From contig CM048849.1 in assembly GCA_026545225.1 (NCBI GenBank), positions 49,216,336 through 49,280,335 of the forward strand: DNA of 64,000 nt. The letters run 5' to 3'. Shown one piece after another: positions 1-64,000 of the stretch. A model generated the notes under the pieces. It was not told the origin of the DNA, made no database searches, and saw only the letters and a program-made list of their open reading frames with translations. The translations under genes and the position numbers were made by a program. Within the stretch, counting starts at the first letter, position 1. The number at the start of each line of letters is the position of its first letter. The DNA is from Cornus controversa. Taxonomy: Eukaryota; Streptophyta; Magnoliopsida; Cornales; Cornaceae.

Positions 1-2654
1 TGTTTGTCATCTTTGACAGATTACTTTCAGAGGGAATGAAGTCAACCAAAATTTTAGATTACAACCTTGAGAATTTTTTTTTTTTTTGGTTTTAACTTAT
101 AGGTGCCTTTAAAATTTTATTACATTTCCAGAGTAAAATTTATAGCCTGAAGTTGAACCCTACATCCTAAAAAAGAATTTGGCATTCTGTGGAATGATAA
201 TTTCAAAAGAAATCAGTGATGCAGATTTGAGTCTTTAACTAGTTGAAACTCGTGCTAGCTGAGTGAAGCTCATGATGCTTGTCTGATCCACTTATCCAAA
301 TGACAAACTTATCTTATTCATGCTGCACAGTACATGTTATTCTCTCTTAGAGGTTTTGACATTTTTGAGACACGAGAAATAACCTGCTCCCTTTTGATAT
401 ATCATCTCTTCTATTTTATTTCCAACCCAATAGTATTTACTCTTTTACCTAGGTGGAGATATGGCAGTTAATTGTCGGTCATCTCCAGAATCTCCTCTAC
501 CCTGCCATTCTCTTGAACATTTTTGATAAGAACCTGTTCTATTACCTTTTGGGGGGACAGAGGTGCTTTCCCTTCCCCCGAATTTTGTATATATTTGTAA
601 CATATTATTCTGTAATTTCAAGTTCTATAACCTCAGGGCCAGGCGATATTTTTGTCCCTTTGATATTCTTAATCAAGTTTTTCGTCTGCGTCCCTTCATT
701 TGACTCTTAAGAGTTCTTTTAAGTTGGGCACCTAAAAAGTTATCTTTTTATTCTTCCCTTGTGGGAACTATTATCTTCTTAGCCAGGGTGTTACCCTCTA
801 TAGTTTAGAATTTAGAAGAAAAATGATTGACATTTGAGGTTCATTATGTTTCTGTGTGTTCTGAAACATCAAACATGGATTTCTTTTCCCCCACTAGCTG
901 TCACATTGGTTGTGGGTGTTCTGGTTTTGGGGTCTCCACAAGTACCTTATCACATTCTTTTTCTAGAGGCAGCACTGAGCCCCTCTGGTTCGCAGTCAGC
1001 ATCCTATCTCGTAATAGAGATTCTAACTTACCTATTGCCATCTAGACTGTTTGTTGAGTCAGAATTAGATAGTTTCCTCAAACCTTGTAGTAATAACTTG
1101 AGCTTAAATAATCCCCACTGTTTTACTTTCCTGAATATGAGTTCAGCATTATATGATGACAGCTTGCTTATGATTTTATGTTGTTTTCCATCTGTATTAT
1201 TTTTCTTCCAAGTTATTGCTCATTTGCATAACTTTTATTGCAGCTCAGCCAGCTAATTTACCTAAAAGATCCTCATTATTGATGATCTTCCAACTTCAGC
1301 ACTTTTTTGTTTGAGTGGGTTGTCTTAAGGATCTGACCCGTGCCTCTAGATCAGCCTCTAATTTCTTCTACAGTGGCTGCATCTACTGGGCTGCATTTAG
1401 GATTTTATAAATGTTAAATTTCGACATTTTATCCTTATTTTTTTCTTATGATGTGCATTATCCAATATTATTGTATATAATTAAACATATCAGATAACTA
1501 AGGAATATTTCAGGTGTTGGATATCGACAACAACATATGTTGATTATGCTCCAAGCAATATTAGCATATGAAAAACAACTCATATTTTGGTACTGGTCTC
1601 CAATTTGAAATATTAATTTGGATCCATTGGGTCTTGTGCCCTGAAGGCTTCATTAATTTATATCAGGCAGTGCTTTCTTTGACACTGCATATCCCTTTTG
1701 CAGGTCCCAAAGCTTTTGAGTGGGTTGACTTAAGGATCTGACACGTGCCTCTAGATCAGCCTCTAATTTCTTCTACAGTGGCTGCATCTACTGGCCTACA
1801 TTTAGGATTATATAAATGTTAAATTTTGTCATTTTATCTTATTTTTTCTTATGAAAGGAATATTTCAGGTGTTGGATATAATCCTGGATTATTTGCTAAG
1901 TTGTTGAATAATGTGGATTACTACACATTTTTATATACTTTTAAAATTTGTTTCATTATTTTTTAATTTTTTGCTGTAAAATGTAAAAAAATATTATTTC
2001 CCTCAAATATATTCCTAATATTCTAGACAAATTCATGACATCTTCTTGATTAACTATGGATTTTTCTTTTTTTTGATAAGTGATTAACTATGGAATATTG
2101 AAACTCCAAGTAAGGAATAATTCTTTAACCTGGATTTGTACTTTATTTGCATGGTCTAATATCAGGATTTTCATCATCAGCCTAAGTTTTCTGTTCTAAT
2201 TGTGTTTTCATATCTGCTTTTGGTTATTCGGTTAATTCCCTTTGAATGCTTTTGTTATGACGAAGTTGTATGGCATGGGTGATGATGACATCTCTCCACG
2301 TTATCATGACAATATTGGAATTCAATAGAACATGAGGGCCTCATTTTTTCTTGTCCTGAGTTTGGACTTCTCTCTTTTCTTTTCTTTCTTCTGCTTCTAA
2401 TGTTGCTCTTTGATTATATATCAATCAATCTCTTTCTGCTCCCTTTCTGTTTAACAAAGTTTTAGTTTTCATTTTCGACAACAACATATGTTGATAATGC
2501 TCCAAGCATTATTAGCATATGAAAAACAACTCATATTTTGGTACTGGTCTCCAATTTGAAATATTAATTTGGATCCATTGGGTCTTGTGCCTTGAAGTCT
2601 TCATTAATTTACATCAGGCAGTGCTTTCTTTGACATTGCATATCCCTTTTGCAG
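1..2654 (+). other. Upstream intron of the DUF616 gene
   Basis: This stretch ends in a polypyrimidine tract and CAG acceptor (2652-2654) directly before a coding exon of the DUF616 gene, so at least its right part is intron. I found no exon matching the family's preceding segment. The rest of the gene therefore lies left of the window, or an exon here is too diverged to read. The open frames at 453-710 and 834-1256 have no recognisable protein similarity. The right part (1306-2668) carries a tandem duplication listed separately. Confidence 0.6.
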
Positions 2655-2668
2655 GTCCCAAAGCTTCT
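1306..2668 (+). repeat. Imperfect tandem duplication including a splice acceptor
   Basis: A block of about 400 bp (1306-1713) is repeated at 1714-1880 plus 2478-2668; the second copy is split by about 600 bp that the first copy lacks. Both copies end with the same polypyrimidine tract, CAG and the first 12 bases of the following coding exon (GTCCCAAAGCTT at 1704-1715 and 2655-2666). The first copy therefore keeps a decoy 3' splice site attached to the start of an exon that breaks off at once. The copies differ at scattered positions, so the event is not very recent. Confidence 0.85.
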
Positions 2669-5600
2669 ATTGCATAGGCTCTTCCCTAATGTCCGCTACT
2701 CTTTGTGGATCGATGGGAAACTCGAACTTGTTGTGGATCCATATCAAATACTTGAAAGGTATAAATTGTCTATTTTTCCTTATTTATTTTATATATAGAA
2801 GGATACAAAAGTTTGGTGGGAAAAAAGAAATTTGGATGAAGTACCTACTTGATACTTTGTCTTTTGATTTGGACCAATGAATTTGCCCCTTTTGTTACTT
2901 CTAGCATGAGTATACTTTATGCATGTAGTTTCTCTTCCCTTGAATTATGGTTTGAGTGGGGTGTGTCATCAGTCAGAAAGAGCCATGTCTATGTGAGACG
3001 TGTTGCTCCTCCATCACCCCTAGCATTTCTGTAATTTGAAAGTAGATGTTGATGTTGACACATGACTGACACTGGATGAGCACTCATGTCCATGTCCTAT
3101 TTTTTTTTTTTTGAGATTTGCCATATCACCGTGTCCGTATCATGTCGTACGCATGTCCGTGCTATTTAGTTTATTATTTTGAACTCCAAAGAGTAACAAA
3201 ATATGTCTGCTTCACCCAATGGATAAAAGTCTGAGAAGGGGTATGAGAAATGACCTTTTAAAAAGCAAGATTGCACAAGGGTATAAGAATACCTTAACTG
3301 AGGTTGAATATGATTACAAGTGGTGGAAGAAGAAAGTAAATTCAGGTTTTAACACAACAAAAGTGCATTACCTAGTGTATATCCCATCTACCCGAGGGTT
3401 GGGAGGAAAAGCTAGAGATAGACTAAACCTTTGGCATTATTTTGGACAAAGTAGCCACTGTTAGACTCGAACTACGACCTTTGAGTGTTTCCTGTTGCAC
3501 CAATCATAGACCCCTTTTACATAATATGTACTCAAAGAATAATTATAGGGGAAAAATGAGGTTGATAACTGATAAGCGCATTTTCTTTTGGGCCATACAA
3601 ACTTACAATCATGCAACTAAGTTATGATTGTTTCTTGTAGAAGCAATGAAACCATCAAATAGAAAGAAACCATAATCCATATACAATAAATATAGCTTAT
3701 ATTGTCCATTACAACATTACAATGATGCAATCAACTATAATAGAGGCACTGTTGGAAATTTGAAAAGCGATACAACAAACACTATCTTGCTTTTACCAGT
3801 AGCACAGTTTCATTATTATTTACAATGACAGATAAAATTGATATTATGATCCATCATTCTTAAATTCCAATTATATGATTTCTCATCACACATTTTGTTT
3901 AGAAAGATGTCTGCCGTATCATCATAAATTTAACAGACTCTTCTTCAACATGTAGTACTAAAACCAATTCGTCAAGATCAACCTATATAGAATGGACATG
4001 GATATGCCAAGAAATAGGAAATCAACATGATAAGGACATGCTAAGCTTGATTGTGCAGGTTAAGCATTGTTTTTTATTTAAGTAAAATCCAATAAATATC
4101 TCAAAAAATATATATTTCTTGATTAACTTGTATCAATAAATACATATTTAATTATTGTTTCCTTTACCATGTTGATTTCCGGCATATCCATGTCCATTCT
4201 ATATAGGTTGATCTTGATAAACTGGTTTTGGTACTATATGATATCAAATATGTTCAGTAACAGATGGAAAATTTGAAGTTTGCCTGTTAAAATTATGATG
4301 ATAGGGCATTTTGACATCTTCCTAAACAAAATTTGTGATGAGAAATCATATAATTGGAATTTAAGAATGATGTCTCATAGTATCAATTTTATATGTCATT
4401 GCCTACTGGTAAAAGCAAGGCAGTGTTTTCTAAATAGCTTTTCAAATTTCCAACGGTGCCTCTATTATAGTTGATTGCATCATTGTAATGGACAATATAA
4501 GCTATATTTATGGATTATGGTTTCTTTCTATTTGATGGTTTCATTACAAGAAACAATCATAACTTAGTTGCATGATTGTAAGTCTGTATGGTCTAGAATG
4601 TAAAGCACTTGTTAGTTATCAGCCTCATTTTCCCCCTATAATTATTCTTTGAGTACATATTATGTAAAAAGGGTCTATGCTCGGTGCAACAGTAAAAGGT
4701 CACAGATTGAGTCTAAGAGTGACTACTTTGTCCAAAATAATGCCCAAAGGTTTAGTCTATCTCTAGCTTTTCCTCCCAACTTTCGGGTAGACGGGATATA
4801 CACTAGGTAATGCACTTTTGTTGTGTTAAAACCTGAATTTGCTTTCTTCTTCCACCACTTGTCATCATATTAAACCTCAGTTGAGGCATTCTTATACCCT
4901 TGTGCAATCTTGCTTTTTAAAAGGTCATTTCTTAAAGGAAAAACTACTTATAAGTCCTACTTTTCAATTGTAAAACCAATAAGTCCTAAAAATTTTGTTA
5001 GGACAACTAAGCCCTACTTTTAGTTAATAATTCCAAGTTCATAATTCCACTCACATTGGTTTTCTTCCAATAGTGCCCTTTTTTATATAAATATCATAAA
5101 TGCTATTCTTATATAAAATTATTCAAAAAAAAGATTTATACCATCTTGATGAACTTTAAATATATACATGTATGTGTAACATAGTCTTAAAATTACCTTT
5201 AATTCTTGAAATTACATATTTGTAAAACAATATAAATAGAAAATTGTGAAAAAAATTAAATAAATTATTAATTGTACATAAATACACCTCATTGAAAAAA
5301 ATTGTGAAACTTTTGGCTTGTTTTAATATTTATTTTTATTACAATTGGTTGAATTTAAATAAGTTGTTAAATATTTTAAAAAATTGCTAATTTTATATAG
5401 AGAGAGAGAAAGGAGAAGCGATGTAGTTGAAACCGTAAGATGGTAAAAAGGTTACTTTTGTCTTTAAAAATTCGTGCTTTTAATGTGCAATGGGAGTAGT
5501 GTCACTCTGAAACATAAGCATTTGGTTCATGTGTCAGTTAAAGTATTCGGTGCAAGTATCATTTTCCTTTAAAAAAAAAATCATTTAAACACGTGGACAC

Positions 5601-7383
5601 TTCTAGCCATGTCGGACATGTGTCCGGCCTTATCCCGGGCGTGTGTGTCAGACAAGTGTCCGACACTGCCACGGCACCTCTGACGAAGTGTCCGCGCTTC
5701 CTAGATGATAAATAGATTTTCTCTTGGATTGTATTTTAGCTTTCTGTTTGGTGAATGGGATTTACATTTTGGCTTAGGTAATGCTGCAACATTCACAGCA
5801 TACAAATAGACGTACTGATAAACTAGACTTATGCCTCTGCCAAAAATATACGACAGTTTGATTCTTTTACGATTAGTATCTGTTGGATTTAATGAACTTA
5901 AGACTAGGTGGTTGGAACATTAAGGATTTTGACGACATCATTGAAATGCGAATATGCCAGCACCTGAATGATAGATAGGTCTTTCTGTTTGAATCAGCAT
6001 TCCTTCAAGAAATATATTGACTTATGTTTTCTTCTTATGTTCCAGGTTCTTGTGGAGGAAAAATGCCAGTTTTGCAATATCCAGGCATTACAAACGCTTT
6101 GATGTGTTTGTCGAAGCTGAAGCTAATAAAGCTGCTGGGAAATATGACAATGCCTCCATTGACTTCCAGGTCGATTTTTATAAAAGAGAGGGTTTAACCC
6201 CATACTCTGAGGCTAAGCTTCCTATTACAAGTGGTAAGAGTGATCCTTGGTCTTTTTTGCCTTGTTTGTCACATTACTTTCACGTTTGATCTCATTACTG
6301 TTATATGACTGGGTTTGCAGATGTTCCTGAAGGATGTGTAATAGTAAGGGAACATAATCCTATCTCCAACCTCTTTACTTGTCTCTGGTTCAATGAAGTT
6401 GACCGTTTTACCTCCAGAGACCAGATTAGTTTTTCTATTGTAAGGGACAAGATTATGTCAAAGACAAATTGGAGTATTAATATGTTCTTGGACTGCGAAA
6501 GGCGCAACTTCGTAGTGCAGGTAATTAATTTAATTTATCTTGTTTTTCAACTGGTATATGCTCTAAAAATGTTGCCTAAGAAATCAAATATTAATTGTTC
6601 TCATCTTTTCATTTCATTTTCTTCTATAATTACACATCCATTTTCCTTTTTTCCGTTATTCCAGGGTTTTTCCTAATATGTGGATTTATTGAGGTGCATG
6701 TGAATGTCATTTAAAATTTGAGTTAAACCATTTTGTTATACACAATACCAGAAACCATCTTCTATGCAAGTCTCACGAAGTGATGGTTCTCATTTTATTC
6801 AAGAGCCTAGTGTGTTAATGTTGAACTTTAACCGTCAAATTCAATCGATGAAGTAGATTAGATACTTTTATTGCTCTATAATATTTTTTTCTCAAGTTCC
6901 TTTTAGTTTTTCCTCTTGGTATCATTTTTGTTTTCCTAGCAGCCTTTTAGTTCCAGTCATTATTTTCCATTTACGTTTTCTGTATATTTTTGGGACAAAT
7001 CCCTGCTGTCATTTTCATATCATTTCTGGTTTCCACTTGCCTTCTTTCCCTTTCTGAGCTTTTTGGGGAATGCCAGTTCTATTAATTTTCTCTCTTATGT
7101 ATGTGTGTTATTGCCAATCTGCGACTGTATGCAGGCGTACCATAGAGGTGTGGTAGAGCCTCCTCCTCCTCCTCCTCCTCTTGCTATTGCTGCTGTCTAT
7201 CCTCCAACACCAGTAATTGATGAAACACCAAATAAAAAAACACCAGTGGAGATTTTGACTGAAAGTATTGTAAGTAATCCTATTAGAAAGACCACCCCAT
7301 TGAAGCGTGGGAAAGGCAGGAAATCCAACTCAAGGCGTCATCGCAAAGTTGCTGCTGGAAGTAAGGATACCATTTCAAGTTAA
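2655..7383 (+). CDS. DUF616 (TOD1/MUCI70-like) glycosyltransferase, 3' part
   Basis: Four coding exons can be joined in frame: 2655-2758, 6046-6233, 6321-6520 and 7135-7383 (stop TAA). All have GT-AG borders and matching phases. The product contains LHRLFPNVRYSLWIDGKLEL, ISRHYKRFDVFVEAEANKAA, LFTCLWFNEVDRFTSRDQIS and MFLDCERRNFVVQ, which are hallmark segments of the plant DUF616 family (TOD1, MUCI70, EMB2756-type proteins). The last exon encodes a proline run (PPPPPPP) and a basic C-terminal tail (RGKGRKSNSRRHRK) seen in one branch of the family. Members are type II Golgi membrane proteins annotated as probable hexosyltransferases; MUCI70 is needed for seed-mucilage polysaccharide. The D-rich WIDGK and FLDCE segments are candidate catalytic or donor-binding sites (inference). 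The N-terminal membrane anchor and the first half of the domain are outside the window. No frameshift or stop is seen. The 3.3 kb intron 2759-6045 holds a long inverted repeat. Confidence 0.92.
3244..4933. repeat. Long inverted repeat (foldback), arms ~0.78 kb
   Basis: The left arm, about 3244-4036, is repeated in reverse complement at about 4161-4933, with a loop of roughly 125 bp. Example pairings are GAAATGACCTTTTAAAAAGC (from 3247) with its complement ending near 4931, and CTATATAGAATGGACATGG (from 3982) with its complement near 4186-4204. The arms differ by small indels and substitutions, so this is an aged structure. It sits wholly inside an intron of the DUF616 gene and would be transcribed as a hairpin. 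I see no transposase. It could be a foldback transposon or an inverted duplication. Confidence 0.9.
4934..5570. mobile_element. Candidate short TIR element
   Basis: The left end reads AAAGGAAAAACTACTTATAA and the reverse complement of the right end reads AAAGGAAAATGATACTTGCA, so the ends are imperfect inverted repeats. The interior is AT-rich with no coding signal. It abuts the right arm of the long inverted repeat. No clean target-site duplication is visible. Confidence 0.4.
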
Positions 7384-7743
7384 AAATTTTGTTTATGCGA
7401 ATATTTTCACTTTTTCCTTCCCTGTTTCAAAATCATTCATTTCGGGGCTAGGATTATGTGCAAGGTGAGTGTTGTAGTTGCATTTCTACACAACCAACAG
7501 TTTCCATACAACAGTTTCTTATAATCCTTCATTTTTGTTTGAATTGTCAAAATTATCCATTTTTTGTTGTATATATGTCAAAAGTTCAATAATTATTATA
7601 TGGGTTGCTTTCAGTTACTTTAAAAGGGAAGTTACTGAAATTTCTTCAGCCTCCCTGGCTGGATGTTTGTACTCCGTTTTATTTATTTATTTTATTATTA
7701 TTATTATTATTATTATTATGTTTCTTTCATCTCCCCAAATAAT
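7384..7743 (+). other. 3' flank of the DUF616 gene with (ATT)n
   Basis: This is the probable 3' UTR and downstream region of the DUF616 gene. It contains a TTA/ATT trinucleotide microsatellite at about 7691-7720. No other gene is seen. Confidence 0.5.
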
Positions 7744-8093
7744 TAAGGGTAAATATCACTGACACCATATGTGGTTTGGACTTATTTCACATGGAGAGAG
7801 AGTTTGCACAGTATCAGTATAAACTCAAATGTTTTGCACCGTTTATCAGAGAGATTTCAAACCGTGTACAGACATGTCAACACCCTAAAAGACTTGCATG
7901 CCCTTTTATGTATACCTATATATACACTGTAGGGTTTGATAATTAGGATAGGCTCATTTGATCTCTTATGCATGTAAAGGTTTATGTTATGTTATCGTAT
8001 GCAATATATATACATGTGTGTGTATGTATACAATAAGTTATATATAAACTAACTCAATTAGAGCAACTATACATGTAGACCCATATTTATCTC

Positions 8094-8125
<32 letters not shown>

Positions 8126-8163
8126 CTCAATGAACTAAATCGGCAGCTTTTGAAGAGAATGGA

Positions 8164-8206
<43 letters not shown>

Positions 8207-9105
8207 CACTGTAGCAGCACCATCGCCAAACCGTCACCACCATTGTCATAATGCCACTGTCAACACTGAGAATCACCATTCCAGCCATCGGCGAACGTCC
8301 ATCTAAGTCTCCTCTCAAGCATCCGCATCCCATGCACACCAAATTCCAACAGCTAAAAATGCTGAAGAACTCCACTACCCGAAGCTTCATCCAAGAAGAC
8401 CTAGCACCATCCGCTCACCAAACTCCATGGCCATTGCCATGCTCGTCGGAAATCATGTTGTCATCACCGTTTCTAGGAAGTTCACTGCCACTCCATGCAC
8501 TGTCACCTTCCTCGTTGCCATTGGCTCCATTTCACCGACCACCACTTCCAAGTCTTCTCAACGTTCACCCATCGTGCACACCCACTGCCGAAAGTTGCTG
8601 GAAGCTAATCACGTCTCCATAGAAGACCCAGCTTCAGTCACATCACCAACTTCAATGTCTAGAACCATGGCTGTCTCCACCTTTTGTCCACCAACAAGCT
8701 CCATGTCCAAAGCTTGAAGCATTCATGCTCTGAACCCATGAAGCTCACCTATTCAGCACCCACTGCCATAGCCGGGTCTTCACAGACCCATCACCATCAT
8801 GTTCTTCAGCCGCATCACCAGCCTCAATGTCGAGAACCATGGCTGTCTCCACCTTCAGTCCACCAACAAGCTCCATGTCCAAAGCTTGAAGCATCCATGC
8901 ACCAAACCCATGAAGCTTACCTCTTCGGCACCCACTGCCATAGCCAGGTCTTCACAGACCCTTCACCATTATGTTCAGCCGAGGGAGAGAGAAGAAAATA
9001 AAAGATATATATTAGGGGGCATTCTTGTCTTTTCAATTCTATTAATAAGTCTAAATCTCATGAGATGTTTGTGATATATTTACCAAACGAAGTTTCGGAG
9101 GGTGT
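7744..9105. mobile_element. Candidate TIR element carrying a GC-richer cargo
   Basis: The left end (GGGTAAATATCACTGACACC from about 7747) matches the left end of the clear TIR element at 62378-63550. Inside the left edge, 'AAAAGACTTGCATGCCC' is partly mirrored near 9015-9035. The right end near 9070-9105 is decayed. The middle (8210-8990) is markedly GC-richer than its surroundings and contains an imperfect direct repeat of about 180 bp (8660-8837 and 8838-8985; shared AGCTCCATGTCCAAAGCTTG). The frames there are open on and off in several registers with no recognisable protein, so captured gene DNA is possible but not shown. Confidence 0.4.
8091..8203. repeat. (CT)n(TA)n and (AT)n microsatellites
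   Basis: A CT run followed by TA repeats lies at about 8091-8125. A pure AT dinucleotide run lies at about 8168-8203. Confidence 0.95.
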
Positions 9106-10280
9106 GTTAAAAACTCATCAATTAGTTCCAAACCTGTAGCGTTATCATCCTGTTATTCAACAATATCAACAATTTATTGAGACAAGCAAGGAACTTCTAC
9201 TACTCAACAGGGGAGGATTGAAACTCTTACTAGTATTATATGAATCATGAGCAGTATCTTTCGCCATTGTAACACATGTTTCAAGAACTTGACTCAAATG
9301 ATTTTTTCCTGCAGAAATGGTGACATAGTAAGTTTCTAGTGTAGTAGGTCAGGAAAACCATTTGAGATAGACTTTTCATCTGCTCGAGCTCCCACCTTCA
9401 TGTTCAAACTCTACTCAGAGACGTTCGTGATGAACTCGAGCTTGACTCAAAGATGGTTTACTGAAAAGCATATATCACACAATATTCATATATATATGAG
9501 TAATGAAATAAATGCTGATTTCGACAGTTTTTTAAAGTAATTTATGTGGGGGATGTGTCATTTACAAAACACATTCGGAAATAGTCGAATTCGAAAGGAA
9601 AATTATTATCATATATATATATATTAAAATTTACAGAGAAGTCATATATATATTTCAAAAAAATTTATATCTAAAAAAATTACAGATTCATCATATACAT
9701 TGAGGAAATCACCACTTTCGTCACTTTAGTCTTCTCATCATTCTTCAAAATGTTTTCATTGTGATTTGTAGAAGAGATTTGGGATCTCATGAAAGAAGAA
9801 TAGATGGTGAGGGTTAGATTAAGGTTAAGGATTGTATTATACATGGGCTCATGGGTTTTGTTAGTTTTGTGAGCTTAAGTTGAGCTTCAGTACTTGGAGT
9901 TATAATGGGCTTAGGCACTTAAAATGGGTAATAAGCTTGGGCTTTACTTTTAAAAATGAAGAAAACAACCAGGGCTGGATTAATGATAACTAAAGAGTGA
10001 AGTGGGTTTTTATTTTTTTATGTGAGCTTATCTATTATCACATGGACTTAAAAAAGAAATGTTATATACATTCTTTGGGAGGCATGTTTGATAAACGAAT
10101 CTAAAAATTGTGTTTGAAAAAGCCTATATGGAATCGAGGCCGAACTTTTCATGAAGTGCTCGGTTCGTTTGCAGTCATATCTCTCATTTGTGTAAAAGAT
10201 TTACAAAAGCACCTTTTACTTTAAATTTAATTACTAAAATATAAAAACTATATATGTATATATATACACACACTAAAACT
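9106..10280. other. Intergenic, no gene seen
   Basis: AT-rich sequence with short open frames only. No recognisable protein, RNA gene or clear element boundary. Confidence 0.6.
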
Positions 10281-10289
10281 ATTTTCATT

Positions 10290-11835
10290 CTATAACCTTG
10301 GTAAAAAATAAAATTATAATTCTTATTTTTATAACGTTTCTAATTATATTTATTCTTTCTCTCACACTTCATCCCTAACACACCATCTTTTTATTTTTAA
10401 AAATCAAAAAGTTAAAAATATATATATTATAATTCTTATATATTGATACTTTTTCTAATTCTATTTATTCTCTCACTAACTTCATTCCTAACACATAGCC
10501 ATTATCAATAATATATCTTTAAGTGCATTATGCATATAAAATCCAATCATGTTTTGTTAGAATTAATATTTCGAGCTAAGCACAAAAAATCTACACCAAA
10601 TACGATTTATATTATAGGCGGAATAATCTCAATGTTGTATGATAAGTTACATTTGAATGTATTGATTGACAAATGTGTAATTGTGATAATAGTTCTTTCG
10701 TTTATTAACTTCATTATTAAATTTTCTTCATTCTCAACAAAATCGTTCCACAATGTCAAAGTACTTGAACTGTTATAAAAAATAATTAGTTCAATAATTT
10801 ATAATGGTAACTATGAGCATTATGTAGTGCTGAAATGATGTACCTCATATCCATTATAATGATGTCTCATAATTTAGATGTTCCTCCATTGTTCTTCTTA
10901 GCTATGTTGAATGCAGGATATGCTTCAATAACGATTCCCAAAATATCTAGCGAGAGTAAAAATTAAACTTATAGATTTATATATAAGAGAAAGTATATAT
11001 AAGAAGAGTAAAGAGTTAAAAGAAAACAAACCTATGATTTTTTTTTCATCAATGTACTTGTTCAAGTCCTTGAAGTCCACAAAATTATATTTTATTGTTT
11101 CTAAACTTACAACTTTAGCTCCTCTCATATGAATTTTATTTTAGTTAATAATTCTATAAGTTTTACCGTATAGTTTTAATTTTATATTAGTATATTATTT
11201 CACCATCAAAATAATAAAAGGTCAAACATACACACACACTATTACTAAAAGTACAAAGAGGTTCAAAGTTTTAGTAAATGTTTTATTTTTATAATGTATT
11301 CTTATTTTTTATTATAATATATTTATTCTAATAAATACATAGAAATATAATCTTTCCATAAATCTTAAACACCAAGTGTTCTTTTAAAATTCTATTTATT
11401 GTTTGCGTCACACATTATCCCTGACAAAAACTCTTCTTATTTCATAAAAATAAAAATAACATTATAATTCATACTTTTATAAATTTTCTAATTCTATTTA
11501 TTCTTTCCTTTACACTTCATTCCTAACACAAAATATTCCTATTTTTAAAATTTAAATAATTTGATTAGAAAAATTAATTTACAGAGTTTCAAATCATTTA
11601 ATTTAATTAGAATTCTTTTTTTCCTTAAATGTCTAAAGAAATTCAAATCCATTTAGAGTGGCTTAATTACGTTAGAATTCCAATTTAGTTCGCACTTTAT
11701 CCTTAACACAAATTATTCCTATTTCAGAAAAAAAAAAATTATAATTCTTATTTTTATAACTTTTCTAATTCTATTTATTATTTCTCTCACACTTCATCCC
11801 TAACAAACCATCTTTTATTTTTAAAATTAAAAAAA

Positions 11836-11881
<46 letters not shown>

Positions 11882-13970
11882 TCTTATATATTGGTACTTT
11901 TTCTAATTCTATTTATTCTCTCACTAACTTCATTCCTAACACACACTCCTAAAATATAATATTATTTAAATAAGTATATTTTTTTCTAATTCTGTTTCTT
12001 CACTCTCTAACTTCATCCCTAACAAAAACTCCTAAAATATAATATTATTTATTACACAACCATTATTAATTATATATCTCTAAGTACATTATGCATAGAA
12101 AATCCAATCATGTTCTGTTAGAATTAATATTATAAGCTAAGCAAACCAAATCTAAACCAAATATGATTATATTATAGGCTGATTATTTATGATTAAATTT
12201 GTGTCTGATTTATTAATCAAATATTCAATTCAATAACATGACTCATTACAGACGTAATTTTTTATTAAAAAATTTTGATTTCAAAAGATAATAGCAAACA
12301 ATGAGTAGAAAAAAAAGCCAAAGAAAATAACTCACGTGTAAGTCGAGACAAAACCGAATCAAATGGTTGTTGATGAGATTCGAGAGGAAACTGAGAGTCG
12401 TACGTGTTGATGAGAGCCGAGAGGAAGATGAGAGTGGTAATTCTTATATATTGATATTTTTTTTCTAATTCTATTTATTCTCTCACTAACTTCATTCCTA
12501 ACACATACTCCTAAAATATAATATTATTTAAATAAGTATTTTTTTTCACTCTCTAACTTCATCCCTAACACAAACTCTTAAAATATAATATTATTTATTA
12601 CACAACTATTATTAATTATATATCTCTAAGTACATTATGCATATAAAATCCAATCATGTTCTGTTAGAATTAATATTCTAAGCTAGGCACAAAAAATCTA
12701 CACCAAATATAATTATATTATAGGCTGATTATTTATGATTAAATTCATGTCAGATTTATTAATCAGATATTCAATTCGATAACATGACTCATTACTCCAG
12801 ACGTAATTTTTTTATTAAAAAATTTTGATTTCAAAAGCTAATAGCAAACAATGAGTAGAAAAAAAGTCGAAGAAAAGAACTCACGTGTAAGTCGAGACGA
12901 AACCAAATTGAATGGTTGTTGATGAGATCCGAGAGAAAGCTGAGAGTCGTGTTGATGAGAGCCGGGAGGAAGATGAGAGTGGTAATTCTTATATATTGAA
13001 AATTTTTCTAATTCTCTTTCTTCTCTCACTAACTTCATTAATTTCTAACACATACTCTTAAAATATAATATTATTTAAATAAGTATTTTTTTTCTAATTT
13101 TGTTTCTTCACTCTCTAACTTCATCCCTAACACAAACTTCTAAAATATAATATTATTTATTACACAACCATTATTAATCATATATCTCTAAGTACATTAT
13201 GCATATAAAATCCAATCATGTTCCGTTAGAATTAATATTCTAAGCTAAACGCAAAAAATCTACACCAAATATGATTATATTATAGGCTGATTATTTATGA
13301 TTAAATTTTTATCTAATTTATTAATCAGATATTCAATTCGATAACACTACTCATTACAGACGTAATTTTTTTATTAAAAATATTTGATTTCAGAAGCTAA
13401 TAGCAAACAATGAGTAAGAAAAAAAAAAAAAGCCAAAGAAAAGAACTCACATGTAAGCTGAGACGAAACCGAATCGAATGTTTGTTAATGAGATCTGAGA
13501 GGAAACTGAGAGTCGTGTTGATGAGAGCCGAGAGGAAGATGAAAGCGGAGAGGAAGAATGAAGAGTCGTAGCCGAGAGGAAGAGTGATTTTAGGTGTTTA
13601 GGGTTTTGCGGGTTATAATTCTATTTTTAAAAATTTAGAAATAAAAAGAAAGAGTTTTGCTTGAGTAATTCTATTTTTTTAATTTAAAAATAAAAAATGA
13701 AAGAGTTTTGTTTTTTTAAATTTAGAAATTATAAATAAAAACAAAGGGTTTTGCTTGGAAAAGGGTTTTACTTGGGTAATTCTATTTTTTTTAATTCCAA
13801 AATAAAAAAGGAAAGGTTTTCCTTGGAGAATTCTATTTTTTTAATTTCAAAATAAAAAAGGAAAGGATTTTGCTTGAGTAATTCTATCTTTTTAATTTAA
13901 AAATAAAAAAATAGTGTACTGAAACTAAAAAACCCTTTTGTACTTTTAATAGTAGTATATATACACACAC
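10290..13970. repeat. AT-rich array of ~550 bp imperfect repeats
   Basis: A unit of about 550 bp recurs at about 11876-12440, 12438-12985 and 12980-13560, with a partial copy at 10425-10630. Landmarks in each full copy are TTCTTATATATTG, CTCACTAACTTCATT, AAAATATAATATTATTTA, ATCCAATCATGTTCTGTTAG (with changes), and a GC-richer segment with GAGAGGAAGATGAGAG. The segment 13600-13910 holds shorter tandem copies around 'GTAATTCTATTTTTTTAATTT'. The right end (13915-13968) is an imperfect inverted copy of 11232-11280, suggesting that the array lies inside a TIR-bounded element. An (AT)n run lies at 11840-11876. No transposase frame is visible. Confidence 0.75.
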
Positions 13971-13974
13971 ACTA

Positions 13975-14165
13975 GGGAATTGCCCGTGCCTATGACACTA
14001 TAAAATAAAAAATTATTGGAATGCCCATCCTACGACACATTGGACTAAAATAGAAGTTAATTTCATGTAATCAACGTGCAAATTATTGGATTGCATGTGC
14101 CTCCGACACTATAAATAAAATAAATTGTTGAAGTAAAATAAATATTGATTTCATATAATTAAAAA
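13975..14165. repeat. Two imperfect ~115 bp direct repeats
   Basis: The phrases 'ATTGCCCGTGCCTATGACAC' (13979) and 'ATTGCATGTGCCTCCGACAC' (about 14093), followed by similar AT-rich sequence, indicate a short diverged duplication. Confidence 0.5.
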
Positions 14166-14179
14166 AGATGGAATAACAT

Positions 14180-14820
14180 AGTGGTGTCTACACAACCGGT
14201 TGAATTCTAATCCAGTTGTGGCACCACATTGGCTTCTCTGTACTTAACCCAATGCTGATCTGGTGGATTATGTCCAAAAATAATCTCCGGTAAAAAAAAA
14301 TTAAAACCGGTCTCTACAACCTCCACACCTTCAAGAAATTTTGTCCTCGAAATTTGTGTGCTCATTTAAATCCACAATTTTATATATCAACAAATTTTTT
14401 ACAAACACAAAAATGTACTCTTAACGTAGATACACTTTATACACATCCGTACAATACATCCATACAGCTTGCATCTTACAGACCCGAAAGATACCCAAAT
14501 GGTACTGATCATTGATCACCACTGTCGTGTGGTTGATTCAACTGTTCATCCTCTGCTAACAAATCTGACAAATTAAAAAATAATGGATTGTCTGCATCCA
14601 TACCAATAAAAGAATTGTCCTATTCTAAATCTATAAAATTATCCAACTCGATTGGATCTACTAACTGTCCTTGATTTTTTGACATGGTAGCAACCGCACT
14701 GGGTAGGTTTTGACCCATTTGTGGTATCATGTTCTCCTCTCCATACTGAACCCAGCAATGATCTGGTGGATTCAAAGACGAACCTCCCCCTAATACCCCA
14801 TTAGGGTTCAAAATTATCAT
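14180..14820 (-). pseudogene. Decayed, duplicated coding fragment, family unknown
   Basis: On the minus strand, 14820 down to 14509 reads as MIILNPNGVLGGGSSLNPPD..WVQYGEENMIPQMGQNLPS..VDPIELDNFIDLE, then a TAG, then in the same frame DNSFIGMDADNPLFFNLSDL..EDEQLNQPHDSGDQ and a TGA. A second, poorer copy at about 14280-14200 (minus) reads NPPDQHWVKYREANVVPQLD, aligning with NPPDHCWVQYGEENMIPQMG. The sequence just downstream of the coding part is duplicated as well (ACCCAAATGGTA at 14493 and 14930). The acidic, Asn/Gln-rich composition resembles the C-terminal activation region of a transcription factor, but I do not recognise the family. Confidence 0.5.
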
Positions 14821-15002
14821 GACATCCTCGTACTAGGTGAGAGTGAATGTTATTTTAGGTGTGACAGTATGTGAATATTTAAATTTGAATTTAGATGAGA
14901 GTATATTTGAATTACTCTTAGATCGAAGACACCCAAATGGTATTGATTATTTTTGGGAGGAAATTCAAATGTCAAGCTCAAATGTAATATAGATATATAA
15001 AT

Positions 15003-16513
15003 AGAGTAAATTACATAAAACTCTCCTATAGTTTGAAAAGTGTGCAAAAAATTTCATTCATGTTCACTTTCCTCCCCTATAGTTTGGATTTGGTGCAAAT
15101 AAGTCATTCTGAGCTAAAAATACTATTTAATACCAATTTTACCCTTTTACCAAGTTTCTTTATTCCTTTTATATATATTTTTTGTAAAATCATAATTGAA
15201 TTATAAATTAAATATTCTTGTTTTATTATTATTTCATGGCCCAGTCAAAAACAAAATTTCACTGGTTTTTTTATATAAAAGGCCAAAGTGTAGTAAACCC
15301 TCCTGTGCTTTCAAAGAGGTGCAAAATACCCCCCATGCTATTTTTGGGTGCAAATAACCCCCTTAGCTTTCAAATAGTTGCAAAATACCTCTCTTTGGAC
15401 AAAATGTACTTTCTATGACCAATTTATCCTTTATATGTTTATAAAAAATAAAATCTAAATGGAGAAAAGATGGGTTTTTTATATTAAATATTTTTTTTAC
15501 CTTAATAAAAAAAGAGGAGTTTTTTCCTCAAAAAAAAACTAAAAATTAAAAATATGAAGAGGGAATTGTTTCTAAAAACTTTTTTTTTTTTAAAATTATT
15601 TTTAGATTTTTTTTGTTTTTAGAAATTATCTCTCCTTCTAATGGAAAAATTTTTGAAAACAATTTCGAAAAACAAAAAAAAAAAATCAAATTTTTTTTAG
15701 TTTTTGAAAACAATTCCCTCTGTTTATTTTTAGTTCTTTTCTCGACAACTTATTGTTTCCGATTTGTTTTTTGCTTTCCCGAATTGTTTTCAAAAAAAAT
15801 TTCATTAGAAAGGGAGAGAATTTCTAAAAACAAAAAAAATCCGAAAATAATTTTTGAAAATAAAAAATAGTTTTCGGAAACAATTCACTCTCTTTATTTT
15901 TTATTTTTACTTTTTTTTTGAAAAATTATTTCTAAAATCTTTTTCCAGAAAAAGCTCCTCTTTTTTTATTAATGTAAAAAAGAATTAATATAAAAAACCC
16001 TATTTTCTCTATTTTTATTTTATTTTTTATAAACATATAAAGGTTAAATTGGTCATAGAAAAGTATATTTTGTCCAAAGGAAGGTATTTTGCAACTATTT
16101 GTAAGATAAGGGGATTATTTGCACCCAAAAATGACACATGGGGGTTTACTGCACTTTAACCTATAAAAAAAGGCATTGTTTAAACAAATGGATAATTTTT
16201 TTTAAACAATGCCAAATATTTTGTTTTTAAAACAGTGAAGTTTTTTTATTATTTTGGTTGGGCCACTAAATAATAATAAAACAAGAATATTGAATTTATA
16301 ATTAAATTAAGATTTTACAAAAATATATATATAAAAAGAATAAAAATGCTATTGTTAAAAAATATAAAAAAAAATTTGATAGAAGGGTAAAACTAGTATT
16401 AAAGAGTATTTTTAGTTCAGAATGATTTATTTGTACAAATACAACTAAATGAAAAAAAGTTAAAATGAATTTCACACTTTTTAATTTACAAGAGATTTTG
16501 TACACTTTACCCT
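15003..16513. mobile_element. TIR element (MITE-like), interrupted by another element
   Basis: The left end (AGAGTAAATTAC..., 15003) and the reverse complement of the right end (AGGGTAAAGTGTAC..., ending 16513) are long imperfect inverted repeats. They continue for about 250 bp on each side, including TGGCCCA near 15238 and TGGGCCA near 16260. A perfect 8 bp direct repeat ATATAAAT flanks it (14995-15002 and 16514-16521), as expected of a target-site duplication. There is no transposase. The centre (15280-16162) is a second element inserted into this one. Confidence 0.85.
15280..16162. mobile_element. Nested TIR element inside the 15-16.5 kb element
   Basis: The left end (AGGCCAAAGTGTAGTAAACC) and the reverse complement of the right end (AGGTTAAAGTGCAGTAAACC) are inverted repeats. 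They continue through 'GGTGCAAATAACCCCCTTA' / 'GGTGCAAATAATCCCCTTA' and 'GACCAATTTATCCTTTATAT' / 'GACCAATTTAACCTTTATAT'. The core (15480-15990) is an A/T-homopolymer-rich palindrome-like region. The flanks are AT-rich with no unambiguous target duplication. No coding capacity. Confidence 0.85.
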
Positions 16514-18104
16514 ATATAAATGTAATCCTAAATTTCTAATTTTATATTAAAAACACCAACCGAAAAAAAAAAAAAAGGAGAAAAATTGAACAAAACAAAA
16601 AATTGGATACGGGAAGGGAGGCAAGGTGCAAAGGACAAAGAACAAATGCAGGATAAGGGTTTGAAACGGAGGGCTGAAAGTGGGGCCCATTAACTAATGG
16701 TGAAGCAAAGATTTATTTTGGGCCCCACAAGAACTGGAAATATCTGTAACATTTCTTCCATCATTCTTATCTTATGTCGGCATATTCCTGTATATATATA
16801 TACACACATACATATATATTGTAGTTATTATTATCGCGTCAATTATGTTTTATTTGATATTTTTTAAAGATGTAATACCAAAGTGCAACAGTATGAGTGA
16901 TGACATGAGTTACATAAGATCATGACTTATTTTATATACGAGTATTTAATTCTTCTTAAAAAATTCCTACTAATATCATTTCAGCCAAAGAAACATAAAA
17001 AGGTAATGATTGATCACCATTTTTTCCCATTCCTTCTTTTTTTTATAACTTTTATGCATTATTCATTCTTCGATATAATGATAAATTTTTTGACGGACAA
17101 ACATACAGTTTAATATGAAAACAATCTTGTGACAAAAATAAGTTATTTTTCGAGAGAAAAAAAAGTGAAAAGAGAATTTTGTGTCAAATCACTTAAAAAA
17201 AGTCTTTAAAATCGGATTTAAGTATTTAACCATGTACCATTTTTCTAAGTAAACTGGTGAATTTTTCTTCCATTCTATTCATTACCAATTTTTATAACTA
17301 ATAAATTTTATATAGTGAAAATTTTTAATTGTACTATCCTAATTAGGGGCACACACTGTATGATTCTTTACAATTTTTGGTGGAATTAGAATTATTTTCA
17401 ATGATTTTTTAATTTTGGAAACTAAACCAGAACCTTTGAATTCGATTCAGTGATTTGCGGTTCCGGTTCCTTAACAGTTTTTTGTCAGCTTTTTTTATTT
17501 TGTAAGCATTGACAAGATACACATTCATACTTGTGCACTCCTAGTTATAATAATAGATTAGAAGTTATTAATATTTATTTATATATTTTATATTATATAA
17601 ATATATAGAACATTAGGACTTAGAAGGTAAATGTGTTTATCTATATATTATATATTTTATACTTTATATATAAATAGAAGAATAAAATTTTTGAAAATAT
17701 TATATTTTATATGGAATACTAGATCTTAAAAATTATTATTATTTATTTATATATTATATTATATATATATACTTTTTTAATAATTCTGAATTCGGTTCAA
17801 TTCTTTAACTTAGAACCGAAGCTGTTCTGTGTATCCCTTGTCTTAATTTTGTCATCCATTCATTCAATTTTATAAAAAATAAAATGAAAACAAAAACAAA
17901 AACGAAATAGTGTATTTGTTCTTTGTCCCCATCCATACAACAACATCTTGTCGGCCCCACGTTCTTATTTTTCAACATTTTTTAAGCAATAAACATACAC
18001 CAAGTGTCACTAAAATCCAAAACTGTACTGGGTCACACATAAAGAGAATATCTTTGAAAACAGCAGAGCTAAAGACTCTGCTAGTTTCATGTCAAATGCA
18101 CCTC

Positions 18105-18135
<31 letters not shown>

Positions 18136-18214
18136 GCATACTATATATAATTATATAAACACACAAGAAGAAAACCAGCATAAATTATTGAGTGTATGGT
18201 TGTTCAGGTTCAGA
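16514..18214. other. Intergenic DNA upstream of first membrane-protein gene
   Basis: No gene is seen. From about 16740 onward, pieces match 21690-24590 upstream of the second gene copy (for example TATGTCGGCATATT at 16775 and ATACACCAAGTGTCACTAAA at 17994). The stretch 17345-17840 has no counterpart in the second copy and contains AT-rich low-complexity runs. Confidence 0.6.
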
Positions 18215-18360
18215 GTGTCAATTTCTCTAATCCATCACTAGTTCTCAAACTGATAGAGTTAGGATAATAATTAGGGTAAGGGTTTTTGATACAGTACGAC
18301 ATGTCTACCTTTATAAATTAAACAAACTTTGATCAAACCCCAATCGTGTCACTCCGATAA
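18215..18360 (+). promoter_or_regulatory. Conserved promoter-proximal block, gene copy 1
   Basis: This block is nearly identical to 24595-24707 before the second copy, including GGGTTTTTGATACAGTACGA, ACATGTCTACCTTTATAAAT and TTTGATCAAACCCC. TTATAAATTA (18311-18320) is a possible TATA box about 40 bases before the ATG, which would imply a very short leader. The conservation exceeds that of the more distal flank, consistent with functional promoter or leader sequence (inference). Confidence 0.5.
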
Positions 18361-18795
18361 ATGGGGCCATCTCTCTTCTTTGTTATCTGCCTCCTACACT
18401 CCGTGATCGCCCTCACGAGCGGAGCTCTGATGATGTTCTGCATGAAGGAGATGTACACCTACACACACGGAAACGAAACCGAAACGAAGCTCTTGGGCTC
18501 TGCACCGCATGATCAGCTATTGATCCGGACCTCCGTTTCCTTCTCCGGGTTGCTCCTGTTCGCAATCGGATTCCTCCTCTTCATGGTCGCCTTCGTCAAA
18601 GACAGAGAGTTTCAGAGCTTCTTTGCCAAAGGGTGTGTGGTGGTTCACCTGTCGATGGCAATCTGGAGATTTAACTTCGAGAGGAGGGTCGAAGTTCTAG
18701 CTTTGGATTGGTTGAGACAAATAGTTGGTGACATTTTATTGGCTCTGTCATGGGTTTTCTTTTTTGTTTACTCATGGAGAGTTGAATATGATTGA
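18361..18795 (+). CDS. Four-helix membrane protein, unknown function (copy 1)
   Basis: A single-exon gene of 144 codons, starting at an ATG with GGG following and ending in TGA. The protein has four hydrophobic segments: about residues 5-26 (FFVICLLHSVIALTSGALMM), 62-79, 88-104 and 121-138. Between helices 1 and 2 lies the conserved-looking TKLLGSAPHDQLLIRTS, and after helix 2 lies VAFVKDREFQSFFAKGC. I recognise it as a member of a plant-specific small membrane-protein family (I believe DUF7865) with no known function. It is the upstream member of a tandem pair and differs from copy 2 at 13 of 144 residues. It has valine at positions 59 and 112, where copy 2 has aspartate (SDSFSG, VEDLAL). 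Aspartate looks ancestral from my memory of family members, so this copy may be under weaker constraint. The frame is fully open. Confidence 0.85.
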   Translation: MGPSLFFVICLLHSVIALTSGALMMFCMKEMYTYTHGNETETKLLGSAPHDQLLIRTSVSFSGLLLFAIGFLLFMVAFVKDREFQSFFAKGCVVVHLSMAIWRFNFERRVEVLALDWLRQIVGDILLALSWVFFFVYSWRVEYD

Positions 18796-19530
18796 TTTCA
18801 GCTTTTAATATATACATATATACTTGTTAATTTGGAAAAATGTTGAGATGGGGCATTCGAATTTGAATTATTATGTTCTACATTTGTTTTTTTTTTTGTT
18901 TGTTTGGGTTTGAAATATATACAAGTTAGTATTGTATGACAAATTAAATGGGTTGAGTGCAAAAAATTCTTACTATACGCAGAATGTGTAAATATTATTT
19001 GATAGTTCAATTAACCCTCAATTTAAAAATGTGCAAAGTACTGAAATTAGGAAATGAAAAAAAACTTAGTCTATTTGATTATAAAAAGATAAAAAAAAAA
19101 ATTGTAAAATATCCACATGGATAGGAAACATGACTAATCTGTCATTTCTGAACGACCTTCGATGGGGGCATTCATGCTGCAAGCCAACAGGGCAAGGTGG
19201 TGATGACGACAAGGACCTTGAATGCAGGACTTCTTCTGCAATTTATGCTCAACAATTAAAAAGACTAAAATTACTGAAGTTTAATATTAGTAATAATTTA
19301 AAAGCTAATTCTATGCAGTTATAAAATTTCAAACTCGAGAATTTAATCAAGGGTTAATTTAATTTATAATCACTCTTGGTGGCGTAATTACAAATACACT
19401 AGCTTTCAAATAGTGTATAATAAAAAAAATTAAAAAATAATTACAAATACAACAATTTATACTATTTGAGTCAAAATTGTACTTTAGCCCCTTTACATAT
19501 TAGTTTACTAAAACTTTTACTACATTAATG

Positions 19531-19720
19531 TAAGGGAAATGCTAAATGTCATGAAATTTTATCATGAATTGTCATCATGAATGATGTGGCGGGTGATAAT
19601 ATCATTGGAATTCCTTGTATGGAGAGAATCCCATCAATACTAATTCACAATTTAATTGCCACATCATTCAAGATAAAAATTTATGAAATATTTTCATGAC
19701 GTGTAACATTGCTCTTAATG
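19531..19720. mobile_element. MITE-like element, ~190 bp
   Basis: The left end TAAGGGAAATGCTAAATGTC and the reverse complement of the right end TAAGAGCAATGTTACACGTC are inverted repeats. They continue into ATGAAAT... and an internal GATGTGGC / GCCACATC pair. TTAATG occurs at both borders (19525-19530 and 19715-19720) and may include the target duplication. Non-coding. Confidence 0.65.
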
Positions 19721-20945
19721 TAATACTTTAACTCTATGGTGTTATAATTTTACTGTACAAAATATTAAATAGTGCAGAATGAGTTGTAGATGGGTTATTC
19801 AGTCATGTTTATTGAGGAACAGGTAAAAGTCTCAAATTGTCAAATACGTAAATACTTTTATATAAATTGCTTTGTGACCATATATCATTTAAAACTTGAT
19901 ATATTTGTAATTAGGCGACAACTAACAGCGATATATGTGTGTGTATATGAGTGTCAAGACTCAAGAGGTGAATGGTAAATTGAAACAGACAAGTATAAAG
20001 TGGAACTAATGTAGTATTCAAAAATTTCTAAAAGAAATTAATAATTATTTACAGAATTACGAACATGAATATTTTACTAGTTATTAGATCACAGATATTT
20101 GATATTTTGTCACGTAAGCTGTACAAATATCTTGGACACTCTTTCTGCTTGTTTTTCCAACAAAATTGGATAATTGTTTCTTTCATGTATACAATCAGCA
20201 ATGTTCAGGCATCAGTTATGCACCTCTCTACACTAGATATAGAGCGAGTGTGAAGATTCCGTGTGGGACTCGTTGTAAAGCCCCTCAGCCAAAAAAAAAA
20301 AAATGTATGTAGGCTCGCTGTAGATAAGAGTCTACTTGCTTTTCATTTTTTTATTTTAGCTATTGAGCCAAACGGCTCTTTATTTATTTTTTTAATTTGA
20401 TATTAGCTTTAAACATTTTCATCGCCGTTGGAAATATAACCGTTTATCACTGTTTTAATTTATGAATTTATTTGTGCGAGAAATATGTATTATCTTTTTA
20501 ATTTATTTGTGCAAAAAATACATAATGTATTTTTATTTGTCAATAAAAATGTGAGAAGTAAACAATTAAAAAATAATATTTTATTCATAACAAACAATTG
20601 AAATAAATGAGTTTTAAATTTTTTTATGAATTATTTTTATATAAAAAATATTAAAATAGTAATGTAGAGAGCTCCCATATCACTTAAATCTCTACAATGG
20701 TAGAAAGCCAAGTCAAAAAAAAATAAAAATAAAAAAGCTAACGTGGCTCTCTCTATTTTAAATGTAGAAAGTTATTGTAGAGAGCAGCATAATGGATGAC
20801 CTCATAGGGATTATGAAGACAAATTCATTAATCATCATTGTCCACTTCTTGTCTTATCAAAACATTCATTGGTTTTTTCTTCAAGAAGGGATTACCTACT
20901 TTTGTTATTTCACCTTGATAATATTTAATGGTAATTGAAAAGAAA
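19721..20945. other. Intergenic, no gene seen
   Basis: AT-rich, short open frames only. The segment 20240-20790 contains short phrases (TAGAGAGC, GAGCC) reminiscent of hAT-type MITE ends, but I could not define borders. Confidence 0.5.
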
Positions 20946-21300
20946 AGGATAAAGTGCAAAACCCCCCTCCCCCACAAAAAAATGTGCAAAAAAATTGTCA
21001 TTTGGTATGTGATATAAATCCCTATAATTTTAAATTTTGAAACAAATTATCCACTATTGCATATGATAATGTTAGAATTTTTTTTAAAAACTCAAAAGTA
21101 CCCTTTTTGTTATTTTACTTTTTAGCTTTTTTAAAATAAAAAATTTTATAAAATAAGGGTACTTTAATCATTTCATTGTTCAATTTCTTTCAAATTAAAG
21201 ACTTGTCTTTATTTGCACAAATTGAAAAATGTAGAGAGTTTTGCGCACAACATATTTGCACATTTTTTGTATAGTGAGAGAGTTTTTTTGCACTTTACCT
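20946..21300. mobile_element. Short TIR element, ~355 bp
   Basis: The left end AGGATAAAGTGCAAAACCCC and the reverse complement of the right end AGGTAAAGTGCAAAAAAACT are inverted repeats; further in, AAATGTGCAAA also occurs on both arms. TTGAAAA lies close to each border (20935-20941 and 21301-21307), a possible target duplication. It has the same general end signature as the elements at 15.0-16.5 kb. Confidence 0.7.
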
Positions 21301-21607
21301 TTGAAAAATTCAATAAATTTATGAAAATAGTGAAAAGAAAGAATGTGTAGTTAATATCCATCGAATTAAATCCTAAGATTAGGATTAATAGTAAGTAGAT
21401 GTTCCGTGCTCACACATAGCAGTTTAACACTAATATATATATATATATATATAGTAAATTTGAATTTTTTTTGTTTGAAGTTGCTCTCATATGATTTATT
21501 CATGTACATAACACCATGGTGTGGGTTCTCGTGGATAATGGAAGTCCTAGACGTAAGTTGGATTGGGTTTGGGTATAAAACGAGAAGCCACATATGGAGC
21601 AAGTAAT

Positions 21608-21870
21608 TGTATCTCATAAATCCAAGTGACAGTTCACTATTTTCATTTATATACTATTTAATTTTGTGGACCATACAAACTGAGTTCTTAACTCCCACCA
21701 TTCTCATATGATGTCGGCATATTACTGTATATATATATATATATATATTGTATATCATAAATCCAAGTGACAGTTCACTATTTTTATTTATATACTATTT
21801 AATTTTGTGGACCATACAAACTGAATTCTTAACTCCCATCATTCTCATATGATGTCGGCATATTACTGTG
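21608..21870 (+). repeat. Tandem duplication, period ~141 bp
   Basis: The segment with CATAAATCCAAGTGACAGTT, TTTTGTGGACCATACAAACT and ATATGATGTCGGCATATTAC occurs twice with few differences (starting about 21608 and 21749), separated by an AT microsatellite (21728-21749). Confidence 0.9.
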
Positions 21871-23208
21871 TGTGTATATATATATACTGACAACCAATTA
21901 CAATTCTCACTTTCATGTGATAAAAAGAGAAAAAACAAATGAGTCTACTAAAAAGAGAGTACCAAAAATAATAAATGTGAAGTTGTATTGCATATAATTA
22001 TTAAAAGTTGACATGTCCAATTATAATTGGTGGTTAATACATAATAGGTATTCACAGGTGAATATGTTTATATAAAATTATTTAAAAATAATTAGAGATT
22101 TATCTATAATCATTTTTACTAATTAATTATATTCAGTAGTTATTTTTTTTAATTGTGTTAAGTATATCACTGCGTTTTTCTTTTTTTTTTACTATTAAAA
22201 GACTATATTTGTATTGGGATTAACCAATTCGCATTGGAAAACCGAATTCTGATGAATTCTAAAATTTGAATTCTCGAATTTAGAATGAATTCACTTTTAA
22301 CTCGTTAATTTACATGCGAAACTAGAGAACGTATGCACCTTGTGAACTTGTGACAAAAATAGTGTTAAAAGATAAGTTTTTTTTTTCTTTCAAAAAGAAC
22401 AAAGTGAAAAGATAAGTTGGTGTCAATCCTATGAGTCCCACTTAAATACAGTGCGTTCTAAATGCGACTTAACCCTATAAAATGGTGAAATTTTATTCGA
22501 TCCTATTCATCGCCAATTTTTATAACTAATAATTGTCAAATTAAAATTTTAAATAAGAAAAAAAATTGTTAATTGTACTATTTTAATTTTGCCATCCATT
22601 CATCCAATTTTATAAAAAAAATAGGAAATATTTTTTTAAAATTAATTTGAATCATCTTTACGTGGTATTTATCGCAATCATTATTCTCTTCATACGGCGT
22701 CGGTTTGACGTTGCTATTGTAGAAATTAAAAGCGCTTTTCTTTTGGAAATTCCCTATCAGTTGTGTCGGATAACAAAAAGTAATTTTTAAATCCTGAAAA
22801 ACAATGGCCTAATAGAACTTTTTGCCAAATCTAAAATTTCAAGCTTTTTGCAAATCGGAATAAGTGTTTTACATATTGCATTGCCAATTAATACCATGAA
22901 GACAATTCTACATAAAAGAATCGTGTTATCGTGTTGTCATCATCATTTTTTCTGAATTATTTCTTTACATTTATTTGTTTGTTAAATGAGAGATGAAATG
23001 ACTTTATTACCCATTTTTAAGAGAAGTGTATTATTAAATAAATAACATCAAAATAGGCAATAAAGTCATTTTACCTTCTTATTTATCCATATGTACAAAT
23101 TTTTTTTTTTGATAATTTAAAGGATTATGGGGTAAAAACATAATTATGGGTCACAAAATGATAGTTCAAGAGTTAATTGCTCAATTGCAATTAAGCCATT
23201 ATAAGATA

Positions 23209-24335
23209 GGACAAAATGCATTCACACCTTCTGAAGTTTGCTTTAAAGACACTCATATACATAGTTTGTTTAAACCTACACTTACTCCTTTTGTCAGTAC
23301 ACTGCCACCAACTAGCATGTGAAATTACAAAGCTACCTATCAATAGAATAACTATATTATATTTAAAATTTTTAATAAATTTAAAAGACCAAATTGACCT
23401 TTAAATAAGGATGATAATGACAATGCACCATGTCCATATTTCTCCTATTCTCAAACTATTTATTGCATTAATCTAAAAAGTTGTAAATGGAACATATTTT
23501 TATTATCTTAGATATACTGAAGGATTCATGTTAGAATTGTGTATTGGACTGAACACATATTAAAATTTTAATTTATTAGATATTGAATTAGTACGCTCAA
23601 TATTTATTACTTGAAATGAAATAGTGTAAAATTTTTAGAAAGACTTAGGCTTCGCCTTTAGTGAAGACTAAAAATTTTTATCCATCTTTGGTTTCCATCC
23701 AACTATGTGTATAGTTTTATTTTGTTATTTTTGGTTGAAGTTGTTGCTTTATATATATATATATATTAGTGAGGCATATCCTATTAAGTTTTTGTTCTTT
23801 GCTTTTTTCAACTATAAATGCTTTACTGCAAATTTTTTAGGTGTGCTATTTTTAAAATAGTTTGTCTCCTTGGTAGGTTTTTTTTTTTTGCTTATTATTT
23901 TATATTATTGTGAATGTCATATTATGAATTTGTTCTTTTATATCTTATTTAAAGTTGCATTTTTCGTTAAAAAAAAGTCCTTTCTAAATAAAATGCTAGA
24001 AATTAAAATACTCTATTATTTGGATGATTTTCTACTATATAAAATGCTAGAAATTAAAGAAAGAAAATCTATCTTAATGTAAGCATTTTCCTTGAATTGT
24101 TATTTTTGAGTTTCAGTGACTACAAAATTTAAATGAAGGTTAAAATTGAAGCAAGGGTAATTTTGTAAAAGTAAAAATGTAAAATTGGAGAAAATATAGT
24201 CCTTTTAGTTAGTGAAGGAATAAAAAAAATATTTTGTATGAATGATATTTAAAGATTGTGTATATTCACACCTAAAATTTCAAAAAGTGTGAATATAAGT
24301 TTAAGGAAACTCTAAATATCATTCATTTTGCCCTC
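23209..24335. mobile_element. Candidate TIR element in the upstream region of copy 2
   Basis: The left end (GACAAAATGCATTCACACCT) and the reverse complement of the right end (GGGCAAAATGAATGATATTT, further in TATTCACACTTTTTGAAATT) are weak inverted repeats. It falls within the segment that is absent from segmental copy 1, which supports an insertion. No coding capacity. Confidence 0.4.
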
Positions 24336-24594
24336 TAAAATAAACAAAAGCCAAATGGTTATACCAACCTCGTTTATGGGACCCAGGTTCTTGTTTTTCA
24401 CACTCTTTAAGCATACACCAAGTGTCACTAAATCCAACAGCATTGGGTAACATAAGGAGTATCTTTGAATACAGCGGAGCTAAGAATCTCCTATATGTAC
24501 AGTGTGTGTATATATAGATATATGCGTATATCTACACACACATGAAGAAAAACCAGCAAAAAAATATCGTGTGTATGCTTGGTCAGATTCAGAA

Positions 24595-24707
24595 TCTGAA
24601 TTTCTCTAATCAACATTAGTTCCCAAACGGATAAGGTTAGGGTTTTTGATACAGTACGACATGTCTAGCTTTATAAATTAAACCAACTTTGATCAAACCC
24701 CCAATCG
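24595..24707 (+). promoter_or_regulatory. Conserved promoter-proximal block, gene copy 2
   Basis: Near-identical to the block at 18215-18360. It contains TTATAAATTA (24671-24680) and TTTGATCAAACCCCCAATCG just before the ATG. Copy 2 lacks the GTGTCACTCCGATAA stretch that separates this block from the ATG in copy 1. Confidence 0.5.
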
Positions 24708-25142
24708 ATGGGCCCATCTCTCTTCTTCGTGATCTGCATCCTCCACTCGGTGATCGCCCTCACGAGCGGGGCTCTGATGATGTTCTACATGAAGGAGATA
24801 TACACCTTCACACACGGGAACGAAACCGCCACGAAGCTCCTGGGCTCTGCACCTCACGATCAGCTCTTGATCCGGACCTCCGATTCCTTCTCCGGGTTGC
24901 TCCTTTTCGCAATCGGGTTCCTCCTCTTCATGGTCGCCTTCGTCAAAGACAGAGAGTTTCAGAGCTTCTTTGCCAAAGGGTGTGTGGTGCTTCACGTGTC
25001 GATGGCAATCTGGAGATTTAACTTCGAGAGGAGGGTCGAAGATCTAGCTTTGGATTGGCTGAGGCAAATAGTTGGTGACACTTTATTGGCTCTTTCATGG
25101 GTTTTCTTTCTTGTTTACTCTTGGAAAGTTAAATATGATTGA
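24708..25142 (+). CDS. Four-helix membrane protein, unknown function (copy 2)
   Basis: A single-exon gene of 144 codons, the downstream member of the tandem pair. It has the same four predicted helices (about 5-26, 62-79, 88-104, 121-138) and the same TKLLGSAPHDQLLIRTS and KDREFQSFFAKGC segments as copy 1. It retains aspartate at 59 and 112 and tyrosine at 27, and ends in SWKVKYD. These look like the family-typical states as far as I can recall, so this copy is the likelier to keep the ancestral role. Other differences from copy 1 are mostly conservative (L/I at 11, M/I at 31, Y/F at 34, I/T at 125). The frame is intact and starts in ATGGGCCC. No function is assigned to this plant family, and the neighbours give no clue. 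Confidence 0.87.
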   Translation: MGPSLFFVICILHSVIALTSGALMMFYMKEIYTFTHGNETATKLLGSAPHDQLLIRTSDSFSGLLLFAIGFLLFMVAFVKDREFQSFFAKGCVVLHVSMAIWRFNFERRVEDLALDWLRQIVGDTLLALSWVFFLVYSWKVKYD

Positions 25143-25320
25143 TTTCAGCTTTTAAATATATACATATACTGTAAGATTATTGCGTAGAAGTGGGAATTTG
25201 GGATGATGTTGGGATGTGGCGGCTCGAATTTGAATTCTTCTTTTCTACATTTATTTGTTTGTTTGTTTATTTGGATGTGAAATATGTATCAGTTAAGTCT
25301 TTGTATGACAAATTAAATTG

Positions 25321-26950
25321 TGATGTTGACTAAGTTTTGTCAATTAATGTGGTGGTTTGCTTGTGAAAATGGTTTTATTCAAGTTGGTTGATCAAAGATT
25401 AATGAATACACTTGAGATAATTATTTGTTGTTTAAATTTGAGACTATATATGTGTGTGTGTGTGTTTATACTGTTATGATATACACGGTGATGAACTTAC
25501 TGAAAACTTCGACGGAAATGGGGAGTGGGTCCCACTTCCGTGCATCTAGTGAACGAAGAGTGTTCGGCTATACATTTTTGGTTGAAGTTTTCGATTAAAA
25601 AATCATTGCTTTATGCATATATGGAAGATTGGAAATTTGTTAGTTAGTAGTAGTATTAACTTGGGGATTTCAATTTTCATATTAATTAGGTTTATGTAGT
25701 ATTGAAAGGACACACTTGTGTTCTCGATTGAATGGAGATAATTTAGGTGTTTATTAATTTGCTGAGTACAGTTCTACATTTGAAACTTTTTGGCGTCTGT
25801 GATTCGATGCTTGTTATGCTAAAATTTAGTAGAGTTCATGACAATTTTTAAAAAAAATTGGAGGGTTGACCTTTAATATTTAGTAGAATTCATGATGAGG
25901 ACCAAAATGAAATAACGGAATAAGGAAATTGATTAAAGAAGAGAGTAGCAATTTGCAGTTGTTGGTGAGGGATGCAGAAAACAAGAAATGAGAATATACG
26001 AACAAGGGAAATAAATTGTCTGTGGACACTAGAGTTAACACGTGACTTATCGTTTTGGTAATTGGTTTTTCATTTTACTATATAGCTTGCTTATACATCT
26101 GTGTGGAATTAGTGGTTAGAAGAGGATTAGTTTTAATAAACTACTTCCTTAGACAATGTACATATTCATCTTGGTATTTTGTAAGAGATTTTGAGTTGTT
26201 CAAAATCACATAATTCTAGTATACTTGAATATGTAGATTCTCTAATCCCAATGGCCACCTTTTCAAGAAGATATCAAGTAAATCACTTCATAAGTGCCAT
26301 CCAAGCAGACTGAACTGAGATGGACTTTTATATTGATGTTTGTGATGTGTTCTAGTTTATGAAACTAGTTTATATGCAGACACATCTCAGGTGCTCCATA
26401 CATGTATCCAAGTACTGAATGAAATTAACATGGCTCTGGCTCTGGCTCCTTCATTTAAGTGCTTTTGCTAAGGTTGTTGTCCGCGAAGGTGAAATTGTTT
26501 AGATTTAGAACTATGTATTTTCTGACAAAATTACCTCTGTTGTTCATAAAAATATATATATTATATGTTTCCAAGCAAATATTGTCTGCCATAGATGTTA
26601 TAGAAAAAATTGCAGTTAATTGTAGTTCCTGATCATATGTAATAATGAGCCACTGGAAACCTTCTTTTTGTGCATCAAAACCCTTTCTTCAAAGAAGTTG
26701 CATCCAGATGCACTCTACATTACTTTCTATATTTTTTCTAGTGATCCATAAACAACTCTGGAGTTTGAAAGCTGTAGCAGTTTTAGGTTTTGTGTTTTAA
26801 TAGTCATATCTGGCCCTTCTTATGAGACAGAAGGAAAGAATTTGGGTGGCGTTAGTTAAGAATGGCCAAAAACATCATGCGTGTGTGGGTGTGTTTGTAC
26901 GTGTGTTTTGGGTGCAAATGAAGAGATTTGGCTCTTGTTGGAGAAATTAT
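25321..26950. other. Intergenic, no gene seen
   Basis: 3' flank of gene copy 2 followed by non-coding DNA with a short (GT)n at about 25450-25465. No recognisable gene. Confidence 0.6.
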
Positions 26951-26959
26951 TAGAGATTT

Positions 26960-28370
26960 GGCTCTTGCAAGTGTGGTGCCATTAGGTGTTTGCGTGATCT
27001 AGTCTCCAGGCAAGGTAGAACCTGGTCCTTTCAAGGGCGTGTAGTCACTGGCAAGCCTCGTGCATCAGGTAAGCCCCAGGAGAGTTCAGTATATGAATCT
27101 CTTTTTTTATTTATACAAATGTTGGGGATGTTTACTAGGGGTGAAGAAGTGAGTGAAACAACTTGATTTGTGTATAAATTTTACCACATAAGATAAGTAA
27201 ATTGCTCAAGATCTACAAAGGCTTTGATGATTTCCTTTTCCTGTGATGCTGAGGTGAGGTAACTTTCAATTATTTGTGCATCTTTAATTGATTTCAGAAG
27301 GTTTGAGTTCTGAAATAACTTGTCTAAAGATTTTCATTTGTTCTGCAGCCCCCATCATCATTGCCTTTTCCCCACATGGATGCAGTCGGCCACATGAGTT
27401 CTCTTTTCCCATATGAATAGGTTCTGCAGCTCCGAAAAGATGATTATTGGTTTATTTTGGCTTCTGCTGCACAATTTCATGCGAGTGGGATATGAGTTGG
27501 AATATATTCTGAGAAACTGTCCTTGTTCTACTACTACGACGACGATGACAACAATTATTACTACATTGCCACTGCTACCACTACTGGTACTACTAACACT
27601 ACCACTACTGGTGCTGCTGCCACCACTACCACTACAACTGTCACTACTGCCACTACCACTACAACTGTCACTAACTACTGCCACTACCACCAGCACCACT
27701 GCTACTATCCCTAAAAGTACGACAGTAGTACCACCACTACTGGTACTAGTGTTATTTACCACTTTGGTGAATGATCTTCATCTTAAGCTGCAGGGGACTT
27801 TGTTGCTACAATGATAGGTACTACCTTTCGTATGCGAGCACTGTAAAGGCCAGCATAATGGGAACTCAACATGGCATCAGTTGTAACTTGTAAGTCAGGC
27901 CATAGGACTCAAAAAAGAAGGTGGGATTCACAAGTAAACTATCATAGTTCCAGTAAAAATTTATTGTGGAGTTTAAAGGGTGAGTGTTATATCTTGATAT
28001 ATTTTGTATACATTTGACTGCTTTGAAGTTTATATTTGTATATATTAACAAGATGAATGGTGAGCACTTTCAGGATAACTTGTCTTCCTTGCATCCTAGA
28101 GATAAAGCATTTTGAGAAGATCTGCACTATACAACAACAGTACAATTTGTTGACTCATAATCTTCAGCAGCAGAACATAAACAAACAATAAGGCAGCTTC
28201 AAAGGTCTGATCAAGACAATAAAATCTCAGCATTGCTGGACTCTAATCCTTTCCTCATTAGTTTTAGAATAATTTGGGAGTTTGTGGATACTCCCAGAGG
28301 TTCCAAACATGGAGGTAATCTTATTTACGCCGCCCCTTAATTATTTCATTATTCATTATCTTTTGTGAAA
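26960..28370 (+). pseudogene. Possible decayed gene or non-coding transcript, unrecognised
   Basis: Several patches look exon-like but I cannot name a family. The segment 26967-27069 reads CGAIRCLRDLVSRQGRTWSF..GKPRAS before a GTAAG donor-like site. The segment 27350-27487, after a TTCTGCAG acceptor-like site, reads PSSLPFPHMDAVGHMSSLFP, then a TAG, then VLQLRKDDYWFILASAAQFH, then TGA. The base composition is more balanced than the surroundings. An alternative is random intergenic sequence or an untranslated RNA. Confidence 0.25.
27520..27765 (+). repeat. Degenerate ACT/ACC/GCT trinucleotide repeat
   Basis: About 240 bp built of imperfect ACT, ACC, ACA and GCT triplets, with larger internal duplications (ACTACCACTACAACTGTCAC occurs twice, about 27624 and 27651). 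It creates artificial Thr-rich and Ser-rich frames on both strands. Confidence 0.9.
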
Positions 28371-28607
28371 TAAATTCTTGTTTGTGTGCTAAGTACCCCT
28401 TATTTGGTATGCTATCAATTTATGTATATATTTTATGGTGTTACTTTGATTTTTCAACATGTTTCTGATATTCAAAATCATGTGTGGGGATCAGATTTGC
28501 ATTTATTTCGACTTAAAATTCATGAAAGTGGCCTATTCATGCACGTTTCGAGATGATCTTTAATCTTTGATTCTGCGTTATCTTTTTGTGGTTTCTTTCA
28601 CGATTAA

Positions 28608-31396
28608 GGGCCCGTTTGGTAACCGTTTATGTTTATGTTTAGTGTTTATTGTTTATTTAAACAGATTTAAAAGAAAAACATGTTTGTTAAAATTTGTTTT
28701 GTTTATACAAAGTTCAAACACTCTTAAACATCTACTGTAGCAGAAGGCAAAATTCCTAGACATCAAAAAGACGTTTATGTGTTTATATTTGGAGAAGTAC
28801 TGTAGCGGAAAAAAATTCACTGTAGCAACTCTTTTATCCCTTTTGCGCAAACGATAATTGCCCAGCCAACCCTTTATCATTGTTCCTTCCCCAAATCCGA
28901 TCTCCTCCACCACCAGCAACCATCTCCTCCTCTGTCCACCGGGAGTTCCTCCACCGGCAAGAAGAACTTGCTTATCACTTTTCTCTCCTCCAACAAGAAA
29001 TCATCCCGTTTGTGCTCTCTTTTTTTCTCAATTTCTCTTCTCTCTCATTTTAATTCATCCATGTTATAGTACATCTTCTTCTTCACTGAGTAGTCTCTTC
29101 TCCCACTTTCTCTTCTCTTTCCTCTCACTTTCTTTGTCGGCTCTATACATTTGATTAATGCTTTAAGCTTTATTTGGATTGTTAGTGAAATTTGAATCAT
29201 GATGTTAACTGAAACTGTTATGGTAAATTCTCAAATGGGTCTTTTGTTTTTGAAAAGATGGAATTTTGACATTGAATTGTAGCCAGAACTTGTCCTTGTC
29301 TTGTGGGTTTTTTATTCACCAAAAACCAAGTTCTGGTGTCACTTTAAAAACCAGTTAACTCTCTAATTTTGAGTCTGTTCTATGAATTTGATAGTTGTTG
29401 CTGAGGTTCCATACATGTGTATTGATGCAAGTATAGATTGATCTAAACATGGTGAATTGGACATGGCTATTGATGTATGGTTCTCTGTTTCAATTGATTA
29501 TTTTCCATTGACATGCAGGTTAACTTGCTTTTCTATAGATTGATATGTACAGTCATTAGTTTGCAACTCACTTTTCCTTAAAATTATGCACTCCAAATGC
29601 ATATAGGTTGTTAGTAATTCTTAAAATATTTTGGGTTCATGTTGAGTGGAACTAAAATTTATCAAGGGAATATTTTGAGATCCATTTTTCTATTTGGAAA
29701 TTATTAGAGGAAAATCTTTTATATGTAGGGAATTGTTCTTTGTCCATTCAAAGGTTCGTTGATGCTCTTGCTCATCGTTTTTCCCTAAAGGATCTTGGTC
29801 CCTTGAGCTACTTCTTGGGTGTTGAGGCCATTTCCACTTCTGATGGCATGTTTTTATCTCAACATAAGTATGTTCGTGACTTGTTGGCAAAACTTCATTT
29901 GGACGACATAAAGGATTCTTCCACCCCGATGTCTTCAACGGCCATCTAACTCTCAATGATGGTTCTCCTCCAGCTAATACTACTCAATTTCGGAGCTTGA
30001 TTGGTGCTCTTATATATCTCCAGCTCACTCGTCTTGACATTGCTTTCGCCGTCAACAAACTTGCCCAATTCATGCATGCCCCAACTCAAACTCATTGGAC
30101 TGCAGTTACAAGGTTGCTCCGTTACCTCAAACATACAATACATCATGGTCTCACTTTCCGACGTCAACAACCTCTCCATCTTCAAGCTTATTCCGATGCC
30201 GATTGGGCTGGCGACAAGAATTCTTACAAGTCTACGACTGCCTTTGTTCTTTTTCTTGGTGGCAATCCAATCTCTTAGTGTTCAAAGAAACAGAGAACGG
30301 TAGCTCGTTCTTCAACGGAGGCAGAGTATCGTGCTGTCGCTTCTACTGCTGTTGAGGTCACTTGAGTTTCTTATCTCCTTTTTGAGCTTGGTCTCCCTCT
30401 TCAACAATCTCCCACCATTTATTGTGATAATCTAAGTGCCACATATTTGTGTGTTAATCCAATCTTCCACAGTCGAATGAAGCATGTTGCGTTGGATTAC
30501 CATTTTGTTAGAGAAAAAGTTGTTGATGGTTCTCTAAAAGTTTCTCACGTTAATACTCACTCCTAGCTGGCAGATGTCCTTACTAAACCTCTCTCCAAAA
30601 GTCGATTCATTTCTCTTCGATCCAAGATTGGCATTTCAGATGTAATTGCCATCTTGCAGGGGCGTATTGAAGCTCAATGTATTTAATGAATGGCAAGGCA
30701 GGAGAAGATAAACTTATTAAAGAGAAGACACTATTAGCAGAGTGGATGAAAGTTGGCTATCTTATTAGCTTTCTTTTTTTTTTTTCTTTCTTTCTACTGA
30801 TACCTTTCTTAAGGTTAGACTGAGATGATATCCTATATGTATCTCTATCAATTAAGTGAGAATTGGTCATTCTTCTAAAGGGCTTGTTTCAACAGCTACA
30901 TAAACATGTGCTGATGCTCAACTAAATGATGCAATTATTTAACCCTTACTAGCATTCTACTGACATTTTTTTATGTATGATTATTGATTTTTATTTTTTA
31001 AATGAAGATGATTTTAGCTTTTAGCATTGTAGACATTAATTCAACACTTGTGTAAAAATATATTGAAAATGGGGTAACTTATCTTTATGCCAATTAGTAA
31101 AAAAAATACTCCTTCAATAGCATATACCACGTAGAAAATCAAACATTCCAGCAAAATGTTTTACTTGTCTTTGAATGCATTCATAAATTGAAGATCATTA
31201 AAGGCAAAACGGATTTCAATAATTTCCACACTTTTTTTTGTTTTATTATGTTGATTTTTTTAAAAACAGTTTAAGGTTAACAAACATGTTTTTCTGTTAA
31301 TGGTGTTTTTTATGGATAAACAAAAGTGTAACATAAATATTGTTTATATAAATGCTTAAACAAAAACACCAAACATAAACGGTTACTAAACGGGCC
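28608..31396. mobile_element. PIF/Harbinger (Tourist)-like TIR element
   Basis: The left end GGGCCCGTTTGGTAACCGTT and the reverse complement of the right end GGCCCGTTTAGTAACCGTTT are inverted repeats. They continue through TATGTTTATGTTTAGTGTTT and its mirrored 'AAACACCAAACATAAACG'. TAA lies immediately outside both ends (28605-28607 and 31397-31399), the TWA-type target expected for Harbinger/Tourist elements. No DDE transposase is present. The interior contains a C/T-rich segment (28858-29150) and an inserted copia fragment (29722-30680). Confidence 0.8.
29722..30680 (+). pseudogene. Ty1/copia pol fragment (RT C-terminus and RNase H), decayed
   Basis: The frame from about 29722 reads FVDALAHRFSLKDLGPLSYF and [15 protein letters not shown], the end of a copia reverse transcriptase. 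A frameshift near 29940 leads into [55 protein letters not shown], then STEAEYRAVASTAVE and [25 protein letters not shown], which are the copia RNase H signatures. In-frame stops replace expected tryptophans at 30276 (TAG) and 30362 (TGA) and a residue before LADVLTKPL (TAG). The 5' pol, gag and both LTRs are missing, so it cannot be autonomous. It lies inside the Harbinger-like element. Confidence 0.93.
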
Positions 31397-33160
31397 TAAA
31401 TTATGATTTCGTGTTTTGTTTGTATTTATTTATTTTATTTTATTTTATTTTTTGTGGTTTGTGTGATTTCCAATAACTAACCTTGTTTTATTTAAGCCTT
31501 TTCTTTTTTAATTAGTTTTCTTCCGAAAATCATAATAATAATTAATCCGTCTTTTATTTTTCTTTCAAAGGGATTCAAGGGTGCTACAGAGATCAGAAAT
31601 CTGAATTTTTTTGGGGCAACTGGGAGCATCAAACATAAAACCTTTTTTTTATTTATTATTTTTGACTAGTTTTTGTTTTAATTTGATTTATAAAAATTTA
31701 GATTTGTTTTAAGTCATGTTTTTAATGTCTAATTGAGTCCTGGAATTTATTTTAATGTGGTTTGACTGTGCTTCATAGTTTAATCATGTATAAATTAATT
31801 ATTGGGTTTACATCTATATTAATAATTGACTTTTGGCAGTAGTGGGCTTTCAGAATAGATCGCTCAAGTGGTATTTGGTTTCCATCATGGGCTTTTCAGT
31901 GAGAAATGCTTCAAACCTCTCTCTAGGAACAGGAGTCTTGCCCCCAACAAAGACGGGTAGGGTCTTGGGCTTACAAGAGAGGATAGACATCGCGGTCACC
32001 ACCCAACAACTAGGTCTATCAATGGATTTGATCCCGAACCAATTCAAATTCAATTCAATAACTCGGATATGAATTATATGAAATATGTTTATTGATTATG
32101 CATATACCTCAATTGATATTTAATGCGACTTTTCTGCTTATGGTTTTGATTTGAAATTCAAATTGACATTTCAATTTCGTAGTTCATAGAACTTTATTGA
32201 TTTCTTATGTGTTGGAAATTTATGTCATGACTGAATCTTATTCTCTCTTTCTGCTATACAAGTTTAGTCCTTACTCTGTTAATCACGATTAGTAGTTTCT
32301 TGAGTTGTATAACTTGCTGTATTGTTTATCAACATTTCAGAGGGAATGAGATTCGAAACTTTGATTTTTGATGGAGGAAAAATTGAGGATTTGAGTTACT
32401 AGGGTTTGTTCATAGTTGAATCAATATAGGTTTGTATCTTTTGAAGGTATGTAAAATGTGGTAATATAAGTAATGGATCGGATTTTGATTCGAATTCAAT
32501 CCAATTTAATAACTCGGATATGAATTGGAACATTCAATTCGATTTTTTTTAAAAATAAAAAGTCAAATACTTAATGTTCTAGTTTTTGTATATATATATA
32601 TTTTCCTCCAACTTCTTTCTTTGTCTTTTCCTAATTATTGGTTGCTTTTATCTCTTTTGACATTTATTATTTTTTTTAACAAAAAATTGCATTCTGAACA
32701 GGTCGAATATTCAATTAATAACAAATCGAATATGAATTTAATTATAAATAATTCGTCTAAGTTAATTGAATTAAAAATCAATATATATATAGACCTAAAT
32801 AAAAGTTTGAATCTTTGTCGTATTTGTGAGTCAAAAGATGTTCTTATTGAATTTTATTTAAGGTTTAAAATTCTGTAATTTTTAATCATGCTATATATGA
32901 TCAAATATGTTGCCTAAAATAACTGGGTATTATTTATGTAATTTTATTTTCTTTTAAAGTAAAAAAATAAAAAAAGAAAACCTTGTATTCTTATCTAAGA
33001 CAAGAAATAAATCCAAGTATTGAATCATTATTGAGTTAAAAAAATAATAATAACCTCAGGTCATGGTGGGCCCATGTCACCCTTCTATATTCGGCTATAA
33101 CCGAATCGGCCCAAAAATAGGCGGTCAGAAATGTCAATTAAGTTTGTCAAATCAAAAATA
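31397..33160. other. Intergenic, no gene recognised
   Basis: Mostly AT-rich. A more GC-balanced patch at 31840-32040 is open in both directions for about 65-79 codons but matches nothing I know. The phrase TAACTCGGATATGAATT occurs at 32059 and 32511, a small dispersed repeat. Confidence 0.5.
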
Positions 33161-33165
33161 TAAAG

Positions 33166-33315
33166 TAATGATAGACATGTTGATCGGACTTAGTCCGATT
33201 TTTGTTTTATGTGAGTAGGGTGGTGGGCCTTACACATGACATCATGTGGTGGGATCCACTACCCCACTCACATAAAAAAATATTGGACTAAGTTTCGATC
33301 GGAAGAATATCATTA
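33166..33315. mobile_element. Hairpin MITE, ~150 bp
   Basis: The left arm (TAATGATAGACATGTTGATC, GACTTAGTCC, TTTTATGTGAGTAGGGTGG) is mirrored by the right arm (CCACTACCCCACTCACATAA, GGACTAAGTTTCGATCGGA, ATATCATTA), leaving a loop of about 15 bp. The whole element is a near-palindrome. It would fold into one stem. Confidence 0.85.
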
Positions 33316-35580
33316 TTCATGGGATAATGATACATAGACAATAAATACATCTCATGATCTGACGTCATCTTTAACTAACAACAGTAAAAGAAGGTCCCAT
33401 CCTCTTTTCATATAAATATATTATATGGAAGGAAAATGTGATTAAATAAGCCAAAATAGTAGCATCCACACATGCACATGTATTCTATCTCAATTGAACA
33501 AGTCTCTTTCACATTTGCTCACCACACCAATTATAATTATTATTATTATTTTTTGAAAAGAGAAATTTTTTTAATATTTTGAGAGTACCAATCATGTAAC
33601 ACTCTCATCCAAAACAAACCCTCCATTTTGAAAGATAAGTTTGTGATAGTAATTGTGAAGCTTAATAATATTATACACTTTAATCCAATTTTACTAAAAA
33701 TTGGTGAAAGATTAGAGCTGACAACGTCCTCTTACTCGTAAGTGGGGGTTAAAGAGCTGGTTCTAGGAGGTACTATATACTCAGACTGAACTTTCTGTAT
33801 TTATATATTATTTTTTATTATAGTAAAAATTTGTAACACTAAAAACGTAATTCTGATTTTCAATAAATCTCGTAAATTTGTGAAAAGAGGTGACAGAGTG
33901 ATGTGTAGTTGAAACTTGTTTGGGTCACATGGTGGACCCAAATGATTTTTCTTTTCCTCTAATATTTGTTGAAGTATATCTTTTATCTATGTATAGATTT
34001 TTTTTTATGTAATTAATCGGAGAATATTCCCCTTTCACAAAACTAAATGCTTCTAAGTGGACTCACTTCTTTGCCACCTGTCCCCTGCCCCCCTTAATCA
34101 CACTATACATCAACACTTTTTCTAAAGCTCTTTTTGAGTGCTCCCACTTCTGTTTTGAGCATGGTCATTGTAATGGAATTCATACTCATATATACTAGTC
34201 CCTCCACTTACTACATAGAACCCAAATAATTCTCCATTATCATATAAATTTTTAGTTTATTAAGCTATTATTGTAGTTGGATCAACTTAGGAACATCTTT
34301 TTAAGGATAATAGGATAATAGGTTTATGTAAAATGCACATGCTAGGTATGACATTTTGCTGAATATCAGTATCTATTCCTACCACTATCAAGTTCTCTTA
34401 TTGATCTATATTGAAATAAATAAAAAAGGTTTTAAAATCAGCTTTGGTAAATCTTTAAGTAGCAACATTTTGATGCATTAAACAAAAACAATTAATGTTC
34501 AAATGTGTTTTGGTGGATTCTAACTCCTCACTCTTTTAGTATCTTTTTCTAAAGAGTTTAATTTTTTTAGTTGGTACACACTCCCCCAAAGAATTGTTCT
34601 AACGAGTTTAATTGCGTACAAGTTTTTGCAAGTAGCTCTTTGCCAGACTTATAAACGAATCGGATTTAGATTGGATCAACCATAATCTATATTTGATTTG
34701 TTTAGCTAGTGAATTATCGGATTCGAATCGCTAGTAGGTTATTGGATTAAATGTTTCAATACATATTCTAATTATCAGTTTGAATTCCGATCAAAATCCA
34801 ATTCATTGACAGAACTAGTTCTGCGTTGCAAGTTGTTTCTTACAAAACAAAAAAGAGAATAAATAAAAGAAAGAGAAAAAAGATGATGGTATGGATGGTC
34901 AAATTTATATGTTCAAAACATTCATTAAAGAGAAAAACAGGTTCGCTGCATTTGGAAACACTCAATCGACGCTTTAAATTTGAAATTAGAGAAAATTTGG
35001 TTCAAACTTTTAATTAAGTTTCTTTCTCGATTAACTGGATCACATTTTATCATATTGTAAAAGTGAAAGAGATCCTAAAAGTTCATATGAAGGACTAGAA
35101 GGAAATTGTTGACTGCAAGGGAAGAAAGGATCGTCTGTATGATTGTGATAAAAAGTTGACTCACTTTAATTTGTGTCCATGCACTGTGTCTATGCTCATG
35201 TGATAATCAGTCTAGAATTTTTGAGATGTTTCTTGTTCAGTTGTTGGGTCACAACTTACACAATATGACCCATTCAAAAAGAATTTTTTTTGATAAAAAT
35301 TGAGTAAAATTAATGATGGCCACTTAATGTGTTAATGGAAAAAGGGAATAAATAAATTGTGAGCCCACTTTCATGAATCAGGCAAGAGAGTGATCATTCC
35401 ACCAAATTTGCTCCTTCTTTTATTGCACAGTGGAAATTTGAACTTTTCTAAATCCACATTCATTGGTTAAGCCTCTCTAAGGATATTCTGTCTATTTCCA
35501 ATACTTCAAAGCCTCCTTTAACAAAGTGAAGACTAGACTGTCTCATGTCTAGGCTCATCCACAAGGTGATGATACCCTTG
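33316..35580. other. Intergenic, no gene seen
   Basis: AT-rich with short frames only; no recognisable feature. Confidence 0.6.
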
Positions 35581-35583
35581 TTG

Positions 35584-35584
<1 letters not shown>

Positions 35585-35646
<62 letters not shown>
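35585..35646. repeat. (CA)n(TA)n compound microsatellite
   Basis: A pure CA run of about 17 units is followed directly by a TA run of about 14 units. Confidence 0.98.
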
Positions 35647-35647
<1 letters not shown>

Positions 35648-35649
<2 letters not shown>

Positions 35650-35905
35650 ATTTGCAATGTATCTATAGAGAGCAATTCAAATACTTTATGTATTTTTATG
35701 GTACAGTAACATTATACCTTTTTTGCTTTCTAAAGTAGGTGGTCCTCTATATATATATATATATATATATGGATTTGCAATGTATCTATAGAGAGCAATT
35801 CAAATACTTTATGTATTTTTATGGTACAGTAACATTATACCTTTTTTGCTTTCTAAAGTAGGTGGTCCTCACTATACTTTTTTTTGCTTTCTAAAGTAGG
35901 TGGTC
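35648..35905 (+). repeat. Tandem duplication, period 123 bp, plus partial third copy
   Basis: GGATTTGCAATGTATCTATA begins at 35648 and again at 35771. The copies run through TTTTGCTTTCTAAAGTAGGT, and a third partial copy of that end lies at 35878-35904. The units are almost identical and each is preceded by a TA microsatellite, so the duplication is recent. Confidence 0.93.
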
Positions 35906-36299
35906 TGAGGACCGATTCAAGTTTTCATTCAAGTAATATGAGTGTGTGAATTTCTGGACCTTTTAAAATAAAATGTTGAGGGTTTAAGTCTTCGTAAAGT
36001 CGTGGATGTGTGAATTTTTTGTTGAATTAAAAAAGTAAATAAATAAAAATAAAGTATTTGAAGAAAGGAAAATGGGTTGACGAGGGATGAGCTTGTGAAT
36101 GAAATGTGCATTCCTTTCGGTGATGTGCTATGTAAAATATGATATACTCGAATTTGGATAATACTTGGGTCCAACTCTGGGTGTAAGAACTTTGCCCTCT
36201 TGCATAATGTGATTCAATGAAATACTGACACCTGCTTAAAAATTAAAAATGGGTCAATCTCGGTAAGTTAACAAACGGGTAACAATAATATCTCTTTAA

Positions 36300-36850
36300 C
36301 ATTAATTAACAAAATTTTTTCTCTCATCCCACATTTGCTCTCATATTTCTCTCTTTATATATCTGCAACATATCATGATTCTCTCTCTCACTTTTCTCTC
36401 TCTCTATATGTGATCTGCAACAAATTTCCTTACCTAACTCAGCCTCCGTATAATACCTTATTGTCGCTCCACCCTCCACCACCACCACTGAGAAATCCTA
36501 ATTTTCATATATATGTACTTTATATTACACATATATGTATATGTAACAATAACATAAATATATATGTATGTATATATATTGCCCAAAACAGAGAGAAATA
36601 CATGAAAGAAACCCCATTATTTGCAAGTTGAATCTAATTTTTTTTCAATCAATTTTATCTCCATTAGCAAGCAAAAAGAAATTTATGATTGAAATTTCAG
36701 ATGAAACAAAACTTATTTTAGAGAGATCTATCTTTTTGGTTTTGTATGTATGTACCTTTTTTGAAAGTCATTCCTTATTATTTCTTGGACACTAGGTGGG
36801 TGTGTGTGTGTGTGTATATATATATATTACCTGAAACAGAGAGAGAATTA
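36300..36850 (+). other. Pyrimidine-rich and AT-microsatellite stretch
   Basis: CTCTCT-rich sequence (36315-36410), a CCACCACCACCAC patch (36475), TATATG repeats (36510-36580) and a (GT)n(AT)n run (36798-36827). It resembles leader sequence of plant genes, but no coding exon follows. Nothing else is supportable. Confidence 0.4.
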
Positions 36851-39800
36851 AAGATTTCTTTGGTTTTGCTTGAGAGAAAGGGGATTATAGAAGAGTCTAT
36901 TAGGTTAATCCATTAAAAAATGGATCTAATTTATTTTTAATTTTTTATATTTTTAGGATACTTGTTAAAATTTTGGTGACCCACGTCATGCGGGAGAACG
37001 AAATTCGTCCACCCAAAATTAGACCTATGTATTGTCCCTCGAATTTTGCAAATTGACCAATAGTGTAGCCCAGTTTGATGCATGGGATCCACCATATTTA
37101 TGATAAAAGTCAAGTTGAAATACATGTATATTTATGATTAGTCATTGAAGTGGTCAGCCGAGCTAGTCGGTATTAAAAATATCAAAAAAGGTAAGAGTTT
37201 TGCACTGAAAATAACATTTGAGAGAGTGAGAGAGGTTTACAAATTTTTACTAGTCAACTATGGCGAGTCTGTTGGAGATCTACATGTGAGATCCATCATG
37301 TGGTGAGCCTCACACCGACGAGCCTAGCTCGCTATAGCAAGTTAAGACTCACTACAATGCATCCATACTGGATGTCCTAAGAAAGTTATTAGCAATTTTT
37401 TTTTTCAATTTGATTAATCAATCTAAACAGTCAATCAACGTCTTCGAGTTCGAGTAGAAAAATCTCTTCCTTAGAGCTAATATGTTGTCATATCAATGTA
37501 GCATGTATCTTTTATTAGTATTGTCCAGTATTAGAAAATAAATCAAGAAAGGAAAAAAAAATAAAACATTTAGCCATTAATTTTGACTTCCAATTATATC
37601 ATGACACCTAAGTTGTAAGGAGAAGATTCTTCTTTACATGTAAGGAGGCAAATTTTCAAGCAAAGTTCCTAAATTAGTGGAGTTTAAGAAGAACAAAGTA
37701 GGTTCTATTTATAAGTAGTAGTATATGAATATGATGCTTCTAAAATCTGTGATTTGTATCTAACATTCAAATTTGGCATTTCATTGTCAGTATTGGTCAA
37801 TTTATGATACACATACAATAAAGTTCAGAAATTTTTTTGATCAAACAGAATGTGAAAGGAAGTAAGTACCTTTTGTGGAGTCAATGGCATAACATGACTG
37901 TCACTTACAAAATTAGAGAAATGGAGCATTGTAATTCATTTGAACCAAGTTCATGGAAGACAACAAATTAAGTGCAAGGTGCAATATGAATTGGATCATT
38001 GTAATCCACCCAAAAAGAGGATAATATAATTGCAATGATTGTCTCTTAAACTTTGTTTATTGAAGTGGATAATGATAGTTAGGAACATGTCACTTTCATT
38101 GGTACCAAAATTTTAGTAGTATATTTGTCTTTCCATCCTGATAGTGCTTCTACCACCAAAAGGTCATAGCTCAGGGGCGGACCCTAACAGAGACCAAGGG
38201 GCGTATGATCTTAAATTTAAAAAAAATTCTACCTAGTATCCTTCTTTTAAGTATTATATCTTATAAAAATTGATATTTGACTCCTCAAAATTATACAAAT
38301 AGAGCTTCCCGAGTCTGATCATGTTGTAGTCTAATAGTACTTTCTCGATTTTTAATGTAGAAGATTGAGAATTTAAGTTTCCATAGGAGTGTGAGTGTAT
38401 TTCTTGCGAAGGTTAAAAAAAATTTAAATGAAATTAATAGTTCTTCCTAGCAACGGAGACAGTATTTTAGTGATATTTTATCTGTCTTTCAAATTAAGGT
38501 TGACGGTGGAAGAGTGAAATCCTCGTAGTGACAAAGTGGATATATGAATTGAACAAAAGGAAAAAAAGAAATGATAGGTATTTAGAAACAACATAATTAT
38601 TATAAAGAAGAGGATTGCATTAATGATGTGTATAAGCTTGCTGATATAGATGTAGTGAAGAAAATTATGTAGCACTAGACCACGGATAACTAGTAAGCTT
38701 GCAAAGCTATATATCAAAAAATCTTAATCATCCTTTGTTATATGGTATATATGTATAGGTAAGTTCGTGTGAAGGGCTGCGTTGACAGCGTTACTCTCTT
38801 CATGTACACTTTTCCTCTTGCCATGTTTTTTTTTAGTGCAAACTTGTTTTTTTGGTTTTTAATGTATTGTTCTCTCCGATGAAGACTCTTTTCAGGTTTT
38901 TTCAACACTGATGTTTTTTATAATCAGTGATAATTCACATTACTAAAACAAGTGATATTGAATAACATTAATATCACACATTTTAGTAACGTCAATTATC
39001 ACGAATAGTTATAAATGTTGTCATCCAAGAGACCATAAAAAAATTTTCATTGAAGAACGAGTTTTAGTCGAATGTAAGTGCTCTTTACTATGCTTTTTGT
39101 CTCATTGAGAGCAAAAGTGGAGTATTTTCCTTATTTTTGATTTTCTAGGTTGATTGGAATGGTGACCTCTGTCATGACTCATAAACAATTTATGCAGGAG
39201 AGCTGTGTGTGACATAGAGCTTAGAATTTTTGACTAATCATAACCCATGTTCTCTCTCTCTCTCTCTTCTTTTCTATGTCTTTGGGTATTGTTAAGACTA
39301 AATTTTTTTTAGACATGACCAATTCTAGATAAAAGGAAAAATGGGAGAGAACAAAAATTTGCCTAGCATGGAGGGATTATTGTGGAATTTAATGTTGAGA
39401 CAGTTTTAGTCACATTAGAGGCTTAGAGCATTCGCATTGGTTTCGGATTTTGACTCTCCAAATTTGTTAACTACGTAAGCATTTTTAACTCTCTAAATTT
39501 TGACAACCAAAGGTGTCACATTGACCTTTCCGAAATCACTTTCGGTAATATTCTACCTTGTAATTTTTCTTTTTCAATTGACTTTTGATCAAAACTAATC
39601 AAAGAGATCAACAAGTTTGGATTTTCATGAAAATTTAAAATGTGAACATTTTAGTTTATAACACAATTATTCAAACTTGTTTACTATTGAATTGGGGTCA
39701 AGAAAAAAAGAAGGATCTTTTATAGAAGATGCATATATGCTTTTTGTCCAAAGAAAAAATGCTAATTTGTGTGACACCTACCCTACAAAGAATAATCTTT

Positions 39801-40185
39801 TAACATATTGGATTTTTAGAGTTTATAATAAATGGCAATGCTTTTGTGTTTCTTCCATCATATTTAAAATGAAAAATAAGTTTGACTACATGGTGGATTT
39901 GGGACATCTACAATACTCTAATCATGATTTATTCCATAAATTAGACCCTAAAAATTGATAGATTAATGTTTAATTAAAGTAAATTCTAGGGCTGTTTTTT
40001 TGGTATTACATCTTTCCATAAAATATAATTTTTGAATTGCTTTTAGTTTGACACAATAATTAACATATGAAAAGCATTATTGGAAATTCCACTTGTGGCT
40101 TGCCAAAAAAAAATTCTACTTGTGTATTGACCCATCTCACAAGTCTAAATTCTCTTCAAATACTGTTTTTTCATAATGGTAGTAG
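36851..40185. other. Intergenic, no gene seen
   Basis: AT-rich non-coding DNA. CAGGGGCGGACC at about 38173 resembles a hAT-type terminus, and GAGCATTCGCATTGG at about 39426 resembles a MITE end, but I could not find the matching opposite ends. Confidence 0.5.
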
Positions 40186-40509
40186 CGCCAAAATGATGAA
40201 AGCTCTTGTGCCCCGACATGGTTTGAATCTTATCTTTGAGTGGGATTTTTATTCAGTGTAAATTGAGAGAGATTGTAAAGCTGTCCTTCAAGGTCAACCT
40301 TCCTCGATGTCAACTTATGTTGTAATTGAAGATATTGATGTCTGGTGTGCTTAATTGGAGACAATTTTATTGAATTGGATTGCACGTTCAGCAAATAGGG
40401 TGGCTCACATTTTTGCGCGTTGGACATTACAAAATAGAAAAATTTGTTGTTTGTATGGTCCTTCATGGCCTACTTGGCTCTCCCAACTTTACATTTTGAT
40501 TGTGTTTTG
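40186..40509 (+). pseudogene. Decayed RNase H-like (LINE/RVT_3 type) fragment
   Basis: One frame reads AKMMKALVPRHGLNLIFEWD, then FYSV, a TAA, IERDCKAVLQGQPSSMSTYV, VIEDIDVWCA, a second TAA, then LNWIARSANRVAHIFARWTL and GPSWPTWLSQL to a TGA. The order ..AL..GL..(E)RD..V..., RSANRVAH.FARW is typical of the RNase H domain at the C-terminus of plant LINE ORF2 proteins and the related RVT_3 family. The two in-frame stops show it is dead. No upstream RT sequence is present. Confidence 0.8.
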
Positions 40510-41640
40510 AGTTTATCTTAAATGCAACTGTTTCCTTTTTGAGAAAAAAAAAAAAAAATCTCTGCAATTTTTGGTCAAACAGCAACTGTGAGTCAACAAT
40601 GTTGTTGACTATTGGAAAAAATAAAAAATAATAATAATAATGTTGTAGACTGTTGGAAAAAATAATAAATAACTTTCCAGTTTAGCAAAACCCTAAGATG
40701 AATTTATATTTAGGAAGTAATTAATTTTTTTGTAAAAGCTTAGTGGTATAATGAATAATCATCAATTTTTTGTTCCAATTCCCTAGTAGATATGGTTTCT
40801 ACAAGTTGTATGTTTTTTCAGACATTCATGTCAAAAAACTGATAATATATGACAGGTTTTAATTTAGATCAAGTTTTTCTTTTTTCGAAAAATATTAAGT
40901 CTGACGTATCATTTGATTATTAGATTTTGTTTTTCTCTCAAGGGAAATGAACAATAATATTAGAACAAATTAGCGCAAACAATTTTGTTTGAGAAAATTA
41001 CAAGTAACTCCTACTTTTTCATTCCAAAAATAAAAATTAAGTCCTGTCAACTTTCATTTCTACAAATTTTCCTATATTAGTTTTAAATTTCTAATTATTT
41101 TATTTTTACCTTTTTGACAATTAAAACTAAAATTTCGCCATTATAACTTTTAAGTTTTAATTAGAAAAAAAATTGTGTGTGTAACTATACAAATATGTTA
41201 AATTTTATTATTAGCAATTAGAAATATTTTGCCAGTTTACAAATTTTAATTATTAAATCATTATTCTATTCATTAAAAGTATAAGAAACTTATTCAATTT
41301 TTTTTCAAAAAAAAAAATTCTAATATTTTTATGGCAAAAATTTTGAAGTCATAAGGTAATTTCTGCACAAAATTTTTTAACTATGTTTTGTTGCATGAAA
41401 TTAGTGTTATGAAATTGAAATTTGTGAAATTGAAAAAAATTTAATTTGGCACCAATTCCATTCAACCGAAGCTTGAATAGAATTGAAATTAAAGTCCTAT
41501 GTTTTTATTCATTAAAACCTAAAAACTATATATATATATATATATAAGTCTAATAAGTTGTACCAGCAAGGTTATGTAGCAAGGTTATGTTGGTGATTTG
41601 GGACACCGAGTTGTCTACATGTACTAGATTGTGTATATAT
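40510..41640. other. Intergenic, AT-rich
   Basis: No gene. The sequence from about 40990 (ATTACAAGTAACTCCTAC) resembles the end of the candidate TIR element at 4934 but lacks a visible partner. An (AT)n run lies at 41528-41547. Confidence 0.5.
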
Positions 41641-42389
41641 ACGAGGAGTGAGAATGATACTGTTTGTATATGTCTAATTGGATGTGAAATGAAAAGCTAC
41701 AACGTTTAAGAGAGAGAGACTCGAGAGAGAAGAGGTGTCTCTTGCAGGTCTTTCATGTTTGCGAGGTTCGGTTATGGCGTGAAGGAATGGGTTCAGTGAG
41801 GAAACTCTGCCTCTCTGAACCCATAAGGTTTCTTTCTCTCGGGCTTTCACTGATTGCAATAATTTTCTCTGGAAAGAACAAATAAGAAAGAAAGTGCCAG
41901 AAAGTGAAAGAAAATAAGAGCAAACACTAAACTTCATCTACTCGAGCTCTGGTTTCTGTTCATCTTCTGGGGATGTTTGGTCTCGTTGATAACACTTATT
42001 TGGTGGCAATTGTATCCGGATACGGTATTGGTACAGTTATCTACACTGCAATTTCTGCCTTTTCAGTCTTGTTTTGAAATGTTGATTATTGGCAAATGAA
42101 GAATTTGATCTTATATTTTCTTTTGATCTCATGAAACTGTTAGATATTGTGGTCCCAAGAATGTGTTTGGTTCATTTTGATTTTGTCACTTTCCAAAATC
42201 TGTTTGTTGCAATTAATAGTATTACTTTCATTTCAACTGTCTATTAAGTTTTCATAGAAATTTGAACTTTTTCAAGGCTGCATATGTAGTGTTTGGTGTT
42301 ATGCATTGATTTGCTTTGAAGTTGTTGAAAATTCTACTGGTTGCAATATAGTTTTTTATTTGAAAAAGCCATGAATGATCATTTTTGTA

Positions 42390-42680
42390 ACGAATTGTCA
42401 ATCTTTCTTGACGACAAACTAGGAACCAAGTTTGAATCTTGTATGGAAAATGATTGTGTTCTGAACTTTTTCAGACTACCTATTTAAAGTATCGTGTTAT
42501 GAACCAAGTTTGAATCTTGAAAAAGTTAACTGGTTGCAAACTTGCAATTTAGTTTTGTATTGGAAAAAATCATTAAAAACTATTTTGGTGACGAATTATC
42601 ATTCTTTCTTGACGATAAACTAGGAACCAAGTTTGAATCTTGTGTGGAAAATGATTGTGTTCTGAACTCTCTCTCATGAA
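42390..42680 (+). repeat. Direct repeats in the PHO2 leader intron, ~200 bp apart
   Basis: The segment TTTCTTGACGACAAACTAGG..AACCAAGTTTGAATCTTG..GAAAATGATTGTGTTCTGAA (about 42403-42468) recurs with few changes at about 42604-42668. A partial copy of AACCAAGTTTGAATCTTG lies at about 42501. Confidence 0.85.
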
Positions 42681-43019
42681 ATTTATGTTCTCCTCCCAAA
42701 TTTGACATACAGAGTTGAGGTAGAGGAGATCTTTTAAATTTATTGCTTTTACTATTGCTAGTCAATCAAAATATATCCCTATAACAAAAAGTTCATGTAA
42801 ATCATTGGTGGACAGTGACAAGCAATTTCTGGTTTTATTTGAAATTAACTGTATGAAGGCAGCGAGATCAAAATGATATAAGTTCACATTGTTTTTCTTA
42901 GTTTATTGTGCTTCTTCTGACTGTTTCTCTAACACACCTGCAAGATGCTATTCTTTTCATCTACTTGTATACCCATTTCCATACTTCTGTTTAAAAACCT
43001 TAAAGTGAGGAGGATTTGA

Positions 43020-43212
43020 GTAATTGAAGTCCGATCACATGATCTCTCTCTTTTATTTTCTCGACATGATGATTTTTAGCAGGAGTAATTGAAGTTGTAT
43101 CACATGATCTTTCTCTTTTATTTTCTGCACGTGATGAACTTGAACAGGAGTAATTGAAGTTAAATCACGTGATCTTTCTCTTTTATTTTCTCCACATGAT
43201 GAACTTTAACAG
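43020..43212 (+). repeat. Three tandem 65 bp units upstream of the miR399 exon
   Basis: Three consecutive copies start at 43020, 43085 and 43150, each with GTAATTGAAGT, TCACATGATCT (TCACGTGATC in the third) and CTCTTTTATTTTCT. The shared CACATG/CACGTG cores are E-box-like. The array lies in the leader intron about 60 bp before the predicted miR399-site exon. Confidence 0.9.
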
Positions 43213-43471
43213 TTACAGTTGTTCCAGGTTCCATGGAAATCTAAACTTGTTACAAGCAGCTTTTTACTTTTGGCAGGTGAGGTCATTCTTGAGATAGTTG
43301 ACTTTCTTTGGGTTGTGGCACAAGATACATTTATCTGAATCACTCTTTGCTTTGGATGGCTTGAATCTCTCTCTTCTTAATCCAGGATTTATGTTGGACA
43401 ATTGAATTTTATGCGAGGCGAATCTATCTCCTCGGCAGTGGACAGAACTGACTGAAACTTTGGCTTCATTC

Positions 43472-43903
43472 AGGGGCAAATCTCCTTTGGCAATATAAAA
43501 TTGGCTTCTGAAAGAAATAAAAAATCTTTCAGACCAGTTGGAAATATTTATATTTATATTTAAGATTCAACCAGTTCCGTTGGGCAAATCTCCTTTGGCA
43601 AAAATTCACACGTTTCGTCTAGCTGGGTAGGGCTCTTTTGACTGTCATACTTGAGGAGGGTTCATTATGGGGAAAATTATTGTCTTATCAATTTGACCAG
43701 GAACTCCAACCTGGCTACTGGGCAGATCTCCTTTGGCATTCACTTTCTTTCTTTTGAAACCTTCACTCTACCGGGTTGGAAAAATCTCTTTTGGCAGTTC
43801 CTTCTAGTGGAAACTTCAGTCCATTCCTTGGGCAAATCTCTTTTGGCAGTTGGGAGTCTTTAGTAGACTCCCTTTATCCCTTTTGGGCAAATCTCCTTTG
43901 GCA
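43472..43903 (+). promoter_or_regulatory. Six miR399 target sites in the PHO2 5' leader
   Basis: Six 21-nt sites complementary to miR399 occur in a row: 43472-43492, 43580-43600, 43718-43738, 43776-43796, 43828-43848 and 43883-43903. Sites 1, 2 and 6 carry the full core GGGCAAATCTCCTTTGGCA. Site 3 has one A-to-G change (a G:U pair at miRNA position 14). Site 5 has one C-to-T change (a G:U pair at position 8). Site 4 has that wobble plus mismatches near the miRNA 3' end and is the weakest. In plants, miR399 made under phosphate starvation binds such sites in the PHO2 5' UTR and lowers PHO2 mRNA. Arabidopsis is described with five sites. The array confirms both the gene identity and its regulation. 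Confidence 0.97.
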
Positions 43904-44610
43904 TTAATCTCCAGTTGTTTTGGAGATACTATCTTGGTCTCTGTATCACAAGATCAGATTGATCTAGAATATGTAAGTTTGTTGTTGAAGTATTATAGTG
44001 AATTTTAATATCATCTCATCATTTGATATCCGACACCACTTGTTGATCCTTATCGCAATCTACCCATATCAAGATAACATTTGGATTGGCAGAGGTGTTG
44101 AATGTTCTGAATCATCAGGCAAGGAGCATATCTACTGGTACTTCTCTATCCCTATTCAATATTATTATTTCTTTGTGGCATTGCTGGTTAGTCAATGTTA
44201 TCTAAAATACATCGTATGTAGCTGAATTTGCTTGAATGAAGCTGAATATGGTCAAATTAATTTTGAGCTGTGTTTTGTTGTTCACACTATTCTTCTCACT
44301 AAAATTTGAATGGCTTCCCACACATGTATCTCAACCCAGATCGAGGTATATATTCTCTTCTTTTAGGCTACTCCTTTCAAGTAAACTATTTTGCACTTGT
44401 GATAATTTGCAGAGATTATCGAGGGTTAAAGTGCAGGTCACTTCAGAAGAAACATTATCTGATTTCTTCTGTTAATGTGACACAGGTGAGAAATCTTTCC
44501 AAAATGAACTACTTGCTTAAAGGCTCCAATGCCTCTGCCTTTATTATTTATTTGTTTATTTTTTGGCAAATATGTAACTAAATTGCAAATATGTTTTGAC
44601 AGGCCTCAAA

Positions 44611-47600
44611 ATGATGGATTTTCTCCCAAGTGACTATGACAGTTCCAGCGAGAATGGTAGCTGCGAGGATCAAGATGACAATGAATATTTGTATGGTGGG
44701 CAGGCCAATAGCATTTTGTCAAGCCTTGAGGAAAGCATCAGAAAGATTGATGATTTCCTCTTGTTTGAGAGGGGGTTTATACATGGGGACATTGTGTGCT
44801 CCATAAAAGACCCATCTGGACAGATGGGCAGGGTGATCAATGTTGAAATGTTTTTGGACTTGGAAAATGCTCATGGAAAAACAATAAAAAATGTGAATTC
44901 AAAAGAACTTAAAAAGATTCATTCAATTTCAGTGGGAGATTATGTAGTGCATGGACCCTGGCTCGGGAAAGTGGATAAAATAGTTGACTGCATCACCATC
45001 CTGTTTGATGATGGTTCAAAGTGTGAATTCACCATGATGGGTCCAGAGAAGGTCCTTCCTATTTCTCCTGACTTACTTGAAGATTCGCAGTACTCTTATT
45101 ATCCAGGACAGAGAGTGCGGGTTGAACTCCCATCTGTTTCCAAAGCAGCTAGATGGTTACGTGGCACATGGAAGGCAAAACGAGATGAAGGAACTGTGTG
45201 TGCAGTCAAAGCAGGATTGGTATGTGTTGATTGGCTTGGCTATGTCCTGGTCGGTTGCGAAGGGTTGCCTGCTCCCCCATGTTTACAAGATCCAAAAACC
45301 CTAACATACTTGTCATGTTTTTCACATGCAAATTGGCAGCTTGGTGATTGGTGCATACTTCCAGTTGCATATCTTAATGATGTTATGGAGAAGACTTCTT
45401 TTAATGTATCCACTTGTGATCCTGTTAAAGAGCATAAACAATCAGAAAAAGAATCTCAGAGAAAGAACCTTAATCCGAATTTTCAGGAAATATTTGTTAC
45501 TGTAAAGACAAAGACCAAAGTTGATGTTTTGTGGCAGAATGGCAGCGTCTCATTTGGTTTAGATTCAAATTCTTTGTTTCCCGTAAATATTCTTGATGCT
45601 CATGACTTTTGGCCTGAACAATTTGTACTTGAAAAGGGCAGTTGTGATGATCCACATGTTCCCAGCAATGGAAGATGGGGTGTTGTGAGGAGCGTTGATG
45701 CAAAGGAAAAAACTGTGAAGGTCAAATGGGAAATTTTTGAAGTAAATCGACTATCTGATTTCGAGGGAAAGCATATGGAGGAAACTGTGAGTGCTTATGA
45801 ATTGATTGAGCACCCAGACTATTCTTATTGTTTTGGTGATATTGTGTTTAGATTGGAAACGAGCCAGTTAGTTGATCATCTTGGTGAAATTTTTTACAAA
45901 AAACATGGCTTCACAAAAATGGAAATGGGTGAGGAGGCTGCTCTTAAGGGTAAGAGCTGTGGTGGAGATCAAAATGAGTTCCCCAATAATAGTTACCTAT
46001 CATGTATTGGTATTGTTATGGGCTTAAAAGATGGGGATGTTGAGGTGAAATGGGCTACTGGCCTTACGAGCAAGGTACAAATTCTTTTTGTTCAGTTGAA
46101 CATTATTAACTACCGCATTGTCATATGGTACTAGCTATCCATGTTGTTGGGCTTTCTGATGAGTTCTACTAGTGTAGTATGGTGTTATTCACTTCTTTTA
46201 TTCATTCCTAGTTGCAAGTGAACTTTTGTAAATCTTTCTTATTGTAGAAAAGATTTCAAGATATTACATCTACTTTTCCCTCTCAAGGATAATAATCCCT
46301 ATTAACTGTTGATCAGACCAATAACTCCCACTTTGGCAGGATTATTTGATAAGTGCACAATTGCATTACCCAATGTACGTCTTTTTTTTTTTTCGAAAGG
46401 TAAACAAAAAAGAAAATAAATGTAAGCAGTAATAAAGTAACAGAGAGCTTGTTACCCAATGTATGTCACTATGTCCTACCTAGGTGGGGTGCTGGCAAGG
46501 GAAGACTAGAGATGGACCTAATGTTTTGCATTATCCAAATTGTGTGCTTGAGCTTTTACCAAATCAAGCAATGATGCAAGATTATTCTACACAAGTATAA
46601 ATTTTTTTATACTTCCTGATTTATCCTTTTAACATTAAATTATGATTATTTCTTGTCCTGTGATGAGCCTTTAAATTCTTGAATTAGTGAACAACTATAT
46701 TTTAACTGCTTGAACATTCAATTTTCTGGCTAAATATGGATTATACATTATTTTTTTGTATTTTTTTTTATCATAAATCTTATATACATACAACTTTATT
46801 CTTTATTTTAGTTTTAGTGCGAACTTGACTATTTATTATCACATAGATGCTAAAGAACTCTTTTAGTTTTGATATCAGAAATAGGTTGAAATTTGACATT
46901 TATGCACCAAGGATCAAAAGAATTCTTTTTGTTTTATTGTCATATAGATGCAAAACACTCTTAACCAGTCATTGATGTAAAAGAGGAAGAGTTGTTGCCT
47001 CACAATGAAATCAGCATGAGATTCCTTGACTAAAATTAATTAATGGATAGTTGTTTTGGCCTGTCAACGACTCCATCTGATCAGAACACTGAAAACCTAG
47101 ATTGTATGCTGCGTAAAACAACCAGTGACCAGAAAAGATTTGCCAATGTGCCAGATATTGTCTGATTATAATGCAACATCATGAAACTTTTGCATTTTCA
47201 TTCATGTTGCTGCTCTTGGCTTGTTTGGCTATACAAATGTTATAGTCCCTCTTTCAATATTTCCTTGAAAATTATCATAAAGCTTATTATACATACAACT
47301 TTATTCTTTATTTTAGTTTTAGTGTGAACTTGACTATTTATTATCACATAGATGCTAAAGAACACTTTTTAGTTTTGATATCAGAAATAGGCTGAAATTT
47401 GACATTTATGCACTAAGGTTCAAAGGAACTCTATTCGTTTTATTGTCATATAGATGCAAAACACTCTTAACCAGTCATTGATGTAAAAGAGGAAGAGTTG
47501 GTGCAGAGTAGAGGGGACGGGAATGGGAAGAGTTTCTGTCACGCCCCGGATTTTAAGACCCAAAACCCGAGGTGTGACTTGGAGGGTTTAGGGATTTTAG

Positions 47601-50600
47601 AGAAAATTAAGATTAACTCACATTTAGAATTCCTCGAAACACATTTTTCATTTAAAAGGTTCATTAATAGAAAATTTCGGCAATATATCTACATAATTTT
47701 CGAACTTCTGAAAACAATAAGAACTTGTATAAAATCCTGAGATTACAAAATCAGCACGTCGAAAATAATACATTCAACTCCATAATAAAAGTCACTCCAT
47801 TTATAAAGTTTACATGCCCAAAACCTGTCAAACCAAAGGATTTAAGTTCTACAATACAAGGTTTACAAACCTCACACACTGCACTCACAAAGCTCACAAC
47901 CTTCATATTTACATTATAAAACTGTTACAAGTCAAGCTCATATTAAAAGCAACAAAATATACACAAAAGTCCTCCTACATCTAAACCTATAAATCAGGTC
48001 ATCATGTATGTAGGAAACATCATGGTCCAAGCATATAGATCAACTCTCTAGCTTCCACCCTGAGCCAAATCTGGGCGGGGAAGAGAATAGGGGTGAGCCA
48101 AAATAGCCCAGTAGAGAATCAACACTATCCTAAAACCTACAACAATTTAATATACAAGACATACAGCACAAATAAGGAACAATGAACAGTTATGATAATA
48201 ACATTTCGCACCTTAAATAAAAATATAAACAACAATTAGGAATAAGAAGTTATGAGTTTAAAAGATACTCCCTGTCTATTCAACAAACCTGTAGGACCCT
48301 TATCAGAATCCTTCAATTCCACCAACCTCCAAAATCTTTATTTATTTAACCTAGAAAACCTTTTAAGGACCCTTTAACCCTGGGACCGTGCCCCTCGTGT
48401 AAGTAAAATTTCATTTCCTTTTAGGGACCCTTTAACCCTGGGAGTGTGCCCCTCGCTTGAACCTTTTGGGGACCCTTTAACCCCGGGACCGTGCCCCTCG
48501 TGCACTAATTAATTAATTCCATAATCTCCACAATTCCTCTAAACAATTTCCAATACCATGTCTCACAACTTCATTTCTGTCAACACAGGATATGAACCTT
48601 TCTTCCAGATCACTTATAAATTGAATTCAATGTCAAATAAGCATATAAAATAAGCAATAATTTCAACAAGGTAGCAATTATATAATCATTTGTCCAAACC
48701 AAAACAAAACCATAATTAAATGTTCATGTAGCAAGGTTGATCACAAAATTCAGTAAGATTTATAACTATATCAACTAGAATCTCAATTAGTTAATTTAAT
48801 GACTAAATCAATAAGAAACAGTAGAAAAAAAAACAATACTTATGCATGCACGAGCAGTTAAAACAAAATATATCAGATTTATTTAATACACAGACTCCAA
48901 AATTTAATTCCCTATCTCAAATGATAAGATTTATTCTCTCTCTGTCAAGCCTCTTCTCCTCTTCTTTTCTATCTATTCCTGTCATTACATGCACACTATT
49001 GAATACCTATATCATATATGATAATTAACCCAAGTTGTTTTAGTAAAAGCCTTCACTAGAAATTAAATAAAATACTATACAAACCTGCACAATCAAACCA
49101 ACAAGCACTCGCACACCCCACTTATCACCAATTTATTGCTATCCTTTTTCCTCTCTCTCTCTCTCTCTTTCTCTCTTCCTCTTTGTTTCTGGCCGAATCT
49201 CCACCTTACTGTTTTGTTTTTCCCTTTTTAACTACTAGTATCCAGTAGGCGGTTCAAAACTAGCTTCTAGAGAAAGCTTTTCCCTTAGCTATATCATATA
49301 TATATTTATATATCCATGTATACGTGTCCCTTGTGGGTAAGTTAGGTTGGGTACTGTTCTTATCTTAATTTTAGAATAAGGTAAGTTTAAATACTCAAGG
49401 CGGTTAACACTTGGTTTCTCCAGAAACTTATCTTGTATACATAACACCTATGTTACCTTTTTAATATATCACATACACTCATTTCCAGGAGATCCAATTT
49501 ATAACTAATATTTAGCAATGACAACACACCACTTTCTTTTGGCTACTAACATGTATACACTTACACACATGACACAAGTACACTTATCACTTATTTGTTT
49601 TTTTTTCTTTCTACTTCTATTTATTTTAAATACACTTTGACTACCACTAACAACTAATCAAAAATTTATATCTCCACATTTCGGCCCAAAAACAGAAAAA
49701 AAAATAACAAATTGCACAAACACGTACACTCAATTTTCCTTTTTCACTAAAATTACTCTACTAATTTAATAATGCACAATGACACGAACTTTTTCTTTTT
49801 ACCCACTAACTAAATATGAAAATTTAATCACATATAGACCATAATATGCTCATAATAGAAATTAAAGGAGAATAAAAATTCAGGATCTTACAGTTTATTA
49901 CTGAACGGTAGGTTCATTTACAAGAACATTATCATAGAATTACAGTTATAGCTTCCCAATCTAGTTAAGAGTACTATGAGATCTTCCAATCCCAGGTGTT
50001 TACGAAATTTGTTTGACGATTTAGCATATAATTGTTTTGATGTAGAGCAGAAGAGTTATGAAGTCCATTATGTTTTCATCATTTCATGTAGCACTGGAAT
50101 TTTTTACATGAGTTGCTGTCCATTTTGGGATTTATTTTTTAATACTTCAACAACATTCCAGGTTGCACCTTATGAAATCATTCAGTTGGATAAATTTGAA
50201 GGTTCATCTGCCTCTCGAGTACTGAATGATGGATACGTTGATCAATGGAATCAGGAGACTGAGCTTAAACATTCTTTGCATCAGAAAGAAAAGGTGATGC
50301 CAATTGTCTTCATCTTGTGTGTACACAAACTGAGAAACACACCCCACTATTTAACTATTCATGGTGAAGAGTATTTGTTTTGGGATTTGTTTGGTGGTGA
50401 ATACTTGTGATTTGGGAATCATCTAGGGAGTTAATATTAAAAATATTGAGAAGTCATTGCATGGTAACATTTCGCAAGAATTGGGAAGAATTCAGAAAAG
50501 AAAAGTTCAGGACTGGAGACATGTAGTGTGAAAGGGAATATATTGAAACATTGAGGCCTTATTTTTATTTTTTCCATGAAGAATCTTGTAACATTTAGAG

Positions 50601-53600
50601 AATTGTTCAAAAGTTGCATCTGTGACATTGAACTTTACAAAATTATGATTCATTCCCTTAATAAAAAATTGCCTATTTGTTGACGGAGTGAACACCTGTT
50701 TTCTAGTTCTTAATGTGACTGTTGAAACTTCATGGAAATTGAGAAACATAATTTGTTTTTCTTATGATTGCAACTAAACCTGCCTATTTGATGTAAGATT
50801 CCTGGTTTCATCCTGTCATCTAGACTGACGGAGCATAATGGAATTACTGAATTGGGTTATAACCTCTTAGTTTGGCACTTCATTTAAATTCAATATTCTT
50901 CTTAAATGCTTGTGTCAATTGCACTATGATTATTAAAAGAACTGCTTGCTTGTATGCTCAGGGATTGTTGGACTCTAGTTCCTATTCACTTCCTCAAGCT
51001 GCTGTTGGGTTTTTCACGAGTATTATGACAAGCCTTTTTGGTTATCTGGTTCCCCCATCACTGCCAGGTACATCTGGCCCTATTTTAGAAGATGCACATG
51101 ATGTGACTATCATTGAGAAAGATCTGGAATCTTGCAATTTGTGGACTGAGGAACCACCAACTATAGTAGGTGACTTGCATACAGTTGGAGAAACTAAGGT
51201 GGAGCTGCAAGTCAAAGATATCCAGGAAAATGAAGCCTTTCTATTTTCATCAGGCAACAAGAACTCAGAAGAGTTTAGGCAGTTTGATATGGTTAGCGGT
51301 TGCTACAACCACTATTTTGTTGATGGTTCTGGCAAGGGATTAACATTGTCTCAGGTTGGAACATTACTTCGTTTTCCCTTAAATTACCAGTTAACACATG
51401 AACAGATTAAAAACCCATTTGTTCCTTTTTTTTCCTTTATAGATGAAAAGAAGTTGGTTGAAGAAGGTTCGGCAAGAATGGAGCATCCTGGAGAAAGATC
51501 TTCCTGGTAAGTACTTGATCTTATGTTGTTTACTGCTCCGATATGCTTTGTCCTATTAAATCTTGCATTAGACAACAACCTATTAGTTATTAGAGAATTT
51601 GAGTGAGTTTCATTAGTGAATTACAGCAATGGATTCACTGACCTACCTGTTAAGTGGATTGTGATTGAAGTAATTAGCGGTTCATGCATCATATTAGGAA
51701 TAAAATGCGAAATATCCAAGGACTATGTGCAAGTGTGTAATCAAGGAGAGGACAAATATAAAGATAATGTACAAACCAAGAACAGCTTGGTTCAGCATAT
51801 GTTCATGTCCACTGGCAATCCAACATGATTGACCCATATATGAGATAATCTGGTCAACCCCAACAATCTCTCTCATACACAATTTAACTCGAATCTGAGC
51901 ATGTTGCTTTACCTCAACCCTACACTAGCGTGATTGTGTCCCAGACAAATATGTGATAGTGTCACTTATGAATCTTGAGTCTTGATATTCTCCATGATTT
52001 CCACCAAGGAAGAGAGTGACTTAATAAGAGGATCAATTCCTAGAAACCTATGCACAATAAGGTGCTACATTTTGTCCCACACACTCACCTTCATTGTATT
52101 ATAGTCGATGAAAAAAGCAGAAGATTTCTGAGAGTTAAAATGAAAAAAGAATTATAGTCAATCTGCTTCATTCTATTTATTTTCTTTTATGCCCATGTGA
52201 GTGGGCATATCTCTCATCTTTAACAATGATTTTATTTACTAGTGGCCCAATGAAATACTCTCCAGATGTCAAGATATTGATGGACTGACTGCTGGTGGCT
52301 TAAAAAAACATTAGGGAAGGAGATTTTTTTAAATTAAATTAATTGTTTATTTATTTTTTATATAAAGGCTCCAAAAGAGAACACAACCCATGCACATGTG
52401 AGTATACAACCATACCAAAATCATCAACTCAAATTCATATCACCCAAAACCAAAATCCCACATTCCAAAATTAATGATCTCAGAATAATCTGTTTCAACC
52501 TATGAACACGGATCTTCTCCCCTTCATAAACCCTTCCATTCATTTCTATCCAAATGCTCTATATCAAATAAAGAGAGCTGGATCTCACACCTTAATTTTC
52601 TGCATCGGACATCTTCCTCTCCAATTTCTGAACAAGTCCCTGATGTCTCAGGCATAACCCAAGCACATCCAAACAAGGAAAAGAGGACACTCCAACTCCT
52701 TGACCACACTACAATGAAGAAATGACTGAGAGTTTGCTCCTCTGCACATGCAATACCAGTCAGTCACTGGATAGCCTCTTCTCTTCAAATTATCTCTAGT
52801 GATGATGGATGAAAATATGCTGACCCACAAAAAAAGAGCCGCCTAGACACTGAAATCTGGACTTCACACTATGCCATGGCTGTAAAGGACACAAATGCAA
52901 ACAAGGAAAAGAGGACACTCCAACTCCCTTACCACACTACAATGAAGAAATGACTGAGAGTTTGCTCCTCTGCACATGCAATACCAGTTAGTCACTCACT
53001 GGATAGCCTCTTCTCTTCAAATTATCTTTAGTGATGATGGGTGCAAATATGCTGACCCACAAAAAAAAGAGCCACCTAGACACTGAAATCTGGACTTCAC
53101 ACTATGCCATGGCTGTAAAGGACACAAATGCCGCACCTAAAATCTTTATGTAATTTGATCCAAAATAGTATTAGGGAAACAATTCTTCAACACTATGCCA
53201 TGGCTGTAAAGGACACAAATGCCGCACCTAAAATCTTTATGTAATTTGATCCAAAATAGTATTAGGGAAACAATTCTTCAACACTACCTTGTCCCAATCG
53301 CTAAGGGGTAGAAAATCCTCCCAGGCTTTCGTAATTCTTTTCTACTAGCATATCAAATAAGAAGTCTCCACCGCCTTTGAACCCAAATCCCCCCAACTGC
53401 ACCCATACTTGTGCTCCACCACCCTCCACATATATTCTCTCTAGCAAATCTCCACAACCGCTTTACTGGGAGAGCCTGACTAAAAATCCTTAAGAGTTTT
53501 GGTTAGAATCCTGTCCCATCCACTAAGTGTAAGTTTGACTCCTCTCCTAGGGCTCTCCACTATAAAATCCTGCTGTAGCTTATCTAACCTGATGATATGG

Positions 53601-56420
53601 TGAATGATGACATGAATTATGTCGGGGGGAAGACTTAAAAAGGTGCTTTTTATAAGAGTCGTCCTGCCCCCTCCAAGAGATGTCTTCTACCCGCTAGACT
53701 TGCCAAGAACCTTTCCACAACAACAACCTACACTACCTTTGCCTTAAGATATAATAGGTAAGAAAGGAACACCTTACTTCCCAAATTAATAGATCAATCC
53801 TTTTCAAAACCATATCCCTAAGCCCCCAATCTAAATTAGCTCAACTCTTCCCCAGATTCACCTAGAAGCCTGAGAGTGCCTTAAAGCACAACTGCGGATA
53901 TCAAGTGTCTTACCTGCTCACAAGAAATAATGGTATCCTCTAAAAACAGAAGGTGGATACCTCTATCTGAGCACCCGTTGTCCTCAACCACAGAACTTGT
54001 AATAGTTTTCCCTCCACTGTCCACCTCAAAAATCTACTTAGTTCCCTTGTGCTTGTAAAAAAACTATCCAATGATAAATTCACCAAGATAGAGAATCTAA
54101 TTCTGGAGATGCAAGTTTCTAAACCAACACCATCTCCTCAGGCATTAACCTGGAATCCACACATTCATTAGTTATGAACACTGCATCAATACCTGTCTCC
54201 TGCAAATATTTTGGATCATTGAAACAACTCCTCCCAGCACCCTTTGAAGCCTCAAGATGGAACCTTTGCCAGTAGCTTGTAATTACTACTCACCATGCTA
54301 ATCAGTCAAAAGCCCTTATCATCCAACTGCCAACCCCCTTTTCTTGGCAACAAATGCAATAAAAGAAGCATTCAAGTTTCTCTGAAAAATCTCCTGCTCA
54401 AATAACGAATAGAACACTGCTATAGTATCCTCCCTCACCACATCCTAATACTGCTGAAAGAAAGTTATAATGATTCCATCTGATAAGGTTGCCTTATTCC
54501 CATGACATGACATCGGGGCCTTCCACCACTCCTCCAAAGAAAGCCTCTTGAACCAACCTCTATCAGCCTCACTAATGGAATACTTATAAGACTCACCAAT
54601 CTCTATCAGACTGGAGGAAATGAATTATAAATACTTAAAAAAAATAAACAAAATTTATTTTGCAATAGAAAATGCAACGCTGAAAAGGAGGCTCTGGTGT
54701 GGTTTTGATATGTGAAAGCTGAAGGTACAGAAATAATTGCAATATATGAAGCAGCCGAGTAAAAACTACCACTCCATGATAAATTCTATATATGAAATGT
54801 TAATTTTTTTGAAGTGAAACAAGTATCTATTATTTAGTGGATCCTGACAATCCAAACTTTGTGAGCTATTGTTAATTGGGCCTATTTTGTAACCTGAACA
54901 GAAACAATTTATGTCCGTCTCTACGAGGAAAGGATGGATTTGTTGCGGGCAGCCATCATAGGAGCACCTGGAACTCCATACCATGATGGACTCTTCTTTT
55001 TTGACATTTTTCTGCCTCCAGATTATCCACATGAACCACCTGTAAGATTTAGTTTTGTGTTTTGGTTCTTATTCATTGACATAATGGTTGAATAAATGGT
55101 GTCATATTTGGACAACCTCTCCTTGATAATGCAAAGTCAGTGCCGTCAATTCCAAATCCTATTTTTATTCCAATTTTTTTCTAATAAATTTAGTGTATAT
55201 TGAACTTCCAGTGCCTTTTTGTTAACAGAAAAGGGGTGTATATGTAGCAGTCCATATATATATATATATATGTTGGATATCTTACATACACATTATATCT
55301 GAACAAAAGCTCACTCACTCTTTGTGGGCGTCAAACTTTATGCAGTTGGTACACTACAATTCTGGTGGACTTCGAATCAACCCTAACTTGTATGAGTCTG
55401 GAAAGGTCTGTCTCAGTCTTCTCAATACATGGACAGGCACATCTTCTGAAGTATGGAATCCAGAAAGCTCCACTGTTCTCCAAGTTCTTCTCTCATTACA
55501 GGCCCTTGTGCTTAATGAAAAGCCTTATTTCAATGAAGCTGGATATGATGAGCTGATGGGAAGAGCTGAGGGAGAGAAAAACTCAGTGAGCTACAATGAA
55601 AATGCATTTCTTGTTAGCTGCAAGTCAATACTATACCTTCTACACAATCCACCCAAGGTACATTAATTTTTCTATAATGGCAGTTTGCTCTAACATCCAG
55701 AAAATTTTAAAAGGGCCATTATAACTGCTGTAATTGGTAAATTACCTCTGGACCATTACAAAATGCTGTCTGAAAAAAAAAAAAACAGCCACTAGATTCT
55801 GTTAAATGTCTTTTAGAAAGATATGTTAATAGAGTCAGAGGGAACTTAGATGTCTCTTGAAAGTTGAAACTGGTCCAGGAATTGGTTCTATATTGTTTCC
55901 CAAAGCCTTGAGATGATTTATCCATATAATACATGTTTCACTTTTACACATTGAAGAACTGTTCATGAATGTTAAGGAATATATTCTGAAAAAATAAATA
56001 AATTTTATTTTAACATTAGAATTAACAAAATGAAGAATTAGAATCTGAGGACCACCGTGGTTTTTGACATGGTGAAAGCCCTGCCCTTCACATAAATGAT
56101 AAAATAGAATCCTTGAATTGATCGTTTTTGACATAATAGTTATAAGAAGTTAAAACTGTAGTATGTTTGTTTTTGCAATGGTGCAGCATTTTGAGGCACT
56201 TGTGGAGGAGCACTTCAGCCAACGTTCCAAATATATTCTTTTGGCTTGTAAGGCATATATGGATGGAGCTCCAGTAGGTTGTGCTTTTGGATGCGAAAAA
56301 ACTGAGCAAGAAAATAAACTTGGAAACTCTACAGGATTCAAGATCATGCTTGCTAAGCTCTTCCCTAGGCTGGTGAAAGCATTTTCTGAGAAGGGTATTG
56401 ATTGCAGCCAATTTTATTGA
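44611..56420 (+). CDS. PHO2: E2 ubiquitin-conjugating enzyme PHO2/UBC24
   Basis: Coding segments: 44611-46074, 50162-50293, 50962-51354, 51443-51506, 54902-55041, 55346-55657 and 56187-56420. They join in frame into about 912 aa, close to Arabidopsis PHO2 (907 aa). The start follows the leader intron (MMDFLPSDYDSSSENG); ATG 44614 is an alternative. The N-terminal two thirds contain the family's SH3-like/KOW-type repeats (ERGFIHGDIVCSIKDPSGQM, GDYVVHGPWLGKVDKIVD, DSQYSYYPGQRVRVEL, ANWQLGDWCILP). The UBC domain begins at KRSWLKKVRQEWSILEKDLP and includes GAPGTPYHDGLFFFDIFLPP and HYNSGGLRINPNLYESGKVC; the cysteine in KVCLSLLNTW is the catalytic one. PHO2 acts at endomembranes and promotes degradation of phosphate transporters (PHO1, PHT1 proteins), so limiting phosphate loading. 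It is repressed by miR399 through the leader sites. Two large introns carry a solo LTR and a LINE. The extreme C-terminus (SQFY, stop) differs from what I expect (see findings). Confidence 0.95.
46785..47503 (+). repeat. Direct repeats of ~210 bp in PHO2 intron
   Basis: The segment 46785-46999 (ACATACAACTTTATTCTTTA ... AACCAGTCATTGATGTAAAA) is repeated at about 47285-47500 with roughly ten changes. About 290 bp of unrelated sequence separates them. The second copy ends just before the solo LTR. Confidence 0.9.
47537..49892 (-). mobile_element. Solo LTR, 2.36 kb, in the first coding intron of PHO2
   Basis: The element runs from TGTCACGCCCCGG (47537) to GGATCTTACA (49892), that is TG...CA ends. 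It is flanked by GTTTC (47532-47536) and GTTTA (49893-49897), a near-perfect 5 bp target duplication. The TGTCACGCCCC / GGGCGTGACA terminus is common in plant gypsy-type LTRs. In minus orientation it starts TGTAAGATCCTGAATTTT and ends CCGGGGCGTGACA, which I think is the true orientation. No internal gag-pol sequence or second LTR is present, so it is a solo LTR or a non-coding derivative. It is transcribed as part of the PHO2 intron. Confidence 0.8.
48364..48504 (+). repeat. Three short tandem copies inside the solo LTR
   Basis: GGACCCTTTAACCCTGGGA followed by CGTGCCCCTCGTG (with small changes) appears three times, at about 48368, 48424 and 48470. The spacing is about 46-56 bp. It is the only GC-rich stretch of the LTR. 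Confidence 0.9.
52322..54660 (-). pseudogene. Decayed antisense LINE (L1-type) ORF2 fragment in PHO2 intron
   Basis: Read on the minus strand from about 54600 downward, patches of a LINE reverse transcriptase appear in the proper order, broken by many stops and shifts. They are EGPDVMSWE, VFITNECVDSRL (family NECVDSRL), HLLFLEDTIIS (where an active RT has FADDT), SGF.VNLGKS (family INLGKSE), and then a zf-RVT-like end with DNLKRRGYPVTDWYCMCRGA, SQSFLHCSVVKEL and LFSLFGCAWVMPE. The segment near 52322-52365 is T-rich, the place for the element's 3' A-tail. It is inserted antisense to PHO2 in the intron 51507-54901. Confidence 0.88.
52672..53282. repeat. Tandem duplications inside the LINE remnant
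   Basis: A unit of about 220 bp (from AACAAGGAAAAGAGGACACT, 52672) is repeated from about 52897. A 93 bp unit (CACTATGCCATGGCTGTAAA ... GGGAAACAATTCTTCAA) is then repeated at 53099-53190 and 53192-53283, the two copies being nearly identical. The second duplication is therefore recent compared with the age of the LINE. Confidence 0.92.
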
Positions 56421-56940
56421 ACCAGAAATCTGAATATGCTGCTGCAGTGGAGGTATGTAACATAAATAACTGATCGAGCGTTGCATGTGTGTAATAAGCT
56501 GTGCTTTGTAAAAAATTTGGTTGTGTTTTTCCTTTGTTATGGTAGTTATTTGGAAGAAAAACTGAACGCACAATAGGAAATGTTGCTCTGTATGTGTCAT
56601 ACAATGGTTTTTAGAATTCTTAATATCAAGAACAGCAGTTGGATTGGCTTGTTTGATACTTAGTAATTTGCTTAAGTAACAGATGATAGTGATGCATATT
56701 TATCTCTGAACAGAGGGCATGGAAACGATTTCCACTTAAATTTTCCAACATATTTCTACATTGACAAAGATCATGATATAACTTCAGAAAGTCTTCTCTG
56801 AAACAGTTTTCAGCAGCCATTAGTTATGTAAAGTAATCTTTTAAAGGCATTACCACATGAAACATGAACTTTCCTCCTCTCCCCCAATTGAATTTAGTCA
56901 ATTCACGGTATTGTTAAAGGCTCCATAACGGAGTCCAATG
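56421..56940 (+). other. 3' flank of PHO2
   Basis: Probable 3' UTR and flank. A GTATGT donor-like site follows CTGCAGTGGAG at about 56453. No further PHO2-like coding sequence is recognised. Confidence 0.4.
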
Positions 56941-56959
56941 AATATAGGGAAGCTATACT

Positions 56960-57256
56960 ATGCCTGTGCCCACAGAAGATCTGGTTTATGGTCATGGTGT
57001 GTACCCATTTGGTCTGAGTGTATTGGAAGATGACATTGCTGAGTCGAAGTTCCATGTACATGATATTAGTTCCCGTTTGGAAGCCATGGAAGGAAGACAA
57101 ATTAATGAAGAACCTTCTTGCAGCATGTATTGTCTTCTCTATTGTTGTGTCTCTGTTAGCTTTAGGAGGGAACTAGGTTGTGTGCTTTGTATTCATGTTT
57201 CTGGTAATATGTTCATGTAATTGTAATATTTTGAATGAAATGGAAACTTGTTTTTG
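56960..57256 (+). other. Unrecognised exon-like segment
   Basis: One frame (56960-57220) reads MPVPTEDLVYGHGVYPFGLS, VLEDDIAESKFHVHDISSRL, EAMEGRQINEEPSCS and so on. The neighbouring frame, from AATGAAGAACC onward, reads NLLAACIVFSIVVSLLALGG followed by TAG, which looks like a C-terminal membrane anchor. A charged, coiled-coil-like stretch joined by a 1-2 base shift to a tail anchor would make a sensible protein end, but I do not recognise it. The sequence after it (TTTTGAATGAAATGG) resembles a plant transcript end. It may be a decayed last exon, a 3' UTR exon of PHO2, or chance. Confidence 0.25.
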
Positions 57257-58200
57257 GTATGTTATTGTACTCAGACCAATTGCAACTATGTTCATGTAGT
57301 ATGTTCATGGCATGCTTGTTTTTGGTATGCTATTGTACTCAAATGTAATTGTACTCTTTTGTTTGGCTTTTGGTTTGCTTTGTAATTGTACATGCTATTG
57401 TACTCAAATGTAGGTAAGCTGTCATTACAAATCCATACCAAACCTTTCATGAGAACCGTGTTGTGTGTGTGACATCTATTGAGTCAAATAGGTAGCTTAG
57501 ATAATAGATGAATAGAAAGGTTTAATGCATTTCATGATGATCAACAAATCTGAGGTCTATTTTCATTTTCATTCCCTTCATCCTCAAATTGCCACCATTG
57601 GCCCTTTAGAATCAAATTTATGTTTAACTTCAAATTTGGACTATTTTTTTTATAAAATTTTTTTTATCCTTTCAACCCTCAAATTTGGGAGAAAATCTAC
57701 GATACACTTAGTGTAAATGCACCCAGTAAATCTGAATCGTGCGTGTACAATACGCAGAGTGAGACTCATCACATATGTACAACATGCACGATCTAGATTC
57801 ACCGGTATATTTACACCGGGTGTATTGTATACATACACTCCAAATTTGAATACCATGAATCTTAAAAGAGAAAAGAAGAGCTTTGAAATTTAAACCCTTT
57901 AGTAATTTCATTTCAAAAAATTCAAATTACATTTACCTCTCCCAAATTGAATTCCTAAAAATTTGATTAGAACTTTATATTATAGTCACAAATTATGAAT
58001 TCGATGTAGGTTGATGGGAGTGTTTTAAGGGAGTGATTGTGTTATATCCTCCATCAATCAAGTAAATTATTATTTTATATTAATCACATGTGTTGTATTT
58101 GAGTCTTTTAATACTTAATTGGTTGGATCAATAGTAAAAGCAAAATCATAATAGATTACTCGGCTAAGGCCCACAGTTTAATGAGAGAGAAGGTTTTACA
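57257..58200. other. Intergenic between PHO2 and the DUF2921 gene
   Basis: It contains short repeats of TTTTTGGTATG(T/C)TATTGTACTCA (about 57252, 57319, 57386) and AT-rich DNA. An inverted pair around 57710-57830 (GTGTAAATGCACC / TATTTACACCGGGTGTA; ATCGTGCGTGTACAATACGC / ATGTACAACATGCACGATC) forms a hairpin of about 120 bp, probably a small MITE. No gene. Confidence 0.5.
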
Positions 58201-58204
58201 GAGA

Positions 58205-58207
58205 TGC

Positions 58208-58276
<69 letters not shown>
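58205..58276 (+). repeat. (GT)n(AT)n(GA)n compound microsatellite in the leader
   Basis: GT, AT and GA dinucleotide runs lie about 35-100 bp upstream of the DUF2921 start codon. They are free of stops in the coding frame. Confidence 0.97.
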
Positions 58277-58308
58277 ATATATATGTAGTAGATTTAAGAG
58301 AATTCGCC

Positions 58309-61083
58309 ATGGAGGCCAAACCTACCTCATCTTCACCTCCGTTGCAAAAATACAGGGTTAGGGTTTCGTTATTGCACATCCCAACTATGTGTCCTCTCAT
58401 CATCTTCCTAATCCTCATCCTCAATATCTCCACAGCATCCTCAATTTCATCCCCACTTTCCCAACCCGAATACGCAAAATACTGCCAGGACGTGGTTCCT
58501 GAGTCGGCGCCGACTGTGAAGTTCGACCACTATCCATTGCTCGGAATTCGCACCGCCTACTTCGCCGGCGGCAGCAGAATTCTAGGGCAACAGAACCCCC
58601 AATTCAACCCCAATTCTCTGAAATCCCTATCTTTTCAAACCCGGAACATCTATCGGACCGAAGCAGATCGGATTTTCAAGTTCGAAGGGTCTCTGATTCT
58701 TCGTGGTTCAAGAATTTTTGGTTTTCTGGGGAATTCCACACGCCGGAACTTGCGTCTCGTCCATTACCGGCCGCCAAGAATCCCGGTGAGGAGAAATCAA
58801 GTGAGATTTATGCTATCAGGGTTTTGGTCCTCAGCATCGGGACAGATTTGTATGGTTGGTTCAGGTTTGAGTTACTTAGGATCTCATAATGTTGTTCTTA
58901 AGCTTAATTATCCGAATTCTTCAACTATTACTACTAGTTTGGTTAATGGAACATTCCAAAGTTTGGATACTAGTGATAGTTTGAACTATTTTGAACCTAT
59001 TTCAATATTGGGTGTGTCAATGATGAGATATCAGTACACATTAATAGATAAAGAAATTCGGAATGGAGGTTTTAGTGCATATGATAAGGTGGATAATCTA
59101 AGTCGTAATTTGGAATCGGGGCATGATGTCTGTAGGGTGATCAGGTCAGCTGGTAGATTCGAATTGAATTATATTAGTGATTGTGATACTGTAAATTGCA
59201 ATCCTCTTGGCAGCAGTGCAAGAATTTTACCTGGGTATATGTCCTTCAATGAAATTGAGTGTTTTGATGATAGGAGATTGCGATATTTGTTTGAGTTTTC
59301 AAATTCAAGCTATAACGGAAGATATTCTGAATTTGATCCAAATGTAACATTGGTTGCCGAGGGAGCATGGGATATAAAGAAGAAGCGACTTGACTTGGTT
59401 GCTTGCCGGATTTTCAGTATGACAGATTCTTTGGTTAAGGGTTTGGTTGGGGATTGCTCAATCAGGTTGAGCTTGAGTTTACCTGCAACGTTGTCCTTGA
59501 GAAACAGGAGTACCATTGTTGGGCAAATATGGAGTAAAAGGAGCACGAATGACTCGGATTACTTTGGTAAACTTGTGTTCCAGAGTTCTGCCAACGGAAA
59601 TATGAAACGTGAAAGTCTGAAATACGAGTATACTGAGATTGACAATGTAAAGAGATCTTGTATGAATAAGATGACTGTTAAAGGCAAGGGAGGGACATAC
59701 CCTGATGGGTATTCATCTGACATGAGATTCGATATGACAGTGAAAAATACTAAAGGGAAAGAAGCATGGGGTTATTCATCTCCACTTTCTGTAGGTGATG
59801 AGTTTTATAAACCCTTTGGAAGGTTCTCAAGGCTATCTGAGTCTGCAGTTCAAGTTAACAACAGCCGTGGAAGTGTGCTAAATATAAGCTATGAGATGAG
59901 CTTCACACCTCCATATGATTTCAAACTGGGTGGTGATGTTTCTTCAACTAAGCCGGTAGATATATCTGCTGAAGGGATATATGATACCAAAACAGGAGTC
60001 CTTTGCATGATAGGTTGTAGGCATCTTAGATTACTTAATAAGAAATTACGGCAAGAGGATTCTTTGGACTGTGAAATTCTTGTTAATCTGCAGTACTCCC
60101 CATTGAATGCAAAGGATGGAAGCCATGTCAAGGGAACCATTGAGAGCACCCGAAGTAAGGCAGATCCGTTTTACTTTGAGCGTCTTGAGTTGTTTTCAAG
60201 TTCCATTTCCACAAGCCAAGCCAGAGAATCGATATGGAGAATGGATCTTGAGATCACCATGGTCTTAATTTCCAACACACTTGTATGTATTCTGGTCGGT
60301 CTGCAACTATTTCATGTGAAAAAGCACCCAAACGTCCTTCCATCCATATCCATCGTGATGCTCATTGGGCTTACATTAGCACATATGATTCCTCTATTGT
60401 TAAACTTTGAAGCATTGTTTTTGTCAAACCGTAATCGACAGAATGTTTTCATTGGGAGTGGCGGATGGCTGGAAGTGAATGAAGTACTGGTAAGGGTCAT
60501 TACTATGGTAGCATTCTTGCTGCAGTTCCGGCTTCTCCAACTGACATGGTCGGCAAGAATTGGTGATGAAAGCCATAAAAATCTGTGGACTTCTGATAAA
60601 AAGGTTCTTTATTTGTCTTTACCATTGTACATAGGCGGCGGGTTAATAGCTTTCTTTGTGCATCAGTGGAAATATTCTCACAAGATAAACCAGCCACACT
60701 TTTTCTGGGGTGACCTCAAGTCTTATGCTGGTTTGGTCTTAGATGGTTATTTGCTCCCTCAGATAGCGTTCAACCTATTCTGCGATTCCAAAGAGAGGGC
60801 TCTTGCTGCTACCTTTTATGTTGGAACCACTGTTGTTCGATTGTTGCCTCATGCATATGATCTCTTCAGGGCTCATAGTTCCACCTGGTACTTCTACAAC
60901 ATATACGCAAACCCAAAAATGGATTTCTATTCCACCACCTGGGATGTCATCATCTGTTGTGGTGGTTTTCTGTGTGTTGTGCTTGTTTATTTTCAGCAGC
61001 GATTTGGTGGTCGCTGCTTTCTTCCCAAGAGATATAGAGAGAGTTGCGTGTATGAGAAAGTGCCAGTTGTTGCAGGGGAATAG
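58309..61083 (+). CDS. DUF2921 seven-helix membrane protein
   Basis: A single-exon gene of 924 codons. I chose the ATG at 58309 (CGCCATGGAG, good plant context). The frame stays open upstream to 58204 only because of dinucleotide repeats. The product has a hydrophobic signal segment (about 27-44, CPLIIFLILILNIST) and then about 590 lumenal residues. These are the repeated DUF2921 modules with many cysteines and N-glycosylation motifs (EPISILGVSMMRYQYT; VAEGAWDIKKKRLDLVACRI; SAEGIYDTKTGVLCMIGCRH). Seven predicted helices follow, at about 650-668, 678-700, 727-748, 765-787, 808-825, 831-850 and 878-900. The domain is shared with the FLYING SAUCER/TUL1-like Golgi E3 ligases. This protein ends (RYRESCVYEKVPVVAGE) without a RING finger, as in the larger RING-less plant branch, whose function is not established. 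An endomembrane location is inferred from the topology. The frame is intact. Confidence 0.92.
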   Translation: MEAKPTSSSPPLQKYRVRVSLLHIPTMCPLIIFLILILNISTASSISSPLSQPEYAKYCQDVVPESAPTVKFDHYPLLGIRTAYFAGGSRILGQQNPQFNPNSLKSLSFQTRNIYRTEADRIFKFEGSLILRGSRIFGFLGNSTRRNLRLVHYRPPRIPVRRNQVRFMLSGFWSSASGQICMVGSGLSYLGSHNVVLKLNYPNSSTITTSLVNGTFQSLDTSDSLNYFEPISILGVSMMRYQYTLIDKEIRNGGFSAYDKVDNLSRNLESGHDVCRVIRSAGRFELNYISDCDTVNCNPLGSSARILPGYMSFNEIECFDDRRLRYLFEFSNSSYNGRYSEFDPNVTLVAEGAWDIKKKRLDLVACRIFSMTDSLVKGLVGDCSIRLSLSLPATLSLRNRSTIVGQIWSKRSTNDSDYFGKLVFQSSANGNMKRESLKYEYTEIDNVKRSCMNKMTVKGKGGTYPDGYSSDMRFDMTVKNTKGKEAWGYSSPLSVGDEFYKPFGRFSRLSESAVQVNNSRGSVLNISYEMSFTPPYDFKLGGDVSSTKPVDISAEGIYDTKTGVLCMIGCRHLRLLNKKLRQEDSLDCEILVNLQYSPLNAKDGSHVKGTIESTRSKADPFYFERLELFSSSISTSQARESIWRMDLEITMVLISNTLVCILVGLQLFHVKKHPNVLPSISIVMLIGLTLAHMIPLLLNFEALFLSNRNRQNVFIGSGGWLEVNEVLVRVITMVAFLLQFRLLQLTWSARIGDESHKNLWTSDKKVLYLSLPLYIGGGLIAFFVHQWKYSHKINQPHFFWGDLKSYAGLVLDGYLLPQIAFNLFCDSKERALAATFYVGTTVVRLLPHAYDLFRAHSSTWYFYNIYANPKMDFYSTTWDVIICCGGFLCVVLVYFQQRFGGRCFLPKRYRESCVYEKVPVVAGE

Positions 61084-62377
61084 TTGCTATGGGTGATACC
61101 ACTTGGCTAATATTTTGATTGTTGTTCTACTCAAATGCATCATCGGTAAACATTGAGCTTCTGCTGGAGGTTTTACAAACATTTCTTGTGTTTGTGCATG
61201 TTTTTAAGTGTAGGTTGTGTTATTATAGAGTTGGTTATTTATTTGTTGGTAGCTTCATAGAGGATTGTTGAAGCTTGCCTGAAGGCCTGTGTCAAGATCT
61301 TCTGTAAAGGATTAAACTCGGAATTATTAGCCTCTCTCTCTCTCTCTCTCTCTCATGGAATTACCTCTTTTCATCTCATTATTTGCCCTATTCTGCCCAA
61401 GAAGAAAATCTTTTCTGCAAATACTCTCTTAAACTTCAAAAGATAATAATAATAAATAAAATAAGACATTTTAATAGTTTCTCCTCTTCTTTTATTATGG
61501 GATATATCGCGATGGCAGCTTATTGAAGGTTTTAGATAAGGAAGTTTGTTCTTCTTTTGTTTAATGTTCTATTGTTCTTTGTTCATTGACAGGAAAAAAA
61601 TAAAACAAAAATTCCATAGTAATAAAATTAGATTATTGTCCTTACAAAGTAGAATTGAAAATTTTGTGTTAAAAATGATTTTGAAATTTAAAGGCTTCCC
61701 ATATTCTCCCTCAAATTGGGCTGACATTCTTCGATTCGAAGAATTTCCATTGTCCAAAATTAAATTAAATTAAAATTGATTCGGTTCAAAGAATCTCCAT
61801 TGTCCAAAATTAAATTAAATTAAATTAAAATTGATTCGTATAATTTTATTCAAGAGTAATTAATCTAGTAAAACAGGCATATTGGTCAAATTATAACATT
61901 TATATGTTACGTGAGGCGTATATGATTTTTTTTTATTAAAAGTAAAACTATTAATTTGACAATTTGTAAAATTGTCAAATTAATAGTTTAAGTAGAGTTT
62001 TTGTTTTTCTGGATGGCTTTTTCACGACTATGGTGATATCACGCCTCTCAGAACATCCGGTGAAAACTTGACATGTTAAATCTGATAGGTGGCAACAAAA
62101 AAAAAAAACAGTTGTACAGCCATGTTTCCCCCAATTAGAGGAAATTTAAAAAAAAAACAAAAAGATAAATTGCAAACAAAATTTTCTTAAAAATTCACAA
62201 TTTACAAATTATCCTTATAATCTTGCAAATCACTCCTTTGAACATTAAAAAAATGTTTGTAAAAAATTTCTATCATATTATGCATATTATAATGATCATA
62301 TTCATTCATTTTCAGCAAAATGTCATTAAATATATATATATATTTTTTTTTCTCATACAAGTTTTGGAGTTAATTTT
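61084..62377 (+). other. 3' flank of the DUF2921 gene, no further gene
   Basis: Probable 3' UTR to about 61330, with a (CT)n run at 61332-61354. After that comes AT-rich non-coding DNA. A small direct repeat (CCATTGTCCAAAATTAAATT at about 61747 and 61797) and a short inverted pair (ACTATTAATTTGACAATTT / AAATTGTCAAATTAATAGTT at about 61948-61988) are present. Confidence 0.6.
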
Positions 62378-63550
62378 AAGGGTAAATATCAGTGACACTC
62401 CCTAAAATTTGATGTATTGACACACGACTATAACTTGTGAATTTTTGTCACTAACACCTCTTGTGATTTGTGTTGTATATCACATACACTCCCTTTGTGT
62501 CCGAGAACTTTTTGACGGTGAAATGACTATGCTGTTTTTTGACTTCTGACCTAACCCATTTGAATACTAAATTTACCCATTTAACTCTATCTAATGGACC
62601 AAAATACCATTTTGAATAAACCTATATATATAATATAATATATGTAATCTATATATAATTATTTATTTCCATAAATAATACTATTAACATAAAATCAAAA
62701 AGTAATTAAATTTCTATTTATTTTTCTCTATATATCTATATAAATATATACAGTATACTATAATATATATAACCTATATATATAATTATTTATTTTCATA
62801 AATAATAATGTTAACATAAAATTAAAAAAGTAATTAAATTTCTATTTATTTTTCTCTATATATCTATATAAATATATACAGTATACTATAATATATATAA
62901 CCTATATATATAATTATTTATTTTCATAAATAATAATGTTGACATAAAATAAAAAAGTAATTAAATTTTTATTTATTTTTCTCTATATATCTATATATAT
63001 ACAGTATACTATACTATAATATATATATATATAACCTATATATATAATTATTTGTTTTCATAAATAATAATGTTAACATAAAATTAAAAAAGTAATTAAA
63101 TTTCTATTTATTTTTCTCTATATATCTATATAAATATATACAGTATACTATAATATATATAACCTATATATATAATTATTTATTTTCATAAATAATAATG
63201 TTGACATAAAATAAAAAAAGTAATTAAATTTCTCTTTCTTTTTATCTTTTTATCTATTCATCTATATATATAGAATATAATATATATAACATAATATAAA
63301 AAAATATTTATTTTCATAAATAACAACATTAACATAAAATAAAAAATTAATTGAAATAGCAATCAAGAAGAGTATTGTGGTGATTTTCCTATTCTGATAT
63401 TTTTATATTAAAATAATCAGGGGCAATCAAGACATTTCACATTTTAAAAAAATGAAAAAGTTGACAAAAAGTGTTTAATAACAAAAAATTCACAAAATTG
63501 TAACCGTATCGATACATCAAATTTTAGGAGGTGTCAGTGATTTACCCTAA
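62378..63550. mobile_element. TIR element with internal ~128 bp tandem array
   Basis: The left end AAGGGTAAATATCAGTGACA (then CCCTAAAATTTGATGTAT and AACTTGTGAATTTTTGTCA) is matched by the reverse complement of the right end TTAGGGTAAATCACTGACAC (then CCTAAAATTTGATGTATCGA). The inverted repeats run to about 80 bp. AATTTT lies at both borders. Inside are four to five copies of a 123-139 bp AT-rich unit (CAGTATACTA at 62751, 62879, 63002 and 63141; GTAATTAAATTTCTATTTAT). No coding capacity. Confidence 0.85.
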
Positions 63551-63555
63551 TTTTT

Positions 63556-63822
63556 AGAGTTAAATATACTAACATCCCCTCAGGTTTGATCTAATTTCAC
63601 ACGGATGTTATGTTTATAAAATAGTTACACTCACCTCCCTTCAACACGTTAAAATAACTATTATGTCCCCATTATTTGAAAATAATTGTTCCTTATCATT
63701 TATAAAATGGAGGGCATTTTAGTCAATATTTGGACAAGAGGGAGGTAAGTGTAACTTTTTTACAAACATAACATACCTGTGTTATTAGGGCAAACTACAG
63801 GGGATGTTAGTGTATTTAATCC
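63556..63822. mobile_element. MITE-like TIR element, ~265 bp
   Basis: The left end GTTAAATATACTAACATCCC (then GGATGTTATGTTTATAAAA) is matched by the reverse complement of the right end ATTAAATACACTAACATCCC (then GGTATGTTATGTTTGTAAAA). The inverted repeats span most of the element. AATTTT-like sequence flanks both sides. It begins immediately after the previous element. Confidence 0.85.
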
Positions 63823-63849
63823 AATTTTATGACAGGGAGTACTTTTTTG

Positions 63850-64000
63850 AAAGGGTAAATTACACTGACATCCCAATGAGGTTTGGCCTAATTACACTCA
63901 ACATCAAACTAATAGATTTTGTTATAATGACCTCCTCTGTAACAGGAATGAACTAACAACGTTAACTTTTGGGTGAAATGTCTATTATACCCTTAATTTT
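63850..64000. mobile_element. Left end of another TIR element, cut by the window edge
   Basis: AGGGTAAATTACACTGACATCCC followed by GAGGTTTGGCCTAATTACAC has the same terminal signature as the two preceding elements. Its right end lies outside the window. Confidence 0.65.

Follow-up and report, generated by a model that had tools for sequence, protein, structure and literature searches.

The question raised by this locus is whether a PHO2 leader with six miR399 sites represents a recent addition to the five-site arrangement that is usually described, or an old layout that has been maintained. The window, i.e., the whole 64,000-nucleotide stretch of contig C5 of Cornus controversa that was analysed, carries on its plus strand six 21-nt matches complementary to miR399, located within 43472-43903 and in the sense orientation to a PHO2/UBC24-type gene (Table 1). 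The graded series described in the first-pass annotation was reproduced: the complete core GGGCAAATCTCCTTTGGCA is present in sites 1, 2 and 6, two further sites have a single G:U pair in the core, and one site is degraded. When the whole window was scanned with five Arabidopsis miR399 variants, six positions on the plus strand had a penalty of 4 or less, all of them leader sites, and 200 dinucleotide shuffles of the window gave a mean of 0.00 and a maximum of 0 sites at this threshold on the same strand. The final penalties were calculated with the mature miR399s of the genome itself in place of the Arabidopsis set, and the best values for sites 1-6 were 1, 1, 1, 3.5, 2 and 1. The duplex energies of these sites (best of three own miR399s) ranged from 0.63 to 1.00 of that of a perfect duplex, compared with a maximum of 0.53 among 106 non-site tiles of the same leader. 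A scan of the window against Rfam matched no family at the gathering score.

The gene downstream belongs to the PHO2/UBC24 type. UBE2O-type SH3 domains are encoded in an open frame on the same strand, and exons with a UBC domain follow farther on; this is the N-terminal and C-terminal domain combination of PHO2/UBC24. Judging by sequence, several miR399 sites lie 5' of the start codon, in what is probably the leader. The pieces of the gene align in order with what we take to be the Arabidopsis PHO2 sequence, and the motif ESGKVCLSLLNTW in one of the UBC-domain exons presumably holds the active cysteine. The earlier assignment of the gene to the PHO2 type is therefore well supported by its domains and by this colinearity.

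Table 1 Features of the window discussed in the text (penalties are the best values obtained with the genome's own mature miR399s)
Feature	Position	Strand	Comment
Conserved leader region, possible extent	43228..44123	+	shared AG and conservation in the sister gene
Putative relic site 0	43416..43437	+	two miR399-like halves with 4 extra nt between them where cleavage would fall; seed half not intact
miR399 site 1	43472..43492	+	full core; penalty 1 (own d-type miR399); 21/21 identical in the sister gene
miR399 site 2	43580..43600	+	full core; penalty 1.0; mismatch at miRNA position 8 in the sister gene
miR399 site 3	43718..43738	+	core G:U at miRNA position 14; penalty 1.0
miR399 site 4	43776..43796	+	degraded: mismatches at miRNA positions 16 and 17, G:U at 8; penalty 3.5
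miR399 site 5	43828..43848	+	core G:U at miRNA position 8; penalty 2.0; full core in the sister gene
miR399 site 6	43883..43903	+	full core; penalty 1.0; mismatch at miRNA position 19 in the sister gene
First coding exon, PHO2	44614..46077	+	UBE2O-type SH3 domains; begins with the downstream ATG of an adjacent pair (the other at 44611); 3' limit approximate
Middle coding exon(s), PHO2	50971..51550	+	alignment to presumed Arabidopsis PHO2 sequence; limits approximate; 50971-51357 open in both copies
UBC-domain exon, first half	54904..55044	+	alignment to presumed Arabidopsis PHO2 sequence
UBC-domain exon with motif ESGKVCLSLLNTW	55346..55657	+	domain evidence and alignment
Last coding exon, part, PHO2	56184..56411	+	alignment to presumed Arabidopsis PHO2 sequence

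The microRNA that fits these sites is encoded in the same genome. A search of the 772-Mb genome for the miR399 core with no more than one mismatch gave at least 18 places, namely five sites of the window leader, four sites of a second PHO2 leader, eight MIR399 hairpins and one other, and the leader sites fit the genome's own miR399 species from these at least eight loci. This last place, C5:53028022 on the minus strand, adjoins the C5:53028078 miR399 and can be read as the other arm of the same hairpin. All eight MIR399 candidates (8/8) folded with miR399 in the 3' arm at -43.5 to -67.4 kcal/mol; of two target sites folded as controls, one gave no such fold and the other gave a weak 193-nt fold of -25.3 kcal/mol. 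Six of the eight hairpins are located on C5, the contig of both PHO2 genes, in two clusters (52.997, 52.999, 53.024 and 53.028 Mb; 59.375 and 59.380 Mb). Additionally, a loose pattern for target mimics was matched at five places in the genome, and, as judged from the sequences of four of the five matches, the IPS1/At4 form GGGCAACTTC[A/G]ATCCTTTGGCA is present in two of these, one on C6 and one on C8, and absent from the others.

The evidence bearing most directly on the age of the sixth site came from the second PHO2-type gene, located at C5:63.787-63.799 Mb on the same contig as the window. The leader of this sister gene also contains six miR399 sites, in register with those of the window; the start-to-start spacings are 138, 130, 58, 52 and 55 in the sister leader and 108, 138, 58, 52 and 55 in the window leader, so that the last three, connecting sites 3-6, are equal. 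Between the copies, 116/126 site positions are identical, compared with 405/551 of the other ungapped positions of the 43278-43972 exon (405/569 with gaps; one site position, at which the aligner placed a gap, was scored as different), and this difference had a Fisher p of 1.9e-6 with positions treated as independent. The coding divergence of the two copies corresponds to a Ks of 0.346 (~0.35) and a Ka/Ks of 0.37 over 838 codons, and the five coding pieces compared are open, free of stops, in both. The surroundings are partly collinear as well: in a comparison of the window with roughly 90 kb of sequence from the sister region, segments near 2.1-7.5, 34.1-35.5 and 41.7-56.5 kb of the window were found in the same order and direction, together with several dispersed matches outside this pattern. 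Since six sites stand in register in both copies, the set is older than the duplication at Ks 0.35, and the best explanation of the sequences is that the six-site layout already existed when a segmental or whole-genome duplication produced the second gene.

At the same time, the two copies are not equally strong at each position. The sister sites 1-6 have penalties of 1, 3, 3, 4, 1 and 2 with the genome's own miR399s, and the strong sites (penalty up to 1) are thus 1, 2, 3 and 6 for the window copy, whereas the sister gene has two, 1 and 5. Sister site 3 retains the G:U pair at miRNA position 14 and has an extra mismatch at position 6. Site 4 is poor in the sister gene too, the mismatch at miRNA position 16 is common to both copies, and 18/21 of its positions are identical between them; the weakness of this site may predate the split of the copies. 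The gain and the decay of sites proposed in the first-pass annotation fared differently: the gain of an extra site was not supported, the sister gene having the same six in register and a six-site leader having been published for barley, while decay copy by copy was supported, the weakened sites being 4 and 5 in the window copy and 2, 3, 4 and 6 in the sister gene. Each copy has weakened partly different sites since the duplication. Accessibility folding gave no clear contrast for sites 1-6 in either leader, with a mean unpaired fraction of 0.41 to 0.58 at the sites versus 0.41 overall for the window copy, and of 0.39 to 0.53 versus 0.42 overall for the sister copy.

The comparison with the sister gene also bears on the limits of the leader. 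The sites had been placed in one exon, 43278-43972, and all six lie inside under any of the limits considered here; the limits themselves, chiefly that of the 3' end, are uncertain, because the donor is unconserved and the acceptor is found in the sister gene only with a one-base shift. The acceptor AG at 43275-43276, just before the proposed exon start, is AA in the sister gene, where an AG follows after a shift of one base. The donor GT at 43973 is AT there. An AG at 43226-43227 is common to both copies, and conservation remains high to about 44123 (36/40 identical over 44080-44119), so that, going by these two sequences, the leader exon may start at 43228 and end near 44123. Within 43229-43972, five short upstream ATG frames of 2-14 codons are present, all in 43233-43693. 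Directly upstream of the leader, 43018-43212 consists of a 65-nt unit present three times in tandem, with 83% and 86% identity of copies two and three to the first, and the sister gene gave no alignment over 42965-43185. Farther upstream, 42392-42467 and 42593-42752 match one and the same sister stretch, and this piece was apparently duplicated in the window copy.

One UBC exon compared with the genome gave seven matches among those listed, and a third PHO2-like gene, with a UBC exon 74% identical, is located near C4:64659364 (C4:64.66 Mb). The 40 kb fetched for this gene, about 32 kb of which lie upstream of the first coding match, contained no unbulged miR399 site at a penalty up to 7 on either strand. 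The C4 gene is possibly a miR399-free relative; its use as an outgroup to polarise the site changes was abandoned, as no sites were found.

A further miR399-like element, designated site 0, precedes site 1 in both leaders. In the sister gene (L009 4816-4838) it reads AAGCAAATC-TATC-TCCTTTGGCA, with a seed half that pairs perfectly over 10 nt, four inserted nucleotides where cleavage would fall, and a second half that matches for the most part. The window copy shares the insertion, and its seed half lacks one base and has one mismatch in addition. Bulged sites (1-6 nt) with a penalty up to 2 arose in 0/2000 shuffles of the sister leader, while at a looser limit, a penalty up to 4, 88/2000 shuffles held one; because of the latter value, only the tight case is claimed for site 0. 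The ATCT repeat at this point suggests a small tandem duplication within an older site. When site 0 was searched for in the genome with no more than two mismatches, the sister copy was found exactly, along with one place on C8 with two mismatches; this C8 match was rejected as being at control level, the reversed pattern also being found at one place. Natural mimics of the IPS1/At4 kind require perfect seed pairing and a bulge opposite miRNA positions 9-12. By sequence, the sister site 0 has both, and the window site 0, with its broken seed half, does not. Site 0 may thus be a decayed relic or a formerly mimic-like element. Among the literature matches listed, the portions available contain no mention of a mimic-like site in PHO2 leaders, and the phrases "PHO2 leader" and "PHO2 UTR" are absent from those matches on mimics.

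It is conceivable that the weak sites (site 4, the bulged site 0, and sites 2 and 3 of the sister gene) have been kept as non-cleaved, low-affinity holders of miR399 that tune the response in cis. Site 4, poor in both copies and still 18/21 identical, would fit this, as would the insertion shared by both copies of site 0, the IPS1-like perfect seed half of the sister copy and its duplex energy, 0.63 of perfect, when none of 110 non-site tiles of that leader goes above 0.52. However, the window site 0 has no intact seed half, its energy of 0.57 is barely above the non-site maximum of 0.53, and the identity of site 0 between the copies (19/23 positions) is not clearly above the background of 405/551, so that we regard this retention as improbable. 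The same low weight is given to a more elaborate history, in which an ancestral leader would have had seven miR399 elements, one of them a non-cleavable mimic-like element in cis with its 4-nt bulge opposite the cut, and the two copies would after duplication have divided strong and weak sites between them and come to differ in their miR399 dose response.

Less likely still is a recent, lineage-specific gain of the sixth site that would have shifted the dose response to phosphate starvation. What favours such a gain is the published record, in the excerpts of which five is the usual number: five sites are stated for Arabidopsis, rice, Medicago and poplar and for PvPHO2 of common bean, where they lie in the second 5'UTR exon and one differs between genotypes (PMC3645745), for wheat, in a single leader exon, the second (PMC4945926), for three genes of Medicago (PMC10319397) and for rice, where the structure of one target region was probed (PMC9009289). 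Five were also predicted in barley, two of them cleaved, and four of five are cleaved in Arabidopsis (PMC3878733); a five-site Arabidopsis leader was used in a reporter, with cleavage at site 2 (PMC8516643). Nicotiana benthamiana is given four sites, two confirmed as cleaved (PMC6296076), and for soybean one PHO2 cleavage position is given, with no number of sites (PMC3673897). Against a recent gain stand the sister gene, which carries all six sites in register despite a Ks of 0.35, and, in the part of the source available, barley HvPHO2, whose exon 2 has six predicted sites, three mismatches being present in the sixth (PMC4919326). Five is therefore the usual count among the literature matches listed, which may miss six-site leaders elsewhere, and six is not unprecedented. 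Moreover, predicted sites are not all cleaved in the published work, and therefore six predicted sites need not be six used ones.

That the sites are chance repeats or a tandem-repeat expansion with no relation to miR399 can practically be discarded, despite the 3 x 65-nt tandem repeat close by, since the six-copy repeat family revealed by repeat search covers the site and a few flanking bases only, with the spacers not repeated, none of the 200 shuffles held any such site, and the sites are better conserved in the sister gene than the remaining exon.

With high confidence, then, the locus is read as an ordinary flowering-plant PHO2 (UBC24) 5' leader with six predicted miR399 sites, part of the standard miR399-PHO2 switch, whose layout predates the duplication. 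Cleavage, expression and physiology would follow from the known module: under phosphate starvation, PHR1-type factors would raise miR399, AGO1 loaded with miR399 would cut the leader of PHO2 wherever a site pairs well enough, PHO2 would drop, and phosphate transporters would escape degradation, with IPS1-type RNAs presumably buffering miR399. The six-site leader is in this plant an old, maintained arrangement and not a new gain. Multiple miR399 sites are otherwise an expected feature of PHO2, and the locus is of value mainly for comparison: a pair of duplicated leaders in one genome, with differently graded sites, provides a natural test of how the number and strength of sites relate to the phosphate-starvation response.

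Among known systems, the IPS1/At4 mimics resemble the sister site 0 in its intact seed half and the extra nucleotides opposite the cleavage point; unlike them, site 0 lies inside a PHO2 leader, has four extra nucleotides and is broken in the window copy. Common bean PvPHO2 shares the variation in site strength, which there, according to the excerpt, occurs between alleles and is tied to altered cleavage (PMC3645745), whereas here it is read from sequence and occurs between duplicate genes and between sites. Barley HvPHO2 shares the number of six predicted sites, as stated in the matching part of the source (PMC4919326); its site with three mismatches comes last, counted from the 5' end, while the poorest of the window leader is the fourth. 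Arabidopsis PHO2/UBC24, as far as the excerpts describe it, is alike in that a UBC24-type coding region is preceded by a 5' leader with several miR399 sites of 21 nt, but the Arabidopsis leader has five sites, whereas the window leader has six and the genome has two such genes.
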